NCBI GenBank assembly: GCA_029975055.1 | Contig: JARKPU010000013.1 | Span: 434,001-498,000, forward strand | DNA length: 64,000 nt | Reading direction: 5' to 3' | Source: Anaerolinea sp. | Lineage (GTDB): Bacteria > Chloroflexota > Anaerolineae > Anaerolineales > Anaerolineaceae | Shown here: positions 1 to 64,000 of the stretch, in pieces | Layout of the letters: the number at the start of each line of letters is the position of its first letter | Numbering within the stretch: position 1 is the first letter of the stretch | Notes under the pieces: generated by a model | The model's database searches: none | What the model was told of the DNA's origin: nothing | The model's input: only the letters and a program-made list of their open reading frames with translations | Position numbers and translations under genes: made by a program

Positions 1-767
1 CGGACTTTATCATAAAAGCCCGGCACGGTGACGGTTCCGTTGGCGTCGTGCAAGCCGGCAATCACTTCGCTGAGCGCTTTTGCGGGGTTGTGGACGATTC
101 CGCCAAAAACACCCGAATGGAGGTCGTGTTCCGGGCCATAAATGCGCAATTCAAAAAAGGCGAGCCCGCGCAAGGCGTAAACCAGGGTTGGAACATCAGC
201 CGCGACCATCCCGGCGTCTGGATTGAGGGAAATATCGCAGGAAAGCATTTCACGGTGAGCTTCGATGAATGGCTTGAGGTGCGGCGAGCCGATCTCTTCT
301 TCGCCTTCAACGAGGAATCTGAAGTTCAACGGGTAGCTTCCATCTGTAGCGCGGATGGCTTCGAGCGCCGAAAGGACGGCAACCACCTGCCCTTTCATAT
401 CGGAAGCGCCGCGCCCGAAGAGAAAATCTCCTCGCACTTCCGGCTCGAATGGAGCGCTTTCCCACAGCTCGAGCGGGTCGGCCGGTTGGACGTCATAATG
501 CCCATAGACCAGGACGGTGGGCTTCTCCGGCCCGGCGTGCAGCCAATCGGCGTACACAATGGGATGCCCGGCGGTGGGTAGGACCTGAATGTGTTCGAGG
601 CCGACACGCGTAAAGAGCTCACTCACCTTATCGGCGGCGCGGCGCATATCGGTTTCATATTCCGGTGAAGTGGAAACCGAAGGGATATTGACCAATGAAC
701 GCAGGTTGGCCAAAAAATCGTCTACATGAGTGGTGGCGTACTCGATTGCTGCTCGGTGATCCGACAT
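1..767 (-). CDS. M20 family metallo-dipeptidase (3' part missing)
   Basis: The gene runs off the left edge, so only the first 255 residues are present. The product is a di-zinc M20 peptidase that should hydrolyse dipeptides or acylated amino acids in the cytoplasm. Visible motifs are GHYDVQ (H90 and D92, first metal ligand and its partner), GRGASDMKG (D123, bridging aspartate) and EGEEEIG (residues 154-160, catalytic and metal glutamates). The lid domain begins near residue 200. The ATG at 767 follows GAGGAA at a good distance. It is transcribed divergently from the ssnA operon, and a TATAAT box lies at 796-801 on the same strand. No dependence on the operon can be shown. Substrate specificity is not readable. 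Confidence 0.9.
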   Translation of the reverse strand, partial: MSDHRAAIEYATTHVDDFLANLRSLVNIPSVSTSPEYETDMRRAADKVSELFTRVGLEHIQVLPTAGHPIVYADWLHAGPEKPTVLVYGHYDVQPADPLELWESAPFEPEVRGDFLFGRGASDMKGQVVAVLSALEAIRATDGSYPLNFRFLVEGEEEIGSPHLKPFIEAHREMLSCDISLNPDAGMVAADVPTLVYALRGLAFFELRIYGPEHDLHSGVFGGIVHNPAKALSEVIAGLHDANGTVTVPGFYDKV

Positions 768-795
768 GCTGTTCCTCACAGGTGGATTTGTTTGA

Positions 796-801
796 ATTAT
801 A
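796..801 (-). promoter_or_regulatory. -10 box for the M20 peptidase gene
   Basis: The minus strand reads TATAAT about 29 nt before the ATG at 767, giving a predicted start near 789. No convincing -35 hexamer is visible 17 nt upstream. It faces away from the ssnA operon promoter. Confidence 0.5.
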
Positions 802-872
802 TGCGATTTTCGCCTGCACGTCTCCGGCGGTAATCCGCCCTGGATGACATAACTGCCCCTTTTTAAAGATTG

Positions 873-881
873 TGTTAGAAT
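873..881 (+). promoter_or_regulatory. Extended -10 promoter of the ssnA-F420-molybdenum hydroxylase operon
   Basis: TGTTAGAAT fits an extended -10 element (TG-N-TAGAAT). The predicted start is near 888, which leaves a leader of about 240 nt before ssnA. The -35 region is poor, as is common with extended -10 promoters. No other promoter-like sequence is obvious before 1126. Confidence 0.45.
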
Positions 882-1125
882 TTTAACCAGGGTTCGGTGG
901 TCAGTCCGATCTTGTGATTGGGCTGGCGTCGGACAGGTCGTCGGTCCGTCGAAAAGAGCCGCCTTCCTGAAACTCCATCACTTCCTGAGGAGATTTCTGT
1001 GCCCACCGATCCTGGTCAATCGAACAAATCCTGTAATTTGGCAGGAAAAGCGGATGATAACCGGCGGGGATGCTTTTTTTACTCGCCGGTTTATGCTGGC
1101 TGGTGGCTTCCGGAGTAAAGCGAAA
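882..1125 (+). promoter_or_regulatory. Structured 5' leader of the ssnA operon
   Basis: There is no convincing gene in this stretch. Three segments compete for pairing: GTCCGA (904-909) can pair with TCGGAC (929-934), and the same middle segment can pair with GTCCG (944-948). Further down, TCCTG (1029-1033) pairs with CAGGA (1042-1046). AACCGGCG (1059-1066) pairs over 8 bp with CGCCGGTT (1084-1091) around a loop holding a run of eight T. The Shine-Dalgarno GGAG of ssnA is at 1112-1115. The layout suits a regulatory leader, but I could not match it to a known riboswitch consensus. Confidence 0.4.
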
Positions 1126-2481
1126 ATGCTCATTTACAATGCGAAGCTGATTACAAACGAACGGCCGAACCGCATCCTCGAGGGGCAGGCGGTGTTGATC
1201 CGGGACGGGTTGATCCAAAAGGTCGGCCCTGAACAGGTGATGCTTGTTGAAAATGCAGCTGAGGAGCGGCTGGATGCCCGCGGCCAGTATGTGATGCCCG
1301 GCAACATTTGCGCGCACACGCATTTCTATGGGGCTTACGCGCGCGGAATGGCCATCCCGGGGCCTGCACCCGCCGACTTCCCGGAGATTCTTGCGAAATT
1401 ATGGTGGGGGCTGGATAAGGCGCTCAGCATGGAAGATGTGTATTACTCGGCCATGGTTTGCATCGCCGATGCCATCCGCCACGGCACAACCACGTTGGTC
1501 GACCACCATGCTTCACCGAATGCGATCGCCGGTTCGCTGGATGCGATTGCTTCTGCTGTGGAAGAGAGCGGCGTGCGAGCCAGCCTGTGTTACGAAGTGA
1601 CCGATCGAGACGGCCCGGAGCGCGCGAAGGCCGGAATCGCAGAGAATGTGCGCTTCATTCAGCGAATCCAATCCGGGGGAGGTGCGGGGGGGCGGCTTTC
1701 GGCTTTGTTTGGGCTGCACGCCAGCCTGACCCTTTCGGAAGAGACCCTCGAAGCCTGCCGACACGCCAACCAGACTGGGGCAGGGTTCCATATCCATGTC
1801 GCCGAACACAGTGTGGACCAATATGACTCGCTGGAGAAATCCGGCCTGCGGGTGATTGACCGGCTCGAACGGCACGGCATCCTTGGCCCGGAAACGATTG
1901 CCGTGCATGCCGTCCACGTGGACGCAAAGGAGATCGAAATCCTGGCGCGCAGCGGAACGTGGGTGACTCACCAACCGCGTTCGAACATGAATAACGCCGT
2001 TGGGCTGCCCCAGGTCGAAGCGATGCTGCGCATGGGCATCAAGGTATGCCTCGGAAACGACGGATTCTCGAACGCGATGTGGGAAGAGTGGAAGGCCGCT
2101 TACCTGGGGCACAAGCTCATCAACGGCGACCCGCGCCGGATGAACGGCGCGCTCCTGGCGGAGATGGCTCTGTATAACAATGCCAGCCTGGCCGGCCGGC
2201 TGTTCGGTGTGCCGGTCGGGGTGATCGAGCCAGGGGCGGTTGCCGATTTGATCTTCGTCGACTACCACCCATACACCCCGCTCACAGGCGATAACCTGCC
2301 CTGGCATATCGTCTTTGGTTTTCATGAAAGCATGGTCACCACGACGATCGTCGCAGGCAAGGTGCTGATGCTGGACCGGCAATTAACCACAATCGATGAA
2401 GAAGCGCTGGCCAGAAAAGTGCGTGAGGTGGTTCCTGCCGCATGGGAACGTTACGTGCGATTCGCATCGAAAACAGTATAG
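1126..2481 (+). CDS. ssnA: SsnA family amidohydrolase of selenium-dependent molybdenum hydroxylase loci
   Basis: The 451-residue protein belongs to the amidohydrolase superfamily of metal-dependent deaminases. The HTH metal motif is at residues 64-66, followed by the HIHVAEH strand, the AVHAVHVD strand and the GNDGFSN aspartate. The run LWWGLDKALSMEDVYYSA and the DHHASPNAI and LCYEVTDRDG segments are what I recognise as SsnA rather than MtaD or guanine deaminase. SsnA has no proven reaction; hydrolytic ring opening or deamination of a purine-like substrate is inferred. The ATG at 1126 was chosen over the upstream in-frame ATG at 1054 because GGAG lies 10 nt before it. It heads a fifteen-gene operon. 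Confidence 0.88.
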   Translation: MLIYNAKLITNERPNRILEGQAVLIRDGLIQKVGPEQVMLVENAAEERLDARGQYVMPGNICAHTHFYGAYARGMAIPGPAPADFPEILAKLWWGLDKALSMEDVYYSAMVCIADAIRHGTTTLVDHHASPNAIAGSLDAIASAVEESGVRASLCYEVTDRDGPERAKAGIAENVRFIQRIQSGGGAGGRLSALFGLHASLTLSEETLEACRHANQTGAGFHIHVAEHSVDQYDSLEKSGLRVIDRLERHGILGPETIAVHAVHVDAKEIEILARSGTWVTHQPRSNMNNAVGLPQVEAMLRMGIKVCLGNDGFSNAMWEEWKAAYLGHKLINGDPRRMNGALLAEMALYNNASLAGRLFGVPVGVIEPGAVADLIFVDYHPYTPLTGDNLPWHIVFGFHESMVTTTIVAGKVLMLDRQLTTIDEEALARKVREVVPAAWERYVRFASKTV

Positions 2482-2491
2482 GAGGTCACAC

Positions 2492-3187
2492 TTGCCAGAC
2501 CAGACGAACTGGAACATCCAGACGATAGCCATCATCGGCGGTACAGGTAAGGAAGGGAAAGGCCTCGCATACCGGTGGGCAAAGGCCGGTTATCGGGTGA
2601 TCATCGGTTCGCGCCAGGCCGAAAAGGCTGCATCCGCTGCGGCCGAATTGCATCAGCTCCTGGGAAGCTCCGAACGCGTTTGCGGCCTTACGAACCCCGA
2701 GGCGGCCACCGCGGCAGATCTGGTGGTGTTGACCGTGCCATTCTCGGCCCACCAGGAAACGCTGATCTCTTTAAAAGACCGGCTGCAAGGGAAGATATTG
2801 ATTGATGTGACCGTGCCGCTTGTCCCGCCCAAAGTAACCCGTGTGCAAATGCCGCCTGCAGGCAGCGCTGCACAGGAAGCTCAACAGATCCTGGGCGAAA
2901 GCGTGCAGGTGGTCTCGGCATTCCAGAATATTTCTTACGAGCATCTGCTCCATGACGAGGTTGTGGACTGCGACGTACTCGTCTGCGGCGGGAGCAAGAG
3001 CGCTCGTGCCGAGGTGCTCAAGCTGGTGAAAGCGGCCGGACTTACCGGATGGGATGCCGGGCCGATCGAAAACTCGGTCGTTGCAGAAGGGTTGACCTCG
3101 GTTTTGATTGGCATCAACAAGCAATTTGGGGTGCAATCGGCTGGAATCCGCATCACCGGCGTTCCGCGAGATACTTTACAGGAGTAG
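2492..3187 (+). CDS. npdG: NADPH-dependent F420 reductase
   Basis: The 231-residue protein has an N-terminal Rossmann fold with GGTGKEGKG near residues 14-22 and GSRQAEKA at the second strand, where Arg would bind the 2'-phosphate of NADPH. The VPLVPPK and FQNISYEHL segments match F420:NADP oxidoreductase. It moves hydride between F420 and NADP in the cytoplasm. The start is a TTG preceded by GGAGG with 6 nt spacing, and that GGAGG overlaps the ssnA stop. An ATG at 2396 would extend it into ssnA and adds a non-homologous arginine-rich stretch, so it was rejected. It opens the F420 block. Confidence 0.87.
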   Translation: MPDQTNWNIQTIAIIGGTGKEGKGLAYRWAKAGYRVIIGSRQAEKAASAAAELHQLLGSSERVCGLTNPEAATAADLVVLTVPFSAHQETLISLKDRLQGKILIDVTVPLVPPKVTRVQMPPAGSAAQEAQQILGESVQVVSAFQNISYEHLLHDEVVDCDVLVCGGSKSARAEVLKLVKAAGLTGWDAGPIENSVVAEGLTSVLIGINKQFGVQSAGIRITGVPRDTLQE

Positions 3188-3193
3188 CAGCCT

Positions 3194-3961
3194 TTGACGC
3201 TAATCGTCGAACCCATCCGTGGGATACCACTCATCGAACCGGGCGATGCTCTCGGCCGCATTCTTGCCGACCGGGCAGAGCATTGCGGCTGGAGCTTCGA
3301 GGATGGCGATATCCTTGTGCTGGCTCAGAAAATCGTCTCGAAAGCCGAAGGACGGCTGGTGAACCTTTGCGACGTGACCCCCTCGCCAGAGGCAATCGAA
3401 TTCGCACGGAAAGCCGAAAAGGACCCGCGCTTTGTGGAACTGGTGCTGCGCGAAAGTGCAAGCGTGTTGCGGGTGCGCCCTGGGACGATCATCGTGGAAC
3501 ACCGCCTGGGGTTTGTCTGCGCGAACGCGGGCATTGACCACTCGAACGTGCATGGCGCCTGGGGAGACCCCAATGATTGGATGCTCTTGCTTCCAGAAGA
3601 CCCCGACCGGTCTGCCAGGGAGATCCAGGCGGCGTTGCTGGCACTCACCGGGAAGCAGGTGGGGGTGATGATCATCGATTCGCATGGCCGGGCGTGGAGG
3701 CTGGGGACTGTGGGCGTGGCGATCGGTCTGGCAGGCGTGCCGGGGTTGGTCGATATGCGCGGCAAGCCTGACTTGTTCGGCTATCAACTGCGAGTGACGA
3801 TCATCGCTGCAGCGGATGAGCTTGCTGGCGCCGCCAGCCTGGTGATGGGTCAGGCGGATGAGCGCATCCCGGCGGTGGTGGTGCGGGGTTTTCCTTACGC
3901 GCTGCGAGAATCGGGGATCCGCGAATTGATCCGGCCAAAAGAATTGGATTTGTTCAGGTAA
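3194..3961 (+). CDS. cofE: Coenzyme F420:L-glutamate ligase
   Basis: The 255-residue protein adds L-glutamate to F420-0 using GTP. It has the single-domain (archaeal-type) length rather than the two-domain FbiB length. Recognisable segments are GDILVLAQKIVSKAEGR, HRLGFVCANAGIDHSN, LLPEDPD, VMIIDSHGRAWRLGTVGVAIG and the VRGFPY end. The start is TTG with GGAG 9 nt upstream, 6 nt after npdG. Its partners cofD and cofC follow within 1.5 kb, while the FO synthase genes (cofG/cofH or fbiC) are not in the window and must lie elsewhere. Confidence 0.9.
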   Translation: MTLIVEPIRGIPLIEPGDALGRILADRAEHCGWSFEDGDILVLAQKIVSKAEGRLVNLCDVTPSPEAIEFARKAEKDPRFVELVLRESASVLRVRPGTIIVEHRLGFVCANAGIDHSNVHGAWGDPNDWMLLLPEDPDRSAREIQAALLALTGKQVGVMIIDSHGRAWRLGTVGVAIGLAGVPGLVDMRGKPDLFGYQLRVTIIAAADELAGAASLVMGQADERIPAVVVRGFPYALRESGIRELIRPKELDLFR

Positions 3962-3962
3962 A

Positions 3963-4511
3963 ATGGTCTACGCGGTTGCGACGATTTTCGACTTGGACGA
4001 GATGGTCTCGAATAACCTGGCCTGGAAAGCTGTCGCAGATGTGATGCAGAAGGCCGGGGTAGAGATCACTCCTCTGCCGCATTTCTCCTGGCATGTTGCC
4101 AGCGATTATGATTTTTCCGCGTTGGATGAGTATTTTGCAGAGCTGGTGCAAGGTTTCGATCCATTCCCGATCCATATCACCGGGATGGGTATCTTCACAG
4201 GCCCTGCACCGGTTCTATACCTGCCGGTGACCAAAACTCCACAAGTCACCGAACTGCACAGCGTGATCTGGTCGGGGATTGAACCGCTTTCCTCGGGGAC
4301 GAATCCGAATTACGATCCGCATAAATGGATTCCGCACATTACGCTGACGGATGAAAGCGCCGGCGATGATGCGATCTGCAAGGTCATCAACGAGCTGGCA
4401 TCTTTGCCGATGGACATGCGCATGGTGATCGATCACTTAGCGGTGATTTACCGTGATAATCGTTCCAGTGGTATTCGAAGCTCATACCGTTTTGGGGTAG
4501 GCGAAGTATGA
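3963..4511 (+). CDS. 2H-phosphoesterase (2'-5' RNA ligase-like) protein in the F420 cassette
   Basis: The 182-residue protein looks like a member of the 2H phosphoesterase fold. Two His-containing strands are visible: SWHVAS near residues 43-48, and PHITLT near residue 120, which is a good H-x-T motif. The first motif is looser (H-V-A). Family members ligate or hydrolyse 2',5'- or cyclic phosphodiesters. It starts 1 nt after cofE and its last 4 nt overlap cofD, so it is translationally coupled inside the F420 genes. Nothing known in F420 synthesis needs this activity. It could process F420 phosphodiester intermediates, or simply be a passenger. Confidence 0.65.
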   Translation: MVYAVATIFDLDEMVSNNLAWKAVADVMQKAGVEITPLPHFSWHVASDYDFSALDEYFAELVQGFDPFPIHITGMGIFTGPAPVLYLPVTKTPQVTELHSVIWSGIEPLSSGTNPNYDPHKWIPHITLTDESAGDDAICKVINELASLPMDMRMVIDHLAVIYRDNRSSGIRSSYRFGVGEV

Positions 4512-5461
4512 AAATCGTTGCGCTGGCAGGCGGTGTGGGGGGCGCAAAACTGGTGGACGGGCTGGCCAGGCTGCTTTCGCCGGATGAGCTGACCGTTGTG
4601 GTTAACACCGGGGATGATTTCAATCATCTTGGGCTGCGGATATGCCCCGACCTCGACACGGTGTGCTACACCCTGGCAGGCCTTGCAAACCCTACGACCG
4701 GCTGGGGACGCAGCGGGGAAACCTGGAACGCGCTTGAGCAGCTTGCACGCCTGGGCGGCCCAACCTGGTTCCGCCTGGGCGATTTGGATCTTGCCACTCA
4801 CCTGGAGCGAACCCGGCGTCTGAAAGCAGGAGATGCGCTCAGCCGGGTGACGCGTGATTTTTGCGCCGCCTGGGGGGTGCGGCACCCGGTGCTGCCGATG
4901 ACTGACCAGGTTTTCGAAACCTGGGTGCTGACTGTAGAACACGGGTGGCTCCCGTTCCAGGAGTACTTCGTGCGCCATGCCTGTGAGCCGGTTGTGAAAG
5001 GGTTCGAGTTCCGCGGCGCAGAAAGTGCCCGCCCGGCTCCCGGCGTGCTCGAAGCCATCGGAGCCGCCGATGCCGTGGTCGTTTGCCCATCCAACCCGTG
5101 GGTTTCGATCGACCCGATCTTCAAGGTGGAAGGAATCAAGCAGGCCATCCAGGGCTGCCCTGTCAGAGTGGCTGTCTCACCGATCATCGGCGGAAAGGCC
5201 GTCAAAGGTCCTGCAGCAAAGATGTACGCTGAGTTGGGCATTGAACCATCGGCGCTTGCAGTTGCACGCCATTATACCGGCCGATTGACGGGCTTTATCT
5301 TCGACCGGGAGGATTCGCAGTATATGAGCGACATCAGCGCTCTTGGCATCCGAGCAGTTGTGCTCGATACATTGATGAAAACGAACGAGGACCGCGTGAA
5401 CCTTGCCTGTAAGGTGTTGGATTTTTGCGCGCTTAACCAAACTGGAATTCGACGCTCATGA
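4508..5461 (+). CDS. cofD: 2-phospho-L-lactate transferase
   Basis: The 317-residue protein transfers the phospholactyl or phosphoenolpyruvyl group from its GDP-activated form to FO, making F420-0 or its dehydro form. The glycine-rich LAGGVGGAKL motif sits at residues 6-15, and NTGDDFNHLGLRICPDLDT holds the metal-binding aspartates. CPSNPWVSIDPI and SPIIGGKAVKGPA are also characteristic. The ATG overlaps the previous stop as ATGA, as does the following cofC start. Length is normal for the family. Confidence 0.94.
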   Translation: MKIVALAGGVGGAKLVDGLARLLSPDELTVVVNTGDDFNHLGLRICPDLDTVCYTLAGLANPTTGWGRSGETWNALEQLARLGGPTWFRLGDLDLATHLERTRRLKAGDALSRVTRDFCAAWGVRHPVLPMTDQVFETWVLTVEHGWLPFQEYFVRHACEPVVKGFEFRGAESARPAPGVLEAIGAADAVVVCPSNPWVSIDPIFKVEGIKQAIQGCPVRVAVSPIIGGKAVKGPAAKMYAELGIEPSALAVARHYTGRLTGFIFDREDSQYMSDISALGIRAVVLDTLMKTNEDRVNLACKVLDFCALNQTGIRRS

Positions 5462-6087
5462 GCCTTTGGACTCTGGTTCCCGTAAAACCATTGCGGCGTG
5501 GAAAATCGCGCTTATCGAGTGTGCTTTCAGAAGATGAACGCACGTACTTGAATTATTCCATGCTGGCCAATACATTGCATACCCTGGCCGAGGTGCATGA
5601 AATTGCCCAGGTGCTGGTAATCAGCCGCGACCCGGCGGCGCTTTCTCTGGCGCGGGAATTTAACTTCAGGACGTTGCAGGAAGATGACGAAGGATCGGAC
5701 CTCAACCTGGCCTTGAAGCGGGCAACGGTGGTGGCTCAATTCTACGGAGCGACCGGGCTGCTGGTCTTGCCGGCCGACTTGCCGCTATTGAAACCGGTGA
5801 CGGTTCAAGATATTCTTAAGAAGGCGAAGCGGTCTCCGATGATGGTGATCGCGCCGGACCGGCATGAAGATGGGACGAACGCGCTGCTGGTTTCGCCGGT
5901 TGGGTTGATCGAATACCATTACGGCCCGGGGTCCTTCCTGGCCCATCTTGAACAGGCCGAGAAGCATCGCATCCCGGTGGAGGTTGTCCATCTTCCAGCA
6001 TTGGAATTGGATCTTGATTTACCCGAAGACCTCGAAATTCTACAAGAGATGGACCAAACCATTTCTTACTCCCTGTTGAAGACTTGA
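5458..6087 (+). CDS. cofC: 2-phospho-L-lactate (or PEP) guanylyltransferase
   Basis: The 209-residue nucleotidyltransferase activates 2-phospholactate, PEP or a related acid with GTP for CofD. The N-terminal LVPVKPLRRGKSRLSSVL segment is the nucleotide-binding loop, followed by VISRDP, LLVLPADLPLL with the metal-binding Asp pair, DGTNALLVSP and YGPGSFLAHLEQA. It overlaps cofD by 4 nt. The sequence alone does not tell which three-carbon acid is used, which matters because bacterial and archaeal enzymes differ. Confidence 0.9.
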   Translation: MSLWTLVPVKPLRRGKSRLSSVLSEDERTYLNYSMLANTLHTLAEVHEIAQVLVISRDPAALSLAREFNFRTLQEDDEGSDLNLALKRATVVAQFYGATGLLVLPADLPLLKPVTVQDILKKAKRSPMMVIAPDRHEDGTNALLVSPVGLIEYHYGPGSFLAHLEQAEKHRIPVEVVHLPALELDLDLPEDLEILQEMDQTISYSLLKT

Positions 6088-6102
6088 TGATCGGAGGACT
6101 GC

Positions 6103-7101
6103 ATGGCAGAACGAGTGGCGTTATACCTGCAAGATGCACATCAATTACGCGACGGCCTGGAATATGTGCGCTATGCCGAACAGCGCGGCTTCGAGGCCGT
6201 CTGGCAGGCTGAAAGCCGGCTGGTGCGCGACGCAATCGTGCCGATGGCCGCATACGCGGCTGTCACCGAGCGCATCAAGGTCGGTTCGGGGGTCATCAAT
6301 AACTGGACGCGCAACATCGGGCTGCTTGCTGCGACGTTCCTCACCTTGGATGACCTGGCGCCCGACCGGATCATTTGCGGAATCGGCGCCTGGTGGGACC
6401 CGCTGGCCCGCAATGTCGGCATCAACCGCTCCAAGCCGCTCACCGCGATGAAAGAGACGATCACCGTTCTGCGCCGGCTGCTCAATATGGAACGGGTGAC
6501 TTTCCACGGCGAATTTGTGAACGTGGATGGCATCGAACTCGACGTGGTGCATGGCCGCAAAGAACCGCGCAATGTGCCGATCATGGTCGGCGCAACGGGC
6601 GACCAGATGATGGAAATGACGGGTGAACTGGCCGACGGGGTGGTGCTGAATTACTGCGTACCGCCCGAATACAACTTGAAAGCTTTGGAATTGCTCGAAA
6701 AAGGCGCGAAGAAATCCGGCCGTAGGCTGGAAGATATTGACAGACCGCAGCTCGTGGTGTGTTCGGTTGACCAGGACCACGACCGGGCAATCGACACCAC
6801 GCGCGAACTGTTAACCCAGTACCTTGCGCAGCAGCCGCATATCGCCAAAGCATCGGGGGTTTCTCCGGACGTAGTAGCGCAGATCCAGTCCATTTTGGGC
6901 TGGCCAGCCACCCATGAACAGATTCGACGCGCGAAGCATCTGGTTCCAGAAGAGTTGATTCTCCGAATCACCGCTTCGGGTACGCCCGATGAAGCCAGGG
7001 CGAAGGTGGATGAATACCGCCGGAATGGCTGCACCTGCCCGATCCTCTACCCGGTGGGCGGGGATGTACACCTGTTGATCGACACCTTCGCACAGGCATG
7101 A
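6103..7101 (+). CDS. LLM class F420-dependent oxidoreductase
   Basis: The 332-residue protein is a luciferase-like TIM barrel of the kind that uses F420. It begins with [11 protein letters not shown], has the [14 protein letters not shown] strand, [12 protein letters not shown], and a long [19 protein letters not shown] segment close to methylenetetrahydromethanopterin reductase-like enzymes. It is preceded by GGAGG at 6096-6099 and sits directly after cofC. The preceding genes build F420 and npdG recycles it, so this is the likely F420-consuming or F420-reducing enzyme of the operon. Its substrate cannot be read. It could act upstream or downstream of the molybdenum hydroxylases. Confidence 0.85.
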
Positions 7102-7120
7102 GCCTTCAGGAGGTCTAGCA

Positions 7121-7882
7121 ATGATCCTTGAATACCACCGGCCTGCCAGCCTGGAAGAGGCTCTGCGGTTACTTGCCAGAAATCAACCGAAAACGCTCCC
7201 GCTGGGCGGCGGAACCTATCTGAGCCGGAAGGTTATGGAAGACGTGGCGGTCGTCGATTTGCAGGCGCTCGGGCTGGATTTCATCCAGATTCATGGGAGC
7301 CAGCTCGAAATCGGCGCGATGGCACGTATGACCACAATTATTCAGGATAATGCCATCCCAGCCATGCTCCGAAGCGCCGTAGAGGCCGAGTACCCGCTCA
7401 ACCTGCGCGAGATGACCAGCCTTGGCGGGGCGATTGCCTCGAATGACGGCCGCTCGGCTCTGCTCACCGCGCTTCTGGCGCTGGATGCCCGCCTGGTGTG
7501 GCTGCCTGGAGAAAATGAAGTTGCCCTGGGCAACTACCTGCCCCTGCGGCACGCCTGGAACGAAGGGAAGCTGATCCGGAGCGTTCTCATCCCAGCGAAC
7601 AGCCGGTTGGCGATCGAGTCGGTTGCGCGCACCCCGCTGGACCGGCCGGTGATGATTGCGGCAATCTGCCAGTGGCCCTCGGGGCGCACGCGGGTGAGCC
7701 TCGGCGGGTTTGGGCAAGCACCGATCCTGGCTGCCGACGGGCCGGACGCAACCGGAGCCGACCTGGCGGCCAGAAATGCCTATCTGCTCGCAGAGGATGA
7801 GTGGGCAAGCGCAGAATACCGCAGCCAGATGGCTTATGAGCTGGTGCGGAAGCTGCTCCACACGATGAAAGCGCGAACATGA
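7121..7882 (+). CDS. Molybdenum hydroxylase FAD-binding subunit (SDMH type)
   Basis: The 253-residue protein is a short stand-alone FAD-binding subunit of the xanthine dehydrogenase/CO dehydrogenase family. LPLGGGTYLSRK near residues 26-37 is the flavin diphosphate loop, and NLREMTSLGGAIASNDGRS near residue 90-108 is the second flavin contact. It is shorter than the usual 280-300 residues, which fits the FAD subunit accompanying selenium-dependent xanthine dehydrogenases and the YgfM-type proteins. AGGAGG precedes the ATG, and the 3' end overlaps the following FeS-Mo fusion by 4 nt, so the two should form one enzyme. Confidence 0.85.
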   Translation: MILEYHRPASLEEALRLLARNQPKTLPLGGGTYLSRKVMEDVAVVDLQALGLDFIQIHGSQLEIGAMARMTTIIQDNAIPAMLRSAVEAEYPLNLREMTSLGGAIASNDGRSALLTALLALDARLVWLPGENEVALGNYLPLRHAWNEGKLIRSVLIPANSRLAIESVARTPLDRPVMIAAICQWPSGRTRVSLGGFGQAPILAADGPDATGADLAARNAYLLAEDEWASAEYRSQMAYELVRKLLHTMKART

Positions 7883-10800
7883 TCATTCACCTCAATATCA
7901 ACACAAAAGAGTTTGATCTGGAGGCCCCTCCAGGCGCGACCTTGCTGGACGTGCTGCGGAGGGAGGGTTTCTTTAGCGTGAAGTTCGGTGGCTGCGAATC
8001 GGGCGAATGCGGCGCCTGTACGGTTCTGTTGGACGGCCGGCCGGTCAACTCGTGCGGTATGCTGGCGGCGCAGGCAGAGGGACACCGCATCGAGACGGTC
8101 GAGGCGATCGGCGAGCACCCGGACCAGGGTTGGAAGAAGACCGAAGGGCTGCATCCCATCCAACAGGCGCTGGTGGAAGTTGGGGCCATCCAGTGCGGAT
8201 ATTGCACCCCGGCGATGGTCCTGGCGGCCAAAGCGTTACTGGACCGGAATCCGAACCCCACCGAAGCAGATGTGCGGGATGCTCTGAGCGGAATTTTATG
8301 CCGCTGCACGGGATATCTGAAACCTGTGCAGGCCATCTTGCGGGCTGCCGCGGCGATGCGCGGTGAAAGTGTCGTCGGGCTCGACGCTGCCGGCGAGCCG
8401 GTGGCACTTGGCTGGCCGGCCGGCCAGCCGCCCGAGGAAAACGGGTTGCCGCCCGCCCCGGGCATAGCTGAAGCGGCAACCCGCCAGCAGGTGCTGCCGA
8501 AAATATGGGTGGCTCACGATCCAGGAACCCGCACCTCGGTGGGTAAACCGGAGCGCAAGGTGGATGCTATCAAGCTGGTGCAGGGCAAGCCCGCCTTCAC
8601 CAACGATATCGAGATGCGCGGAATGCTGGTGGCCAAGGTGCTGCACAGCCCGGTGGCGCACGCTCGGATCAAGCGGATTGACGTTTCGAAGGCGCGCGCT
8701 CTGGAAGGAGTCGCAGCCGTCCTTACCTGGCAAGATATTCCCCGCGTGGTCTATTCGACTGCGGGCCAGTCGGATCCGATCCCGGGGCCGCTCGATTCCT
8801 TCTCGCTGGACCGCAAAGTGCGCTTCGTTGGCGACCGGGTGGCCTTCGTGGCGGCCGAGAGTGAGGAAGTCGCAGAGAAGGCGCTTGAATTGATCGAAGT
8901 GGAATATGAACCGCTCGAACCCATTCTCGATGCGCGCAAGGCGATGGAAGACGGTGCTCCGATCATTCATGATGAGCCTGAGTATGTCAACTTTGCCAAC
9001 TCGGATCCTTCGAAAAACCTGGCCGCTGAAATCCGCATCGATATCGGCGATGTGGAGAAGGGTTTTGCGGAGGCAGACCTGGTCTTTGAGCAGGAATACT
9101 CGGTGCCAAAGGTGCAGCAGGCACACATCGAGCCGCATGTGGTGGTGACGTACTGGGACGAAGATGACCGCCTGGTCATCCGCACCAGCACGCAGGTGCC
9201 GTTTCACGCCAGGCGCATCCTCGCGCCTGTGCTGGGGCTGCCCATCAAGCGCATTCGGGTGATCAAACCGCGCATCGGCGGGGGGTTCGGCGGCAAGCAG
9301 GAGGTGTTGATCGAAGATGTGGCGGCACACCTGACCATTGCCACGGGCCGGCCGGTGCGTTTTGAGTATAGCCGTGAAGAAGAGTTCATTGCCGCCCGGT
9401 CGCGTCACCCGATGCGGGTTCGCTTGAAGACCGGGGTGAAGAGGGATGGCACGATCACGGCCAATGCAATGTATGTTCTGAGCGACACGGGCGCCTACGG
9501 CTGCCACGCCCTGACCGTGACGGGCAACACCGGGCACAAAGCGATGGCCTTGTATGTCGGCGATGGCGAATACCGGAAATCGCCGAATATCCGGTTCTAC
9601 GCCGATGTGGTGTACACGAACACGCCCCCGGCAGGTGCTTACAGGGGGTATGGAGTACCGCAGGGGTTCTGGCCCTTGGAGCGTCATATCGAGCACATCG
9701 CCCGTGCGCTTGGGCTAGACCCGGTCGAGTTCCGCCTGAAGAATGCGGTGCGCGCCGGCGAGCTGCACCCCTTCAGCACGGCATGGAGCGAAGGACGCGA
9801 ACCGAGGCCGGAGGTCATCCACACCGTCGGGCTGGAACAGTGCGTACGCCAGGGGCAGGCGGCAATCGGCTGGGAGCGGAAATTCGGCAACCCCGCCTGG
9901 CACAAAGTGGAAGGCAGGCCGGAATTGCGCAGAGGAATCGGAATCGCCACCGTCATGCAGGGGACGGCGATCCCATACCTGGATATGGGCGGCGCGAGCC
10001 TGAAGATGAACGATGACGGCTCCTTCAACCTGCTCATCGGTGCCACCGACCTGGGCACAGGCTCGGATACCGTCCTGGCACAGATGGCGGCCGAGGTGCT
10101 TGGGGCGCCGGTAGAGGATATTTTGGTGTACTCTTCGGATACCGATTTCACACCGTTCGACAAAGGCGCGTATGCCTCCAGTACGACGTATATTTCCGGC
10201 ACGGCCGTTGTGAAAGCCGCCCAACAGGTGGCCGAGCGGATCAAGGCACGTGCCGCAGCGATGCTGTCGTTGAAAAACCAGGCGCCATGGGACCCCGACG
10301 AGATCAGGCTGGCGGAAAGCAAAGCATTCGCGCCTGACGGCCGCTTTGTGACCTTCAGGGATGTTGCGCATAATGCGCTGCATCACGAGAATCAGGAACA
10401 AATTATGGCGGTTGCCTCGTATTTCTCGCCGGTATCGCCGCCGCCGTTTGCAGCGCAGTTCGCCGAAGTGACGGTGAATACGTTGACCGGCCAGGTGACC
10501 GTGGAACGGTTGTTGATGGCCGTCGATTCCGGTGTGATCGTCAACCCGTTGACGGCTTCGGGGCAGATCGAGGGCGGCATGACCCAGGCGCTCGGTTACG
10601 CTGTCTGTGAAGAAATGGTATACGATGATCATGGGCGGGCCAGGGAGCGCGACCTGGTAGATTACCACATCTTCCGTGCCAACGAGATGCCCGCGCTGGA
10701 GACCATCTTCGTGGAGACGTATGAGCCGTCACACCCGTTTGGTGTGAAGGCCGTGGCTGAAATCCCGATGGATGGCGTTGCGCCGGCAGTCGGAAACGCG

Positions 10801-10890
10801 GTGCTGGATGCTTGCGGAGCCGAGGTGTTTTCGAACCCAATTACACCCGAAAAGGTGTGGCGGGCGTTGCGGATGAATAATGGTGGGTGA
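7879..10890 (+). CDS. Selenium-dependent xanthine dehydrogenase-like protein, [2Fe-2S] and molybdopterin domains fused
   Basis: The 1003-residue protein joins two subunits that are usually separate. Residues 1-75 hold the plant-type 2Fe-2S domain with GCESGECGACTVLLDG, and residues 80-155 hold the second cluster with QCGYCTPAM and CRCTGY. After a Pro/Ala-rich linker (about 165-205) the molybdopterin part carries GGGFGGKQEV, AYRGYGVPQG, GATDLGTGSDT and a C-terminal GVKAVAEIPM whose Glu aligns with the catalytic base of molybdenum hydroxylases. This fusion is the layout of selenium-dependent xanthine dehydrogenase. Substrate is probably a purine or another N-heterocycle. Selenium here is a labile ligand and not selenocysteine, and no in-frame TGA is needed. 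Confidence 0.88.
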   Translation: MIIHLNINTKEFDLEAPPGATLLDVLRREGFFSVKFGGCESGECGACTVLLDGRPVNSCGMLAAQAEGHRIETVEAIGEHPDQGWKKTEGLHPIQQALVEVGAIQCGYCTPAMVLAAKALLDRNPNPTEADVRDALSGILCRCTGYLKPVQAILRAAAAMRGESVVGLDAAGEPVALGWPAGQPPEENGLPPAPGIAEAATRQQVLPKIWVAHDPGTRTSVGKPERKVDAIKLVQGKPAFTNDIEMRGMLVAKVLHSPVAHARIKRIDVSKARALEGVAAVLTWQDIPRVVYSTAGQSDPIPGPLDSFSLDRKVRFVGDRVAFVAAESEEVAEKALELIEVEYEPLEPILDARKAMEDGAPIIHDEPEYVNFANSDPSKNLAAEIRIDIGDVEKGFAEADLVFEQEYSVPKVQQAHIEPHVVVTYWDEDDRLVIRTSTQVPFHARRILAPVLGLPIKRIRVIKPRIGGGFGGKQEVLIEDVAAHLTIATGRPVRFEYSREEEFIAARSRHPMRVRLKTGVKRDGTITANAMYVLSDTGAYGCHALTVTGNTGHKAMALYVGDGEYRKSPNIRFYADVVYTNTPPAGAYRGYGVPQGFWPLERHIEHIARALGLDPVEFRLKNAVRAGELHPFSTAWSEGREPRPEVIHTVGLEQCVRQGQAAIGWERKFGNPAWHKVEGRPELRRGIGIATVMQGTAIPYLDMGGASLKMNDDGSFNLLIGATDLGTGSDTVLAQMAAEVLGAPVEDILVYSSDTDFTPFDKGAYASSTTYISGTAVVKAAQQVAERIKARAAAMLSLKNQAPWDPDEIRLAESKAFAPDGRFVTFRDVAHNALHHENQEQIMAVASYFSPVSPPPFAAQFAEVTVNTLTGQVTVERLLMAVDSGVIVNPLTASGQIEGGMTQALGYAVCEEMVYDDHGRARERDLVDYHIFRANEMPALETIFVETYEPSHPFGVKAVAEIPMDGVAPAVGNAVLDACGAEVFSNPITPEKVWRALRMNNGG

Positions 10891-10900
10891 AGGAGCGGGT

Positions 10901-11695
10901 ATGTCGGTATTAAAGGAACTGGCTGAATTAGAGGATTCCGGCAACGGAGGCGTGCTGTGCACCATCGTCTCGAGCGTCGGTTCCACCCCAAGGCATGTCG
11001 GCAGCAAAATGCTGGTGTACCCGGACGGGCATTTCACCGGCTCGGTGGGCGGCGGCGAAATGGAAAGCCGGGTGATCAAAGAAGCCCTGGATGCCTACCA
11101 GAATGGCAAGCCGCGCAAGTTGACGTATTCGATGGTCAACCCGAAAGAGGGCGATCCGGGCATTTGTGGAGGAACGGTGGAAATATTCGTCGAGCCGCTA
11201 TTGGGAAAACCCGTGCTGCTGATTGTGGGCGGCGGGCATGTGGGCAAGGCCGTGGCGCACCTGGCTAAATGGCTGGGGTTTCGCGTTGCGGTTTCGGATG
11301 ACCGGCCCGAATTCTGTAACCGAGAGGCAGTCCCTGATGCCGATGAATTTTACCCGGTGGCGCTGAAAGACCTCCCCTCGGCTGCGCACATTACCCCAAA
11401 CACCTATATTGTACTGACGACGCGCGGTATGCCAATCGACGTGCCCGGACTCCCGGCCTTGTTGAGTACCCCGGCTGCCTACCTGGGTGTTATCGGCTCG
11501 AAACGGCGCTGGCTGACCACGCGCGCCGCATTGTTGGAAATGGGAGTGAGCGAAGACCGCTTGAAAAATGTTTATTCGCCGATTGGGATCGAGTTGAAGG
11601 CCGAAACGCCGGAAGAAATTGCCGTCAGCATCATGGCAGAGGTGTTGATGGTGCGGAACGGAGCTTCTGGAGAGCAAATGCGCTTCAAGGGATGA
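10901..11695 (+). CDS. xdhC: XdhC family molybdenum cofactor insertion protein
   Basis: The 264-residue protein has both XdhC domains: the N-terminal VSSVGSTPRHVGSKMLV and GSVGGGEMES region, and the C-terminal Rossmann domain starting at LLIVGGGHVGKAVAHLAKW with DDRPEFCN and LGVIGSKRRW. XdhC proteins bind Moco, help its sulfuration and insert it into xanthine dehydrogenase-type enzymes. The ATG at 10901 was chosen because AGGAG lies 5 nt upstream; an earlier ATG at 10880 overlaps the previous gene and lacks a site. It lies between the two hydroxylase gene sets and may serve both. Confidence 0.9.
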   Translation: MSVLKELAELEDSGNGGVLCTIVSSVGSTPRHVGSKMLVYPDGHFTGSVGGGEMESRVIKEALDAYQNGKPRKLTYSMVNPKEGDPGICGGTVEIFVEPLLGKPVLLIVGGGHVGKAVAHLAKWLGFRVAVSDDRPEFCNREAVPDADEFYPVALKDLPSAAHITPNTYIVLTTRGMPIDVPGLPALLSTPAAYLGVIGSKRRWLTTRAALLEMGVSEDRLKNVYSPIGIELKAETPEEIAVSIMAEVLMVRNGASGEQMRFKG

Positions 11696-11705
11696 TGGAG
11701 AGGCC

Positions 11706-13127
11706 ATGTGGGAAAACTATTTCATCGCATCCAGCATTGAAGAGGCAGCCCAGGTACTATCCTCGCGGGTACCTCATGCGCGGATTGTAGCCGGGGGCAC
11801 TGACCTTATCCTGGAACTCGAGCGGGGAGTCAGGCGAGATATCCATACTTTGATCGACATTTCACGCGTCCGAGGCCTGGCTGAGATTACGCTGGGTGAT
11901 GACGGCTGTGTGCACCTTGGCCCGCTGGTGACACATAACCAATGTGTTGCTTCAGAGATCATCCACAAGTATGCTTTTCCTCTCGCCAAAGCCTGCTGGG
12001 AAGTCGGGTCGCCACAAATTCGCAACCGCGGCACCATCGCCGGGAACCTGATCACCGCCTCGCCGGCAAACGATACGATCACCCCGTTGATGGCACTGGA
12101 TGCCCAGGTCACCCTGCAATCGGCCGGCGGCCAAAGGCAGGTGAAGCTGGCGGATTTCTACACCGGAGTCCGGCGCACCGTCATGCGCGAAGATGAGATA
12201 TTGGTGGATATTTCCTTCCGCGCGATGACCCCTGAACAGCGTGGGACATTTTTGAAGTTTGCGCTGCGAAACGCCCAGGCAATCTCGCTGGTCAACACAT
12301 CAATTCTACTGACCTTCGCACACACCGGAGAAGTTGCCGATGCGGCGATCACCTACGGGGCAGTGGCGCCGACGATCATCCATGCGCCTAAAGCCGAGCA
12401 GTTCTTACGCGGGAGGCTTCTCTCGGAGGACGTGATCCGGCGGGCGGCGATGTTGGCAGCCGGTGAAACAAGGCCAATCAGCGACGTGCGCAGTTCTGCC
12501 GCATACCGGAAGGCCATGGCCGCCGTAGCGTGCGAGCGGGCTTTGCTCAGCCTGGCGAAAGGTTCGGGGCGTGAGGGCTTCCCTGAAAACCCCGTTCTGC
12601 TGGCCGGCGCCCAACGCGCTGCTCCGATTGTTCACATGGCTTACGATTTCAACCATGATTCCGGGCCGATTGTCGCCCGGGTGAACGGCAAACGGGTGGA
12701 GTATTTCGGCGGGCATACAAAGACCCTTCTCCGGCTATTGCGTGAAGACGGGTTATTGACCGGCACGAAGGAGGGGTGTGCCGAGGGCGAATGCGGCGCG
12801 TGCACGGTCTTCCTGGACGGCATGGCGGTGATGAGCTGTATGGTGCCTGCGCCGCGCGCTCATGGGGCAGAGGTTGTCACCATCGAGGGGTTGAGTGACG
12901 ACGACAGGCTGCACCCGGTCCAGAGAGAGTTCATCAACTCTGGGGCGGTGCAATGCGGTTACTGCACGCCGGGATTCATCATGTCGGCAGCCAAGCTGCT
13001 TGAGGAAAAGCCGAATCCGAATCGAGATGAGATCAAACAGGCATTGACGGGGAATCTATGCCGCTGTACAGGTTATTATAAAATAATCGAAGCGATCGAA
13101 CGTGCAGCCGCGACAGGAGGTGTGTAA
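11706..13127 (+). CDS. Molybdenum hydroxylase FAD-binding and [2Fe-2S] subunits fused
   Basis: The 473-residue protein fuses an N-terminal FAD domain (residues 1-285, with VAGGTDLILELE, VGSPQIRNRGTIAGNLITASPANDT split over two flavin loops and the KFALRNAQAIS segment) to a C-terminal 2Fe-2S domain (about 310-473, with GCAEGECGACTVFLDG, QCGYCTPGF and CRCTGYYK). This is the reverse partition of the first hydroxylase, where the FeS part is joined to the molybdenum part. It is followed immediately by a membrane protein and then by its likely molybdenum subunit. Electrons would pass from Mo through two FeS clusters to FAD and on to an unknown acceptor, possibly F420 or NAD. Confidence 0.88.
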   Translation: MWENYFIASSIEEAAQVLSSRVPHARIVAGGTDLILELERGVRRDIHTLIDISRVRGLAEITLGDDGCVHLGPLVTHNQCVASEIIHKYAFPLAKACWEVGSPQIRNRGTIAGNLITASPANDTITPLMALDAQVTLQSAGGQRQVKLADFYTGVRRTVMREDEILVDISFRAMTPEQRGTFLKFALRNAQAISLVNTSILLTFAHTGEVADAAITYGAVAPTIIHAPKAEQFLRGRLLSEDVIRRAAMLAAGETRPISDVRSSAAYRKAMAAVACERALLSLAKGSGREGFPENPVLLAGAQRAAPIVHMAYDFNHDSGPIVARVNGKRVEYFGGHTKTLLRLLREDGLLTGTKEGCAEGECGACTVFLDGMAVMSCMVPAPRAHGAEVVTIEGLSDDDRLHPVQREFINSGAVQCGYCTPGFIMSAAKLLEEKPNPNRDEIKQALTGNLCRCTGYYKIIEAIERAAATGGV

Positions 13128-13519
13128 TGCCAAAATTTTCTGCGTACCAGCGGGAAACGACGCGTGAAGAGCGCGAGGCGCGCAAGCGGATCCATCCAAT
13201 CTGGCGGGGGGTGGGTTTTGCGTTGATCATCTTGATTCCAATCCTTTCTTACGCCGGCATGGTGGTGCTGTTACAGCAAAATGCCGAGAAGAATTGGTTC
13301 CCAATGCCCGCAGACCTTGTGGCCAGGCCGGGGATGTTCCTGTATAACGGCGACCCATGGATCTACTTCAAGATCGTGATCGTCGTCGCGTTCATGCTGG
13401 TTCTGTATGCGCTTTTTACCCTGGTCACATTCCTGATCTCCAGCGCATTTGCGCCATCTCAATACGGGCCGTACGACGTGCCGCCCATCAAGGGGAAGGT
13501 ACGCAAGCGCGCCAGGTAA
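13127..13519 (+). CDS. Small two-helix membrane protein of the molybdenum hydroxylase operon
   Basis: The 130-residue protein has a charged Arg/Glu-rich N-terminus, one membrane helix near residues 28-50, an external loop of about 35 residues, a second helix near 80-107 and a basic tail ending KVRKRAR. The ends are therefore cytoplasmic by the positive-inside rule. No enzyme motif is visible. Its ATG shares a base with the preceding stop (TAATG) and it has AGGAGG 6 nt upstream, so it is certainly expressed with the FAD-FeS subunit. Similar short Trp/Pro-rich membrane proteins appear to be common in Anaerolineae, so a specific link to the hydroxylase is only suggested by position. Confidence 0.75.
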
Positions 13520-13554
13520 AACGGAGCCCGGCTAAGCAATCTTGGGAGGTGCCC

Positions 13555-15777
13555 ATGACCGTCATCGGCCAATCGGTTCAGCGTGTCGACGCTGCATCGA
13601 AAGTGAAGGGTGAAGCGCAATATCCCGGCGATATGAACCTGGAGAACCAGGTTTACATGAAGATTCTGTTTGCCGGGCGCCCGCATGCCATCATCCATCG
13701 AATCGACACTTCACAAGCTGAACAGGTTGATGGGGTGATTGCCGTATTCACGGCCAAGGACGTGCCGGTGAATGAATACGGGTTGATCATGCCAGACCAG
13801 CCGGTTCTGTGCGGGCCGGGTTCATCGAAGCCTTATGCCGAGCGGGTGCGCTTCGTGGGCGACCAGGTTGCGCTCATCGTTGCGGAGAGCGAGGAAATCG
13901 CTGCCCGGGCCCGCGACCTGATTAAGGTTGAGTACGAAGATCTGCCGGTCATCGCCGACCCTTTCGAAGCGCTCAAAGAGAGCGCCCCGAGGCTGCACCC
14001 TGAGCGCGATAGCAACCTCTTCTGCCATTACCGCATCCGCAAAGGGGATGTGGAAACGGCTTTTGCGCAGGCGGATGTGATCATCGAAGGTGAGTACCAT
14101 ACCCCGGTACAGGAACATGCGTATCTGCAACCCGAAGCCGGGATTGGCATGATCGATGAACAGGGGCGCGTCACCGTCTATGTGGCGGGGCAGTGGGCGC
14201 ATGAAGACCAGGAACAGATTGCCCATGCGCTGGGGTTGCCGCTCGAACAGGTGAGGGTGGTTTACCCCGCGATCGGCGGTGCATTTGGCGGGCGTGAAGA
14301 TATGTCGGTGCAGATTGTGCTGGCCCTTGCAGCCTGGCGGTTGCACCAGCGCGGGATCAACCGGCCGGTGAAGATCGTCTGGAGCCGGGAGGAATCGATC
14401 ATCGGGCACCATAAGCGTCACCCGTACCACATCAAAACACGCTGGGGGGCCACCAAAGAGGGCAAGATCATTGCTGCCGAGGTCGAGCTTGTTACCGATG
14501 GCGGTGCATACGCGTACACTTCCACAAAGGTGATGGGCAACGCCACCCTGATGTGCACGGGGCCGTATGAAATTCCCAATGTGAAAGTGGATAGTTACGC
14601 GGTTTACACGAACAATATCCCGAATGGAGCTTTCCGCGGGTTTGGCGGGCCTCAGGGAGCCTTCGCCGCAGAACTGCAGATGAATAAGCTGGCGGAGAAA
14701 CTCCAGATCGACCCGGTCGAACTCCGCCTGCGCAACCTGCTCAAAGAGGGGTCGCTGCTTTCAGTGGGCACGCCGCTGCCGCGCGGGGTGAGTATCAGCG
14801 AGGTGGTGGAGGCCTGCGCGCTCAAGGCGGGCTGGGTGAAAGATGAAGAGGGCTGGAAAGCCCCTAAACCGTCGCCTGCCGACCCCTCCCGCCCATATCT
14901 CCGGCGCGGGATGGGCTTTGCATGCGCTTTCAAGAACGTTGGGTTTTCCTTCGGGGCTCCGGAGCAAAGCTGGGCGACGGTAGAGTTAAGAGGTGGCTCG
15001 GAGATCGAACAGGCGGTTGTTTACCATGCCGGCGCCGATGTTGGGCAGGGCGCTCACACGGTGTTTGCGCAAATCGCCGCAGACGCGCTCAATTTGCCCA
15101 TTGAAAAGATTCGGCTGGTGGTTTCCGACACGGCGTTCACACAGACCAGCGGCTCCGCTTCTGCATCGCGGATGACGTTCATGGCAGGCAATGCAATCCG
15201 AGGGGCGGCTGCGGCGGCATTGGAGAAGTGGAAGAATGAAGACCGCCCGGCCACGGCAACGTATCAATACCGTCCGCCCAGGACGACGCCGTATGACCCT
15301 GAGACGGGAAAGTCGGAGCCGAATTTCGCTTATGGTTACGTTGCCGAAGCTGTGGAGCTGGAGGTGGACGAGGAAACCGGGCAGATAGCAGTCTGCAATG
15401 TGATTTGCGCCGATGATGTTGGCCATGCCGTTAACCCTCAGATGGTTCAGGGGCAGATCGAGGGCGCTGTTGTTCAAGCTGCCGGATACGCGATCCTTGA
15501 AAACTTCATTCAGCAAAACGCCGTTCCGTTGACACGGACGCTTTCGACCTACCTGATACCCACCATTCTGGATATCCCAGACCATGTCGAATCATTGATC
15601 CTCGAATATCCCGATCCGATCGGCCCGTACGGCGCGCGCGGAATGGGTGAAATGCCCTACCTGCCTTTTGCTCCCGCCGTTGCCAGCGCGCTTCATAACG
15701 CAACGGGTGTTTGGTTCGACGAATTTCCATTGATCCCTGAACGGGTGCTTCGCGGATTGGGAAAACTCGACGGGTAA
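13555..15777 (+). CDS. Molybdenum hydroxylase large (molybdopterin-binding) subunit
   Basis: The 740-residue protein has the N-terminal hammerhead domain ([21 protein letters not shown] start, [16 protein letters not shown]) and the two molybdopterin domains with [47 protein letters not shown] and [14 protein letters not shown]. The C-terminal [12 protein letters not shown] carries the catalytic Glu. It should pair with the FAD-FeS fusion 430 nt upstream to form a second, independent hydroxylase. GGGAGG with 6 nt spacing supports the ATG at 13555; the longer reading frame from 13357 overlaps the membrane protein gene. Substrate is unknown; the active-site motif differs from the first enzyme, so the two probably act on different compounds. 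Confidence 0.87.
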
Positions 15778-15804
15778 GCCACTTTCGATAGACGGGAAAC
15801 CTGT

Positions 15805-16617
15805 TTGAAACCTGTTACTGATAGACGGCTGCGCATTCTGGTGCGCGGAGGCGGTGATTTAGGCAGCGGCGCCGTTCTGCGCTGCGCAAGGGCGGGCTGG
15901 GATGTGATTGTTACCGAATTATCCCAACCCCTGACCGTGCGGCGGCTGGTGTCCTTTGGGCAGGCTGTGTATGATGGGGCCATCAGCATCGAAGGGGTTC
16001 GGGCCGAGCGGGCAGACGGCAGGAGTGACGCTTTCAGGCTGCTCGATGATGGGATCGTTCCTGTGTTGGTCGACCCGGAGTGCCGCATTTTAAGTGAGAT
16101 CCGACCTGACGTGCTCATTGATGCGCGCATGGTTAAGCAAGTGAGCGATACATCGATCGATATGGCCGCGCTGGTGATCGGGCTTGGGCCGGGTTTCTTC
16201 GCCGGAGAGAACTGCCACGCCGTGGTCGAAACGGTGCGGGGACCCTTCCTGGGACGTGTGATCTGGAACGGCCCGGCCGAACGCAACACCGGCATTCCAG
16301 ATGCAGTGGGAACCTACCGCGACGAGCGGGTGCTCAGAGCACCGGTAGATGGCGTCTTTCACGCACGCGCGGCGATTGGCGACACGCTCGCGGAGCGCCA
16401 GGTCATCGGCGATGTCAACGGGGAGCCGGTTCTCAGCCCATTTCGTGGAATTTTGCGCGGGTTAATCCAGAATGGTTTACGTGTGCCTGCTGGGCTGAAA
16501 GTGGGGGATGTTGACCCGCGCATCGACGCGCGCCTGTGCAGATTGGTTTCGGATAAATCCCTGGCGATCGGCGGCGGCGTTTTGGAAGCCATTCTGAGCT
16601 GGGAGGCTTTCAAATGA
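15805..16617 (+). CDS. yqeB: YqeB family selenium-dependent molybdenum hydroxylase maturation protein
   Basis: The 270-residue protein begins with a Rossmann-like LVRGGGDLGSGAVLRCARAG (residues 11-30) followed by TELSQPLTVRRLVSFGQAVYDG, which is the signature of the YqeB/EF2563 family. VIGLGPGFFAGENCHAVVET and the HARAAIGDTLAERQVIG segment follow. Proteins of this family occur almost only in genomes with selenium-dependent molybdenum hydroxylases and are needed to mature them; the exact reaction is unproven. The start is a TTG with only a weak GACGGG upstream, so it is less certain. The usual partner yqeC was not found in the window. Confidence 0.88.
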   Translation: MKPVTDRRLRILVRGGGDLGSGAVLRCARAGWDVIVTELSQPLTVRRLVSFGQAVYDGAISIEGVRAERADGRSDAFRLLDDGIVPVLVDPECRILSEIRPDVLIDARMVKQVSDTSIDMAALVIGLGPGFFAGENCHAVVETVRGPFLGRVIWNGPAERNTGIPDAVGTYRDERVLRAPVDGVFHARAAIGDTLAERQVIGDVNGEPVLSPFRGILRGLIQNGLRVPAGLKVGDVDPRIDARLCRLVSDKSLAIGGGVLEAILSWEAFK

Positions 16618-17219
16618 TGACCCAGGAAACAATCGGGGCGGTGGTGCTGGCGGCCGGGCAATCGAAGCGCATGGGCAGGCCCAAGATGCTGCTCCCGTGG
16701 GGGGAAAAGACCGTCATCGAGCAGGTGGTCAGCACCTTGCTGGAAAGCTCGATCTCACCCATTGTGGTCGTAACGGGCGGATTTGCGGATGAAGTCGCGA
16801 AGGCGCTGTCGCCGTATCCGGTGAGACTGGCCCGCAACCCGGATTTTGAGACTACCGAGATGCTGCAATCGCTCCTGATTGGCTTGCGCACCTTGCCAGT
16901 CGAAGCGGAGGCCTGCCTGGTCGTCCTTGGAGATCAACCGCAGATCAAAGCCGAGGTCGTGCGGCTGGTCGTAGAGCAATACCGGCAGACACGGAGCAAG
17001 TTGATTGTTCCCAGTTACCAGATGCGCCGGGGGCACCCCTGGCTGCTTGCGCGTGAATACCGGGCGGAGCTTGCCGGTCTTAGCCGGGATGAATCCCTGC
17101 GAATTTTCTTGAACCGGCACGCTGCCGACATCCATTACCTGACGGTTGACACGCCAACCATCTTGGCGGACCTTGATACGCCGGAAGATTACCAGCGCGA
17201 CCGCCCTAAGGTGGATTAA
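16614..17219 (+). CDS. mocA: MobA/MocA-like molybdenum cofactor nucleotidyltransferase
   Basis: The 201-residue protein has the classical start GAVVLAAGQSKRMGRPKMLL (residues 6-25), the nucleotide-binding loop of MobA-like enzymes, then LVVLGDQPQIK with the metal Asp, PSYQMRRGHPWLL and DLDTPEDYQ. It should transfer CMP (MocA/YgfJ type) to molybdopterin, giving the dinucleotide form used by hydroxylases. It overlaps yqeB by 4 nt (ATGA) and is the last gene of the operon. Its stop overlaps the convergent protease gene by 4 nt, leaving no room for a terminator between them. Confidence 0.88.
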   Translation: MMTQETIGAVVLAAGQSKRMGRPKMLLPWGEKTVIEQVVSTLLESSISPIVVVTGGFADEVAKALSPYPVRLARNPDFETTEMLQSLLIGLRTLPVEAEACLVVLGDQPQIKAEVVRLVVEQYRQTRSKLIVPSYQMRRGHPWLLAREYRAELAGLSRDESLRIFLNRHAADIHYLTVDTPTILADLDTPEDYQRDRPKVD

Positions 17220-18403
17220 CGACCTGGAAGAAGGCGGGCAGCCTTTTCGAGAGCAGCAGCCGAATTCGCTTCATCATCCGATAAGACCAGATCGAGAGGC
17301 AATCCTTTCGCATTGATCGATGTTTGGTCACCCGGCAGCCACCAGCGCCCGGCTGTGACGTGCAGGCTCGAGGAGTCCTGCAAGTCGAAGACAAGCTGGA
17401 CCGAATCCTTTCCGAAAGTCTTGTTGCCAACCAGTTTTACGGAGCCGAATTTCCTGAGCGCGCCAGCGATGATCTCGGCTGCGCTGGCGGTGTTCTGGTT
17501 GACAACCGCTACGAGAGGAAGACCGTAGAATTGGCCTGTATTTTCGACTTTAAATTCCACCGGGGATTGACCTTTGAATTGCTCCACAAGAATGACCCCA
17601 GGCTGTAAGAAAAGCCGCGCAACTTCCACCCCGGCTTCCACCAGGCCCCCGCCATTGTTGCGCAGATCCAATATGAACCCGGTAGCACCTTGCGAGCGTA
17701 ACTGATCGACGGCGTCAGAGACCTCCTCTGGGCTGGTTTCGGCAACGATATTAAGCTGGACCACCCCGATGGATGGGTCGAATGATGCCAGATTGTAGGT
17801 GACGCTTGGGAGAGGAACCTCCATGCGCTCGATCCTTAACAGGATTTCATCATCAATATTCTGGTGCTTGATTGTGATGGTCACCGGTTTACCGACGGGG
17901 CCGCGGATGGCAGCCTGGATTTCATCTGTGGTGGTTTCGGGCGCTATGCGGAGCTGATCGACCTTGAGCAGGCGGTCGCCATCTCGCACGCCGGCTGCCA
18001 GGGCAGGTGAGCCGGGCAGCGGATAGATGAGCACATCTCCTGCGCTGTCCTTTTCGATGCGAATGCCGATGCCCCCAAATTTACCTTGAAGCTGGTCCAA
18101 CTGCAATTCGGCTTGAGGCGGTTCCACGAAGATGGTATATGGATCGTCGTAGGCTTGAAGCATCCCGCGAATCATTCCATATTCCATTTCAGCCTGGCCA
18201 GGGAGAGCTTTCAGGCCGCGATCGCGCAAGAGCAGGAAAGCTTCTCGAGCGATTGGGAATTGAAAGAATTCGGTTGAGCCGGCCTCTCGAAAAAGGTAAC
18301 CGGCAAAGAAAGACACTCCTACCAGAAGCCCGACCAGGATTGCGGAAGGTAACAAGCGGCGAAACTCAGGAAATTGGGCCGTTTTGCTGAAAGGGAATTT
18401 CAT
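17216..18403 (-). CDS. S41 family carboxyl-terminal processing protease (CtpA-like)
   Basis: The 395-residue protein has an N-terminal membrane anchor (about residues 17-37), a PDZ domain near 100-195 beginning GKFGGIGIRIE, and the tail-specific protease core. The Ser/Lys dyad is visible as NQNTASAAE (S307) and NKTFGKDSVQ (K332), 25 residues apart as expected. LDLRNNGGGLVEAG is the conserved strand before the active site. It should cleave C-terminal regions of extracytoplasmic proteins. The ATG follows AAGGTGG. It is convergent with the molybdenum operon and divergent from the aminotransferase gene. Confidence 0.9.
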   Translation of the reverse strand: MKFPFSKTAQFPEFRRLLPSAILVGLLVGVSFFAGYLFREAGSTEFFQFPIAREAFLLLRDRGLKALPGQAEMEYGMIRGMLQAYDDPYTIFVEPPQAELQLDQLQGKFGGIGIRIEKDSAGDVLIYPLPGSPALAAGVRDGDRLLKVDQLRIAPETTTDEIQAAIRGPVGKPVTITIKHQNIDDEILLRIERMEVPLPSVTYNLASFDPSIGVVQLNIVAETSPEEVSDAVDQLRSQGATGFILDLRNNGGGLVEAGVEVARLFLQPGVILVEQFKGQSPVEFKVENTGQFYGLPLVAVVNQNTASAAEIIAGALRKFGSVKLVGNKTFGKDSVQLVFDLQDSSSLHVTAGRWWLPGDQTSINAKGLPLDLVLSDDEANSAAALEKAARLLPGR

Positions 18404-18455
18404 TTCACCACCTTGATGCGGATTTTAAGGTGTAAACTTGTGCCTCGGAGGTATG

Positions 18456-19307
18456 ATGGCGGAAGGAATTATCGGGTTCGTTCTTCATCCGGGTGAAGGC
18501 ATTGTATACCATCGCCTGGAAAATATAGGTAAATATGGTTCGATCAATGATGTGCAAATGAACCTGCCGGAAGGGGTTTATACCACATTCCGTACTTACC
18601 AAAAAACGAAAGTGTTGAACCTGGAAGCCCACCTGAACCGGCTGGAAGAATCGGCTGCATTGCTGGGCAGGCCGCTTGTTCTGAACCGGGCAGTGATCCG
18701 CGGAGCGCTGCGAAGCATCCTTCAGGAAAGCTATTTTTCCGAGAACCGCGTGCGAATGTCGGCCGATTTGAACGATCAACCCGGCGACCTGTATATCGTT
18801 GTGGAGGAGCTTCGCCCGCCTGCTCCCGAAGAATATCAAAACGGTGCGCGGGCAGGAATCTATCAGATGCAAAGAGAGAACCCCAAGGCAAAATCCACGG
18901 ATTTCATCGCCCGTTCTGCCGAAGTGAAAGCGAAAATCGATGGCAGGTTAAATGAAATTATCATGATCGGGGAGGATGGGCGGATGCTGGAAGGGTTGAG
19001 CAGCAACTTCTTTGCCGTCTCGCGCGGGGCTGTGTGGACGGCAGACCAGGAAGTGCTTTCGGGTATGACGCGCGAGCTTATTTTGCAGCTGCTCCAAGAG
19101 GCCGGTATACCCGTGCACATGCAAGGTTTCTTTTGGGGAAATATCGATCAAGCAGACGAGGCTTTCATCACCAGCGCCAGCCGCGGCGTGCTTCCGATTG
19201 TTGAGATCGACCACCGGACGATTGGAAGCGGGCGGCCTGGGCCGCTTACTGTTCAACTGATGAGGGATTTTGAGCAGCGCGTTGCCGAGATGGCAGAACC
19301 TGTCTGA
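18456..19307 (+). CDS. Class IV PLP-dependent aminotransferase
   Basis: The 283-residue protein has the fold-type IV pattern of branched-chain, D-amino acid and aminodeoxychorismate enzymes: EGVYTTFRTY, HLNRLEESAALL, the PLP lysine in PKAKSTDF (K146 from this start), EGLSSNFFAV and TSASRGVLPI. The N-terminal 20 residues are unusual for a BCAT. The start was placed at the second of two adjacent ATGs (18453 and 18456), since GGAGG ends at 18451. Which amino acid is used cannot be fixed from sequence; 4-amino-4-deoxychorismate lyase is an alternative. Confidence 0.8.
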   Translation: MAEGIIGFVLHPGEGIVYHRLENIGKYGSINDVQMNLPEGVYTTFRTYQKTKVLNLEAHLNRLEESAALLGRPLVLNRAVIRGALRSILQESYFSENRVRMSADLNDQPGDLYIVVEELRPPAPEEYQNGARAGIYQMQRENPKAKSTDFIARSAEVKAKIDGRLNEIIMIGEDGRMLEGLSSNFFAVSRGAVWTADQEVLSGMTRELILQLLQEAGIPVHMQGFFWGNIDQADEAFITSASRGVLPIVEIDHRTIGSGRPGPLTVQLMRDFEQRVAEMAEPV

Positions 19308-19313
19308 AGGGCG

Positions 19314-19613
19314 TCAATCTTCGAGCTTGTCCGAATCCTTGTTCAGACCTGGTTTGGTCTCTTCCGGTTCATCCTTTTGTTCCAGCTCACCGCGCTCCAT
19401 TGCAATCAAAATCTGGCGGGCATCGGCAGCCTGGTTCTCCGGAACAAGGACGATGGCTTCGCCCAGATCCCCAACGGTTAACCCAAAGGCCAGCCCTGCG
19501 CTTTCCTGCTCAATTTTCACCGGGATACCGAAGGACTCGAGCAGCAGCCGAATCATATCGGCGGCGAGTTTCCCTTCGGCCGAATAGACAGGAACGAAAG
19601 TGGTTTCACTCAT
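19314..19613 (-). CDS. DUF2007-like putative signal-transducing protein
   Basis: This 99-residue protein has a beta-alpha-beta start (FVPVYSAEGKLAADMIRLLLESFGIPV split by a helix) like DUF2007 proteins, which resemble the C-terminal metal-binding or ACT-like part of regulatory proteins. LVPENQAADARQIL is the second conserved strand and helix. The tail is charged and probably disordered. It has no clear Shine-Dalgarno sequence. Function unknown; it is convergent with the aminotransferase gene with only 6 nt between them. Confidence 0.65.
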   Translation of the reverse strand: MSETTFVPVYSAEGKLAADMIRLLLESFGIPVKIEQESAGLAFGLTVGDLGEAIVLVPENQAADARQILIAMERGELEQKDEPEETKPGLNKDSDKLED

Positions 19614-19661
19614 TGGTTGAGTCCAATCATGGGCAGTCGAATCGAGAGTTCTGAGATCCCA

Positions 19662-20906
19662 TCACCTATTCATTCTAGCGCGTTTTCTGTGCAGCCGTTC
19701 GAGCCGGTGGGTGAATTCATCCAGATACATTTTCCGCAGATATCCTGGCAGAGGGGTAGAGCCAATCGTCTCCAGCGCACGGTTCACCCATTCAACCGCC
19801 AGTTCGTAGTCGGTTGAAATATGTTCGTAGTATTTAACCAGTTCGATGAAAGCAGGCAAATGGTTTTGACCGGCTGCCAATTCCCACAGCTTGACCGCAA
19901 GATCGGCCCGGCCTTGCCGCTTGCGCATGGCGGCAAAACGTTCGAGGGAGCGCAGGTAACTGTCTTTGGGCAGACCCTCGGCAAGGCAGCGTTCATACAG
20001 CGCCGCGGCCTGTTCCAGGTGGCCCAGGTCCTCAAACAGGCGCGCGATGGCGGCCAGATCGAGCGCATGGGTTGAGCTTTCCAATGGCGCAGCAATCAAT
20101 CCGGCAGTGTAGTTGAACAAAGCCGCCAGCGAAGTGATATCGATGACGTTGTGATAGAAGACCCCCTTGAGCGGCCGCGCATCTTGAGTGCGCAGGTAAT
20201 CAAAATAATATTGAGGGATGAGGTACCCTGGAACTTCGTCCATCGCGCGGGTGAATCCGGCGATTTCCTTTTCGAGATCGCTAAGGGCGCGGCTGGGGAG
20301 CCTGTCGCGCCAGATTCGGCGGGCGAGGTGTAATAGATCGATATGTTCGAAACGCCCGAACGGCGAGGTCAGCCCGTTGAGGGTGAAACGCGTATTAAGA
20401 AGGGGCAGGTCGAAGGTTTTACCGTTGAAGGTCACAACGGCGCGAAAGGGGCTCAAAAATTCATCGAGGGCGGCCAGCAATGCCGTTTCCTGCGAAGGGT
20501 CGCGCATGAAAAATTGAACGACTTCAAATCCGTCCAATGTATGGCGGCCCAGCCCGATGAGGAAAGCGAATGTGCCGGTGCCGCCAGCAAGCCCGGAAGT
20601 CTCCGTATCCAGGAAAATAATCTCGTTGGGGGCCAGGCTGCCGAGCGCAGAAGCCTTTCCCCATTCCGAAATCATTTCAAGCGAAGGAAAGTTGTACAGA
20701 TCGAGCTCGCCGTGGCGATAGTCGCGCTTGAATTGAGTGCTGGTGAAGAACGCGTCTCCGTAGATCGTTGAGCGGTTTTGACCGGCAACGACCTGTTCAA
20801 TGGGGTATTGCCGAACGGCAGGCGGCAGTTCCGGCGCTGGTTTTGACTCTACCCTTACCCCCAGCGCTTTCAAGCGTTCGATCAGCGGGTCCGAATCATC
20901 TTTCAT
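19662..20906 (-). CDS. mrfB: YprB/MrfB-like DEDDh exonuclease with C-terminal TPR region
   Basis: The 414-residue protein carries a ribonuclease H-like exonuclease core at about 90-265: FLDTETSGLAGGTG (first acidic pair), VTFNGKTFDLPLL, HIDLLHLARR and YHNVIDITSLAAL (final His/Asp). This is the YprB family. Residues 290-400 form TPR-like helices (HLEQAAALYERCL, RADLAVKLWELAA). In Bacillus the homologue MrfB is the exonuclease of a mitomycin C repair pathway with helicase MrfA. Here the ATG overlaps the helicase stop by 4 nt, so the two are coupled, supporting the same job. Confidence 0.85.
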   Translation of the reverse strand: MKDDSDPLIERLKALGVRVESKPAPELPPAVRQYPIEQVVAGQNRSTIYGDAFFTSTQFKRDYRHGELDLYNFPSLEMISEWGKASALGSLAPNEIIFLDTETSGLAGGTGTFAFLIGLGRHTLDGFEVVQFFMRDPSQETALLAALDEFLSPFRAVVTFNGKTFDLPLLNTRFTLNGLTSPFGRFEHIDLLHLARRIWRDRLPSRALSDLEKEIAGFTRAMDEVPGYLIPQYYFDYLRTQDARPLKGVFYHNVIDITSLAALFNYTAGLIAAPLESSTHALDLAAIARLFEDLGHLEQAAALYERCLAEGLPKDSYLRSLERFAAMRKRQGRADLAVKLWELAAGQNHLPAFIELVKYYEHISTDYELAVEWVNRALETIGSTPLPGYLRKMYLDEFTHRLERLHRKRARMNR

Positions 20907-23446
20907 TGATGTACTCCAGGGGCAGCAAGGGCTTCGAGGATCGCCAGCGCTTCGGCTTTACCGCCGATTCCGTTTTCTCCTGCAGGGCCTACACAAGAAG
21001 GGCAGCCATCGGAGCATGGGCAGGCTGCCACCAGCTCCAAGGCTTCCTGGATGACGGTTTCGCCGATCTCATACAACTTTTGTGATAAACCAATACCGGC
21101 AGGCACCATATCGTAGAGCACGACAACCGGCCGGCCATCGGCAAGGGGCGATTGAGGCTCGTAATGCGCGCCCAGGTCGCCCACATCGCACATCAAGAAG
21201 AGCGGGGCGAGGTTGTGGAGCGCATAAGCGAAGCCCGCCAACCCGCTGCGAAGGTGCAGGTTCAATTCGGCCGCCTGGTGGCAATTGGGGCAGAGGGTGA
21301 CCAGATTCTCGGGCCGGTTGGCCTCCAGCGCCGATTGGAACTGCCTGAATGGCACTTTGTGGTGAACATGGTGGGCGCGGCCTGCTTCGGGCGCGCCGCA
21401 GATCTGGCAGCGGTACTGGTCGCGCATGCGGATGGCCGAACGAAGTCTGTCCCAGCCTGGACCGTAGTCATTCGGATCATTCGACCATAAACCTTTCTCG
21501 CGCAAGGCTTCGACCGTCTCTGCATTGAGCGAAATCCAATAGCCGTTGGTGAGCAAGTCGGTGGGGGGCAAGTCCAGGTTGCCTTCGCCGAGGTTTTCGC
21601 GGGTGTACCAGCGCACCTTCCGGTAACCGGTCACCTGCGTGGTCACCTTCACTTCACCATAGTTTTTCACCGCCCCGGCGATCTCTACGCTGGCGATTTC
21701 GCTGATCTTTTCGATCGTGGTATTCCGGTGAGGCTCGGTGTAGTAATCCAGCGCTTTAGGCTGCAATTGGGCAATGTTGTTCTCGAGATCGAGGTCTTCC
21801 ACGAGGAACGATTGCCCTGAATGCAAGTAAACCGCCTGCGGGTGAACCATCCACATCGCGCTGGGGCGGTCGACAATGCCAATGATCTGCACACGGCCAT
21901 CCAGCTCAGCCTGGAGCTTGACCGAGTCGGGCGACGAACTGCGCAAAGATACCTGCGATGCCGGGTATTGGTCGGCCGTCCAAAAGTACCTGTCTCGAGC
22001 CGGGTGGACATCCCCCGATTGCGTGAGGGCAGCCATCAATCCTTCAAGCAGAGCGGGATTCACCCTGCCGAAGGGGTCGCCTTTCTTGAAAGGGAGCTCG
22101 AACGCGGCGCAGCGAAGGTGCTGCAAGAGAATGAGCAGGTTGTCGGGGTCGATCAGGGCCTGCTCAGGGTTGCGATCGAACAGGTATTCCGGGTGCTGGA
22201 CCAGGTATTGGTCGAGTGGATTGGCAGAGGTCACCAGCACCGCCAGCGAGGTGTCTGTCTTTCGGCCGGCGCGGCCGGCCTGCTGGCGCGTGGAAGCGAT
22301 GGAGCCTGGGTAGCCAATGATCACAGCGGCGTCAATCGAGCCGATGTCGATACCAAGCTCAAGCGCATTGGTTGCGATCACCGCGCGGGTGATGCCTTCG
22401 CGCAGGTTGTTTTCGATGGCCCGGCGCTCATTAGGCAGGTATCCGCTGCGGTATCCCTCGACGAGGTGCGCGGCATCCGGCTGGTTTTCGCGCAGGTAAC
22501 GAAGCAACAACTCGACCGAGCGGCGGGTGATGGTGAAGGTGATCGACTGCACCTCGTAGGCCAGCAGATCGCTCAAGAGGCGCTGGCCTTCGAGGAGCGA
22601 ACTGGCCCTGAGGCCGATCGAGGGATCGATGACGGGCGGGTTGTAGAGTAGAAAAACCTTTTCGCCGGAAGGAGAGCCATCCTCATCGATCAGCTTCACC
22701 GGCTGTTCGATCAGCCGTTCGGCGAGGTCGCGCGGGTTGGCGATCGTCGCAGAGGTGAGGATGAATTGAGGGTATGAGCCGTAGAATGCGGCGATGCGCT
22801 GTAAACGGCGCAGCAAGTTGGCCAGATGCGAGCCGAATACGCCGCGATACATGTGCATCTCATCGATGACGACATAGCGGAGGTTGCCAAAAAACTCAGC
22901 CCACAGCGTGTGATGAGGCAAAATGCCCGTATGGAGCATATCTGGGTTGCTGAGCAGGATGCGCGCCTTGCCACGGATGGTACCGCGGTGAGCAGACGGG
23001 GTGTCGCCGTCATAGATTGCGCTCGAGAGGCCGGGCTCGCTGCCAAGCGAATCGATCCAGGCAGCCAGTTTCCCTTGCTGGTCTTGCGTCAGCGCTTTGG
23101 TGGGGAAGATGTACAACGCGCGAGCGTCTTTGTTCTTCAGGCAGGTATCGACGACGGGCAGGTTGTAACATAGTGTCTTGCCGCTGGCCGTGCCGGTGAC
23201 GACGACCAGGTGATTTCCAGATTGAGCCAGGTTCAATGCCTGCACTTGATGGCTATACAATGCGGTGATGCCCGTGGCTTCGAGCATCGCACGGAGCGCG
23301 GGGTGAAGCGAGGCCGGGATAGGCGCGAAACGCGGTTGGCGGGCCGGGATGATATGCGTGTGGACGATATTCTCAGCCACCGAAGAATCGGTCTGCCAGC
23401 GGTTCAGAATATGTTCAACATTCACGCGCGCAAGGTGTTGCATCAT
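20903..23446 (-). CDS. mrfA: MrfA/YprA-like DEAD/DEAH-box helicase with inserted HNH motif
   Basis: The 847-residue superfamily 2 helicase shows VVTGTASGKTLCYN (Walker A), VVIDEMHMY (DEMH), LTSATIANP (motif III), ATNALELGIDIG (motif V) and QQAGRAGR (motif VI). The C-terminal metal-binding region has four Cys in CPCSDGCPSC (809-818), as in MrfA. Between the helicase-associated domain and this end sits an HNH-like module (about 672-725): RCQICG, AHHVHH, and CPNCH. MrfA unwinds DNA for repair of mitomycin-type crosslinks and adducts with MrfB, encoded just downstream. The first of two adjacent ATGs was used: a -10 box ends 6 nt before it and no Shine-Dalgarno sequence is present. Confidence 0.87.
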   Translation of the reverse strand: MMQHLARVNVEHILNRWQTDSSVAENIVHTHIIPARQPRFAPIPASLHPALRAMLEATGITALYSHQVQALNLAQSGNHLVVVTGTASGKTLCYNLPVVDTCLKNKDARALYIFPTKALTQDQQGKLAAWIDSLGSEPGLSSAIYDGDTPSAHRGTIRGKARILLSNPDMLHTGILPHHTLWAEFFGNLRYVVIDEMHMYRGVFGSHLANLLRRLQRIAAFYGSYPQFILTSATIANPRDLAERLIEQPVKLIDEDGSPSGEKVFLLYNPPVIDPSIGLRASSLLEGQRLLSDLLAYEVQSITFTITRRSVELLLRYLRENQPDAAHLVEGYRSGYLPNERRAIENNLREGITRAVIATNALELGIDIGSIDAAVIIGYPGSIASTRQQAGRAGRKTDTSLAVLVTSANPLDQYLVQHPEYLFDRNPEQALIDPDNLLILLQHLRCAAFELPFKKGDPFGRVNPALLEGLMAALTQSGDVHPARDRYFWTADQYPASQVSLRSSSPDSVKLQAELDGRVQIIGIVDRPSAMWMVHPQAVYLHSGQSFLVEDLDLENNIAQLQPKALDYYTEPHRNTTIEKISEIASVEIAGAVKNYGEVKVTTQVTGYRKVRWYTRENLGEGNLDLPPTDLLTNGYWISLNAETVEALREKGLWSNDPNDYGPGWDRLRSAIRMRDQYRCQICGAPEAGRAHHVHHKVPFRQFQSALEANRPENLVTLCPNCHQAAELNLHLRSGLAGFAYALHNLAPLFLMCDVGDLGAHYEPQSPLADGRPVVVLYDMVPAGIGLSQKLYEIGETVIQEALELVAACPCSDGCPSCVGPAGENGIGGKAEALAILEALAAPGVHQ

Positions 23447-23452
23447 CGCTCA

Positions 23453-23482
23453 AGTTTAACACCATAATAGAACAAATATCAA
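23453..23482 (-). promoter_or_regulatory. Leaderless-type promoter of mrfA
   Basis: On the minus strand TTGATA is followed after 18 nt by TAAACT (23453-23458), the latter preceded by TG one base upstream. The predicted first base is 23446, the A of the mrfA ATG. No Shine-Dalgarno sequence is present, so the transcript is probably leaderless. Confidence 0.6.
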
Positions 23483-23505
23483 GGAAAATCGGGCGGCGGT
23501 TCGGT

Positions 23506-23534
23506 TTGTCCCATCCGGCCACCTGGGCTATACT
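23506..23534 (+). promoter_or_regulatory. Promoter of the prepilin peptidase gene
   Basis: TTGTCC (23506-23511) and TATACT (23529-23534) are 17 nt apart, giving a start near 23541 and a leader of about 17 nt. It is back to back with the mrfA promoter. Confidence 0.55.
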
Positions 23535-23557
23535 GAGGAGTACAGACTGAGGGAAGG

Positions 23558-24304
23558 ATGACGATCGTTACACTTTGCATTTTACTTGCTGCCGGTTGGA
23601 TGACGGGCGCACTCATCAACCTGCTGGCCGACCAGCTTCCAGTCATTCGCCGGGTTGAGGCGCCGGTGTGCGGCGTGTGCGAAAAGCGGCTCGGGTGGCT
23701 TGAGTATATTTTCCTTGAGCAATGCGGCCAATGCGGAGCCGGTCGAAGTGCGCGTAGCCACACAGTCCAGTGGTTGATGGTTATCGGGTTCCTGGCAATC
23801 GGGTTGACCACGCCGGTTCGCCTGCTGCCGGTGGAAGGCCTGATCGTTTTGGCGTTCTTCACGCTGGTTTTCGTGATCGACCTCGAGCACCGTTTGATTT
23901 TACAGCCGGTCAGCCTGGCCGGTGCGCTCATTGGGGGAACCGTAGGTCTCAGGCTGCACGGCCTGTGGGATACCATTATAGGCGGGGCGGCCGGTTTTGG
24001 AATCATGCTATGTCTGTACTTTATGGGAGAGTTTTTCGCGAGGGCCGTTTCGAAACGGCGCGGGCAGCCGGTGGAAGAGGTGGCACTCGGTTTCGGCGAT
24101 GTGACCCTCAGCGGGGTGCTTGGGTTGATGCTTGGGTGGCCGGGCATCACCGCCGGTCTGTTGTTTGCCATCCTGGCGGGCGGGCTGGTAAGTGCTTTCA
24201 TCCTGGCGCGCATGTGGCTGCGTAAGCAGTACCAGGCCTTCACGGCAGTGCCGTATGCGCCGTTCTTGATCCTCTCAGCTGCTTTTTTGCTCTTTCGACC
24301 GTAA
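23558..24304 (+). CDS. A24 family prepilin peptidase
   Basis: The 248-residue polytopic protein belongs to the TadA/PilD aspartic peptidases that cleave type IV prepilin-like signal peptides in the membrane. The two catalytic aspartates are in VIDLEHRLI (near 108) and GFGDVTLSG (near 185). An N-terminal cytoplasmic zinc site is indicated by CGVC and CGQC (about 36-67), as in the N-terminal domain of PilD. Around seven helices are visible. No pilin, secretion ATPase or other pilus gene is in the window, so substrates must be encoded elsewhere. GGAAGG lies very close to the ATG. Confidence 0.85.
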   Translation: MTIVTLCILLAAGWMTGALINLLADQLPVIRRVEAPVCGVCEKRLGWLEYIFLEQCGQCGAGRSARSHTVQWLMVIGFLAIGLTTPVRLLPVEGLIVLAFFTLVFVIDLEHRLILQPVSLAGALIGGTVGLRLHGLWDTIIGGAAGFGIMLCLYFMGEFFARAVSKRRGQPVEEVALGFGDVTLSGVLGLMLGWPGITAGLLFAILAGGLVSAFILARMWLRKQYQAFTAVPYAPFLILSAAFLLFRP

Positions 24305-24354
24305 GGTATTGCCCGGATCAATAAGGTAAAAGCCTCGCGCTTCACGGTAAGGCG

Positions 24355-25977
24355 TCAGAGGCGGCCGGCGACCAGCGTAACGCGCGGGCCAGCATCCCTG
24401 ACCGATTCCGGTACTTCGTCGGCAAACTGCTCGAAGTTTCTCTCGAATTGCTCCATCAATTCCAGCGCGTGCTTTTGATATGCGGTTTTATCCGGCCAGG
24501 TGGACTGGGGATCGAGGATCTCATTGGGCACGCCAGGACAGGCCGATGGAATATCCAGGTTAAAGAAAGGTTCGCGGTGGAATTCCACCTGCTCAAGGGC
24601 ACCGTTCAATGCGGCGCAAATCATAGCGCGCGTATAAGGGAGCTTCATGCGGTGACCGATGCCATAGGGTCCGCCAGTCCAGCCGGTATTCACCAGCCAA
24701 ATGCGCGTCTTGTGATGGGCGATCTTCTGGCCGAGTAAATTGGCGTAGACCTTGGGGTGAAGCGGGAGGAAAGGCGCGCCAAAGCAGGTCGAGAACGTGG
24801 CTTGCGGCTCGGCTCCCAGGCCCGTCTCGGTGCCGGCGAGCTTTGAGGTGTACCCAGAAAGGAAGTAATACATGGCCTGGTCTGCATCGAGCCTAGAAAT
24901 CGGAGGCAGGATGCCGAATGCATCGGCAGTCAGGAAGAAAATGTTGGCCGGATGACCGGCATACCCTTCGGGCACGTGGTTGGGGATGTAATCCAGCGGG
25001 TAGGCTCCGCGGGTGTTTTCGGTGCGGTGATCGTCATCGAAATCCAGCTCGCGGCTGTCGGGGTTACAGGTGACATTTTCGAGGACGGAACCATAGCGGT
25101 GCACCGCCGACCAGATGAGCGGTTCGAGGTCCGGGCGCAGGTGGATCATCTTCGCGTAGCACCCGCCTTCGAAATTGAACACGCCGTGTTCCGACCAGCC
25201 GTGTTCGTCGTCGCCGATGAGACGCCGGTCGGGATCTGACGAAAGCGTGGTCTTCCCGGTGCCGGACAGCCCAAAGAAGAGCGCTACATCGCCATTCTTA
25301 CCAACGTTGGCCGAGCAATGCATGGGGAGCACTTGCTTGGAAGGCAGATGATAGTTCAACGCGCTGAAAATGGATTTCTTGATTTCACCCGCATAACTGG
25401 TGCCGGCGATCAAGACAATCTTCCTGGCCAGGTCTAAGGCGATAATCGTCGAAGAGTGGGTGGAATCTTCCAGCGGATCTGCCTGTAAATCGGGGCAATG
25501 GAAAACGGTGTATTGAGGGCGGTGATGGACGGCCTTTTCGGGCGATACCCGGATGAAGAGGTTGTGAGCAAAAAGCGCGGCCCAGGCTTTCTCGGTGATC
25601 AGCCGGATAGGAACGCGGTAAGCCGGGTCTGCGCCGGCATACAGGTCCTGAACGAAAACATCCTTCCCTTGCAGGTAAGCGCGCGCTTTATGCAATAGCT
25701 GGTTGAATTTCTCCGGCTGGAGGGGTTGGTTGGTCTTTCCCCACCAGATCTCGCCTTCACATTCCTTTACCCTGACAATATATTTATCGTTGGGCGAGCG
25801 CCCGGTGTGTTTACCGGTGCTAACAACAACTGCGCCGGAATTCGAGAGTTCAGCTTCATTGAACAGGATGACCTTCTCGATGAGCGCCGAGGGGGTCAGG
25901 TTCCAAAAGATCGAGCGTAGATTCCTCAGGCCGTGGTTTTCCAGGTTGTAATCACCGGGCATACCAACCGTCCGCAT
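24355..25977 (-). CDS. pckA: Phosphoenolpyruvate carboxykinase (ATP)
   Basis: The 540-residue protein converts oxaloacetate and ATP to PEP, CO2 and ADP in gluconeogenesis. Family landmarks are TGKHTGRSPNDKY (residues 57-69), LSGTGKTTLSSDPDR (kinase P-loop), IGDDEHGWSEHGVFNFEGGCYAK (the metal and kinase 2 region), and TSKLAGTETG near the adenine site. Length is the norm for the ATP-dependent class, and no feature of the GTP-dependent class is seen. GGAG precedes the ATG. It stands alone, 17 nt downstream of a lipoprotein gene in the same direction. Confidence 0.96.
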   Translation of the reverse strand: MRTVGMPGDYNLENHGLRNLRSIFWNLTPSALIEKVILFNEAELSNSGAVVVSTGKHTGRSPNDKYIVRVKECEGEIWWGKTNQPLQPEKFNQLLHKARAYLQGKDVFVQDLYAGADPAYRVPIRLITEKAWAALFAHNLFIRVSPEKAVHHRPQYTVFHCPDLQADPLEDSTHSSTIIALDLARKIVLIAGTSYAGEIKKSIFSALNYHLPSKQVLPMHCSANVGKNGDVALFFGLSGTGKTTLSSDPDRRLIGDDEHGWSEHGVFNFEGGCYAKMIHLRPDLEPLIWSAVHRYGSVLENVTCNPDSRELDFDDDHRTENTRGAYPLDYIPNHVPEGYAGHPANIFFLTADAFGILPPISRLDADQAMYYFLSGYTSKLAGTETGLGAEPQATFSTCFGAPFLPLHPKVYANLLGQKIAHHKTRIWLVNTGWTGGPYGIGHRMKLPYTRAMICAALNGALEQVEFHREPFFNLDIPSACPGVPNEILDPQSTWPDKTAYQKHALELMEQFERNFEQFADEVPESVRDAGPRVTLVAGRL

Positions 25978-25993
25978 GCGTTTCTCCTTCGTT

Positions 25994-28489
25994 TTATTGG
26001 GCAGCCGGGGTGAAATGTGAGTACCAATACCAGGTCACATCGGCAGCCGGTTTACCATGAATTGAAAGTGATTGATCGGCAATCTGCACAGGCGGGTAAT
26101 AACCAACCGAGAATACACCCGATAGCCAGGTGTTGTTGCTGACTGCCTGCAAGATCGAGGTGTAAATTTCAGCCTGCTCGCGCACATCCAGTTCAACGGA
26201 CGGAATATCCAGCCCGCCTTGAGTGAAGACAATGGGCGGAAGGCAGGCATCGGACGATTTGATGCAGCCTGTATAGGCGCCTTTCGCGGAAGGATAAGCG
26301 ATGCCAAGCATGACGGGCTTATCGAACCGGTCGCGGAGCGCACGCAGGTCGCCCTCGATGATGCTGGAAGCGGCAGCGGAAAGGTCAGAGGAAGTTGGGG
26401 TTTCGGCGTCGCTGAGCTTCCCGCTTAAGACGATGTAGATCTGGTCAACATCGTTGAGGAAGGGTGGGGTATTCGCGTAGCCATCAGGATAGACGAGGTA
26501 CCAGCCAAGTTTACCTGTAAAGCGAGAACGTACTTTCGTAATCAGTTCGCGCCAGCGCGCTTCGGCATAATCGGGCACGCCTGATGGATTTCCGAGAATT
26601 GTGCCACCCGGCAATGCAGGCAGGATGTTCTCGTCGCCCAGGACCAAGACTTCCGTGCCCGATTGGTTGGCCAGGTCTGCATGGTGCAAGATGAACGTCT
26701 CGTAGCGATCGAACCAGCTCTGCCACCAGTTGGTGTCGCGGGCGGCATCGGACCACCAGGTGGCCGCCGGCTGGTAATACGCAGCGGTTGGATGTATGGC
26801 GATGTGCAGGTTTTGGGCGTGCGCCGCATTGATCGTCTGCGAAAGGTCATACCAGGATGCATCAACACCGGAAACGATGTTGATCACCGGGGGATTGGTG
26901 GTGGTGTAGTGCCAGGTTGGTGAAAGGATCACCCAGCCAGAACCTAACCCGGCTATGTTCTGGAACGCCTGTGTGAAATAAGGCTGCCAGGAAGGATGGT
27001 AATCGGGGGTCAACTCTACGCCGGTCATGAAACCGGCGGGTTTGGCGGGAATATCGCCGGAGGGGACGGTGATGGGGTCAAAAGCGGGCAGCGACCAGTT
27101 CCACTCCTTCACTTCATCTTCGATCACCTGCGCGTAACTTTCCGGCTTGAACGTAATCCCGGCTGCATCTGTGCCTGCCGTTTGGGCGTCATCGGCAATT
27201 CCGCACTGCTCGTTGCGGCAATAACGCACTCCGGCCTGCTGGATCATGTCGAGCGGGTTATAGAGGACGTACATCCAGCGGTTGTTCCCAAGTGGCCACA
27301 TTGGGATAGGTTCCGTCCAGCCATACGGATTGAACTGGATAGAAACCGTATCGCCGGGCGGGGTGTTTGCCGGAACCGTGACGCGGAAGGTGACGGGCGC
27401 TTTACCCGTCGTTTGCCAGGTGTCGATCTTGTCCTCAATAGTGATGGGCTGGGCAGGGACGATCAACTGGCGGGTGTTGAACCCGCCTGTGCCGGATCGC
27501 TCGGCGTTCCAGAATCCGTCGCCGAGGGTGTATTTGTAGCGCAGATCGAGGCCGGCGGGCAGGTTCAATTCCAATGTGTACTGGCCGGTATCGGTATAGC
27601 GAAGCAGCGGAGCCCGCGAGGCTAATCCGCTGACGCCTCCGCGCAGGTCGGCGAAAGTGTTCCCTAATGAGGTAATGTTGCCCATCAGACGGATAGGTAT
27701 ACCCGGCGGATTACCCTCCGGCGGGGTGACAACGAAGGTGACTTTCACCAGGCCGGCAGGGTCAACCTTGATTTCAGCGGGCGTGGAAGAATCGGAGGCG
27801 ACCTCCGCCTGTTGTTGGAAGACTTTATGCCCGCCATCCAGGCTATAAACCACCAGGTTGTGCGTGCCTGGTGGGAGCCGGTCGATCAGAAACGAACCAT
27901 CGGAGGCGGTGAGGGTGTCTTGCCCGCCAATGGTAACGAGGCTGGCCGGGACAGGCGCGCCGGTCGCGCTGTCGGTCACATGCCCCTGGACACGCCCATA
28001 AACCCCTTGATACGCCAGGTTGTTCCAGGCGAGAACGGCATCTTGAATGGTCGCAGGGTTGGTCGCGTTATAAAGCCGGTAACGCACCTGCCGCCCGATG
28101 CTGTTGTACTCGATCGCGGTCTGGTTGCCTTCCTGGATATATCGGTATTTAATCACCGAACCGGCAGGCACGCTGATTTTGATGCTGTACGTGGTGGGGC
28201 TCTCGGCCTGCATCGCATAGCGCTGCGGGTTCAAAGCCAGGCCGGTGACCTCGTCCATGATTTCGAGCTTGAGCTCCTGACCATTTTCGAGAGGCTGGGG
28301 GATGGTCGTTTTAAACTCCAACTCGACAAGGAGTTTGGGCTGGCCAACCTCTGCCGCCGGGGGTTCCCCTTGAGAAGGAGCAGATGGAGTGGGCGAAAAC
28401 AACGTTGAACAGGCGCTCAACGCCAGTGAGAACAAAAGGAGCAGACTGATCGAGCGGGTGGCGAGTAAATGGACCCTTAACAACTTCAT
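25994..28489 (-). CDS. Large surface lipoprotein with repeated starch-binding-like domains and glycosidase-like barrel
   Basis: The 831-residue protein has a lipoprotein signal peptide with lipobox LSAC (Cys about 27) and a Pro/Ser linker. Three similar beta-sandwich units follow (about 50-150, 250-360, 370-470), each with phrases such as IKYRYIQEG or LRYKYTLGDGFWN and ending in a short 'E-D/V-W' segment; they look like CBM20-type starch-binding domains. Between the first and second is a carboxypeptidase-regulatory-like domain (VQGHVTDSATGAPVPAS). The C-terminal half (about 490-831) resembles a TIM-barrel glycoside hydrolase, with GVELTPDYHPSW, HIAIHPTAA and VLVLGDENILP. It is probably an anchored polysaccharide-binding or degrading protein; no catalytic pair can be assigned. 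Confidence 0.7.
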   Translation of the reverse strand: MKLLRVHLLATRSISLLLLFSLALSACSTLFSPTPSAPSQGEPPAAEVGQPKLLVELEFKTTIPQPLENGQELKLEIMDEVTGLALNPQRYAMQAESPTTYSIKISVPAGSVIKYRYIQEGNQTAIEYNSIGRQVRYRLYNATNPATIQDAVLAWNNLAYQGVYGRVQGHVTDSATGAPVPASLVTIGGQDTLTASDGSFLIDRLPPGTHNLVVYSLDGGHKVFQQQAEVASDSSTPAEIKVDPAGLVKVTFVVTPPEGNPPGIPIRLMGNITSLGNTFADLRGGVSGLASRAPLLRYTDTGQYTLELNLPAGLDLRYKYTLGDGFWNAERSGTGGFNTRQLIVPAQPITIEDKIDTWQTTGKAPVTFRVTVPANTPPGDTVSIQFNPYGWTEPIPMWPLGNNRWMYVLYNPLDMIQQAGVRYCRNEQCGIADDAQTAGTDAAGITFKPESYAQVIEDEVKEWNWSLPAFDPITVPSGDIPAKPAGFMTGVELTPDYHPSWQPYFTQAFQNIAGLGSGWVILSPTWHYTTTNPPVINIVSGVDASWYDLSQTINAAHAQNLHIAIHPTAAYYQPAATWWSDAARDTNWWQSWFDRYETFILHHADLANQSGTEVLVLGDENILPALPGGTILGNPSGVPDYAEARWRELITKVRSRFTGKLGWYLVYPDGYANTPPFLNDVDQIYIVLSGKLSDAETPTSSDLSAAASSIIEGDLRALRDRFDKPVMLGIAYPSAKGAYTGCIKSSDACLPPIVFTQGGLDIPSVELDVREQAEIYTSILQAVSNNTWLSGVFSVGYYPPVQIADQSLSIHGKPAADVTWYWYSHFTPAAQ

Positions 28490-28506
28490 GGCGCTCCTTT
28501 GAAGAG

Positions 28507-28971
28507 TTATGAATCGGTTTTGGGTGTTGAGGGTCTGAATGTCTGAGAAGCAAATTCCTGTTGGATCTCAGCCTGGCGAGCTGCGAGGCTTCCTAGCACG
28601 CCATTGATGAAGCGGGGTGTGCTATCTGAGCCGAACAGCTTGCTTAATTCAATTGCTTCGTTGATGGCAACTTTCACCGGGGTGCAACTGGCGACGGCAA
28701 ATTCCCACAGAGCGATGCGCAAGATATTGCGATCGATGACCGCCACCTGATCCATGGGCCATTCCGGGGCGTGTTGGGCGATCAGGTTATCGAGCTTATC
28801 GGTGATTGGGATGACCCCCATGATGATCTGCCTGGCGAACTCGGCCATACCATCCTCGAGGGCTTTATCCTCGAGGCGCTCCTGCAGCGCTTCTACAGGG
28901 GAGTGTCCGGTCAGATCAATTTCGTAAAGTACCTGCAAGGCCAAACCACGAGCCTTGGTGCGTGATTTCAT
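28507..28971 (-). CDS. nusB: Transcription antitermination factor NusB
   Basis: The 154-residue all-helical RNA-binding protein acts with NusE (S10) at boxA in rRNA antitermination. It starts with SRTKARGLALQVLYEIDL, contains VDRN-like VIDRNILRIALWEF (about 77-90), and INEAIELSKLFGSDSTPRFINGVLG, which is the diagnostic C-terminal helix pair. It lies 4 nt after the Asp23-family gene, the same pairing found in many Gram-positive-type genomes. The C-terminal 15 residues are a non-conserved tail. Confidence 0.94.
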   Translation of the reverse strand: MKSRTKARGLALQVLYEIDLTGHSPVEALQERLEDKALEDGMAEFARQIIMGVIPITDKLDNLIAQHAPEWPMDQVAVIDRNILRIALWEFAVASCTPVKVAINEAIELSKLFGSDSTPRFINGVLGSLAARQAEIQQEFASQTFRPSTPKTDS

Positions 28972-28975
28972 ACGG

Positions 28976-29332
28976 TTATGACTCTGCTGGTTGACTGTAA
29001 TCGATATCTTCTACGTGAATATTGACTTTCCCAACTTCCATCCCGACCATCTCCGAGATCGCCCTGGCGACCTTTGCCTGGATTTCGCGGCTGACTTCGC
29101 GCACGTTGGTATCGTGATTCAAGATGACGTAAATGTCCGAATATACGACCCCATTCTCCACGCTGATGCGCACCCCCTCGCTCGTTCCACGAGTGAAGAA
29201 CTGGTTGACATCGGTGGGGGTAGTGCAAAGCCGGTTTACCCCCGGAACGCTCAAAGCGCTGAGGCGCGCAATGGTCAGGAGCACTTCAGGGGCGATCGTC
29301 GTTTTGCCGGGCGGACGCGAGTTCGTTTCCAT
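28976..29332 (-). CDS. Asp23/Gls24 family protein
   Basis: The 118-residue protein has the Asp23 fold: APEVLLTIARLSALSVPGV at residues 13-31, ENGVVYSDIYVILNHDTNVREVSREIQAKV in the middle (quoted in part as DIYVILN and REIQAKV) and the VGKVNIHVEDIDY end. Such proteins associate with the cell envelope or with nusB in operons and their role is not settled. Start supported by GGAG 5 nt upstream, and a TAGAAT box at 29360-29365 gives a leader of about 20 nt. It is the first gene of a two-gene unit with nusB. Confidence 0.85.
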   Translation of the reverse strand: METNSRPPGKTTIAPEVLLTIARLSALSVPGVNRLCTTPTDVNQFFTRGTSEGVRISVENGVVYSDIYVILNHDTNVREVSREIQAKVARAISEMVGMEVGKVNIHVEDIDYSQPAES

Positions 29333-29400
29333 TCATACTCCACTGGTCAGGTTTCCTATATTCTAACCCATTATTGCATGAAATGTTATTGGTCTGTATG

Positions 29401-30651
29401 TCAAGACCTGCGGATGGTGGTTGTGGCATGCGGCAAGATGGCGGCGGTGAGCGGGCGCTCTGCCTGTTCGATCAGGCGGGCGACCACATCTTCGACCCGT
29501 GAAATGGGCTGCATCAAGAGGCGGCTGACCAGGCCGGGTTGGAGTTCAGACAACAAGTAGATCGGATGCTCCGAGAGCAACCGCGCGACCTGAAAGGCTT
29601 TATGAGGCCCCACGCGAAACTCCATTGAAGAGAACTTCTCCATCACTTCACTTGGGGTCTGCAAACCTGTCATGAAGTCTTCATATGCGCGGCTGCCTGT
29701 GCCTTCCGGGCATGAGGCCACGAGAACGAGGGCACCGCCCGGTTTGCAGAACATCGAGGCGTGCGTCAATGCTTTTTGGGCCTGGTAGAAGTTGATATCT
29801 TTCGGATGGCCGCCTGCGGAAGCGATCACCAGGTCGAATTGGCGTTCACAATGGGTTCCGCAGACGGATTTCGAGACCGGGATGCCCGCCCTGGAGACGA
29901 GCCCCGGGCGGCCAAAGAATGCCGCGACAATTGCCTTATCCTGGTTGAGAATTGCGTTGAGGGCAAGGTCAATGTTCATCAGCGCCCCAATTTCCTCGAT
30001 ATCCTGGCGCAAGGGGTTTTCCTCGAAGATGCCGATCCAGGAATTGGGGCGGATGAGCAGCGCGTGGTTGTGGTTGATCGTCTTGCGGCCGGCCAGCCCG
30101 ATAGCTGCAGATTTATACCCCCCGGAAAACCCGGCGAAGTGGTGCGGTTCGATATCGCCGACGACAATCCGCAGGTCGGCGGCATGGAAGCGCCTGTTTA
30201 CCCAGACAGGGCTTCCCGCAGAGGTTTGACCGAGGTATTCCAGATTCTCTGCGTCATCGGCGTTGTGCGCAGCAATTCGGTATCGAGCAATGATTTCGGG
30301 GGGTAAGATGGCGATGAACTCTTCCGGCTGCATTGGGATATGGGTTCCGGATGCGATCCAGATGTGGATTTGCTCGTCGGGGATGCCGAAAGAAGCCAGT
30401 TTCGCCAGCAGCGGGGTAAGGAGCAGATGGTTGGGCACCGGCCGCGTCTTGTCGTTCACAGCGACGGCCACGGTGGCCGTGGGGCCGATGTTCCAGTTGA
30501 ATCCGAGCGGGTGGTCGATCGCCTCACGGACGACAACCAATGGTTCGGGGGCAGCAGCGGTGTAAGCCGGCAGGATAAGCTGCTGGTCAACCGAATCCGG
30601 CAGGGTAACAGTAATTTTTGAACGGCCGTACGGGAGGGAGTATTCGGTCAT
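29401..30651 (-). CDS. larA: LarA family nickel-pincer racemase/epimerase
   Basis: The 416-residue protein matches lactate racemase LarA. The residues that bind the nickel-pincer nucleotide in the Lactobacillus enzyme (H108, H174, K184, H200) have equivalents at H104 (SGTHIP), H170 (EPHHFAGFSGGYK), K180 and H196 (INHNHALL), all shifted by exactly four. It interconverts D- and L-2-hydroxy acids; family members act on substrates beyond lactate. The cofactor genes larB, larC and larE are not nearby. GGAG lies 10 nt before the ATG. The leader is about 200 nt and carries a duplicated promoter-like segment. Confidence 0.88.
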   Translation of the reverse strand: MTEYSLPYGRSKITVTLPDSVDQQLILPAYTAAAPEPLVVVREAIDHPLGFNWNIGPTATVAVAVNDKTRPVPNHLLLTPLLAKLASFGIPDEQIHIWIASGTHIPMQPEEFIAILPPEIIARYRIAAHNADDAENLEYLGQTSAGSPVWVNRRFHAADLRIVVGDIEPHHFAGFSGGYKSAAIGLAGRKTINHNHALLIRPNSWIGIFEENPLRQDIEEIGALMNIDLALNAILNQDKAIVAAFFGRPGLVSRAGIPVSKSVCGTHCERQFDLVIASAGGHPKDINFYQAQKALTHASMFCKPGGALVLVASCPEGTGSRAYEDFMTGLQTPSEVMEKFSSMEFRVGPHKAFQVARLLSEHPIYLLSELQPGLVSRLLMQPISRVEDVVARLIEQAERPLTAAILPHATTTIRRS

Positions 30652-30672
30652 AGTAGAGCTCCGGAGGAAAAT

Positions 30673-30690
30673 TGCGTGTAGCCATTAGAA
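30673..30690 (-). repeat. Copy 1 of an 18-bp direct repeat upstream of larA
   Basis: This 18-bp segment matches 30844-30861 at 16 positions. On the minus strand it reads TTCTAATGGCTACACGCA, so it holds a weaker -10-like TCTAAT about 30 nt before the larA ATG. It may be a second promoter or an operator copy. Confidence 0.5.
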
Positions 30691-30843
30691 GACGTATCCT
30701 GGATAAAAAACGGGGCGGGGCAGGGGGGGGTTAAGAGTAACAACAGCATATTGCGGCGGGAGGAACCGGAATTATTCACCGCAGGGGTTGTCCGCGTGCG
30801 TGGAATTCCTGGCATACTTTTCGTGGGCGCCACTTCTATTAAA

Positions 30844-30861
30844 TGCGCGTAGCCATTATAA
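30844..30861 (-). promoter_or_regulatory. larA upstream promoter (-10) within the second copy of the 18-bp repeat
   Basis: The minus strand reads TTATAATGGCTACGCGCA. It contains a perfect TATAAT (30855-30860) preceded by TG one base upstream, making a strong extended -10 element. No -35 hexamer is visible. Transcription would begin near 30848 and leave a leader of about 197 nt before larA, including a C-rich tract (G-rich on the plus strand) at 30712-30730. Confidence 0.5.
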
Positions 30862-30885
30862 CACCCTGTTACCAAGCCCTTCTTC

Positions 30886-31932
30886 CTATCCCAAAGTAAC
30901 CAAACACACATTCACCAACGCCTTCGCCTCATCGGCGCGCAAGGCAATGCAGTTGACGCCCTGTACAACGCCCTCGGTGGGCGGTACCTCATCCGCTTTG
31001 AAGCGAATGATCTTCCCAAGGCGCGAAATGATGAACAGGTCATCATTCAAGTCCGTTGTGCATGCGCCGACCACACTGCTGCTCTTGAGCACCAATTTAC
31101 CACTGCCACCGGGAGATTTGTTTGCAGCAAAGCCGCTCATTTGCCTGAGCGTGCCTTTCCCATCGGCGGAGAGCACAAACACACTGCTACTGTCATCCAC
31201 TGATGCAATACTCACCACTGAGTCGTTCTCTGCCACCCTCAACCCGAGGCCACCCTGTGGGGGAATGGCCTTTTCAGGAAAGCGAATTCCCGTTCCGGCC
31301 CGGGTGACCAGAAGAAGGTCTGCGCTGCCCGGAGTCCAGCAAGCTGCTGCCAACGGACCAAATTCCAGCAGGTTGTAAAGCTGTGTTCCCTGCCGCATAT
31401 GCTCACCAAACAGGTGGTGACGTAAACAACGCACTTTGCCGAGCTCGCTGGCCAGGGCAACATACCCACGAGCCTGCTCTGGCAATATCGCGACCACTCT
31501 TTCACCGGCTTCCAACCCGAAACGCTCCAACACATTGATGCCCTTCGAGCGCACGGGGAGTGAATCCAGGCTGCCAACAGATAGGCGAAACACACGTGCA
31601 TTGCTTGTGAACACCAGGGCGGTTTGCTTCTCGTCCACCGAGGCCAGCAAGGATGGGTGATCGGGCGGCACGGTATCCAGGTCAAAGATCCCCATCCCAC
31701 CGCGATGCTGCCTGGGGTAGAGGTGGCGGTATGTTCGCTTGATCCATCCCGACGCACTCACCGTCAAAATGCAGCTGGTGGTTTCTGGCTCGGTATACAC
31801 CACTTCTTGCAGTGCTTCCGATAGAGGGGTAAGAGCATCTGCCCTGGAAGCACCCAGGCCCAATTTCCGTTCTAAGAATTCGATATATCGGATCACATCC
31901 GGGGGGGTATTGCTGAGGTCAGGTCGCTGCAT
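30886..31932 (-). CDS. Stand-alone DNA gyrase A C-terminal (beta-pinwheel) domain protein
   Basis: The 348-residue protein starts with a short helical part (residues 10-45) and then consists of six repeated units such as LTVSASGWIKRTY, LVFTSNARVFRLSV, LASELGKVRCLRHH, LVTRAGTGIRF, VLSADGKGTLRQM and IISRLGKIIRFKADEVP. These are blades of the DNA-wrapping propeller of gyrase A. QHRGGMG (75-81) is close to the GyrA box QRRGGKG. The catalytic breakage-reunion domain with its Tyr is absent. ATG 31932 was chosen because TACAAT at 31966-31971 predicts transcription starting inside the longer frame. It may wrap DNA or modulate gyrase. Confidence 0.82.
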   Translation of the reverse strand: MQRPDLSNTPPDVIRYIEFLERKLGLGASRADALTPLSEALQEVVYTEPETTSCILTVSASGWIKRTYRHLYPRQHRGGMGIFDLDTVPPDHPSLLASVDEKQTALVFTSNARVFRLSVGSLDSLPVRSKGINVLERFGLEAGERVVAILPEQARGYVALASELGKVRCLRHHLFGEHMRQGTQLYNLLEFGPLAAACWTPGSADLLLVTRAGTGIRFPEKAIPPQGGLGLRVAENDSVVSIASVDDSSSVFVLSADGKGTLRQMSGFAANKSPGGSGKLVLKSSSVVGACTTDLNDDLFIISRLGKIIRFKADEVPPTEGVVQGVNCIALRADEAKALVNVCLVTLG

Positions 31933-31965
31933 CGTAACCGCCGCAAAAGAAAATGTAGAGGTAAC

Positions 31966-31971
31966 ATTGTA
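31966..31971 (-). promoter_or_regulatory. -10 box of the gyrase A C-terminal-like gene
   Basis: The minus strand reads TACAAT, predicting a start near 31959 and a leader of about 27 nt. This argues against the upstream in-frame TTG at 31998. The -35 region is weak. Confidence 0.4.
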
Positions 31972-32005
31972 CCCTATCTGCAGTATCTCAAAGGGCAATT
32001 GGAAT

Positions 32006-32034
32006 GAAAAAGAAGCGCCTTTGCGCTCCTTTTC
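32006..32034 (-). terminator. Rho-independent terminator of the NBR1-like gene
   Basis: A stem with AGCGC (32014-32018) and GCGCT (32023-32027) around CTTT is extended by A-rich and T-rich flanks. In the minus-strand transcript it is followed by a U-rich stretch. It lies 30 nt past the stop at 32064 and upstream of the next promoter. Confidence 0.7.
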
Positions 32035-32063
32035 ACTGATGAAACGGGGTACCTAGTCAAAGA

Positions 32064-32753
32064 TCAGGGGCTGGTATCCGTAAAGATCTCTACATAGAAT
32101 GTGCAGCGGGGATTCAAGCCCTCCATGAATGCCCAATAGGTGATGTGATATCCCGCCGTCTTTGGAGCCTGCATGGTGACGGTCACCTCGAATGTATCGC
32201 CTGGGACAACCGTGCGCGGTAGATCGATGATGCTCTTGCCGGTATGCATCGATTCTCCGCTCTTGAAGCGCACATCAATGCCATCCGAGGGCCAGTTGGT
32301 GTCGCTGGTATTCTGCAGCACCCAGCGGGTGGTGAAGACTGTTCCAGGTTTGAAACTGGTGCCGTCTGCAGGGTCCTGGCTGACTACCTTGCATTTGCCT
32401 TCGAGCGGCAGGCGCTCATTGGTGGGCAAGAGCGATTTCGGCGGCTGCGTGGGGCTGGGAAGCACAAACGGCGTGATAACAAAAGGCGTTGAAGTGGGCG
32501 CCGCGGTGGAAGTTGGTTTACGCGTAGGCGTGGCCGCTTCGGTGGGACGCGGGGTAGGAGTCCATGTGGGCGGAAGCCTGCGCACCGTGGCGGTTGGCGA
32601 TGGGATGAAGAGTGACGACAACCCGCCGCCCTGGGGAGGGAAGGGGTTAAACGGCAGGTTTGGGTTGATGAACAGCAAAAGCGCCGCCAGGGCAATCAAT
32701 ACAATCCCGACAATCAACAAGAAGGTGAGAATATCCCAGATTGAAGTCTTCAT
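32064..32753 (-). CDS. Membrane-anchored NBR1-Ig-like domain protein
   Basis: The 229-residue protein has one N-terminal membrane helix (about residues 5-30), a Pro/Thr-rich extracellular linker (about 50-105) and a C-terminal immunoglobulin-like domain (about 115-225) with FTTRWVLQNTSDTNWPSDG, the signature of the NBR1 central domain (W, N-T-S/G, W-P). Such domains are frequent in Anaerolineae surface proteins and are thought to mediate protein or glycan contacts. The second ATG was used because GAGGGG overlaps the first. A TATAAT box at 32802-32807 fits. Confidence 0.8.
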   Translation of the reverse strand: MKTSIWDILTFLLIVGIVLIALAALLLFINPNLPFNPFPPQGGGLSSLFIPSPTATVRRLPPTWTPTPRPTEAATPTRKPTSTAAPTSTPFVITPFVLPSPTQPPKSLLPTNERLPLEGKCKVVSQDPADGTSFKPGTVFTTRWVLQNTSDTNWPSDGIDVRFKSGESMHTGKSIIDLPRTVVPGDTFEVTVTMQAPKTAGYHITYWAFMEGLNPRCTFYVEIFTDTSP

Positions 32754-32801
32754 GATCGGCATCCCCTCGGGGCAAGTGATCGATAGCCGGCCTCATCACT
32801 C

Positions 32802-32807
32802 ATTATA
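32802..32807 (-). promoter_or_regulatory. -10 box of the NBR1-like gene
   Basis: TATAAT on the minus strand about 48 nt before the ATG at 32753. No clear -35 element 17 nt upstream. It also follows the end of the recombinase gene by some 80 nt. Confidence 0.4.
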
Positions 32808-32885
32808 TATGATCTACTGATTATCACACTTTTCGATATTGCAAGAACAGGGCCAGATGCTCCCTATCAAGGGGTGCAAATGATG

Positions 32886-33899
32886 TCATTTTCCTTCGAT
32901 GGCCTGCCGGTAGCCCTTATCCAGTTCATCATCGCTCAGGTGAGCATAGCGCTGGGTGACGGCGATGTTGCGGTGGCGCGCCAATTCCTGCGCAAGTTTC
33001 AGGTTGCCGGATGTGCGCAGCACTTTGGTGACAAAATAATGCCGGAAGGAATGCGGGGTGATCGCGCCGACCATGTAGTCGCCAAGCAAGGTGCGGACGC
33101 GCTCAGCGACGATATTGCGGCCTGTGGTGGTGGTCATTGGGCGGATTTTCTTCCCCGCGCCGGGATCATGCCGGGCAAATAATGGCAGGCGGGTGAGGGG
33201 CACGCCGCTGGCGCCGTCGAGGACGGCCCGGGCTTTGAGGTAGTCTTTGATGGCTTCGATCGAACGCTCCGAGAAACGGATGACGGCCTCTCGGTTGCCT
33301 TTTCCGATTACGATGGCCTTGAGCTCATTCCAATCGATATCACCGCGTTTTAGATTACACGCTTCATGCACCCGCAGGCCGGTATCGGCAAGGGTATAGA
33401 AAAACGCCCGGTCACGCAGGTTGCGGAGGCGTTCGGCGGCATCCTCAACCGAGGCTCCGGCGAGTAAATCGATCTTGGTAAGCAGTTCATCGATAGCGCT
33501 GCCAGGGAACTGTGGAAGACGCTGCCCCGGCCGCCGCGCGCGCTGCCGGATGAGCAGCCGAATACGCGGAAGGTTCACCTTTATCAGGTCTTCGGCTGCC
33601 AGAAAATCGTAAAAGCCAGCAGCAGCCGTCAGGTAAAGCGACTCGGTTGCTGGGCTTTTCTCTTTGAGCGCCTCCGCGAACCAGGCAATCGCTTCTTCGG
33701 GCAGATCACCAATCGAGAATTTATCGGGTTGCAGCTGGTGCGCATTGAGCACGGATGAAAAAGCATTGAGCGCGTTCCGGTAGGTCTGCGCAGTGCGCGG
33801 GCTGCGCGCCTGGCGAACCGTCTGAAGATAGCGTTCGATCGCCCAGGAGATCGTCCCTGCCTGGAATTCCTCATTCACATCCAGGTGGCTAGGACTCAC
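32886..33899 (-). CDS. Tyrosine recombinase (XerC/XerD-like integrase)
   Basis: The 337-residue protein has an N-terminal SAM-like core-binding domain (about 12-105) and a catalytic domain with all active residues: R176 (DTGLRVHEA), K200 (GKGNRE), H283 and R286 (HSFRHYF), H309 (ARHRN) and Tyr318 (TQRYAHL). It should cut and join DNA at a specific site. It overlaps yjjX by 4 nt and sits in housekeeping genes with no attachment-site repeats, so it is more likely a chromosomal Xer-type enzyme than a phage integrase. It is slightly longer than XerC/D because of a loop near 225-260. Confidence 0.87.
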   Translation of the reverse strand: MSPSHLDVNEEFQAGTISWAIERYLQTVRQARSPRTAQTYRNALNAFSSVLNAHQLQPDKFSIGDLPEEAIAWFAEALKEKSPATESLYLTAAAGFYDFLAAEDLIKVNLPRIRLLIRQRARRPGQRLPQFPGSAIDELLTKIDLLAGASVEDAAERLRNLRDRAFFYTLADTGLRVHEACNLKRGDIDWNELKAIVIGKGNREAVIRFSERSIEAIKDYLKARAVLDGASGVPLTRLPLFARHDPGAGKKIRPMTTTTGRNIVAERVRTLLGDYMVGAITPHSFRHYFVTKVLRTSGNLKLAQELARHRNIAVTQRYAHLSDDELDKGYRQAIEGK

Positions 33900-34429
33900 G
33901 GATATAGCTCCGCGTTCAACACGGGTGCAATCGCCATCAACACAGCATGCTCGTACAGGTCGGTGCGGGTCACCCGGTCTCCGGTGAGCAGGCCAATCGC
34001 GCCGTTGGCTTGTTTCGAGTTCGAGCGGTAAAAGATGATATCGTCCGCCTTGCCCAGTTCAACACCCTGGCGGACCAATTCAGAGACGGTCTTGGGCAGG
34101 AAGAACATCGCCGAGCGAGCCGATCCATACCGCTCTTTCGACTGCACCACAATCCAGGCAAACGCAGCCAAACCTTCCGGGTGTTCCTCCACGCCGCCTT
34201 CAATCCCGGCCCAGAAATCAGCGCCCGGTTCGATCTTCATGGCATTGCGTACCCGGTTTTTTGCGCCGCGATACGTTTCTTCATCGCTCATCGGCTGGAC
34301 GCTTATCTCGCTGGGGGCATCGACAGGGAGTACCACCAGTTCTTCCCCCGGCAGCCAGGCCAAAAAGCCCAGCCTGACGGCTTCGATCTTCACAGGGTTG
34401 GTGGAGGCGACGACGATGCGTACCGGCAT
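33896..34429 (-). CDS. yjjX: Inosine/xanthosine triphosphatase (YjjX family)
   Basis: The 177-residue protein belongs to the NTPase family that hydrolyses non-canonical purine triphosphates (ITP, XTP) to protect nucleic acids. The nucleotide-binding start VVASTNPVKIEAV (residues 5-17), QPMSDEETYRGAKNRV, FWAGIEGGVE and the LLTGDRVTRTDLYEHAV end are family signatures. Its stop overlaps the recombinase start by 4 nt, and the upstream 174-residue membrane protein ends 1 nt before it. Confidence 0.9.
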   Translation of the reverse strand: MPVRIVVASTNPVKIEAVRLGFLAWLPGEELVVLPVDAPSEISVQPMSDEETYRGAKNRVRNAMKIEPGADFWAGIEGGVEEHPEGLAAFAWIVVQSKERYGSARSAMFFLPKTVSELVRQGVELGKADDIIFYRSNSKQANGAIGLLTGDRVTRTDLYEHAVLMAIAPVLNAELYP

Positions 34430-34430
34430 G

Positions 34431-34955
34431 TTATTTGCGTCTCAAGATGCGCGAAAGGAGCATCAACAATCCTCCGACAAGGCCTGCGACTGCTCCAAAG
34501 ATAACCGCATCTTGCGACTTGAACAGGGTGGTCACATCTCCCTCGACGTGCTGTGCAAACAAGAAAACGGTAGTGCTGCTCTTGAGTTTCACTTCTTTCG
34601 AGACGAGGACGACCGCCGCGGATTGATCCATGTTCACCTCGCCGGCAGCCACAAGCGCGTTGCTGAGCGACTGGTCCATCGTCACCCCGCCTTTGGCATA
34701 CATCCCGGCGATGGTGGAATTATCAAGGCGGGCTGTCTGCGCCTGCACCAGGCCAAGAGCGCTCCCGCTGGCATCCACCTGTTCCACATTCACGCGCAGA
34801 GCAGCCGCCTGGCGCATCGTCACATCGTTGGCTTCGATGGTTTTTGCGCCGCCCTGCCGGATGGTGAGCTGGCTGGCGATCACACGATTCTGAAACTGCT
34901 GGTGAATATCGCCTTCGCCGGCAGACTGATTGCTTTTTCCTTGATCGGTTTCCAT
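34431..34955 (-). CDS. Tail-anchored repeat protein of unknown function
   Basis: The 174-residue protein is rich in short beta-strand repeats (QLTIRQGGAKTIEANDVTMRQ and similar, then VNMDQSAAVVLVS) that look like a right-handed beta-helix of the polymer-forming (bactofilin-like) kind. A hydrophobic helix at about 148-168 followed by RILRRK would anchor the C-terminus in the membrane. The start METDQ was chosen because GGAGG lies 8 nt upstream of it. It lies between the ECF T-component gene and yjjX. I do not recognise the family with certainty. Confidence 0.6.
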   Translation of the reverse strand: METDQGKSNQSAGEGDIHQQFQNRVIASQLTIRQGGAKTIEANDVTMRQAAALRVNVEQVDASGSALGLVQAQTARLDNSTIAGMYAKGGVTMDQSLSNALVAAGEVNMDQSAAVVLVSKEVKLKSSTTVFLFAQHVEGDVTTLFKSQDAVIFGAVAGLVGGLLMLLSRILRRK

Positions 34956-34977
34956 CTGGTAGTCCTCCATTGGGTGA

Positions 34978-35835
34978 CTATGTTGGGAACCAGAAATTCC
35001 CAAAGTTCAGGCCGAAGCGTAAGATCAGGCAGATGATTAAGATCAACCCCCCGGCACCTATCAACAAGTAATCGGGCCATTGATATTTTAACGCTTCCAC
35101 CCAGGTTCTTTTCTTTAATCCAAAGCAGCGCAGATCCATGGCGTTGGCGATGTCTTCTCCCGCGAGGATCGAGTTCATCGTCACCGGCACGATGAGAGGT
35201 GCCACCCGGCGAATCTGCGCAAACAGCCCGCCTTCCGTTTTTTCAAGCTCAAACCCCCGTGCTCGTTGGGCATCCACCGTCACTTGATAATCTCGCGCGA
35301 GGGTCGGGATGAAACGGAATGCCAGATCCATGGTAAAGGCCAGCTTATCCGGGAGGCCAATCCCGCGGAATGTAACACCATAGATGCGTGGATCCATTGT
35401 GAATGGGATGACGAGAAATAAGGCGCCAATCGAGAACACGCGCAGGTATTGAGCCAGGGCAAACCAGAGGCGCTCGCGGGTAAGAGCGTACCGGATCTCC
35501 CAGCCGACCAAAGGTATTTTGATCTCAAAATGGAAAACAGGTTTTCCACTGCCGACCACCCCGGCGATCGTTCCGCTGCCGGTGATGATGGTGTTGACAA
35601 CAATCATAATTGTTGAAAGAATGATCAACAAGATCCAGGCACGGTGGGTTTCCTTCCAGGTAATCCGCGCAAGGAACACCTGCGCCATCGCAATGACGAA
35701 AAAGACTGCCAGCAGGCGAACATCCCAGAATAGAACGATCGAGAACAGCAAAGCAAATGACGCTATCCACCGGGCGCGTGGATCAAAGCGTTCGATGACG
35801 CTCTTTCGTGGGCGGTATTGGAAGCTGACCAGCAT
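34978..35835 (-). CDS. ecfT: ECF transporter transmembrane (T) component
   Basis: The 285-residue protein has a membrane domain of five or six helices and the cytoplasmic coupling helices of EcfT. The two diagnostic motifs are DAQRARGFELEK (about 188-199) and ANAMDLRCFGLKK (about 232-244), each ending in an A/x-R-G/C-type turn that docks the ATPases. It links the ATPase pair to the substrate-binding S component. The S gene is 64 nt upstream, with a stable hairpin between them. GGAG precedes the ATG. Confidence 0.92.
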   Translation of the reverse strand: MLVSFQYRPRKSVIERFDPRARWIASFALLFSIVLFWDVRLLAVFFVIAMAQVFLARITWKETHRAWILLIILSTIMIVVNTIITGSGTIAGVVGSGKPVFHFEIKIPLVGWEIRYALTRERLWFALAQYLRVFSIGALFLVIPFTMDPRIYGVTFRGIGLPDKLAFTMDLAFRFIPTLARDYQVTVDAQRARGFELEKTEGGLFAQIRRVAPLIVPVTMNSILAGEDIANAMDLRCFGLKKRTWVEALKYQWPDYLLIGAGGLILIICLILRFGLNFGNFWFPT

Positions 35836-35850
35836 AAGTTCTCCGCCGGT

Positions 35851-35884
35851 GATCCAGCCTCAGGCTTCGGCCTGGGGCTGGATC
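35851..35884 (-). promoter_or_regulatory. Intergenic hairpin between the S- and T-component genes
   Basis: GATCCAGCC pairs with GGCTGGATC over 9 bp, and inside this CAGGC pairs with GCCTG around a 4-nt loop. No U-run follows on the transcribed strand, so it is not a classical terminator. It may stabilise mRNA or set the S to T ratio. Confidence 0.6.
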
Positions 35885-35899
35885 ACTCATCGAAACCTC

Positions 35900-36448
35900 T
35901 TAGCGACCGGACCGGGCGACAATGGCGCTATATGCGACCATTAAGATGGGTACCAGGATCAACCCGTTGACGATGTTGCTGATGAAAGCAGGCATAAAGT
36001 TGATCGTCACCGTGGTGGCAAAGTCCACGCCCGAGACCCACAACTCGGAAAGCGAGGCCACAGCCATGCCGACGAACGCCCCGACGACCACCATCACCTC
36101 CGATTTGATGATATCGGCTGCGCCGCGGAAATTGGTGATCGTCTGGTGAATTAAGCCGGGAACCAGGCCCATCAGGCCGTTGCCAAGCCCCCACCAGCCA
36201 TAAAAACCGTAACCCGAGAGGAAATCACTCAAGGTGTTACCGATGGCGCCCGTCAAAAAGCCCACAATCGGCCCAAATGCCAGCCCAAAGAACATCGGAA
36301 TGGCCACCGCCGGCCGAAACGAGACATTCCCTGAACCCGCAATTTGGAGCATATTGGTGCCATACGAAAGCACGGCATACAGCGCCGCCCCGATGGCCGA
36401 AAATACGACCTCGCGGGTGCCAAACGCCCATAACGATTTCTTCATCAT
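35900..36448 (-). CDS. ECF transporter substrate-binding (S) component
   Basis: The 182-residue membrane protein has six helices with the S-component layout: REVVFSAIGAALYAVLSY at the N-terminus, an Ala-rich first helix that meets EcfT, and FFGLAFGPIVGFLTGAIGNTLSDFLSG in the middle, which resembles vitamin or thiamine-precursor binders. The substrate cannot be read, and its neighbours suggest a nucleoside- or sulfur-related compound. Its ATG shares a base with the ATPase stop (TAATG), and GGAGG precedes it. Confidence 0.85.
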   Translation of the reverse strand: MMKKSLWAFGTREVVFSAIGAALYAVLSYGTNMLQIAGSGNVSFRPAVAIPMFFGLAFGPIVGFLTGAIGNTLSDFLSGYGFYGWWGLGNGLMGLVPGLIHQTITNFRGAADIIKSEVMVVVGAFVGMAVASLSELWVSGVDFATTVTINFMPAFISNIVNGLILVPILMVAYSAIVARSGR

Positions 36449-38091
36449 TACACCTCCGTTACTTGATGATTGGATGAAACATAGTCAACCAGAGCTTCTG
36501 CCCGCATGAATCGCCCGGTCCGCGGTAGGAGCTCCAGGTTCAACCGCAACAGAGAAGTTGGCCGCAAGCGGGTGCTATGCAGTAAATTTTCATCGGCAAG
36601 CACATTTTCGGGGCTACCATAAGCTGCAACCGTTCCATCTTTGAGGAGAAGCACCCGGTTGGCGTAAATCAATGCCAGATCGACGTCGTGCGTGATGAAC
36701 AGGATTGCATCGAAGCCGGGCATCTGCAAAATGGAATCCATGAACGAAATGTAATTCCAGTAATCCTGCCCGGCAGTCGGTTCATCCATCATCAGAATGC
36801 GCGAACGCATGGCGAGAATGGCGGCGATGCTCACGCGCTTTTGCTGGCCAAAAGAGAGCGCCAGCGGAGGCGTTTTGCGCTCGCCGTTCATGTGCACACT
36901 TTCCAATGCCCAACCGACATCCTTCTCGATTTGTTCGGTGGAGTGTTTGAGGTTTTTCGGGCCGAACTCCAACTCGGCCTGCACCGTCGGTGCAAACAGC
37001 ATCTGAGTTGGGCTTTGGAACACATAACCAACGGTCGATGCGGCCTCCGCAACCGTCAAGCTGTGAGTCGGTTTGCCCTCAATCAAGACGGTCCCGCGCG
37101 TCGGCTTCAAAAGGCCCAGAGCATGCTTCACAAGGGTGGTCTTGCCGGCGCCGTTTGGACCAAGTATTGCGATCACATCGCCTTTGCAGATCGAAAAATC
37201 GATCTCCTTGAGCACCGGAGGGCTGTCGGGCTGGTAACGGAATTCAACCTGTTCGAACCGCACCAGTTCCTGGCCGTCTGCAGGGGGCAGGGCAGCCTTG
37301 AATGGCTGCGTGGAGGCTTTTTGCGCCCGCCGGAGGACCGCCCTGGCAGGCAGCTTCACTTTCGAAATGTCAACCGAATCATACAGGCCGCCCGCATCGC
37401 CCTGATAGATCACCTGACCCGCATCCATGAACAACACCTTATCCGGCTTGATAGCGAGCACATCTTCTACCCGGTGCTCCACAATGATGACGGAGATACC
37501 ATCATCGGCCAATTTGCGGAAGATTGCAAGCGCCTCGGCCGCCGAAGCCGGGTCCAGGCTGGCAAGCGGCTCATCCAGCAGAAGCACTTTGGGCTGCATC
37601 ACCAGCACGCCCGCCAGGGCCACCTTTTGCTTCTCCCCGCCCGAAAGGTGGAAGGTCTGGCGCTCGCAAAGGTGCTCGATATTCAAGTATTCGAGCGTTT
37701 CGTTAACGCGGTAGATGATGCGCTGGCGCGGAACGGCCAGGTTTTCCAGCCCGAAGGCGACTTCGTTGAACACATGGCTTGAAACAATTTGCCTTTCCGG
37801 GTCCTGGAGCAACGTGCCGACGCGCTGTGAGAGCTCGGTCATGCTCATGTCTTGCACGGATTTACCGAATATCCGCACCTCACCGCTGATATCGCCCTGG
37901 TAAACGCGCGGCGCCAGCCCGTTGATGCAGCGCATTAATGTGGTCTTGCCGCATCCGCTCACACCGGCGATCAGCACCAGTTCGCCGGGTTTCACCTCCA
38001 TCGAAATGCCGCTGATCGAAGGAGCCGGCCTGCGCTGGTACCTGAAGCTCAGGTCCTTCACCAACAATGGGAGGTTGTGGTCGGTTTGCAT
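36448..38091 (-). CDS. ECF transporter ATPase with two fused ABC domains
   Basis: The 547-residue protein joins EcfA1- and EcfA2-like ATPases. The first half has GVSGCGKTT, LSGGEKQKVALAG and VLLLDEPLASLDP; the second has GPNGAGKTT, LSFGQQKRVS (a variant signature with F for G) and ILMMDEPTAGQD. A linker of about 40 residues joins them near position 260. It energises uptake by the S and T components. The frame is open upstream to a TTG at 38130, which would overlap the previous gene by 19 nt; the ATG at 38091 seemed the better start. Confidence 0.9.
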   Translation of the reverse strand: MQTDHNLPLLVKDLSFRYQRRPAPSISGISMEVKPGELVLIAGVSGCGKTTLMRCINGLAPRVYQGDISGEVRIFGKSVQDMSMTELSQRVGTLLQDPERQIVSSHVFNEVAFGLENLAVPRQRIIYRVNETLEYLNIEHLCERQTFHLSGGEKQKVALAGVLVMQPKVLLLDEPLASLDPASAAEALAIFRKLADDGISVIIVEHRVEDVLAIKPDKVLFMDAGQVIYQGDAGGLYDSVDISKVKLPARAVLRRAQKASTQPFKAALPPADGQELVRFEQVEFRYQPDSPPVLKEIDFSICKGDVIAILGPNGAGKTTLVKHALGLLKPTRGTVLIEGKPTHSLTVAEAASTVGYVFQSPTQMLFAPTVQAELEFGPKNLKHSTEQIEKDVGWALESVHMNGERKTPPLALSFGQQKRVSIAAILAMRSRILMMDEPTAGQDYWNYISFMDSILQMPGFDAILFITHDVDLALIYANRVLLLKDGTVAAYGSPENVLADENLLHSTRLRPTSLLRLNLELLPRTGRFMRAEALVDYVSSNHQVTEV

Positions 38092-38111
38092 CGGTAAAGC
38101 CCCGTCTGTTT

Positions 38112-38909
38112 TCAATTCCCGCTGCTCCAATGAATTTCGACTGTGCTGCCCACGCCGGTTCCCAGCAATGATTCGGCTGAGCCATTGACAACAGCGACCG
38201 TCACGAACCCGGAGCTGTCGATCAGCGCCACAAGTTCTCCTGCCGGGCGCTCGCCGAAAGCGAGTGATAACCCCCGGATCGTCGCCGGGCCGACCTTAAC
38301 CTCCAGACCGTGCCGGCCGCGAACCATCGCGCCATCGATATTCGTCGAGAGGTTGCCAAAATGATCAACATGCACCACTCGACCAAGCAGCCCAAAAGCG
38401 GTTCTTTCTGGGAGGGGAAATTCCAGTAAAACCGGGTCCTCGATCGGGCTGCCCATATCATCGATGCGCACACCGGCAGCCAGATGCGCTGCCGCAGGCG
38501 CGAAGATGTCGCGCCCGTGGAAGATGGAGCTGACATCTTCCAGCCAAAAGGCGGGCCGGTCGAGGTGAAAGTATTGCACCGGCTCGCTGTGCTGCAGGCA
38601 GCGCCTGGCCGCGAGGGTGACGAGGCCGTTATCCGGCCCGATGAAATACTGCTCGCCAAGGCGGGCAGCCAGCGGACGGCGACGGGTGCCTACGCCCGGA
38701 TCCACCACCACTACATGCACACTGCCCGCCGGGAAATACGGCAAGCTTCGGTAGAGGAGCAGGGCGCCTGACAGAACGTCATGCCGGGGCAGATCATGGG
38801 TGAGATCCACAATTTCGGCGCCGGGGGCAATCGACCAGATGACGCCGTGCAGCAGGCCGCAGGCATAATCGGCATGGTTGAAGTCGCTCGAGAGCGTGAT
38901 CACCGTCAT
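38112..38909 (-). CDS. SAM hydroxide adenosyltransferase (DUF62), copy B
   Basis: The 265-residue protein belongs to the family of the fluorinase and chlorinase SalL, whose common members use water to split S-adenosylmethionine into adenosine and methionine. VVVDPGVGTRRRPLA (about 68-82) holds the Asp and Arg, and FHGRDIFAPAAAHLA (about 130-144) holds the His of the Asp-Arg-His set typical of the hydroxide-using enzymes. The C-terminal beta barrel begins near 170. It overlaps copy A by 4 nt and is followed by the ECF genes. Confidence 0.88.
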   Translation of the reverse strand: MTVITLSSDFNHADYACGLLHGVIWSIAPGAEIVDLTHDLPRHDVLSGALLLYRSLPYFPAGSVHVVVVDPGVGTRRRPLAARLGEQYFIGPDNGLVTLAARRCLQHSEPVQYFHLDRPAFWLEDVSSIFHGRDIFAPAAAHLAAGVRIDDMGSPIEDPVLLEFPLPERTAFGLLGRVVHVDHFGNLSTNIDGAMVRGRHGLEVKVGPATIRGLSLAFGERPAGELVALIDSSGFVTVAVVNGSAESLLGTGVGSTVEIHWSSGN

Positions 38910-39703
38910 GCGGCAGCATCTCCTGAGACTGTCACTTCAGCTCCAACGCCGACGCCGAGCACCGCACGGGCGTCTCCGTTGACGATCGAGATCGAGAGGT
39001 CATGGTCGGTGCCAATCAGCGCGACCAGCTCGCCCGATGGTCTTTCACCGAATGTCTTGACAAGCCCTTCGATCACCCGCCCGGCCACCTGCACGCGCAC
39101 CCTGCCCAGCCCTGCCAGGTGATTCTCCAGGATGTTCGTGCTGAGGTTGCCAAAATGATCCACGGCCACCACGTAGCCTTTCCAGCCGGCGGCGGTCTGC
39201 TGCGGGAGCAGCGGAGGGAGCAAGGCAGGATCGTGGATCTCGTCGCCAAGTTCCTTCAAGCCCACCCCGGCAGCCAGGTGAGCGGCTGCCGGCGCGAAAA
39301 TATCGCGCCCATGGAAGACCCTGGACGGATTCGGCAGCCAATATTGCGGCCGGTTGAGGTGGATGAAACAGGTTTCCCAGCCGTTCTGGCGCGCTTCGAG
39401 GATCACATCTGTAAAAAGGCCGTTATCCGGCCCGACGAAAAAATACCTACCGAGTTGCATCGCCAGCGGCCGGCGGGCCGTCCCCACGCCGGGGTCAACC
39501 ACGGCGATATGGATGGTACTATCCGGGAAGTAACGGTACGCGCGAGAGAGGGCCAGTCCGCCCTCACGGATATTTTGCGGCGAGATCGAGTGGGTGATGT
39601 CAGCAATCCGGCAGCCGGGGGCGATGGAATAGATCACCCCTTTCATGATACCGGGATATCCGTCCTGGAGTCCAAAATCGGTCAACAGGGTAAGGAATGA
39701 CAT
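38906..39703 (-). CDS. SAM hydroxide adenosyltransferase (DUF62), copy A
   Basis: The 265-residue protein is a close relative of the next gene: LLTDFGLQDGYPGIMKGVI at the N-terminus (the usual SAM-binding Asp), VVDPGVGTARRPLA, GPDNGLF and FHGRDIFAPAAAHLA. It should likewise hydrolyse SAM to adenosine and L-methionine. The N-terminus is better conserved than in copy B, whose equivalent reads SSDFNHADYACGLL. The ATG at 39703 was chosen over an upstream TTG because a TATAAT box at 39711-39716 predicts transcription starting at 39704, so the mRNA is probably leaderless. Confidence 0.88.
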   Translation of the reverse strand: MSFLTLLTDFGLQDGYPGIMKGVIYSIAPGCRIADITHSISPQNIREGGLALSRAYRYFPDSTIHIAVVDPGVGTARRPLAMQLGRYFFVGPDNGLFTDVILEARQNGWETCFIHLNRPQYWLPNPSRVFHGRDIFAPAAAHLAAGVGLKELGDEIHDPALLPPLLPQQTAAGWKGYVVAVDHFGNLSTNILENHLAGLGRVRVQVAGRVIEGLVKTFGERPSGELVALIGTDHDLSISIVNGDARAVLGVGVGAEVTVSGDAAA

Positions 39704-39710
39704 TGCAATT

Positions 39711-39716
39711 ATTATA
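39711..39716 (-). promoter_or_regulatory. Leaderless-type promoter before the SAM hydroxide adenosyltransferase/ECF genes
   Basis: TATAAT on the minus strand ends 7 nt before the ATG at 39703 and lies just past the stop of the MFS gene. A TTG-starting -35-like hexamer (39731-39736) is 14 nt away, a short spacer. No Shine-Dalgarno sequence is seen. Confidence 0.5.
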
Positions 39717-39730
39717 CAACGCAACCCGCC

Positions 39731-40927
39731 CTACAACCCGGCCGAAGCCAGCCAGCGCACCCCCAGGTAACCCAGGATGAGACAAAGGACACCCGTGAGG
39801 ATGAACATCGGCTGGATGCCCATCCAATCGGCCAGCGCGCCGCTGAGCGACGGCCCTGCGAACATGCCAAAGCCATACACCGCCTGGTGAAGCCCCATGG
39901 CCGTGGAGCGCTGGCTGCCATCCACTTTGGAGATCGACAAGCCCATGAAAAGAGGGTGGGCGATGCCCGAACCAACGCTGATGATGAACTGTGCCACGAA
40001 CAACACTACCAGGCTGGGAGCCAGCCCGGCCAGCACCGCTCCGGCAGCCAGAAGGGCGAAACTCCAGCCGGCCAGCGTGCGGTTCCCGGCTTTGCGGGCC
40101 AGCGTGGCCGTCAGCAGATTACCGATCGTTACCACGCCGATGCTACCGCTGGTAAGGAGGCTCTGAACCATATCTGAAGCGCCCAGGTTGCTTGCCAGGA
40201 TGGGGGTGAAGCTCAAGGTGGCCGCCCAGGTCACATATTGCGCGAGCGCGCCAAGCAATGACGGCCGCAGCACATCCGGCCGGGTGATCAGCCCGGCGAT
40301 TCCCTTCACAGAGGGTTGAACAGGCGCCAGCCGTTGCTCGCGGGCCGGCAAAACGACCAGGATGGCCACGAAGGCCACGCCAATGGCAACGAAAAACGCC
40401 AGCGGGTAACCGCCCGTTTCATTCAACCAGCCGTTCATTCCCGATGAGACCATTCGGCTGAGCGAGTTGGCAACCGTCAGCATGGCCGTGGCGCGCACGG
40501 CATCTTCCGGGGGAAAGAGGCCGCTGAACACCACCGTCAATAGCACCCAGGTGCCCGCCGCAAGCCCGGTGACGGCCCGGCCTGCCCCCAGCCCGAACCC
40601 GGTGGAGGTGGTGGCCATCACATAAGCGCCAACGGCCGAGAGGAGGAACCCGCCCAGGATGAAGGGCTTACGCCACCCGGCCCAATCGGAGGCGATGCCC
40701 AGCGGTAGGCGGATGATGGCCTGCCAGAGGCCGTACATCGAAAGGATCGTTCCCACGGCGGCGAGGCTATCGACCCGCGTTTTCACGTAAAGCGGCAGAG
40801 TGGGGACGTAGAAGTACAGGCTGGCCCAATAGAATGCGACCGCCAGGACGTAGAGGATGATTAACGCTTTTCGCGAGGAAACGGCTGCCTGCCCGGCTGG
40901 AAGTTCACCTGTGTCGAAAGCTTTCAT
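39731..40927 (-). CDS. MFS transporter
   Basis: The 398-residue protein has twelve predicted helices. The loop between helices 2 and 3 reads RLPLGIASDWAGWRKP (G-x-x-x-D-x-x-G-R/W-K type), a standard MFS signature, and the second half begins near residue 205. QAVYGFGMFAGPSLSGALAD is typical of drug or metabolite exporters. The substrate is unknown. The ATG at 40927 was preferred to the long frame from 41005 because a TATACT box at 40963-40968 lies inside that extension. It precedes the SAM hydrolase and ECF genes. Confidence 0.85.
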   Translation of the reverse strand: MKAFDTGELPAGQAAVSSRKALIILYVLAVAFYWASLYFYVPTLPLYVKTRVDSLAAVGTILSMYGLWQAIIRLPLGIASDWAGWRKPFILGGFLLSAVGAYVMATTSTGFGLGAGRAVTGLAAGTWVLLTVVFSGLFPPEDAVRATAMLTVANSLSRMVSSGMNGWLNETGGYPLAFFVAIGVAFVAILVVLPAREQRLAPVQPSVKGIAGLITRPDVLRPSLLGALAQYVTWAATLSFTPILASNLGASDMVQSLLTSGSIGVVTIGNLLTATLARKAGNRTLAGWSFALLAAGAVLAGLAPSLVVLFVAQFIISVGSGIAHPLFMGLSISKVDGSQRSTAMGLHQAVYGFGMFAGPSLSGALADWMGIQPMFILTGVLCLILGYLGVRWLASAGL

Positions 40928-40962
40928 GTGCCTGCTTTTTGATGAGCGGAGGGTAAGCGCAT

Positions 40963-40968
40963 AGTATA
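40963..40968 (-). promoter_or_regulatory. -10 box of the MFS gene
   Basis: TATACT on the minus strand, with CCTGTC 17 nt upstream as a poor -35. Predicted start near 40956, giving a leader of about 29 nt. Confidence 0.4.
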
Positions 40969-40998
40969 TCATGGGCTGCCGGGCAGACAGGCGCGTGA

Positions 40999-41028
40999 TT
41001 GACACGACCCATGAAACACCTTTATACT
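40999..41028 (+). promoter_or_regulatory. Sigma-70 promoter of the TPR-protein gene
   Basis: A perfect TTGACA (40999-41004) and TATACT (41023-41028) with an 18-nt spacer. Predicted start near 41035. It is divergent from the MFS promoter. Confidence 0.75.
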
Positions 41029-41051
41029 AAGTGCAGGAAGGAAGCCCTGAT

Positions 41052-41777
41052 ATGTCGCAAACGCGCGCGATGTTATTCCCTGATTGGGACCTGGAAGCGA
41101 TCGTTTCCAATATGAACACGGAGCGAGATGACGATTTCTCGCATGCCGTCGAGTTGATTCAGCAGGGGCAGCTGGAAGAGGCTGACAGCATCTTGCAGGT
41201 GGAGATGAGCCGTTTCCCGTGGGTGATGCTCACAGCAGCACATATCCAGATCCAGAAGGGCAATCTTGAAGAAGCGAAACGGCTCCTGCGCGCGGCGACG
41301 TTGATCTCCCAAGAGACGATCTTGCAGTTATGGGCATGGCACAATTTGCGCCGGTTGGGGAAGGCGCCCTCGGCTGCCATGGCTCAACAGGTTCTGGGCA
41401 TCGTCATTGAGGTTCCTTACCAGGGCGGCGTGGATGTGCTGGCTTCCTATAGCGATGGAACGGCACGTTACCTGAACCATCAAGGCGGGTTGATAGTCTG
41501 GGATACCTATGACGAGCAGATCACGCCGCTGGTTTATGAAGGAATCCGCCTGGCGCGGCCGATGGGCAGCTTGGAGCAGTTCCACTCCGATGAACCGGTC
41601 GCCGAGGGCGAGGTGCGCCTGAGCACGCTCACCCCGGCGGGGGTTTACATCTGGGAGGGCACTCCGGAAGACGGTTCGGATGTTTCGCGCCTGTTTGCGC
41701 AACAGGCCGCTTTGTTGCGCGCTTTGGTACGCCTGGTGCTGGACCGAAAGGAAGACCAGGAGCCGGACTCGCAGTGA
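41052..41777 (+). CDS. TPR-containing protein of unknown function
   Basis: The 241-residue protein starts with a TPR-like helical part (residues 25-105: AVELIQQGQLEEADSIL and IQIQKGNLEEAKRLLR) and ends with an alpha/beta region containing YQGGVDVLASYSDGTARYLNHQGG, VPLV-type strands and a LARPMGSLEQ segment. The latter resembles parts of proteins that report on stored tokens or resources but I do not recognise it. The ATG at 41052 follows GGAAGG, and the strong promoter just upstream excludes the earlier GTG at 41031. It is convergent with the next gene, 4 nt apart. Confidence 0.75.
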   Translation: MSQTRAMLFPDWDLEAIVSNMNTERDDDFSHAVELIQQGQLEEADSILQVEMSRFPWVMLTAAHIQIQKGNLEEAKRLLRAATLISQETILQLWAWHNLRRLGKAPSAAMAQQVLGIVIEVPYQGGVDVLASYSDGTARYLNHQGGLIVWDTYDEQITPLVYEGIRLARPMGSLEQFHSDEPVAEGEVRLSTLTPAGVYIWEGTPEDGSDVSRLFAQQAALLRALVRLVLDRKEDQEPDSQ

Positions 41778-41781
41778 GGCG

Positions 41782-43530
41782 CTAACGGCAGATCAGCACT
41801 GCGCACTTCGCCGACCAGAGCACGCGGTCCACCGTGCTGCCAAAGAGGATCTCCCGCAGCAGTCCGCTTTCATAACCCCCCATGATGATCAGTTCGCTGC
41901 CCTCGGCAACCTGGAGAATGTTCCGGGCGGGGTCGCCTTTCTTGAATTTATAGTGCACTTCTGAGACGTTGTGGGTTTCGAGGTAATGCCAGGCGCGCGA
42001 AAGCAACGTGTCATCGCCGCTGCGGCTGCGGTCCACAGCTACCACCGTCAGGTCGAGGTGCCAGCACGATGCCAGGTAAGTGGCAACAAAGAGGGCTTCG
42101 TCAGAGCGCGGCCCGCCTCCGTAAGCCAGCACCGCAGAACGAAAATCGGCCGGGGCGCCGGGCGGGCAAACCAGCAGCGGAACGGTGGATAAACGGATCA
42201 AACTGCGCAAGCCCGACCGCAAACGGCGGAACGCCTGCAGGGGCGGGGGATAAAGCAGGCGCATCACCAACAGGTCGGCCCAGAAGGAGCGGTCGAATAT
42301 CAGGCGGGTGACGTTGCCGCTTTCCACCGCCAGCCGGCCATCCACGCCTCTTTCACGGCAGCGGGTTTCGAATGTCTGGCGCAGATGATCGAGATGCTCA
42401 TTGGATTCACCATCTTTATTCGGCTGCGTCACGTACAGACCGCCCAGGAGCGACTTTTCGCGCTCGGCGATCGATAGGGCCAGGTCCAGAGCCTGCCAGC
42501 CGGTCTCGTCGCCTGGCAGAGCCACCATGACATTGCGGAAAAGGCCTGTTTCACCCAGGTCTTCTTCGCGCTGGCGGCGCCATGCCCCAGGCGGAGGGCT
42601 GGGCTCGATTTCCTCCGGCGTGATCGTATCCACCAACTTACGGAGGACCCGGCTTAAAGCCAGTCTGAAATTGCGTGTAGACCGGGATGAAAGGTCTTGC
42701 AGCGCCGTATCTGGGTTCACGCGCCAGCCCAGCTCATCCTCGAGCGCAGCGCGGTGCTCCATAATCCAGATATACAGGTCGGCTTCGGTGCGGCGGGGAA
42801 AATCTTTCAACAAATTACGCTGGTGGATGATGCGTGCCACCGGGCGGTAAACGGTGTCGAACCAGTGGGTTGCCGCTTCGGTGAAGGGCACCTCGCGGTT
42901 TTCCTCGATACCCATATAATAACGGTGAACCGAGATATGCTCGAGGAGCGTATCGTATTCGCCAGGGACGGTGACATGCAGGTCGGCTTCCGGGCGCGAT
43001 TCATCCAGCCGGGTCTTTTCCAGGAAGGCAGTATATTCAGCCTTGAGGATCACATCTTCCACCTGGTCGGTGGGGGAAAGGGGAACACGTGTTCTAACCT
43101 GGCGAACGTAAGCCTGGATATGCTTGCTGCCCATTTCGCGCGCCACCGAAGCGCGATGGTGACCGTCGAGGATGAAATAAGCGTCACCGATCTGGTACAC
43201 CTCGATGGGGGGGAGGCCTTCCATTTTATCGTTGGCAACCCGTACGCGTGCCCATCGCGATGAGTCGGTGCTGCGCAGGGGCAGGAGCGTGCGGGAAAAA
43301 TCGGCATACCGGCTGACGGTGCCGATGATCGCATCCAGGGGAATATCTTTGAGCTCGCGGATGGGTTCTTCGATACCGCCGAGACGGGCGCGGACTTCGT
43401 CATAGGACAGCATGGCGATGGATTTACCCCGCAAACGCGCCAGAACAGCTTGCAGCGAAGCCCTGCGGCGCGCCTGGTGAAAATCATCCAGCGCGCTCTC
43501 AAAATGGACGACTTGCGGATCGTTGTACAT
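41782..43530 (-). CDS. ParB-like nuclease domain fused to two universal stress protein domains
   Basis: The 582-residue protein has a ParB/sulfiredoxin-like domain near 55-150, with LPPIEVYQIGDAYFILDGHHRASVA (quoted in part), where DGHHRASV is the nucleotide-binding motif. A helical middle region (160-330) contains EHISVHRYYMG and a DUF4032-like stretch. Two universal stress domains follow (about 335-460 and 460-580), the second ending IIMGGYESGLLREILFGSTVD, with the G-x2-G-x9-G(S/T) ATP loop. An ATP- or nucleotide-sensing regulator is plausible. The start could also be TTG at 43542. An extended -10 (TGGTATAGT) lies near 43567-43575. Confidence 0.78.
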   Translation of the reverse strand: MYNDPQVVHFESALDDFHQARRRASLQAVLARLRGKSIAMLSYDEVRARLGGIEEPIRELKDIPLDAIIGTVSRYADFSRTLLPLRSTDSSRWARVRVANDKMEGLPPIEVYQIGDAYFILDGHHRASVAREMGSKHIQAYVRQVRTRVPLSPTDQVEDVILKAEYTAFLEKTRLDESRPEADLHVTVPGEYDTLLEHISVHRYYMGIEENREVPFTEAATHWFDTVYRPVARIIHQRNLLKDFPRRTEADLYIWIMEHRAALEDELGWRVNPDTALQDLSSRSTRNFRLALSRVLRKLVDTITPEEIEPSPPPGAWRRQREEDLGETGLFRNVMVALPGDETGWQALDLALSIAEREKSLLGGLYVTQPNKDGESNEHLDHLRQTFETRCRERGVDGRLAVESGNVTRLIFDRSFWADLLVMRLLYPPPLQAFRRLRSGLRSLIRLSTVPLLVCPPGAPADFRSAVLAYGGGPRSDEALFVATYLASCWHLDLTVVAVDRSRSGDDTLLSRAWHYLETHNVSEVHYKFKKGDPARNILQVAEGSELIIMGGYESGLLREILFGSTVDRVLWSAKCAVLICR

Positions 43531-43566
43531 ATTGTCAGACAACCTGGCAGAGTTTTCTTACCTGTA

Positions 43567-43575
43567 ACTATACCA
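43567..43575 (-). promoter_or_regulatory. Extended -10 promoter of the ParB-USP fusion gene
   Basis: The minus strand reads TGGTATAGT. Predicted start near 43560. A TTGACC exists upstream but with a 21-nt gap. Confidence 0.45.
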
Positions 43576-43712
43576 GATTCGGCGGTGAGGGGAGGTCAAC
43601 AACCTGTTAACGCTCATCGATGGTGGCCTGCGATGCGCTATCTCTGTTTCGATTGCACATCATCGCGCGAACCTGTGGGGGAGGACTTTCGGAAGTTTGA
43701 ATCCCCCAATGG

Positions 43713-43736
43713 TTTCGATAAGAATTATTATCGAAA
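43713..43736. promoter_or_regulatory. AT-rich palindromic operator candidate
   Basis: TTTCGATAA and TTATCGAAA form a perfect 9-bp inverted repeat around a 6-nt centre. It lies 26 bp upstream of the TATAAT box (43762-43767) of the MFS gene, so it would cover or flank the -35 region. The surroundings are much more GC-rich, which makes it stand out. The layout is that of a dimeric regulator site. Confidence 0.5.
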
Positions 43737-43761
43737 ACAATAGGTTCTCTCGCGTTTCGAG

Positions 43762-43767
43762 TATAAT
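43762..43767 (+). promoter_or_regulatory. -10 box of the second MFS gene
   Basis: TATAAT, predicted start near 43774, leader about 24 nt. No consensus -35, which fits an activated or repressed promoter with the palindrome just upstream. Confidence 0.55.
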
Positions 43768-43797
43768 ACACCGAATTATCCTCCGAAAAGAGCAGGT

Positions 43798-45003
43798 ATG
43801 CCTTCATCCAACGAAGCCGCACAGAACACCGCCGCGCCGTCGAAGATCCTCCGCACATTCGCTTACTACGCCGGATTCATCGGCCTTGGGCTTACAACCG
43901 CGTCGCTTGGCCCAACGCTGCCCGGCCTGGCTGAAAACACGCACTCCGATATCGGCAACATCAGCTTCCTGTTCGTCGTGCGCTCGCTTGGCTATCTCCT
44001 TGGCTCGATCAACTCCGGCCGGTTGTATGACAAACGCCCCGGAAACCCGGTGATGAGCATCGGGCTGGCGTTGATCGGCTTCCTGCTCTTCCTTGTGCCG
44101 ATCATCCCTGCCTTGCCTCTCCTGGCGCTCGCACTTCTTTTGGTGGGCTTCGCCGAAGGCACGGTGGACGTGGGCGGGAACACGCTCCTTGTCTGGCTGC
44201 ATCGAGATAAAGTCGCACCGTTTATGAACGGGCTGCACTTCACCTTTGGCATCGGCGCGCTCCTCACCCCGCTCATCGTCGCGCAGACTGTCCAAACCCC
44301 CGGCGGCATCCGGCTGGCGTATTGGATCCTGGCGGCGCTGCTCGTTCCGATCGCCTGGTGGCTTTCACGCATGCCCAGCCCGCCCCCGCAGGTCAACGAC
44401 CGCACCAGCGTGGTGAAACCCGTGCGCCCGGCACTGCTGGCTTTGATCGTGGTCTTCTTTTTCCTCTACGTGGGCAGCGAAGCCGGTTATGGCGGCTGGG
44501 TATATACCTATACGATATCTATGAGCCTGGGAACGGAGACCTCGGCGGCCTACCTGACGTCGCTCTTTTGGGGTGCGCTGACGGCCGGGCGGCTGGTCGG
44601 CATCCCGGTGGCATCCAGGCTGCGGGCCGGAACGCTCCTGGCCATCGACCTGGCCGGCTGCCTCGCCAGCCTGGCACTCATCTTAGCCTTCCCAGGCTCG
44701 CAAGAGGCGCTTTGGATCGGGACAATCGGCACCGGTTTGTTCATGGCGACCATCTTCCCGACGATGCTCAACCTGGCGCAAGAGAAGATGACCATCACCG
44801 GTAAGATGACGGCGTGGTTCTTCGTCGGAGCCAGCTCCGGCGGGATGATCCTGCCCTGGATCGTCGGCCAGCTCTTCGAGCCGGTCGGGCCGCAAACCGT
44901 GATGATTGCCATCTTCACCAGCGCCGCAGTGGCCACGCTGGTGTTCGCTGCCATCGTCGCCAACAACCGGAATCACAAGGCCTCCCCCACCCCACCGGGC
45001 TGA
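43798..45003 (+). CDS. MFS transporter (FucP/sugar-like branch possible)
   Basis: The 401-residue protein has twelve helices. The loop after helix 2 reads INSGRLYDKRPGNP, and LLVGFAEGTVDVGGNTLLVWLHRDKVAPFMNGLHFTFGIGALLTPL (quoted as FAEGTVDVGGN and LHFTFGIGALLTP) resembles the sugar and sodium-glucose MFS-type proteins of the FucP family, where 'N-x-LH-x-FG-x-G' is typical. Substrate unknown. It stands behind a palindromic operator candidate. The phosphatase gene follows 67 nt downstream. Confidence 0.85.
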   Translation: MPSSNEAAQNTAAPSKILRTFAYYAGFIGLGLTTASLGPTLPGLAENTHSDIGNISFLFVVRSLGYLLGSINSGRLYDKRPGNPVMSIGLALIGFLLFLVPIIPALPLLALALLLVGFAEGTVDVGGNTLLVWLHRDKVAPFMNGLHFTFGIGALLTPLIVAQTVQTPGGIRLAYWILAALLVPIAWWLSRMPSPPPQVNDRTSVVKPVRPALLALIVVFFFLYVGSEAGYGGWVYTYTISMSLGTETSAAYLTSLFWGALTAGRLVGIPVASRLRAGTLLAIDLAGCLASLALILAFPGSQEALWIGTIGTGLFMATIFPTMLNLAQEKMTITGKMTAWFFVGASSGGMILPWIVGQLFEPVGPQTVMIAIFTSAAVATLVFAAIVANNRNHKASPTPPG

Positions 45004-45070
45004 AGCATGCTCCGCCAGCGAAGTTGTCTGACAACTTTGAGTTTTCCGGACCGATAGGACTGCCGCAGTG

Positions 45071-45613
45071 ATGAAAGCGTTTTCAATCCTGAGTCGCCGG
45101 CTGCGAGAACAAGGGCTGCCCACCACCCTGCTCTGGCTGTATGCGCGCGGGCTGCCGCTGCTCACCGGCGTTCCCTTGTTGAAGTACAGCCAGGTGACGC
45201 CGCAATTGTTTGTCGGCCCGCAATATCGCGCTCGCGGGCTGGCGCATTTACAGCGCAACGGCATTCATGCGGTGGTGAACCTGCGCATCGAAAAAGACGA
45301 CGCCCGCCTTGGCCTGGCCCCGCAGGAATACTGCTACCTGCCAACGGTGGACGACCAGGCCCCGTCCTTCCAGCACCTCCAGGAGGGCATCGCTTTCATC
45401 CAGCGGGTTCTCGATGACGGCGGTAAAGTTTATATTCATTGCGGAGCGGGCGTTGGCCGGGCGCCCACCCTGGCGGCGGCATATCTCATCCGCACCGGCG
45501 CAAGCCTCTCAGAAGCGCTGGAGCAAATACGCAGGGTCAGACCCTTCATTCACATCACACCACCGCAAATGGAAGCCCTGCAGGCCTTTGAGACGCGCTG
45601 TAAGGAAGCCTGA
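45071..45613 (+). CDS. Dual-specificity-type protein or lipid phosphatase
   Basis: The 180-residue protein has the Cys-dependent phosphatase signature HCGAGVGR (H123, C124, R130) and an acidic pair at VDD (94-95) as likely general acid. The preceding segment starts [18 protein letters not shown] and [12 protein letters not shown], as in dual-specificity and PTPMT-like phosphatases. An amphipathic N-terminal stretch ([12 protein letters not shown]) might touch the membrane. Targets are unknown. The ATG at 45071 was taken over the GTG at 45068. Confidence 0.82.
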
Positions 45614-45636
45614 GAGTCAGGCGGATCGTGCATCAT

Positions 45637-45676
45637 TTTCTGTAAATTGCGAGGCTTGCCTCGCAATTTACAGAAA
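45637..45676. terminator. Perfect 19-bp inverted repeat between convergent genes
   Basis: TTTCTGTAAATTGCGAGGC and its exact complement are separated by two bases. It lies between the phosphatase (+) and the XdhC-type gene (-) and could end both transcripts. The U-run after the stem is short on both strands, so a pure rho-independent mechanism is not certain. Confidence 0.55.
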
Positions 45677-45692
45677 TATCGAAACACGATCG

Positions 45693-46688
45693 TCAGGCGA
45701 GCAGCTTTGCCCGCTCCTGGATCAATTCTGCGACGATGCTGACGGCGATCTCCTCCGGCGTTTCAGCCTGGATGTTCAAACCGATCGGCGCATGCACGCG
45801 CCCGATCTGCTCGTCCGTCCAGCCCTTCGCCTTTAGGTTATCGAAGATCATGCGGCATTTGCGCTTCGAACCGATCATGCCGACATAGCCGGCCTGCGTG
45901 CCGAGGGCGGGTTCGAGCACAAGCTGATCCTGCAAGTGACCGCGCGTGACGATGACAATGCAATCCGTCTGGCCAAATTCGCGCCGGTCGAAGACCTCCG
46001 TAATCGGGCTGGCCACCAGGATTTCATCGGCCAGCGGGAAGCGCTCACGGTTGGCGAATTCCGGCCGGTCGTCGATGACAACCGTGTGAAATCCAACCAG
46101 CTGGGCAATCTGCGCCACCGGACGGGAGACGTGCCCTGCCCCAAAGATATACAGGCAGGAACTCGGCAGCAGCGGTTCAATATAGCGCAGGCTGCCCGTT
46201 TCCTCTTGAAGCTCAGGGTGGCGAACGTTTTCCACCCCGTTCTGCAGGCCTTGGGCAGCGCCGACGTGGCGGTGCGTCACCGTGCCATCGGGGGCAATTT
46301 CCATGACCAGCCAGCCGCGACCATGCCTTCCTGAAGATGCGACCGCCTCCACAACCTGCCAGAACCCGGAATTATGCGGAGTGATATGATCGAGCAGCAC
46401 GCGCGCGCTGCCGCCGCAGATCATGTCCATGGATGCGGCGTCTTCTCCGGTGAAGTGGAAATCAACCACTCTCGAACGCCCATCCTTCAAAGCCGCGAGC
46501 GCAAGCTCGATCACCTCGGCTTCCAGCTTGCCACCGCCGATAGTGCCGGATATTGTCCCATCCGGTCGGACGAGCATCTTTGCTCCACTCGAGCGCGGCG
46601 TGGAACCACCGTGCTGGATTATGGTTGCCAACACAAAATCCTGCGCCTGGTCTTTCAAAAATGCCAGTTCCTTGATAAGCTCCAGCAT
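45693..46688 (-). CDS. XdhC family protein, second copy
   Basis: The 331-residue protein has the N-terminal XdhC domain (IIQHGGSTPRSSGAKMLV, GTIGGGKLEAEV) and the C-terminal Rossmann domain (YIFGAGHVSRPVAQIAQ, IDDRPEFANRERF, GMIGSKRKCRMIF, PIGLNIQAETPEEIAVSI). It is about 65 residues longer than the xdhC of the molybdenum operon, with a middle section of about 45 residues (RHGRGWLVMEIAPDG). Its job is again Moco handling for a molybdenum hydroxylase, but none is adjacent. The reading frame is open far upstream to 47327 on the antisense of tatC; GGGAG before the ATG at 46688 sets the real start. Confidence 0.88.
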   Translation of the reverse strand: MLELIKELAFLKDQAQDFVLATIIQHGGSTPRSSGAKMLVRPDGTISGTIGGGKLEAEVIELALAALKDGRSRVVDFHFTGEDAASMDMICGGSARVLLDHITPHNSGFWQVVEAVASSGRHGRGWLVMEIAPDGTVTHRHVGAAQGLQNGVENVRHPELQEETGSLRYIEPLLPSSCLYIFGAGHVSRPVAQIAQLVGFHTVVIDDRPEFANRERFPLADEILVASPITEVFDRREFGQTDCIVIVTRGHLQDQLVLEPALGTQAGYVGMIGSKRKCRMIFDNLKAKGWTDEQIGRVHAPIGLNIQAETPEEIAVSIVAELIQERAKLLA

Positions 46689-46705
46689 AGTTCTCCCTGT
46701 TACAC

Positions 46706-46735
46706 TTCCCATCCACTCATGATTCGGATTACAAT
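46706..46735 (+). promoter_or_regulatory. tatC promoter candidate
   Basis: TACAAT (46730-46735) with TTCCCA (46706-46711) 18 nt upstream. Predicted start near 46742, leader about 28 nt. Confidence 0.4.
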
Positions 46736-46769
46736 AGCGCTGACTAATTATATGGACAAGGATAAAAGT

Positions 46770-47504
46770 ATGGCAACTACCAAGGAAATGGGTGTTTTCG
46801 AGCACATCTCGGAGCTGCGCTCGAGGCTCTTCTTCGCCCTCATCTCCCTGGTCGTCACCACCTTGGGCAGCTTTATGTTTGCCCAAAAGCTCATCGAAAT
46901 CCTCGCCGTGCCGATTGGCGGCATCCAGAATGTGGTTTCCATCGAAGTGACCGAGAACGTCGGGGTGTTTTTCCGCGTTTCGCTGCTCAGCGGTTTCATC
47001 GTGGCCCTTCCGTTCATCCTCTTCCAAATCTACTCTTTCGTCGCCCCGGGCCTTTACCCCAACGAAAAACGCATGCTGCTGCTGTTCATCCCGGTGGCAA
47101 CGGTACTTTTCGTCGCCGGAGTGGCCTTCTCCTACCTGGTCATGCTGCCCACGGCGATCCCGTTCCTGGTCAGCATTCTCGGCGTGCAGACCCTGCCGCG
47201 CCTGTCCAATTACATCAACTTCGTCACCAACCTGATGTTCTGGATCGGTGTAGCCTTTGAAACTCCGCTGGTCGTTTATGTGCTGGCTCGCTTTCACCTG
47301 ATCACCGCGCCCGCACTGCTCAAGCAATGGCGTTATGCCATCGTGATCATCGCGGTCATTGCCGCCGTCGTCACCCCCACCCCCGATCCGGTGAATATGA
47401 GCATCCTCATGGCGCCGCTCTTCGTCCTGTATCTACTGAGCGTTCTGTTTGCGTATATTGCCAACCCGACCCACAAAGGCAAAGCTGAAAAAGAAACCTC
47501 ATGA
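46770..47504 (+). CDS. tatC: Sec-independent protein translocase TatC
   Basis: The 244-residue protein has six helices and the conserved residues that receive twin-arginine signal peptides: MGVFEHISELRSR at the N-terminus (Glu and Arg of the first loop), IYSFVAPGLYPNEKRM in the cytoplasmic loop, and GVAFETPLV with the membrane-embedded Glu. It exports folded proteins with TatA/TatB. The ATG at 46770 follows AAGGA by 7 nt; a longer form from 46752 is possible. The TatA/B-like gene lies convergently 70 nt downstream rather than in the same operon. Confidence 0.93.
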   Translation: MATTKEMGVFEHISELRSRLFFALISLVVTTLGSFMFAQKLIEILAVPIGGIQNVVSIEVTENVGVFFRVSLLSGFIVALPFILFQIYSFVAPGLYPNEKRMLLLFIPVATVLFVAGVAFSYLVMLPTAIPFLVSILGVQTLPRLSNYINFVTNLMFWIGVAFETPLVVYVLARFHLITAPALLKQWRYAIVIIAVIAAVVTPTPDPVNMSILMAPLFVLYLLSVLFAYIANPTHKGKAEKETS

Positions 47505-47513
47505 CCTGGGCCA

Positions 47514-47559
47514 TTCAAAAAAGACAGCGGCCGAAACTTTGGCCGCTGTCTTTTTTGAA
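47514..47559. terminator. Bidirectional terminator between tatC and the tatA/B gene
   Basis: A perfect 19-bp stem (arms 47514-47532 and 47541-47559, core GACAGCGGCC) with an 8-nt loop is flanked by A6 and T6. It provides a U-run in both directions, ending both converging transcripts. Confidence 0.9.
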
Positions 47560-47576
47560 TCGAGAAACCGTCGCGG

Positions 47577-48122
47577 TTATTCCTCTTCTTCCTCGTCATC
47601 ATCCGCCTGATATTTGTAATAAGTCTGGACGGGAGCAGGCGGCGCAGCCGGGGCTGCCTGCGCAGCCTGGGCTGTAGTGGAGGGTTCGGCGGGCTTCGGC
47701 GGCGCAGAAGCGGCCGGGCCTGAGGTTGCCCCAGGGAGAACGCCCGAAGGAATTGGCTTCGAAGCCGGCGGCGGATTGGTATCGACGCGGATATCCACCG
47801 TGCCGGCTTCCTTCAAAGATTGCTGCACTTCGGTGTTCAGCTCATTGGCCGATTTCGTCAGGTCGGCATTCACTTCCTGCGTGGTCTTCTTGATTTCGGC
47901 CAGGTCATCATCCAGCCCGGTTTCGCGGACGATCTTCGTCGGCAGGTCGCGGATTTCGCGCGAGTAGCCCATAATATCGCGCCAGATCGGCGAGCGAATC
48001 AATTCTCTGACCCAGGTGCCGATCTGCCTTGCCGTTTTGATCATGCCATCGGGGCCTAGAAGAATGAACATTATCAGGATGATCAGGATTAATTCAACCG
48101 GGCCGATATTGAATATCTGCAT
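47577..48122 (-). CDS. tatA: TatA/TatB family translocase subunit
   Basis: The 181-residue protein has the short N-terminal helix and hinge of TatA/B (IGPVELILIILIMFILLGPDGM, residues 6-27, quoted as GPVELILI and LLGPDGM), an amphipathic helix (about 28-50), then a charged helical part and a long Pro/Ala-rich tail ending in an acidic DDDEEEEE stretch. The Pro at position 25 and the Gly hinge fit; the length and charged helix favour TatB-like use. No Shine-Dalgarno sequence precedes the ATG. The tail is unusually long and acidic. Confidence 0.82.
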   Translation of the reverse strand: MQIFNIGPVELILIILIMFILLGPDGMIKTARQIGTWVRELIRSPIWRDIMGYSREIRDLPTKIVRETGLDDDLAEIKKTTQEVNADLTKSANELNTEVQQSLKEAGTVDIRVDTNPPPASKPIPSGVLPGATSGPAASAPPKPAEPSTTAQAAQAAPAAPPAPVQTYYKYQADDDEEEEE

Positions 48123-48216
48123 AGGGGAAAGTCAGAGTCCTTTAGCTGGTAAATTCGACGCCCTGCAAATACACGCCTGGATTATACCCGATTATCCTGA
48201 GAAAGAGATGAGACCC

Positions 48217-48864
48217 CTATTTCCGGGCGGTGCGCCAGATGATCCACCCGCCTGCCGCCACAAGCAGGATGCCCCACACCCAGTTCATCGCCTGAGCAGC
48301 GCCAATGAGGAACAGCACACCCATCACGCCCAGGATGCCCGCCGGGAACAGCGGCCAGATTGCCCTCGCCACCGGTTTGGCAAACAGATACACCAGGAGG
48401 AAAGTGGCTCCCATCCCCAGGAACATCACCCCAACGCCGAGAAGGCCGTTATCGACCAGCTGGGTGAGGAAGATAAGCGCCGTGATGGAGAGAAGCACAC
48501 CACCCGGGATGATGGCCCACCAGTTTTCGGGATGCGTGAGAAACACAATCCAGAAGCTGAGCGCCATGCAGCCCATGAAGAACACGCCGCTATAAGCTTC
48601 ATACGGCGGTGGAATGACCCCGGCGACCAGGATGCCCAGCCCAAGCAAGGTCAACCCCGGGATGATGGCCCACCAGTTCTCCCTGCCCGAGAAGAAGGTG
48701 ATGATGAAAGCCAATCCGGAAACTCCGAAGAGCACCGCCCAGATGAAGTTTGGGCCTGTGATGACGAGCGGCAGGTCCACCACCCCGAGGCTGCCTAGCA
48801 AAGCTACTACCCCGAAGAGGATCAGCACCAATGCCAGTACGATCCTTCCCGCTTGCGAACGCAT
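48217..48864 (-). CDS. Multi-helix membrane protein with repeated WWAIIPG motifs, paralogue 1
   Basis: The 215-residue protein consists almost wholly of about seven or eight hydrophobic helices. The phrase ENWWAIIPG occurs twice (about 62-70 and 112-120), and IWPLFPAGIL once, each before a Gly-rich helix, which points to an internal repeat of two-helix units. Similar units occur in the genes at 52795 and 58807. They resemble DUF5668/LiaF-type transmembrane regions. There is no catalytic motif. Function unknown. Confidence 0.7.
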   Translation of the reverse strand: MRSQAGRIVLALVLILFGVVALLGSLGVVDLPLVITGPNFIWAVLFGVSGLAFIITFFSGRENWWAIIPGLTLLGLGILVAGVIPPPYEAYSGVFFMGCMALSFWIVFLTHPENWWAIIPGGVLLSITALIFLTQLVDNGLLGVGVMFLGMGATFLLVYLFAKPVARAIWPLFPAGILGVMGVLFLIGAAQAMNWVWGILLVAAGGWIIWRTARK

Positions 48865-48972
48865 GTCGAACTCCTTATGCTGACGATTTCACTTATTCTA
48901 TATCGAAATATTAGAATAAGTTAAACAATCGCGCAGTTTGTACGTGTTACTACTGACCTGGCTGCTGTTGCG

Positions 48973-49001
48973 TTGACGCCCCAATTTCTTCATGCTATAG
49001 T
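48973..49001 (+). promoter_or_regulatory. Promoter of the DUF4432-like/aldolase genes
   Basis: TTGACG (48973-48978), 17 nt, TATAGT (48996-49001), with TG one base before the -10. Predicted start near 49008, 17 nt before the ATG at 49025. Confidence 0.7.
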
Positions 49002-49024
49002 ACCTTTAAAAAAAGGGAATGCGC

Positions 49025-50113
49025 ATGGAGACCACCATCCACCTGCAAAAAGATGCCTTTTCACCCTTCGAGCGGATACTCGTGGAACATGGCGGTATGA
49101 CGGCATCGAGCTTCCTGTATCCCACCGGCGTGCATGCGCTGAGGATTCGCAACCGGCGGGGCGAGATGGTGCTGCTCCCGTTTCAAGGCCAGCAGATCTG
49201 GTCTGCGCGTTTCGACGGCCGCGAGTTGACCATGCGCTCGATGTTCACTCAGCCCCGCGCGACGCGCACCTACCTGGAAAATTACGGCGGTTTCCTCTTG
49301 CACTGCGGTTTTACCGCCATGGGCGTACCCACCGCCGGGGACTCTCACCCGCTGCACGGCGAACTGCCCAATGCTCCCTATGACAACGCTCAACTCTATC
49401 TGGGCGAAGACGAAGCCGGGGCGTACATCCGTTTGGGCGGCAGTTACCAGCACACCGTGGCATTCAATTACAACTACCTGGCCCAGCCGTCCGTCACCCT
49501 TCACGATGATACCGCGCTGATCCAGGTAGCCATCGCCTTCACCAACCTGAAAAACACACCGATGGAGTACATGTACCTTGCGCATGCCAACTTCAGGCCG
49601 GTCGATCACGCCAGGCTGGTGTACAGCGCTAAGGCGAGCCCGGCAACAGTGCGCGTGCGCAGGAGCATCCCCTCTCACATTCACCCGCAGCCGGGTTACC
49701 GCGAATTCCTCGAGGAGCTTGCCTCCAACCCCGGCCTGCATCACAACCTCGCCCCCGGCCTGCTCTTCGACCCTGAAGTGGTCTTTTACATCGATTTTAA
49801 AACCGACTCCGCCGGATGGGCGCACTGCCTGCAGGTCCACCCCGATGGCAGCGCCGATTATATCCGCCACAAACCGGCCCAGCTCCCCAAGGGCGTGCGC
49901 TGGATCTGCCGCACCCCCGACCAGGACGCGCTCGGTCTGCTCTTGCCGGCAACCGCCGAACCGGAAGGGTATTCGGCCGAGAAAGCCAAGGGCAACCTCA
50001 AAACACTTGGGCCGAAAGAACGCATCGAATTCACGTATGAATTGGGGAGCCTCAGCCCCGCCGAAACGGCGGAAAAGGCAGCCCTCATTGACCGCATTCT
50101 AGCTGGAGGGTGA
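49025..50113 (+). CDS. DUF4432-like aldose-1-epimerase-fold protein
   Basis: The 362-residue protein looks like an aldose epimerase (galactose mutarotase) superfold member: QGQQIWSARFDGRELTM, GFTAMGVPTAGDSHPLHGELPNA with a His/Asp/Glu set, YMYLAHANFRPVD, and a C-terminal strand-rich part ending LGPKERIEFTYELG. DUF4432 proteins are related to this. It probably mutarotates or binds a sugar handled by the RhaD-like aldolase 5 nt downstream. The second ATG was used since AAGGGA abuts the first. Confidence 0.75.
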   Translation: METTIHLQKDAFSPFERILVEHGGMTASSFLYPTGVHALRIRNRRGEMVLLPFQGQQIWSARFDGRELTMRSMFTQPRATRTYLENYGGFLLHCGFTAMGVPTAGDSHPLHGELPNAPYDNAQLYLGEDEAGAYIRLGGSYQHTVAFNYNYLAQPSVTLHDDTALIQVAIAFTNLKNTPMEYMYLAHANFRPVDHARLVYSAKASPATVRVRRSIPSHIHPQPGYREFLEELASNPGLHHNLAPGLLFDPEVVFYIDFKTDSAGWAHCLQVHPDGSADYIRHKPAQLPKGVRWICRTPDQDALGLLLPATAEPEGYSAEKAKGNLKTLGPKERIEFTYELGSLSPAETAEKAALIDRILAGG

Positions 50114-50117
50114 CACG

Positions 50118-50942
50118 ATGTCTCTCGATGCCCCCTACCCCGACCTGGATGAACTCGTCACAGCCATTGGTGATGCGGGTGCAAGGTTGAGCGAGATCGG
50201 CGCGAGCGAAGGCGCCGCAGGGAACATTTCCATCTGCATCGGCTGGCAGATCGACCCGCGGCGGAAGTTCTCCAACTGCGAGCAGATCAAGTTACCGCTT
50301 GAGGTGCCTGCCCTGGCCAACCGGGCGCTGATCATCTCCGGCTCGGGCCGCCGGCTGCGCGAGATCCGCCGCGATCCGATTGCTAACCTGGGGTTCCTCA
50401 TCATCGACCAAGATGGCGCTACTGCCCACTTATACACATCTCCAGGGCGCCTGTTCACCCGCCTGACCAGCGAGCTGAACTCACACCTGGCCATCCATGA
50501 AGACCAGGTGCAATCCTCGGGAACCAACTTCCATGCCTGCGTACATGCGCAACCGCTCTACCTGACGTATCTGAGCCATATCGCCGCTTACCAGGATGAA
50601 ACGCATCTTAACCGCCGATTGCTGCGCTGGCAGCCGGAGGCCATTGTGAACCTGCCGGAGGGCATCGGGGTGGTGCCGTTCTACGTTCCAGGGTCGGATG
50701 AACTCATGCTGCATACCAAAGCAAAGCTGAGGTCACACCGGCTGGTCGTCTGGTCCAAACACGGCGTGGTTTCCCGCTCGGATATCTCAGTCAAGCGTGC
50801 CGTGGACCGTATCGAATATGCCGAGACGGCCGCCCACTACGAATATATGGACATGGTCAACCACGGCGCCGCGGAAGGGTTGACTCCTGGGGAAATCCGC
50901 TCGATTGCCGATCGGCTAGGGATCAACCAATCTATTTTCTGA
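50118..50942 (+). CDS. Class II aldolase, rhamnulose-1-phosphate aldolase-like
   Basis: The 274-residue protein has exactly the length of E. coli RhaD. The phosphate-binding SEGAAGNIS loop (29-37), SGSGRRL, SELNSHLAIHE with the catalytic Glu, HACVHAQPLYLTYLSH (two His zinc ligands) and WSKHGVVSRS (third His) are visible. The enzyme should split a ketose 1-phosphate into DHAP and an aldehyde. The genes for the preceding isomerase and kinase steps are not adjacent, though an isomerase-like protein lies at 54998-56389. Its last 11 nt overlap the convergent GH20 gene. Confidence 0.82.
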   Translation: MSLDAPYPDLDELVTAIGDAGARLSEIGASEGAAGNISICIGWQIDPRRKFSNCEQIKLPLEVPALANRALIISGSGRRLREIRRDPIANLGFLIIDQDGATAHLYTSPGRLFTRLTSELNSHLAIHEDQVQSSGTNFHACVHAQPLYLTYLSHIAAYQDETHLNRRLLRWQPEAIVNLPEGIGVVPFYVPGSDELMLHTKAKLRSHRLVVWSKHGVVSRSDISVKRAVDRIEYAETAAHYEYMDMVNHGAAEGLTPGEIRSIADRLGINQSIF

Positions 50943-52782
50943 GCCGGTACTCCTCGAGCAGCTTCTGCATCCGCCCCACGCTGTCATTCAAACCGCCGGG
51001 GCGGTTTCGCTTCAGCCAGATGACGCGATAATCGCGGATGATTTCGTTCATCTCGGCGGCCAGGTCCGGGTAAGCCGGCGCTTGAGTGTGCCCGGCGGCA
51101 GCCAGCCCGCGCCTGCAGGCGTGCTGTAAAAGGCGCGCCGTCAGGTTGTATTCATCCCGAATCAGGTGAGCATCCGGCCGTGTCATGCGCTCCTGCTGGA
51201 GATGTTCCATCACCTCGTCGATCCGTTCCAGGCAGGCAAGCAGCGGCTCGGGTTTCAGGTTCGGATGCATTGAAAGATCATCCAGCCCCGTCTGCAAAAT
51301 GGCGAACAGGGCGCTTTGGTTCTCGAGTTCAAACCCGGCCAGCCGGTAAATATCTCCAAGCTCATAGGCCAGGCGCCCCATGCTGCCGGTCGGGTCATCG
51401 AAAGCAAACCGGCTGACGGCAGCCTGAATGTCGATCTGCTCGGCGGTTTCGTGCGACCAGCTGAATGCGGCACCCATGGCGAAGCCCAGGTAACTCACCG
51501 GCAGCGCCTGCCAGTGGCCGTTGTCGCCCCAATCGGTGATCAAATAGCCGATCGCGCCGTTTGCGTGCCCATTGACTGCCGCGCTGCGCAGGTTGCCCAG
51601 GCAATTTTCCGTCCGCCCGGCGATGGTGTTCCAGGCTGAGGTTCCGGGGCAGACATAGAAGGGAATGCCCGATTCGGCGAAGAGCTTTCCATGTTCGGCA
51701 AATGGATGTGCGGCTTCATACCCCCATTCCAGGGCGATCGCATCGCGCGGCAGTTTGCCAACCAACTCGGGGTGCTGCAGGATGATATCGCCCCAGAATT
51801 GCATGGTCTTCCCGCGGGCTGCCAGGGTTGCATAGAGCGAAAGCAGGTATTGCAGGTACACCTGCCCTGTGCCATAGGTTTCGCAGAGGGCTTTACTCTT
51901 GCCATGGCCGAGGTCGAACGTCTCGTCACAGCCAACGTTCACCATCGGGCTGGAAAAGTGCGGCAGCAGCTCGTCATACAGGCTCTTGATCAGCTCCAGG
52001 CTGCCCGGTTCGGCCGGAGAAAGGCTGAAGGGTCCCTTCATCGTTCCCCACGGCACCTCGAATTCACCATGGATTTCCGCCAGCGGTGCATATTCGGGGT
52101 GCTTCAGCCAGCGTTCCATGTGGCCAAAGGAATTCTGGTTCGCCACAAGCTCGATGTGGCGGTCCTTGCAGAACCGGTCGAGGTAAAGGATTTCCTCGCC
52201 GGTCATCGGCGAAGCGTCCTTCCAGACGGTTGGATGCTTGCGGTATGCAAAGGTGTGCTCGGTGTATAGCTGAAGCTGGTTGATCTTCCAGCTCGCCAAT
52301 CTGTCCACCAGGTCGTAGAGCGTCTCCATTCGGTAGACTTTATCGCGGCTGATATCCAGCATCACCCCGCGAGCGGTGAAATCCGGCCAGTCGAACACCT
52401 CCAGGCAGGGCAGCTGGTTGCCCGATTGCTGCAAAACCTGGATCAGCGTCGCCACACCGTAGAATACCCCTGCCACATCGTGCCCGTCCACAAGGATGCC
52501 CTCCGGCCGGATGTGGATGCGGTATCCCTGGGCATAGGGAACCAGGTCCGGGGCGATCTTAAGGCTCAGGCAAGCCTGGCTGCCGGGAACCTCGCCGACG
52601 ACGGTTTCCCAATTGAAACCCAGTTGTTTCCAGAGAACAGCTTCGAACCGCGCCGCCGATTGCAGCAAGGCCTGCGGGTCTTTCCCGCCAAGCACGATGT
52701 AACCATCGGCAGGGAGCAGAAATTCGCCCTCCTGGAAGCTGATTTGTTTTGGCAGAGGGAGGAGGTTGAGGTAAGCAGTCAT
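50932..52782 (-). CDS. Intracellular GH20-like beta-N-acetylhexosaminidase
   Basis: The 616-residue protein has the GH20 N-terminal domain (about 1-135; YRIHIRPEGILVDGHDVAGVFYG split) and a TIM barrel (about 140-440) with GVMLDISRDKVYRM, LYTEHTFAY, ANQNSFGHMERW and the catalytic Asp-Glu pair in VGCDETFDLG. ITDWGDNGHWQ is near the substrate-binding Trp. The C-terminal 160 residues are helical and lack an added binding domain. No signal peptide is seen, so it acts in the cytoplasm on imported oligosaccharides. Substrate-assisted catalysis on GlcNAc or GalNAc ends is expected from the family. Confidence 0.85.
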   Translation of the reverse strand: MTAYLNLLPLPKQISFQEGEFLLPADGYIVLGGKDPQALLQSAARFEAVLWKQLGFNWETVVGEVPGSQACLSLKIAPDLVPYAQGYRIHIRPEGILVDGHDVAGVFYGVATLIQVLQQSGNQLPCLEVFDWPDFTARGVMLDISRDKVYRMETLYDLVDRLASWKINQLQLYTEHTFAYRKHPTVWKDASPMTGEEILYLDRFCKDRHIELVANQNSFGHMERWLKHPEYAPLAEIHGEFEVPWGTMKGPFSLSPAEPGSLELIKSLYDELLPHFSSPMVNVGCDETFDLGHGKSKALCETYGTGQVYLQYLLSLYATLAARGKTMQFWGDIILQHPELVGKLPRDAIALEWGYEAAHPFAEHGKLFAESGIPFYVCPGTSAWNTIAGRTENCLGNLRSAAVNGHANGAIGYLITDWGDNGHWQALPVSYLGFAMGAAFSWSHETAEQIDIQAAVSRFAFDDPTGSMGRLAYELGDIYRLAGFELENQSALFAILQTGLDDLSMHPNLKPEPLLACLERIDEVMEHLQQERMTRPDAHLIRDEYNLTARLLQHACRRGLAAAGHTQAPAYPDLAAEMNEIIRDYRVIWLKRNRPGGLNDSVGRMQKLLEEYRLRK

Positions 52783-52794
52783 GTGAAGAACCCT

Positions 52795-53313
52795 TTACTC
52801 TCGCTTGCGAGAAAACAAGGCTTGAATGAGTACGATGACGCCGAATGCGATCACGATCACCGGCCAGTACGTGGCCAGGATCGACGAATCGCGCCGGAAG
52901 ACCCCCCAGAAGATGACAAACAACCCCAGGTTGATGCTCATCACCCACAATCCGGCTTTGATTCCGTTCCAGTGAGCTTCGATGATCGATCCCAGGATAA
53001 TTCCGAGCCCCACTGCGGCCGGAACGAGTGCCCAGGCAAAGGACCAGCTCTCCCAATCGCCGGTGATGGATTGGTAATAGAGGATTCCGCCCACCGATGC
53101 GATGATCGTGCCGGGGATGGCAAGCCCCCCGATGCCGGTGATCAATGCAAAGGCCAGGAAGACCGCCCCCGCCCCGATGATATACCAGGGCCAGGAGAAG
53201 CTGGCCGGGAGATAACGGGTGAGCAGCCCGGGATTGAGCTGCTCGACCAGAAACAATGCTCCTATCAAGACCAGGAATAATCCTGCTCCGATCGACCGAC
53301 GCCTCGTGCGCAT
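52795..53313 (-). CDS. Multi-helix membrane protein, paralogue 2
   Basis: The 172-residue protein has five or six helices, with GAGLFLVLIGALFLVEQL at the start and GLAIPGTIIASVGG and YWPVIVIAFGVIVLIQ later, the DUF5668/LiaF-like two-helix pattern ending in a basic SRKRE tail. It resembles the genes at 48217 and 58807 but is shorter. It is 9 nt downstream of a LuxR-type regulator in the same direction, so the pair may be co-regulated. Function unknown. Confidence 0.7.
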   Translation of the reverse strand: MRTRRRSIGAGLFLVLIGALFLVEQLNPGLLTRYLPASFSWPWYIIGAGAVFLAFALITGIGGLAIPGTIIASVGGILYYQSITGDWESWSFAWALVPAAVGLGIILGSIIEAHWNGIKAGLWVMSINLGLFVIFWGVFRRDSSILATYWPVIVIAFGVIVLIQALFSRKRE

Positions 53314-53322
53314 ATACCCTCC

Positions 53323-53940
53323 CTACAACGCCACCAGACCCAGTTTTGCGCCTTTCCGCAGAGCGTCTGTCCGGCTGCTGGCGTTCAGCTTGGAATAGAT
53401 AGACGATATGTGAAATTTTACAGTATTTTCGCTGATATCGAGCGCCTGAGCGATCTGTTTGTTTGCCAATCCGGCGGCCAGCTTTTCCAGCACCATCTGC
53501 TCCCGTTCGGTGAGTGGTTCGAGCAGCTTCCCTTCCGGCTCGGCGGCGTTCAGCGCGGCGCGCCCCGGCGTTCCAGTCCCCGGTGACTGGACGATCAGTC
53601 CTTCACTTACTGCCAGGATGGCAGCCCGTAAGCCGCCGGCCGAAATGGTGTTGCGAACAACCCCCCATCCGCCGGCCGGAAAGGTAACTGAACGACCTGC
53701 AATCGTTTCATCGTCGCCAATCAAGAGAACGGGGCGAGGTTTTTGTGCCAGCAGGTTGACGACCCCCTCCAGCCCCAAGCCCGCGTGCACCACCCAGGCG
53801 ACTTCGTCATCCAGCCGTTCCTCAAGCTCTTCGACGGAACCAATGGTAAAGAGGATCTCAAAGTCCTGGAACTGGCTGACCAACCCGGCCAACCCGGCGC
53901 GCATCACTGCAGTTTCGGCGTAGATCGCAACCTGTATCAT
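53323..53940 (-). CDS. LuxR/NarL-type regulator with degenerate receiver domain
   Basis: The 205-residue protein has a receiver-like N-terminal half (about 1-125) and a C-terminal LuxR helix-turn-helix (about 140-205: PLTEREQMVLEKLAAG, NKQIAQALDISENTVKFH). The receiver lacks the acidic pair (ET at 9-10 instead of DD) and has no Asp where the phosphate would be accepted (VVHAG near 50-54). It is therefore likely to work without phosphorylation. No kinase is next to it. A TATGAT box ends exactly 7 nt before the first base, so the message is probably leaderless. Confidence 0.82.
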   Translation of the reverse strand: MIQVAIYAETAVMRAGLAGLVSQFQDFEILFTIGSVEELEERLDDEVAWVVHAGLGLEGVVNLLAQKPRPVLLIGDDETIAGRSVTFPAGGWGVVRNTISAGGLRAAILAVSEGLIVQSPGTGTPGRAALNAAEPEGKLLEPLTEREQMVLEKLAAGLANKQIAQALDISENTVKFHISSIYSKLNASSRTDALRKGAKLGLVAL

Positions 53941-53946
53941 GATTCA

Positions 53947-53952
53947 ATCATA
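53947..53952 (-). promoter_or_regulatory. Leaderless-type -10 box of the degenerate LuxR-type regulator
   Basis: TATGAT on the minus strand with 6 nt to the ATG at 53940. It sits next to the terminator of the upstream protease gene. No -35 or Shine-Dalgarno sequence is seen. Confidence 0.4.
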
Positions 53953-53957
53953 AAGAA

Positions 53958-53991
53958 AAAGGCGGTTCCTGTGAAGCCAGGAACCGCCTTT
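53958..53991 (-). terminator. Rho-independent terminator of the HtrA-like gene
   Basis: A 14-bp perfect stem (AAAGGCGGTTCCTG with its complement) and 6-nt loop, followed on the minus strand by a T-rich stretch. It lies 9 nt past the stop at 54000. Confidence 0.9.
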
Positions 53992-53999
53992 GGGGGCGG

Positions 54000-54905
54000 T
54001 TAAGCCCTTTCGCCAAGAGTCACTTGCAAGCGTTGAATCTGCCCGCCACGCACGATCGTGACCGGAACCGCCATGCCGACGGCTTCCGAACTCAAAACGA
54101 GCATCAGACTGTCCTGGTCATCAACCGGCCGTTCGTGGATGGCTACCAGGATGTCGCCAACCATCATCCCGGCGTTGACGGCCGGCCCGTTATCCTCCAG
54201 GCCCACCACCAGCAGGCCGTGGCGCTGCTCCCCCAAGGATGATTGGAGGCCTTCCGGAAGCCGCACACGCTGGGTGCGCACCCCAAGGTAACCCCGCCGG
54301 ATCTTTCCATGTTTCACCAGCATCTCGGCCACTTCACGGGCAATGCCGATTGGAATCACCAGCGAAGTGCCCCCGATCAATCCGGAAGTGTTCATGCCCA
54401 GGACTTTTCCGGCAAGGTTCACCAGCGGCCCGCCCGAAAACCCCGGATAGGCGGTAGTCGAGGTGGCATAGAACTGTGGAAGCAGGCTGCCGCGCACGGT
54501 GCGCAGCGCCTGCCCCACCGCGGTGACGGTGCCAAAGCTGGCTTGAACGCCCTCGGACTCGGGCCTGCCGACCGCAAAAACCGGCAGGCCCACTTTAGCC
54601 TGCTCGGAGGTAAACAAATCGTTGAACGGCAGCGCTCGGTCGAGTCGCAGCACCGCCAGGTCCAGCCCGCCGTCGCGGCCAACCACTTTCGCAATTGCCC
54701 GGCCGTTGGTTAATTGCACTGCGATATCCTCTTCTTTTTCCATGCCGTGGTCCACGCTTAAAACCAGATCTGGCGCCAACAAGATGCCGCTCACCGGCAG
54801 GCGTTTGCGCGAATCGACCAGCGCCGTCACCCCGGCAGCCTGCTCGACTGCCCCGGTAAACAGGCCGGAAAGATCCATCGGGTCAAATGATGTTCTTGAA
54901 GTCAT
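54000..54905 (-). CDS. HtrA-like trypsin-fold serine protease with PDZ domain, no signal peptide
   Basis: The 301-residue protein has a chymotrypsin fold with H53 (LSVDHGM), D82 (GGLDLAVLRL) and S157 (PGFSGGPL) followed by one PDZ domain (about 205-300; GLEDNGPAVNAGMMVGDILVAI). HtrA proteins normally have GNSGGPL; here Phe replaces Asn, and the His is in an atypical DHG context. No N-terminal signal or membrane helix precedes the domain, so it seems cytoplasmic. The ATG at 54905 has GGAGG 5 nt upstream. Activity is likely but the altered motif leaves some doubt. Confidence 0.83.
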   Translation of the reverse strand: MTSRTSFDPMDLSGLFTGAVEQAAGVTALVDSRKRLPVSGILLAPDLVLSVDHGMEKEEDIAVQLTNGRAIAKVVGRDGGLDLAVLRLDRALPFNDLFTSEQAKVGLPVFAVGRPESEGVQASFGTVTAVGQALRTVRGSLLPQFYATSTTAYPGFSGGPLVNLAGKVLGMNTSGLIGGTSLVIPIGIAREVAEMLVKHGKIRRGYLGVRTQRVRLPEGLQSSLGEQRHGLLVVGLEDNGPAVNAGMMVGDILVAIHERPVDDQDSLMLVLSSEAVGMAVPVTIVRGGQIQRLQVTLGERA

Positions 54906-54997
54906 TTCATCCTCCATGCTGCAAGCATACAGAAAACTGGCGGGCAAAGCCACACCAGTTTGGAAGATCAGCGCCTACCCCTTCCGGTAGGGGGCGG

Positions 54998-56389
54998 TTA
55001 ATCGTGCAAGACGGTGAACGGAATAGCCTTCAGCTCGAACAAGGCTGCCAGCTCTTCCACGTGGCTGCCGTAGGTCATCGCCCAATAAGCATTGCCGAAA
55101 GCCTCCGAAAGACGGCTGAGGAACAGGCTGATGGTGCAGTCCAGCCGGACCATCGCGTGCGGGATACCCTCGATCCACGGGTCGCTCTCCAGGCACATGC
55201 CGGTGGCGGCCGTGGCGTTGAAGCCATCGGCCGTCTCGCAGATGCGCAAGAGCGTCACGCGTCCGGGCCGGGTGATGAACTCGATCTGCGCCCCCCCGTC
55301 GGGGTCATTGCGCACGCACTCATAATCGCCGCAGATCATCACCGGGCCGTCAGACAGGCCGGCCGGGTTTTGGATTCCCCCATGCCCGCCGACGACCAGG
55401 TTGCGCGGCTGATCCCAGAACCACAGGCGCATCAAGAAACACGGGTTGCCCGAGATCAGGTTCAGAATGACCGTCGAAGCCACTGCGCCAATATCATCCG
55501 TTGGGATAAAAATCGTACTCTGGCCGTCCTGTTGGCCGGGCGGGATGCCAGGGCAATAGCCTGCCAGCCGGCGAAATGCAGCGGAATGATCGGGAACCGC
55601 GAAGTAGTCCAGCTGCCGCGCAGTTCCAACACAGCCCAGGGCCAGGGCAGACCGCGCCGCCTTGCGAATCGTATCATCCGTCACCATAATCTCAACCGAC
55701 TGAGACTTCAAGTAGCCCAGATAGGCGTCGATCTCTTCTGGTGTGACGGTTGAGAAGGCGGCTTGAAATTCCACCGATCCGATCCGGGTCGATTCGACGC
55801 CCAGGCGCGTAAGCGCCTGCAGCCTGGAGATACGATCATCGGGCTGCTCCAGATCAAGATACCCCAGGCTGACTTTGGAGAGCGAGCTTGAAACGTGCGC
55901 GGCATGCGCAAAATGGCGGATTTTTTCCTGCACAACAGGGTCGTCTGCCGAGCCAAACGCCGCCAGGTAAGGAATCTTATTTTCGGTCAACTGCGCCAGC
56001 GTGGTTGACATGGCGTACATGCTCGATCCCTTGACCAGCTCTTCGTAGGTCATCGGGTGTGGAATGCGTCTCCACGGCAGGTAGCACCAGGCGACGAGAG
56101 GGCGCTTTTCCACCCCCTTCAAGATCTGGCCGAGGAAGGATTGATCTACCCGCGTTTGGAAGACCAGGATGATCAGATCGCATTCCATCGAGCGAAGCTC
56201 CACCGAAGCCGCCTGCGCAGTCTCGACAGAGTAGATCGACCATGATTTTTTGATCTCTAGGATCGGGCTGAGTTTGAAGATCAACCGATCCCCATCATCT
56301 TCCAGCTCCTGGATGGCTTCCTGGTCGTCGGTCAAGTCGAACCATTCTGACCTTTGGAGAAGTAAGGCTGCGGTCGTCTTCCGAATCAT
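54998..56389 (-). CDS. L-fucose/L-arabinose isomerase superfamily protein
   Basis: The 463-residue protein looks like the fold of L-fucose and L-arabinose isomerases. Recognisable parts are ECDLIILVFQTR, PLVAWCYLPWRRIP, a middle domain with LGYLDLE, VEFQAAFSTVTPEEIDAYL, and a C-terminal NLVVGGHGGIQNPA segment near the metal site. The C-terminal domain ends with GNAYWAMTYGSHVEEL. Aldose-ketose isomerisation is inferred, possibly feeding the RhaD-like aldolase, but the catalytic Glu/Asp pair cannot be assigned safely. GGAGG precedes the ATG. Confidence 0.65.
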   Translation of the reverse strand: MIRKTTAALLLQRSEWFDLTDDQEAIQELEDDGDRLIFKLSPILEIKKSWSIYSVETAQAASVELRSMECDLIILVFQTRVDQSFLGQILKGVEKRPLVAWCYLPWRRIPHPMTYEELVKGSSMYAMSTTLAQLTENKIPYLAAFGSADDPVVQEKIRHFAHAAHVSSSLSKVSLGYLDLEQPDDRISRLQALTRLGVESTRIGSVEFQAAFSTVTPEEIDAYLGYLKSQSVEIMVTDDTIRKAARSALALGCVGTARQLDYFAVPDHSAAFRRLAGYCPGIPPGQQDGQSTIFIPTDDIGAVASTVILNLISGNPCFLMRLWFWDQPRNLVVGGHGGIQNPAGLSDGPVMICGDYECVRNDPDGGAQIEFITRPGRVTLLRICETADGFNATAATGMCLESDPWIEGIPHAMVRLDCTISLFLSRLSEAFGNAYWAMTYGSHVEELAALFELKAIPFTVLHD

Positions 56390-56425
56390 CCGTTACCTCC
56401 AATGTAGAATTCGCCGGCTTTCTCC

Positions 56426-56431
56426 ATTGTA
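56426..56431 (-). promoter_or_regulatory. -10 box of the isomerase-like gene
   Basis: TACAAT on the minus strand, predicted start near 56419, leader about 30 nt with GGAGG before the ATG. The same intergenic region carries a plus-strand TAAAAT (56523-56528) before the small membrane protein gene. Confidence 0.35.
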
Positions 56432-56548
56432 CATCAGGACAGAAACAGAAAGCCCCTATCCGGGCGTTAGAAGCTCCGTTCGTGTGTCATAAGCTGCCCT
56501 CCTGAAATTCCCGGTTTCGATGTAAAATTCGTTCGAAAGGCGGGCAGG

Positions 56549-56770
56549 TTGGAACTTATCTATTTCTACTTCAGTTCGTTGAGCGGGTTATTCGGCCCAA
56601 CCCCCACAGTGAACAACCCTTGGATCGCAGGCGAGGTGACGTCCAAAGCGCCCACCGGCTGGATTCTGGCCGGGTTCCTGCTTCTGCTGTTGGTCTCGAT
56701 GTTATATCAGACGATCCGCCGTTTCTTTCAGCGAATGCTCAAAAAAGCGCGCAGGAAACCAGCCGCATAA
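56549..56770 (+). CDS. Small single-helix membrane protein
   Basis: The 73-residue protein has a polar N-terminus with aromatic residues (LIYFYFSS), one helix at about 38-56 (WILAGFLLLLLVSMLY) and a basic cytoplasmic tail (RRFFQRMLKKARRKPAA). The start is TTG with a GGCGGGCAGG stretch upstream, so its exact start is uncertain. The basic amphipathic tail suggests a membrane-bound adaptor or a small stress protein. Its function is unknown. It converges with typA, separated by the typA terminator. Confidence 0.55.
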   Translation: MELIYFYFSSLSGLFGPTPTVNNPWIAGEVTSKAPTGWILAGFLLLLLVSMLYQTIRRFFQRMLKKARRKPAA

Positions 56771-56796
56771 AGCATCCAGGTATGGGTAGCCGGGCA

Positions 56797-56830
56797 AAAA
56801 AAAACATCGCGGGTCATTCGCCCGCGATGC
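56797..56830 (-). terminator. Rho-independent terminator of typA
   Basis: CATCGCGGG and CCCGCGATG form a 9-bp stem with a 7-nt loop, followed on the minus strand by a run of nine T. It lies directly after the typA stop. Confidence 0.9.
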
Positions 56831-56833
56831 ATT

Positions 56834-58693
56834 TTAATCCTCGGCAAAGAACTCTTTATCGCGCTTGGCTTGCTTCCCGCGCTCTTCCGAGTTCAGGATT
56901 TTCTTTCGGATGCGGAAATTCAACGGCGTCACTTCGAGCAGCTCGTCTTCCGAAAGGTACTCGATAGCTTCATCAAGGCTCAAGATGCGCGGCGGGGTCA
57001 GGCGGATCTCGATGTCTTTGTTGGATGAGCGCATGTTGGTCAGGTGCTTCTTCTTGCACACATTTACTACCACGTCGGTGCCGCGCTGTGTCTCGCCGAT
57101 CACCATGCCTTCATACACTTCGACTCCCGGCCCGATGAACAGCGTTCCCCGTTCCTCGGCGTTCTTCAGACCATAATTGGTCGAAACCCCGGCTTCCCAT
57201 GCCACCACCGAATTGCTGTTACGCGAGCTGATCGGCCCGGCCATTGGTTCGTAGCCGTGGAAGATCGTATTCATCACGCCCATCCCGCGCGTGGCGGTGA
57301 GGAACTGGTAGCGGAACCCCAACAACCCGCGCGTGGGGATGTGGTAGGTGAGGTGCACGGTGTTATCGGGGTTGTTGGCCATGTCGAGCATCTTCCCGCG
57401 GCGCGAACCGAGCATTTCTACCACAGTGCCGACCGTCTCCGGGCTGGTGTCGATGTGGAGTTCCTCATACGGTTCCAGGACCTGCCCGTTCTCATCTTCT
57501 TTGAAGATCGCTTCAGGCCGCGACACCTGGAACTCATACCCTTCGCGGCGCATCGTTTCGATCAAAATAGCCAGCTGCAATTCGCCGCGGCCGGATACCA
57601 GGAAGGTGTCGGGGGTTTCGGTATCTTCGACGCGCAAAGCCACATTGTTGCGCAGCTCATTGTAAAGGCGCTCGCGCAGCCGCCGCGAGGTGGACCATTT
57701 GCCCTCACGTCCAGACATCGGTGAAGTGTTCACCCCAAAACTCATGCGCACGGTCGGCTCTTCCACCTGGATGGGCGGCAAGGCCACCGGATTTTCGAGA
57801 TCACACAGCGTCTCGCCGATGCCAATTCCCTCCAGGCCCGAGATGGCAACAATCTCACCCGCCTCCGCCGAATCGACCTCGACTTTATCGAGGTTCTGGT
57901 AGAGGAAAACATAGCGCGCGCGTTCGGTGAAGATCTGCCCGTTGACACCAATCCGCGCGATGGCCTGCCCGGCGTTAATCTTCCCTGCCGAAATCCTGCC
58001 GATGGCTGTCATCCCGCGGAACTCATCATAAGCCAGGCTGGTGACGAGCATCTGGAAAGGCGCATCGGCATCGATGACGGGGCCTGGGATGTGCTCAATG
58101 ATCGCATCGAAGAGCGGGCGCAGGTCGGGGCCCAGCGATTCATCGAGCCCGGCCTGCGCGGTGAGGCCGTTGGCATAGATGATCGGAAAATCCGCCTGGT
58201 GTTCGTTCGCGCCCAACTCAACGAACAGGTCGAAGGTGTTGTTGAGGGACCGGTCTGGGTCGGCATCCTTGCGATCCATCTTGTTGATCACAACGATCGC
58301 TTTATGACCCATTTCGAGAGCTTTTTTCAGCACAAAACGGGTTTGGGGCATGGGTCCTTCGGCGGCATCCACCAGCAGAAGGACGCCGTCTACCATGTTC
58401 ATCACTCGCTCCACCTCGCCGCCGAAATCGGCATGGCCTGGGGTGTCAACAATATTGATCTTGATCAGCCTGCCGGTCTTGCTCTCTGGAATGGTGATGG
58501 CGGTGTTCTTCGCCATGATCGTGATACCGCGCTCGCGTTCAAGGTCGTTCGAGTCCATCACCCGCTCCACCACCTGCTGGTTGGCGCGGAACACCCTGGC
58601 CTGGCGCAGCATGCCATCGACAAGGGTGGTTTTGCCATGGTCGACATGAGCGATGATGGCAATATTGCGAATATCTTTTCGTTCTGTCAGCAT
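56834..58693 (-). CDS. typA: GTP-binding protein TypA/BipA
   Basis: The 619-residue translational GTPase has G1 [10 protein letters not shown] (residues 17-26), the switch sequence [29 protein letters not shown] (G3) and [10 protein letters not shown] (G4). Domains II and III and the BipA-specific C-terminal domain follow, with [26 protein letters not shown] and [15 protein letters not shown]. It binds 70S ribosomes and helps assembly or translation under stress. Length is normal. AGAGGA precedes the ATG. Confidence 0.96.
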
Positions 58694-58717
58694 AAATTCC
58701 TCTTACAACTCCACAAA

Positions 58718-58746
58718 CAACGACCCCGGCGGCACCGAGGTCGTTG
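58718..58746 (-). terminator. Terminator-like hairpin upstream of typA
   Basis: CAACGACC and GGTCGTTG form an 8-bp stem, continued by CGG/CCG after one unpaired base on each side. On the minus strand it is followed by TTTGT, a weak U-run. It lies between the membrane protein gene (ending 58807) and typA. Confidence 0.55.
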
Positions 58747-58806
58747 CGATGGAGGCTATTTTACCAGAAAGTGGATGATTGGGATAGATGCGGCTTTCGG
58801 GTTCTC

Positions 58807-59658
58807 CTATTGGTGGATCCCCCTGCGCATGAGCAGCAGGTAAATGCCCATGATGAGAATCACAATCGACCCTGTATTGCTGATGAAATTAACGGCGTTG
58901 CCCGGCTCTCCGCCGATGTACAACCCCCATCCCACCACGGCTTGCAGACCGCCGGGGATGAGCGGCCACCAGATGAAACGGTGTGTAATTGCCCGGCTCA
59001 AAAGGGTGATCAATACCCAGCCAATGCCGAACAGGACGAGCATCACCCCCGTCTTCGAAAGCGCCGTAGAGGCATAGGTAGTGCCCCAGGGGATATAAAC
59101 CCCCAGCCCAGACCCGAACAGCAGGCACCCGGGGATGATCATCCCGATCCATTTTTCTACCAGCCCGACGATCACAAAGGCCAGCCCAAGGCCGATTCCC
59201 AGCGAGAGGGCAAAATCAACGATCCGCAGCGTGGTGGTGAGCAGGGTGAAGCCCACCGAAGCGAACACGGCCAGCGGAAAGAGCGGCCACCAGATAAACC
59301 GGGCATACCAGCGGTGCAGGCTGGCCGACACCAGCGCGAAACCCGCCCCGGTGGAGAGCAGGAAAAGGCCGACCTTTTGAATTCCTGTCCAGCCAGCGCG
59401 CAAGTCAAACCACAAAGCCAGGCCAAGGCCGATCCCGCCGACGATCCACCCGGCGATCGTAAAGCCCATCGAATGCTGCCGGTGACCGGCGAAGAGCAGG
59501 ACCATCCCCCCAGCCAGCACCGAGATTGGCGCCAGCCATCCAAGGTGCAATAATTGATCGAGCAGCACCAGCCCTCCGCCGAAGATCAGCGCTGCGCCAA
59601 CCGGCCTGCGCCAGGATTCTCCGCCGAATTTTGTGGGATGGTTATATTCGTCCAACAT
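58807..59658 (-). CDS. Multi-helix membrane protein, paralogue 3
   Basis: The 283-residue protein has a soluble N-terminus of about 15 residues and about eight or nine helices in repeated pairs. The linking phrases are FIWWPLFPLAV, KWIGMIIPGCLLFGSGLG and FIWWPLIPGGLQAV, clearly the same unit as in the gene at 48217. The start at 59658 has GAGG 6 nt upstream; the frame is open to a GTG at 59673. Function unknown. It sits between typA and the response-regulator gene. Confidence 0.7.
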   Translation of the reverse strand: MLDEYNHPTKFGGESWRRPVGAALIFGGGLVLLDQLLHLGWLAPISVLAGGMVLLFAGHRQHSMGFTIAGWIVGGIGLGLALWFDLRAGWTGIQKVGLFLLSTGAGFALVSASLHRWYARFIWWPLFPLAVFASVGFTLLTTTLRIVDFALSLGIGLGLAFVIVGLVEKWIGMIIPGCLLFGSGLGVYIPWGTTYASTALSKTGVMLVLFGIGWVLITLLSRAITHRFIWWPLIPGGLQAVVGWGLYIGGEPGNAVNFISNTGSIVILIMGIYLLLMRRGIHQ

Positions 59659-59748
59659 GAGATGCCTCGTCACAATAGAATAAACGATATCGACCCAGGC
59701 ATTATGTGGCGCAAGTCATAATCGAGTCACACTCTGGTAACACCCGTC

Positions 59749-60402
59749 TCATGCCAGCCAACCCAGCTCCCGCGCGCGGATCACCGCCTGCAGACGGTCC
59801 TTCACCCCCAGTTTCGAGAGGATATTCGAAAGGTGGTTCTTGACCGTCCCCTCCGAAATGACCAGCTGCTCGGCAATCTCTTTGTTGCTGTCGCCGGAAG
59901 CCACCAGCCGCAAGATCTCCTGTTCGCGCGGCGACAGCGGTTCGACCGATTCGGCCCCGCGGCTCGCGCTCGAGCGCGGGATGCGCGCAAACTCGGCAAT
60001 CACTTTTGCCGTGATCGACGGCAGTAAGAAGTACTCGCCCCGCGACGCAGCGCGAATGGCGTCGAACAGTTTGTTCGACGATACATCTTTCAACAAATAA
60101 CCGATCGCCCCGGCGCGCAGCCCATCGAATACCAGTTCATCGTCGTCAAAAGTCGTCAGGGCGATGACGCGGCAGGAAGGAAGGATCGCGCGCAGCCGCT
60201 CGGTGGCCTTCACGCCATCCAGCACCGGCATGCGCAAATCCATCAACACCACCTCGGGTTGGGTTTGGGCGGCAATCCGCAGGGCTTCCTCTCCGTTCGA
60301 GGCCTCACCGACCAGCTCGAAATCCGGCTGGACAGACAACAAGGTGCGTAAGCCCTCTCGAAAGAGAGCTTGATCATCGACAATCAAAATCCGAATGGCC
60401 AT
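59749..60402 (-). CDS. NarL/LuxR family response regulator
   Basis: The 217-residue protein has a complete receiver: acidic pair at D9-D10, phosphate-accepting D55 in VVLMDLRMP, and Thr and Lys in ALTTFDD and YLLKDV. The C-terminal LuxR-type helix-turn-helix (about 150-217: PLSPREQEILRLVASG, NKEIAEQLVISEGTVKNHLSNILSKLGV in part) binds DNA. It starts 3 nt after the kinase gene with GGAG, so the two form a two-component system. Targets are unknown; the neighbouring membrane protein is a candidate. Confidence 0.93.
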   Translation of the reverse strand: MAIRILIVDDQALFREGLRTLLSVQPDFELVGEASNGEEALRIAAQTQPEVVLMDLRMPVLDGVKATERLRAILPSCRVIALTTFDDDELVFDGLRAGAIGYLLKDVSSNKLFDAIRAASRGEYFLLPSITAKVIAEFARIPRSSASRGAESVEPLSPREQEILRLVASGDSNKEIAEQLVISEGTVKNHLSNILSKLGVKDRLQAVIRARELGWLA

Positions 60403-60405
60403 ACG

Positions 60406-61584
60406 CTACTCCGGAATGATAATTTCAATCTCGAATCCTTTCCCTCGCGACGTGTTGATGTTCATTTTGCCGTCGAGGAGGTTCACTCGTTCGCGCATGC
60501 CGATCAACCCGAACCCTCCGTTTGGGTAGTCCGATCCGATCCCATCGTCTTCGATGAGTAACCGGACGGCTTTGGGCTGCTCAAAATCCAGGGTGACCTT
60601 GAACGTTGTAGCCGCGGCATGTTTGATGGTGTTGTTAATGCTTTCTTGCACGGCGCGGTAAACCGTCAGTTGCAGCTCGGGAGAAAGAGAGCGCACTTCG
60701 CCGCATGTGGTCAAAGTGACAGTTAAACCGGCATTCTCACCGCTCTTCAACACCGATTGGATCTGGTTGAGCAGGTCGGCCCGTTCGTCGAAACGTTCGC
60801 GCAGGGCCGAGACCGACTGGCGCACGTCCATCAATGCGTCTTGGGTGATGTTCTCAGCCTTGCTGAGCAATTCGGCGCTGCGTTCTGGGTCCACCGAAAG
60901 CACTGCCCTGGCCGCTTTGACCTGCATGTTCAGGGCCGTCAGGTGGTGGCCGATTCCATCGTGGATCTCCCGCGCCATGCGGTTGCGTTCCTGCTCCACA
61001 GCCAGCATCTCCATTTGAATCGCCGATTCTCTCAACCTCTGGTTGGCCTCAGATAATTCCGCTGCCAGTTGGTGGATTTCGCGGCGCGATTTCTCCTCGC
61101 TGAGAGCCATTTGCGTGAAAACCAGGATGAATACCTGCCCCGCCAGGAAGATCGGCAGGTTGCCGATGGTTATATCCCACGAGCCGGACACAACCCGCAG
61201 GGCCACCGCATAGGTAACCGCTATACCTGCGTTGGTGGCATAACGCCAGATTTCGGGCAAGAGCACCACACTCTGACCCGCCAGCGGCAGCAAGAGCATC
61301 GCCGCGAACCCGGTCGCCCCGCCCAGGAACAGGATGGTCATGCCCAGGCAAAGCTGCACGACGAAATACGAGACCCGGATCGGCAGCCCGACCGGCGAAA
61401 CATAAGCATAACCGTAAATACCGATTGCGATATAAGCAATGCCGAGCAAGATGATGATGACCAGCCAACTCACCGAGAGCGTGGTGACGTTCGAGAAAAT
61501 GGTGAAGTACGCCGCCAGGACAACCACCGCAAACCCCAGGTCGGCGATGCTCCCCGTCCGGATAGGTCGAGACAGCTGGTTCAT
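60406..61584 (-). CDS. HisKA_3 family membrane sensor histidine kinase
   Basis: The 392-residue protein has about six membrane helices (residues 15-160) without a large external domain, a coiled coil (about 163-200), the dimerisation and phosphorylation helix MAREIHDGIGHHLTALN with H209 (counted from the GTG) and the ATPase domain with ESINNTIKHAAA (N box) and EDDGIGSD and GFGLIGMRERV (G boxes). It resembles DesK/LiaS-type sensors of membrane state. A TATAAT box ends 7 nt before the ATG at 61584, so the mRNA is probably leaderless. Confidence 0.92.
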   Translation of the reverse strand: MNQLSRPIRTGSIADLGFAVVVLAAYFTIFSNVTTLSVSWLVIIILLGIAYIAIGIYGYAYVSPVGLPIRVSYFVVQLCLGMTILFLGGATGFAAMLLLPLAGQSVVLLPEIWRYATNAGIAVTYAVALRVVSGSWDITIGNLPIFLAGQVFILVFTQMALSEEKSRREIHQLAAELSEANQRLRESAIQMEMLAVEQERNRMAREIHDGIGHHLTALNMQVKAARAVLSVDPERSAELLSKAENITQDALMDVRQSVSALRERFDERADLLNQIQSVLKSGENAGLTVTLTTCGEVRSLSPELQLTVYRAVQESINNTIKHAAATTFKVTLDFEQPKAVRLLIEDDGIGSDYPNGGFGLIGMRERVNLLDGKMNINTSRGKGFEIEIIIPE

Positions 61585-61591
61585 CACTCAA

Positions 61592-61597
61592 ATTATA
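61592..61597 (-). promoter_or_regulatory. Leaderless-type promoter of the sensor kinase gene
   Basis: TATAAT on the minus strand with 7 nt to the ATG at 61584. Predicted start at 61585. No Shine-Dalgarno sequence and no clear -35. Confidence 0.55.
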
Positions 61598-61634
61598 GCA
61601 GTCAAAGTGGGCTTAAAATAATGGGCAGCAGCGA

Positions 61635-61640
61635 TATAAT
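61635..61640 (+). promoter_or_regulatory. -10 box of the FmdB-type zinc ribbon gene
   Basis: TATAAT, predicted start near 61647, leader about 18 nt containing AGGAGG before the ATG at 61665. It is divergent from the leaderless kinase promoter 40 bp away. Confidence 0.55.
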
Positions 61641-61664
61641 ACAGACAATTATCAGGAGGTTGGT

Positions 61665-61904
61665 ATGCCCCTTTACGAATACGTCTGCAATGACTGTGGC
61701 ACACATTTCGACATGCTGCGCTCCTTCAAGGATGCCGATCAGCCGGCTAAGTGCAAGCACTGCTTGTCAGAGAAGACCACGCGGGCCATTTCTGTTTTCT
61801 ACGCGCAGTCCGATGGCCGGTCGGTCGTTTCTACAGGCGGCGGGTGCGCTGGGTGCGGAGGAGGTTCCTGCTCCTCCTGCGGAAGCCACCAGCACAGCAA
61901 CTAG
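61665..61904 (+). CDS. FmdB family zinc ribbon protein
   Basis: The 79-residue protein has the MPLYEYVCNDCG start with Cys8 and Cys11 and a second pair CKHC, forming the zinc ribbon of FmdB-type putative regulatory proteins. The C-terminus has a Gly/Cys-rich stretch (CAGCGGGSCSSCG) that adds five cysteines. Despite the name, a link to formamidase expression is not general. It is followed 17 nt later by the SDR gene in the same direction. Confidence 0.88.
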   Translation: MPLYEYVCNDCGTHFDMLRSFKDADQPAKCKHCLSEKTTRAISVFYAQSDGRSVVSTGGGCAGCGGGSCSSCGSHQHSN

Positions 61905-61920
61905 CCCCTGAACCCACGCG

Positions 61921-62784
61921 ATGAAAAACCTGAAGAATAAACTGGCGCTGATCACAGGCGGATCGAGCGGTATCGGCCTTGCCTGCGCAAAGATCCTCGC
62001 GCGCATGCAAACCAACCTCATTCTCGTCGCCAGAGATGAAGAGAAGCTGGCCTCGGCCGTGGCGCTGCTCAAAGAGCTTGCCGTTTCGCCGGAGCAGATG
62101 ATCACGTACTTCCGCGTCGATGTGGCAAACCATGCCGAAGTCGAAACGGCTGCGCGCGAAATTCAAGCGCGATATGGCCCACCGGATTTAATCATCAACT
62201 CGGCAGGCGTGGTTCACCCGGGCCAGTTCACCGCCCTCGATCTGGAGAAATTCTCCTGGATGATGGATATCAACTACCATGGCACGGTGAATGTGTTGAA
62301 GTTCTTCCTTCCGGCCATGGTCGAGCGGCAATCCGGCCACATTGTCAACATCTCTTCGATGGCAGGCTTTATGGGCGTGTATGGTTATTCCGCCTATGGA
62401 GCATCGAAATTCGCCGTCAGAGGGTTGAGCGATGCGCTGCGCGTGGAATTGAAACCCCACCATGTGCAGGTTTCGATTGTCTTCCCCCCGGATACCGACA
62501 CCCCTCAACTGGCATACGAAAACCGCTACAAAGATGCCGTCCTCCTGGCAGCCGAAGAAGGCATTCCAGCCCTCTCTCCGGATGTGGTCGCTCAGGCAAT
62601 TGTCAAAGGGATTCTGAAAGATCGCTATATCATCACGCCCGGCTTCATCAGCTCATTTTTCTTCTGGCTGAACGGATTGACCGGCGGGGGTCTCTTTTAC
62701 AGGATCATAGACCTCCTGGCTGCCGACGCGTTCAACAAGGTCAGGCGTAACCCAGGCAAATACAGTCACCATCACGTAACATAA
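61921..62784 (+). CDS. Short-chain dehydrogenase related to 3-ketodihydrosphingosine reductase
   Basis: The 287-residue protein has the SDR cofactor loop TGGSSGIGLA (residues 13-22), NSAG near 92-95 (NAG-type motif), the catalytic Ser in NISSMAG and YSAYGASKFA (Tyr and Lys). The segment FPPDTDTPQLAYEN is close to the PPDTDTPG motif of 3-ketosphinganine reductases, and a hydrophobic C-terminal hairpin (FISSFFFWLNGL) fits their membrane association. It may reduce a ketosphinganine or similar long-chain ketone. No Shine-Dalgarno sequence is seen. Its last 132 nt overlap ctaA on the other strand. Confidence 0.83.
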   Translation: MKNLKNKLALITGGSSGIGLACAKILARMQTNLILVARDEEKLASAVALLKELAVSPEQMITYFRVDVANHAEVETAAREIQARYGPPDLIINSAGVVHPGQFTALDLEKFSWMMDINYHGTVNVLKFFLPAMVERQSGHIVNISSMAGFMGVYGYSAYGASKFAVRGLSDALRVELKPHHVQVSIVFPPDTDTPQLAYENRYKDAVLLAAEEGIPALSPDVVAQAIVKGILKDRYIITPGFISSFFFWLNGLTGGGLFYRIIDLLAADAFNKVRRNPGKYSHHHVT

Positions 62785-63648
62785 CCAGATCAGAGTGGTG
62801 ACCAGCAAATGCACCAGTTGCAGCCAGACGGGCGCCAGCAGGATGATATTCAACATGCCCAGCGCCAGTTGCAGGCCGAACAACCCTGCCAGCATGGATG
62901 ACACGGCGTTCAGCGGCCGCTCGGCTCGCCTCCTGCGAAGCCAGAAGCTGAACCACACCGCATAACTGCCCACAACAACGGCAATCACCGGGTGGAACAC
63001 TCGCAGGCGAATGAGAAAGTGCGCCGCGGGGTCGATATCTTGCCGCAAGCCTTCTGCGAGCGACCCGGCCGGAAACAGGGTATCACCCAGGGCGGTGATT
63101 GCACCGCTTGCCGCCAGCAGGAACATCCCCAGCACACCCGCCACACTAAACCACCTCGCCGTGAGGGCTTTCGGCGCCGGCAATGGCGCGCCAACCGTCA
63201 GCCACCAGGACGTGACCAACAGGCTTGCCAGCAGCAGGAAGGTGTTCGCCAGGTGGGCGATCATCGAAACCGCCCGGGTGAGGGATGCGTTGTACTCCAC
63301 CAGCTCGAAGAGCACCAGGCCGGCCCCCAGGAGTGACTCGACGATGATGAAGACACCGATCAACGCGCTGCTTGTGCGCAATCGGCTGCCGCGTGGATAA
63401 ACCCGCCAGACCCAGATAATTAGAGCCAGGATCAGGAGCAGCGTGACCCCGCTGGTGACGCGGTGCGTGAACTCGATCACTGTTTCCAGCGCCGGCGCTC
63501 GCGGAACCACCACTCCGTTGCACAAAGGCCAATGCGAACCGCACCCCGCCCCCGAACCGGTAGCGCGCACAAAAGCCCCAAAGACAATCACAAACAGGTT
63601 ATATGCCAGAACGAACCAGGAGAATTTCGCCAGTCTGCTCAGCCGCAT
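62653..63648 (-). CDS. ctaA: Heme A synthase (CtaA/COX15 family)
   Basis: The 331-residue membrane protein has eight helices. GAFVRATGSGAGCGSHWPLCNG (about 24-45) holds the conserved Cys pair of the first loop, EFTHRVTSGV (near 60) and MIAHLANTFLL (near 130) hold heme-ligand His residues, and FHPVIAVVVG and QLVHLLVTTLIW hold those of the second half. It oxidises heme O to heme A for cytochrome oxidase, implying aerobic respiration. The C-terminal tail (ETPAGQSVQPEEK) is encoded opposite the SDR gene. GAGG precedes the ATG. Confidence 0.92.
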   Translation of the reverse strand: MRLSRLAKFSWFVLAYNLFVIVFGAFVRATGSGAGCGSHWPLCNGVVVPRAPALETVIEFTHRVTSGVTLLLILALIIWVWRVYPRGSRLRTSSALIGVFIIVESLLGAGLVLFELVEYNASLTRAVSMIAHLANTFLLLASLLVTSWWLTVGAPLPAPKALTARWFSVAGVLGMFLLAASGAITALGDTLFPAGSLAEGLRQDIDPAAHFLIRLRVFHPVIAVVVGSYAVWFSFWLRRRRAERPLNAVSSMLAGLFGLQLALGMLNIILLAPVWLQLVHLLVTTLIWLCYVMVTVFAWVTPDLVERVGSQEVYDPVKETPAGQSVQPEEK

Positions 63649-63832
63649 GGTTGCCTCGATGAGTTAATCTTACCCTTCCTTGTGGGACTGTGCAATCCCA
63701 GGTCACATCCCCGGCTGAGGGCCTGTCATGTGCCTTCACCCGGCCCACCCTTCGGCCTTTTATGACTTCCAGCACATTTCGCTTTCGAGGCGCAAACATA
63801 CACTTGGAATTAACCCGCTCTCGGAGGCCCAA

Positions 63833-64000
63833 ATGAATATCCTGCTGGTTTACCCTGAATTCCCCGACACCTTTTGGAGCTTTAAACACGCTTTACGTTT
63901 TATTCACAAGAGGGCATCCTCTCCACCGCTTGGGCTGGTGACGGTGGCGGCAATGCTCCCCCAAAATTGGGTCAAACGCCTCGTCGATATGAATATCGAG
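63833..64000 (+). CDS. B12-binding domain radical SAM protein (start only)
   Basis: Only the first 56 residues are present: [17 protein letters not shown], then the segment with [16 protein letters not shown], ending [10 protein letters not shown]. This is the usual N-terminus of radical SAM proteins with a cobalamin-binding Rossmann domain, where the PPLGL motif follows the first strand. The radical SAM CxxxCxxC motif lies beyond the window edge. GGAGG is 6 nt before the ATG. Confidence 0.8.

Follow-up and report, generated by a model that had tools for sequence, protein, structure and literature searches.

The window analysed here, a stretch of 64,000 nucleotides from the draft genome of an Anaerolinea species (4.59 Mb in 81 contigs), carries on its minus strand a gene for a protein of 348 residues that resembles the C-terminal domain (CTD) of the gyrase subunit GyrA and that we call the wheel protein (Table 1). 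In the mechanical list of open reading frames the frame 30886-31932 runs on to a TTG at 31998, and the starts of the relatives fall near the ATG at 31932. An earlier note on this DNA, which had read the gene as an orphan propeller without a catalytic domain, was right: DNA_gyraseA_C was the only Pfam domain found on the protein (E 7e-21, in three stretches; PF03989 score 73.8 bits, against a gathering cut-off of 27), and the scan gave no match to the DNA_topoisoIV catalytic domain PF00521. With the NCBIfam models the protein scored higher for GyrA than for ParC, and a search of solved structures returned mainly GyrA CTDs, the best alignments beginning at about residue 53-54.

Table 1. Features of the wheel gene and two nearby genes, in window coordinates.
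Feature	Position	Strand	Remarks
Stand-alone GyrA C-terminal beta-pinwheel protein	30886..31932	minus	348 aa; ATG 31932; stop TAG 30886-30888
N-terminal motif [EQ]RPDLxxVxPxVxAYIExLExxL	31861..31932	minus	residues 1-24; helix 11-29 in model
GyrA-box equivalent, blade 1, QHRGGMG	31690..31710	minus	residues 75-81; family mostly QRR[GSA]GMG
Blade-5 loop NKSPGGSGK	31096..31122	minus	residues 271-279; place of gyrase blade-5 box (R766 loop)
Blade-6 loop DEVPPTEGVVQGVN	30952..30993	minus	residues 314-327; box motif lost
Downstream gene, LarAH5-type	29401-30651		
XerC-like tyrosine recombinase	32886-33899		

The AlphaFold2 model (68 sequences, the window protein first) reached a pLDDT of 92.9 and a pTM of 0.85 and comprises a helix at residues 11-29, a low-confidence stretch at residues 32-42 and a wheel after that. 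Its top match in VIA-align was the Borrelia GyrA CTD 1suu (Z 35.8, rmsd 2.1 Å over 280 residues), followed by E. coli gyrase (Z 33.4). By E-value, Foldseek put E. coli gyrase at the top and 1suu in eighth place, and among the listed rows 1suu had the lowest rmsd (2.5 Å) and the highest target-normalised TM-score (0.86). The six-blade propeller of the earlier note is borne out by this superposition on six-bladed GyrA CTDs, and the window protein is thereby predicted to adopt the six-bladed pinwheel fold of the PF03989 domain.

Relatives of the protein were collected in several samples. A scan of the species-genome collection, which relied on two peptide patterns, confirmed 105 loci, and the 80 best of these were examined. 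The titles of these best 80 of 105 all carry names of Chloroflexota groups except for L118 ('bacterium'), and 79 of the 80 listed loci encode a full-length protein of 338-372 aa (median 347 aa), the exception being L127, where a contig end cuts the gene. These listed relatives are 40-55% identical to the window protein, and all family counts out of 80 refer to the window protein plus 79 relatives, with L127 left out everywhere. In set A3, comprising 68 sequences including the window protein after removal of L116 (which contains X) and of sequences more than 85% identical, DNA_gyraseA_C was the sole Pfam match in 68/68 members at E 0.001 or better, and PF00521 matched none of the 68. Among 61 genomes searched, 11 carry a window-type protein (own genome included), and the proteins of the ten other carriers are 41-54% identical to that of the window. 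The class sample contained matches at E 1e-50 in 43 of 247 genomes, one match apiece and with a longest frame of at most 443 aa; exceptions were G244, with one in-frame TAA, and G294, which begins at a contig end, and five divergent rows scored just 286-308 bits. In a phylum-wide sample of 350 (make-up known for 22 rows), just two matches reached E 1e-50: that of the own genome and a long-frame GyrA. The members found so far belong to the Chloroflexota, chiefly to the class Anaerolineae. Within the taxonomic family of the window the gene is patchy, occurring in 5 of 37 genomes and in none of the four congeners, two of which are 99% complete, and the stand-alone wheel protein is therefore dispensable. 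The family is under purifying selection, with NG86 dN/dS values of 0.06-0.28 in 29 of the 30 pairs more than 72% identical (the remaining pair being saturated). Given this conservation, the separate gene family, and with it the window-type protein, probably has a job of its own. As a separate observation on the class genomes, an HU-type match (E 1e-10) was found in just 43 of 247.

A search of the own genome for a full-length gyrA, as the earlier note had suggested, revealed two full-length PF00521 (GyrA/ParC) proteins, at C45:29756 and C4:826343, both away from the window ORF. The C45 protein is a GyrA whose CTD has six PF03989 repeats; the window gene lies on C4 of this draft genome and gyrA on C45, hence on different contigs. 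The other is a second GyrA/ParC-type protein (L010, G000:C4:826343-827683 and its C-terminal side) with a long Ala/Lys/Pro-rich tail after the CTD; its RRGGKG stretch comes towards the end of the CTD instead of in the first blade. This divergent paralogue was left out of the GyrA comparison set (n = 20). The same note had named a decayed gyrA or parC as the finding that would point elsewhere, and none was detected: PF00521 had no match in the own genome outside the two full-length genes, and the catalytic part of the own GyrA, used as a query, matched nothing in the window or the 80 related loci (best 80 of 105), in a search whose control recovered the own gyrA locus. The window protein is 27-28% identical to the GyrA of its own genome and of three congeners. 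The family profile gave members at least 428 bits and the 20 GyrA CTDs at most 156 bits, a gap somewhat flattered because members score themselves. In a tree of 43 rows, made up of 27 of the 80 family sequences (every third) and 16 of the 21 fetched GyrA/ParC loci (five were left out, own GyrA among them; the alignments cover all 21), the family lies on one side of a branch with 100/100 support and approximately 3.1 changes per column. Because the sampled members fall on one side of this branch, a recent split of the own gyrA was rejected, and the family of separate wheel genes is consistent with one origin. We regard it as near certain that the window gene is an intact member of a separate-gene family encoding the GyrA CTD only.

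A helix before the propeller is conserved across the family, a feature absent from the earlier note. Most relatives carry the N-terminal motif RPDL...YIExLE (best 80 of 105 loci), with Y16, L20 and E21 in 80/80 sequences and P4 in 79/79 of those with a residue there. Positions 13, 17, 20 and 24 are hydrophobic in 96-100% of the family sequences, and such a 4-3-4 spacing is typical of short coiled coils. Helix 11-29 was predicted both in the whole model and when the segment was folded alone; the first ten residues scored about equally in the two (87 for the segment alone against 90 for the whole model), so that the models speak neither for nor against docking of the helix on its own propeller. 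When a profile of the motif was run over the own genome, the next best match had just E 2.3. One of the 11 rows of set A2, L020, is without the motif, with unread bases in the DNA there, and some divergent class-sample members match the family profile only from position 10-14 or 43 onward, so that the motif may not be universal.

The DNA-contacting rim was compared with that of GyrA blade by blade. The GyrA-box consensus Q(R/K)RGG(R/K)G (PMC3510516) characterises gyrases and not the domain as such, and the window protein departs from it with QHRGGMG, the motif that the earlier note had placed at the GyrA-box position and that indeed lies there. The box of the own GyrA (QNRGGRG) likewise departs from the consensus, at the second position. 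In the blade-1 box Q75, R77 and G81 are present in 80/80 family sequences and M80 in 78/80, and the sixth box position is basic in 0/80; to judge from the alignment, M at this position, where the gyrase consensus has K/R, is a family signature, which the earlier note had not included. The blade-5 loop is also well conserved (N271 in 78/80, K272 in 79/80 and K279 in 80/80). The box motif (R/K)xxG or (R/K)xxxG is found in all six blades of 20/20 GyrA; in the family the same (R/K)xx(x)G motif occurs in blades 1-6 in 80, 69, 11, 35, 77 and 0 of 80 sequences, respectively, that of blade 2 being kept with a shifted register (69/80). The blade-6 loop has a mean charge of -1.54 in the family versus +3.00 in GyrA. 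Judged by these motifs, the putative DNA rim is remodelled: blades 1, 2 and 5 retain the box motif, blades 3 and 4 have mostly lost it and blade 6 lacks it.

The arginines that wrap DNA in Salmonella gyrase (R612, R667, R716, R766 and R817, with numbers taken from PMC7210945 and a fitted offset) gave a similar comparison: in their five columns all 20 of the 20 Chloroflexota GyrA have R, and a basic residue occurs in 0/80 family sequences. A basic residue does lie at most two positions from these columns in 69, 56, 41, 79 and 69 of 80 sequences, respectively, so alignment shifts may explain part of the arginine loss. Taking the lost arginines as proof against DNA binding was rejected, as basic residues are often one or two positions off. 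Changing R667 or R716 in Salmonella is reported to stop DNA binding (PMC7210945). For E. coli, PMC7038939 states that with R766A the isolated CTD wraps very little, that the GyrA mutants still bind DNA and that R612A and R817A had no observable effect on supercoiling; R612 and R817 are two of the positions lost in the family. Basic residues are present in 79 or 80 of 80 sequences at K65, R66, R77, R113, R217, R263, K272, K279, K307 and R310, and R69, R263, K279, K307 and R332 are fixed in 80/80 at positions that in GyrA seldom or never hold a basic residue. The mean net charge in the family is -2.2 for the whole protein and +3.4 for the wheel part. Only some of the gyrase-type motifs for DNA contact survive, so gyrase-like wrapping is not to be assumed. 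We read these residues as a DNA surface that was kept but re-routed, though they could also reflect a new protein partner.

The surroundings of the gene differ from lineage to lineage. The largest clusters of neighbouring genes cover at most 12 of 81 loci (30 of the 80 listed loci, the best 80 of 105, being shorter than 12 kb), and since no neighbour is common to more than 12/81 loci, the wheel gene seems to act alone. A conserved operon partner was rejected, as none is universal and neighbours vary between lineages; for the lineage-specific clusters, a reading of 13 of 24 cluster representatives suggested a carboxylase operon together with proteins of the CYTH-like and M20-type amidohydrolase kinds, and Pfam gave LarA, Asp23 and NusB. 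The downstream gene scores 514.8 bits with the NCBIfam model LarAH5 for nickel-dependent malate racemase (cut-off 462 bits). The tyrosine recombinase of the window is divergent and stays well under the XerC, XerD and XerA equivalog cut-offs; in five listed Levilinea/Longilinea loci (L051-L055) it has relatives close to the wheel gene that face the other way. Computed in 2-kb steps, GC skew stays positive to approximately 34 kb and is mostly negative beyond, and the change at window position ~34000 may mark a local switch of strand or a landmark of replication. The congener G004 keeps the order LarA - X - NBR1-type Ig protein - ECF genes, where slot X (L146 10091-10762) encodes a LON substrate-binding-domain protein, and no trace of the wheel gene was detected there (best tblastn E 0.13, profile E 2.1). 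In the congener G002 the flanking genes are split over two contigs, with the break at the spot of the wheel gene. These two loci indicate that the gene was lost or gained cleanly. Phage or plasmid cargo was rejected, as 56 IMG/VR stretches matched a pattern and 0 of them encode a relative; PHROGs gave a marginal topoisomerase match only (E 0.0096), and the wheel protein had no plasmid match at E 1e-20. A defence system was likewise set aside, PADLOC giving no match for the wheel gene and the next two genes upstream, and the promoter/terminator and Rfam scans returned nothing useful.

A precedent for a free GyrA-type CTD is Gac of Borrelia. According to PMC10127594 it is made from a promoter inside gyrA, consists of the CTD alone and wraps DNA; it also acts as the repressor of a promoter, and in E. 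coli it makes up for HU in some features. By analogy, DNA binding or bending, or regulation of gyrase, by a free propeller is plausible, as the earlier note had proposed. Our preferred explanation, which we believe and doubt in about equal measure, is that the wheel protein may be a Gac-like accessory protein that bends DNA or regulates, is encoded by a gene of its own and has an N-terminal helix that would serve self-association or docking. A short DNA segment would be held on the disc's rim and bent by the basic loops in blades 1, 2 and 5; with most contacts gone from blades 3, 4 and 6, there would be no full gyrase-type wrap. The helix, with its hydrophobic residues in 4-3-4 spacing, would pair two wheels or dock the wheel on a partner, and the protein would be a small DNA-bending factor, architectural or regulatory in its role, and not a component of a topoisomerase. 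The fold match to the Borrelia CTD, the purifying selection, the conserved basic residues and the Gac precedent speak for this explanation; the wrapping arginines lost from their columns, the negative net charge of the whole protein, the patchy occurrence and an N-terminal motif that may not be universal speak against it. The more specific picture of an Anaerolineae DNA-bending dimer, in which the helix pairs two wheels and the DNA path differs from that of gyrase, free of a cutter or ATPase, as a new type of bacterial nucleoid or regulatory factor, is tentative and on balance doubtful.

Among the alternatives, of which a protein-only scaffold and gyrase modulation are the chief ones, it is rather unlikely that DNA binding is gone and that the pinwheel is reused as a protein-interaction scaffold, an adaptor like the ParC CTD for MukB. 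The box motifs mostly or wholly lost from blades 3, 4 and 6, the blade-6 loop that is acidic on average, the conserved non-basic residues C328 (80/80) and C198 (74/80) and the presence of the ParC CTD-MukB structure 4mn4 among the fold matches would all suit such a role, but several basic positions are invariant and the fixed family-specific ones would be odd in a domain freed from DNA. Modulation of gyrase or topoisomerase IV, whereby the wheel would compete with or cap the GyrA CTD on DNA or dock on the core via its helix, is unlikely. It would fit the homology to the GyrA CTD, the two full-length GyrA/ParC genes in the own genome and the retention of the box motif in blades 1 and 5, which are the two where mutation reportedly disrupts gyrase (PMC7038939). 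However, the empty search with the own GyrA catalytic part means that no gyrA lies close to the wheel gene in the window and the 80 loci, and many relatives without the wheel protein still have long-frame GyrA-type matches. Replacement of the histone-like protein HU in HU-less Chloroflexota is highly unlikely, even though the wheel and HU (PF00216, E 1e-10, apparently in the same 247-genome sample as the wheel search) each occur in 43/247 genomes and together in 0, against an expected overlap of 7.5 (P 1e-4 if genomes are independent), and in the own genome nothing matched HU at E 1e-10. Both genes follow taxonomy, which weakens the per-genome exclusion: by taxonomic family the counts are 11 against 10 and not significant (P 0.08-0.13, with assumed totals of 55-64 families), and 161 of the 247 genomes have neither gene, as is the case for the congener G002. 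A decayed remnant of a gyrA or parC gene is vanishingly improbable, since nothing beyond the missing catalytic domain speaks for it, and dozens of genomes have intact relatives on one branch under purifying selection, with their own conserved N-terminus and no catalytic remnant, the one counter-case on intactness being G244, 1/43 class-sample members.

The mostly open-access literature that we searched held no stand-alone, separate-gene GyrA CTD family. The wheel family is a natural experiment, with the DNA-wrapping domain evolving apart from the enzyme that supercoils, and it could separate the residues for DNA bending as such from those serving gyrase. With HU/IHF the wheel protein would share the proposed job, DNA bending, only. 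With the CTD of the topoisomerase IV subunit ParC it shares the pinwheel, albeit with Z scores below those of most GyrA CTDs (about 16 for E. coli 1zvt and 4mn4, 23.9 for the topoisomerase IV CTD 1wp5), and the sequence scores favour GyrA. GyrA of gyrase has the same pinwheel fold and a GyrA-box in blade 1, which the wheel protein mirrors with a box-like loop; unlike GyrA, the wheel protein has no breakage-reunion domain, M instead of K/R as the sixth box residue, and box motifs mostly or wholly lost from blades 3, 4 and 6. The closest parallel is B. burgdorferi Gac, also a free GyrA-type pinwheel encoded beside a full-length GyrA (here known from genes), and by Z the model matches the Borrelia GyrA CTD structure 1suu best. 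The Gac authors write (PMC10127594) that it is not known if separate GyrA CTD production is unique to Borrelia; their question concerns a product of gyrA itself, and the family described here shows that, in another phylum, a free CTD of the GyrA type has a gene to itself. In contrast to Gac, the wheel is far diverged, and its own gene encodes a predicted N-terminal helix and an apparently remodelled DNA rim.
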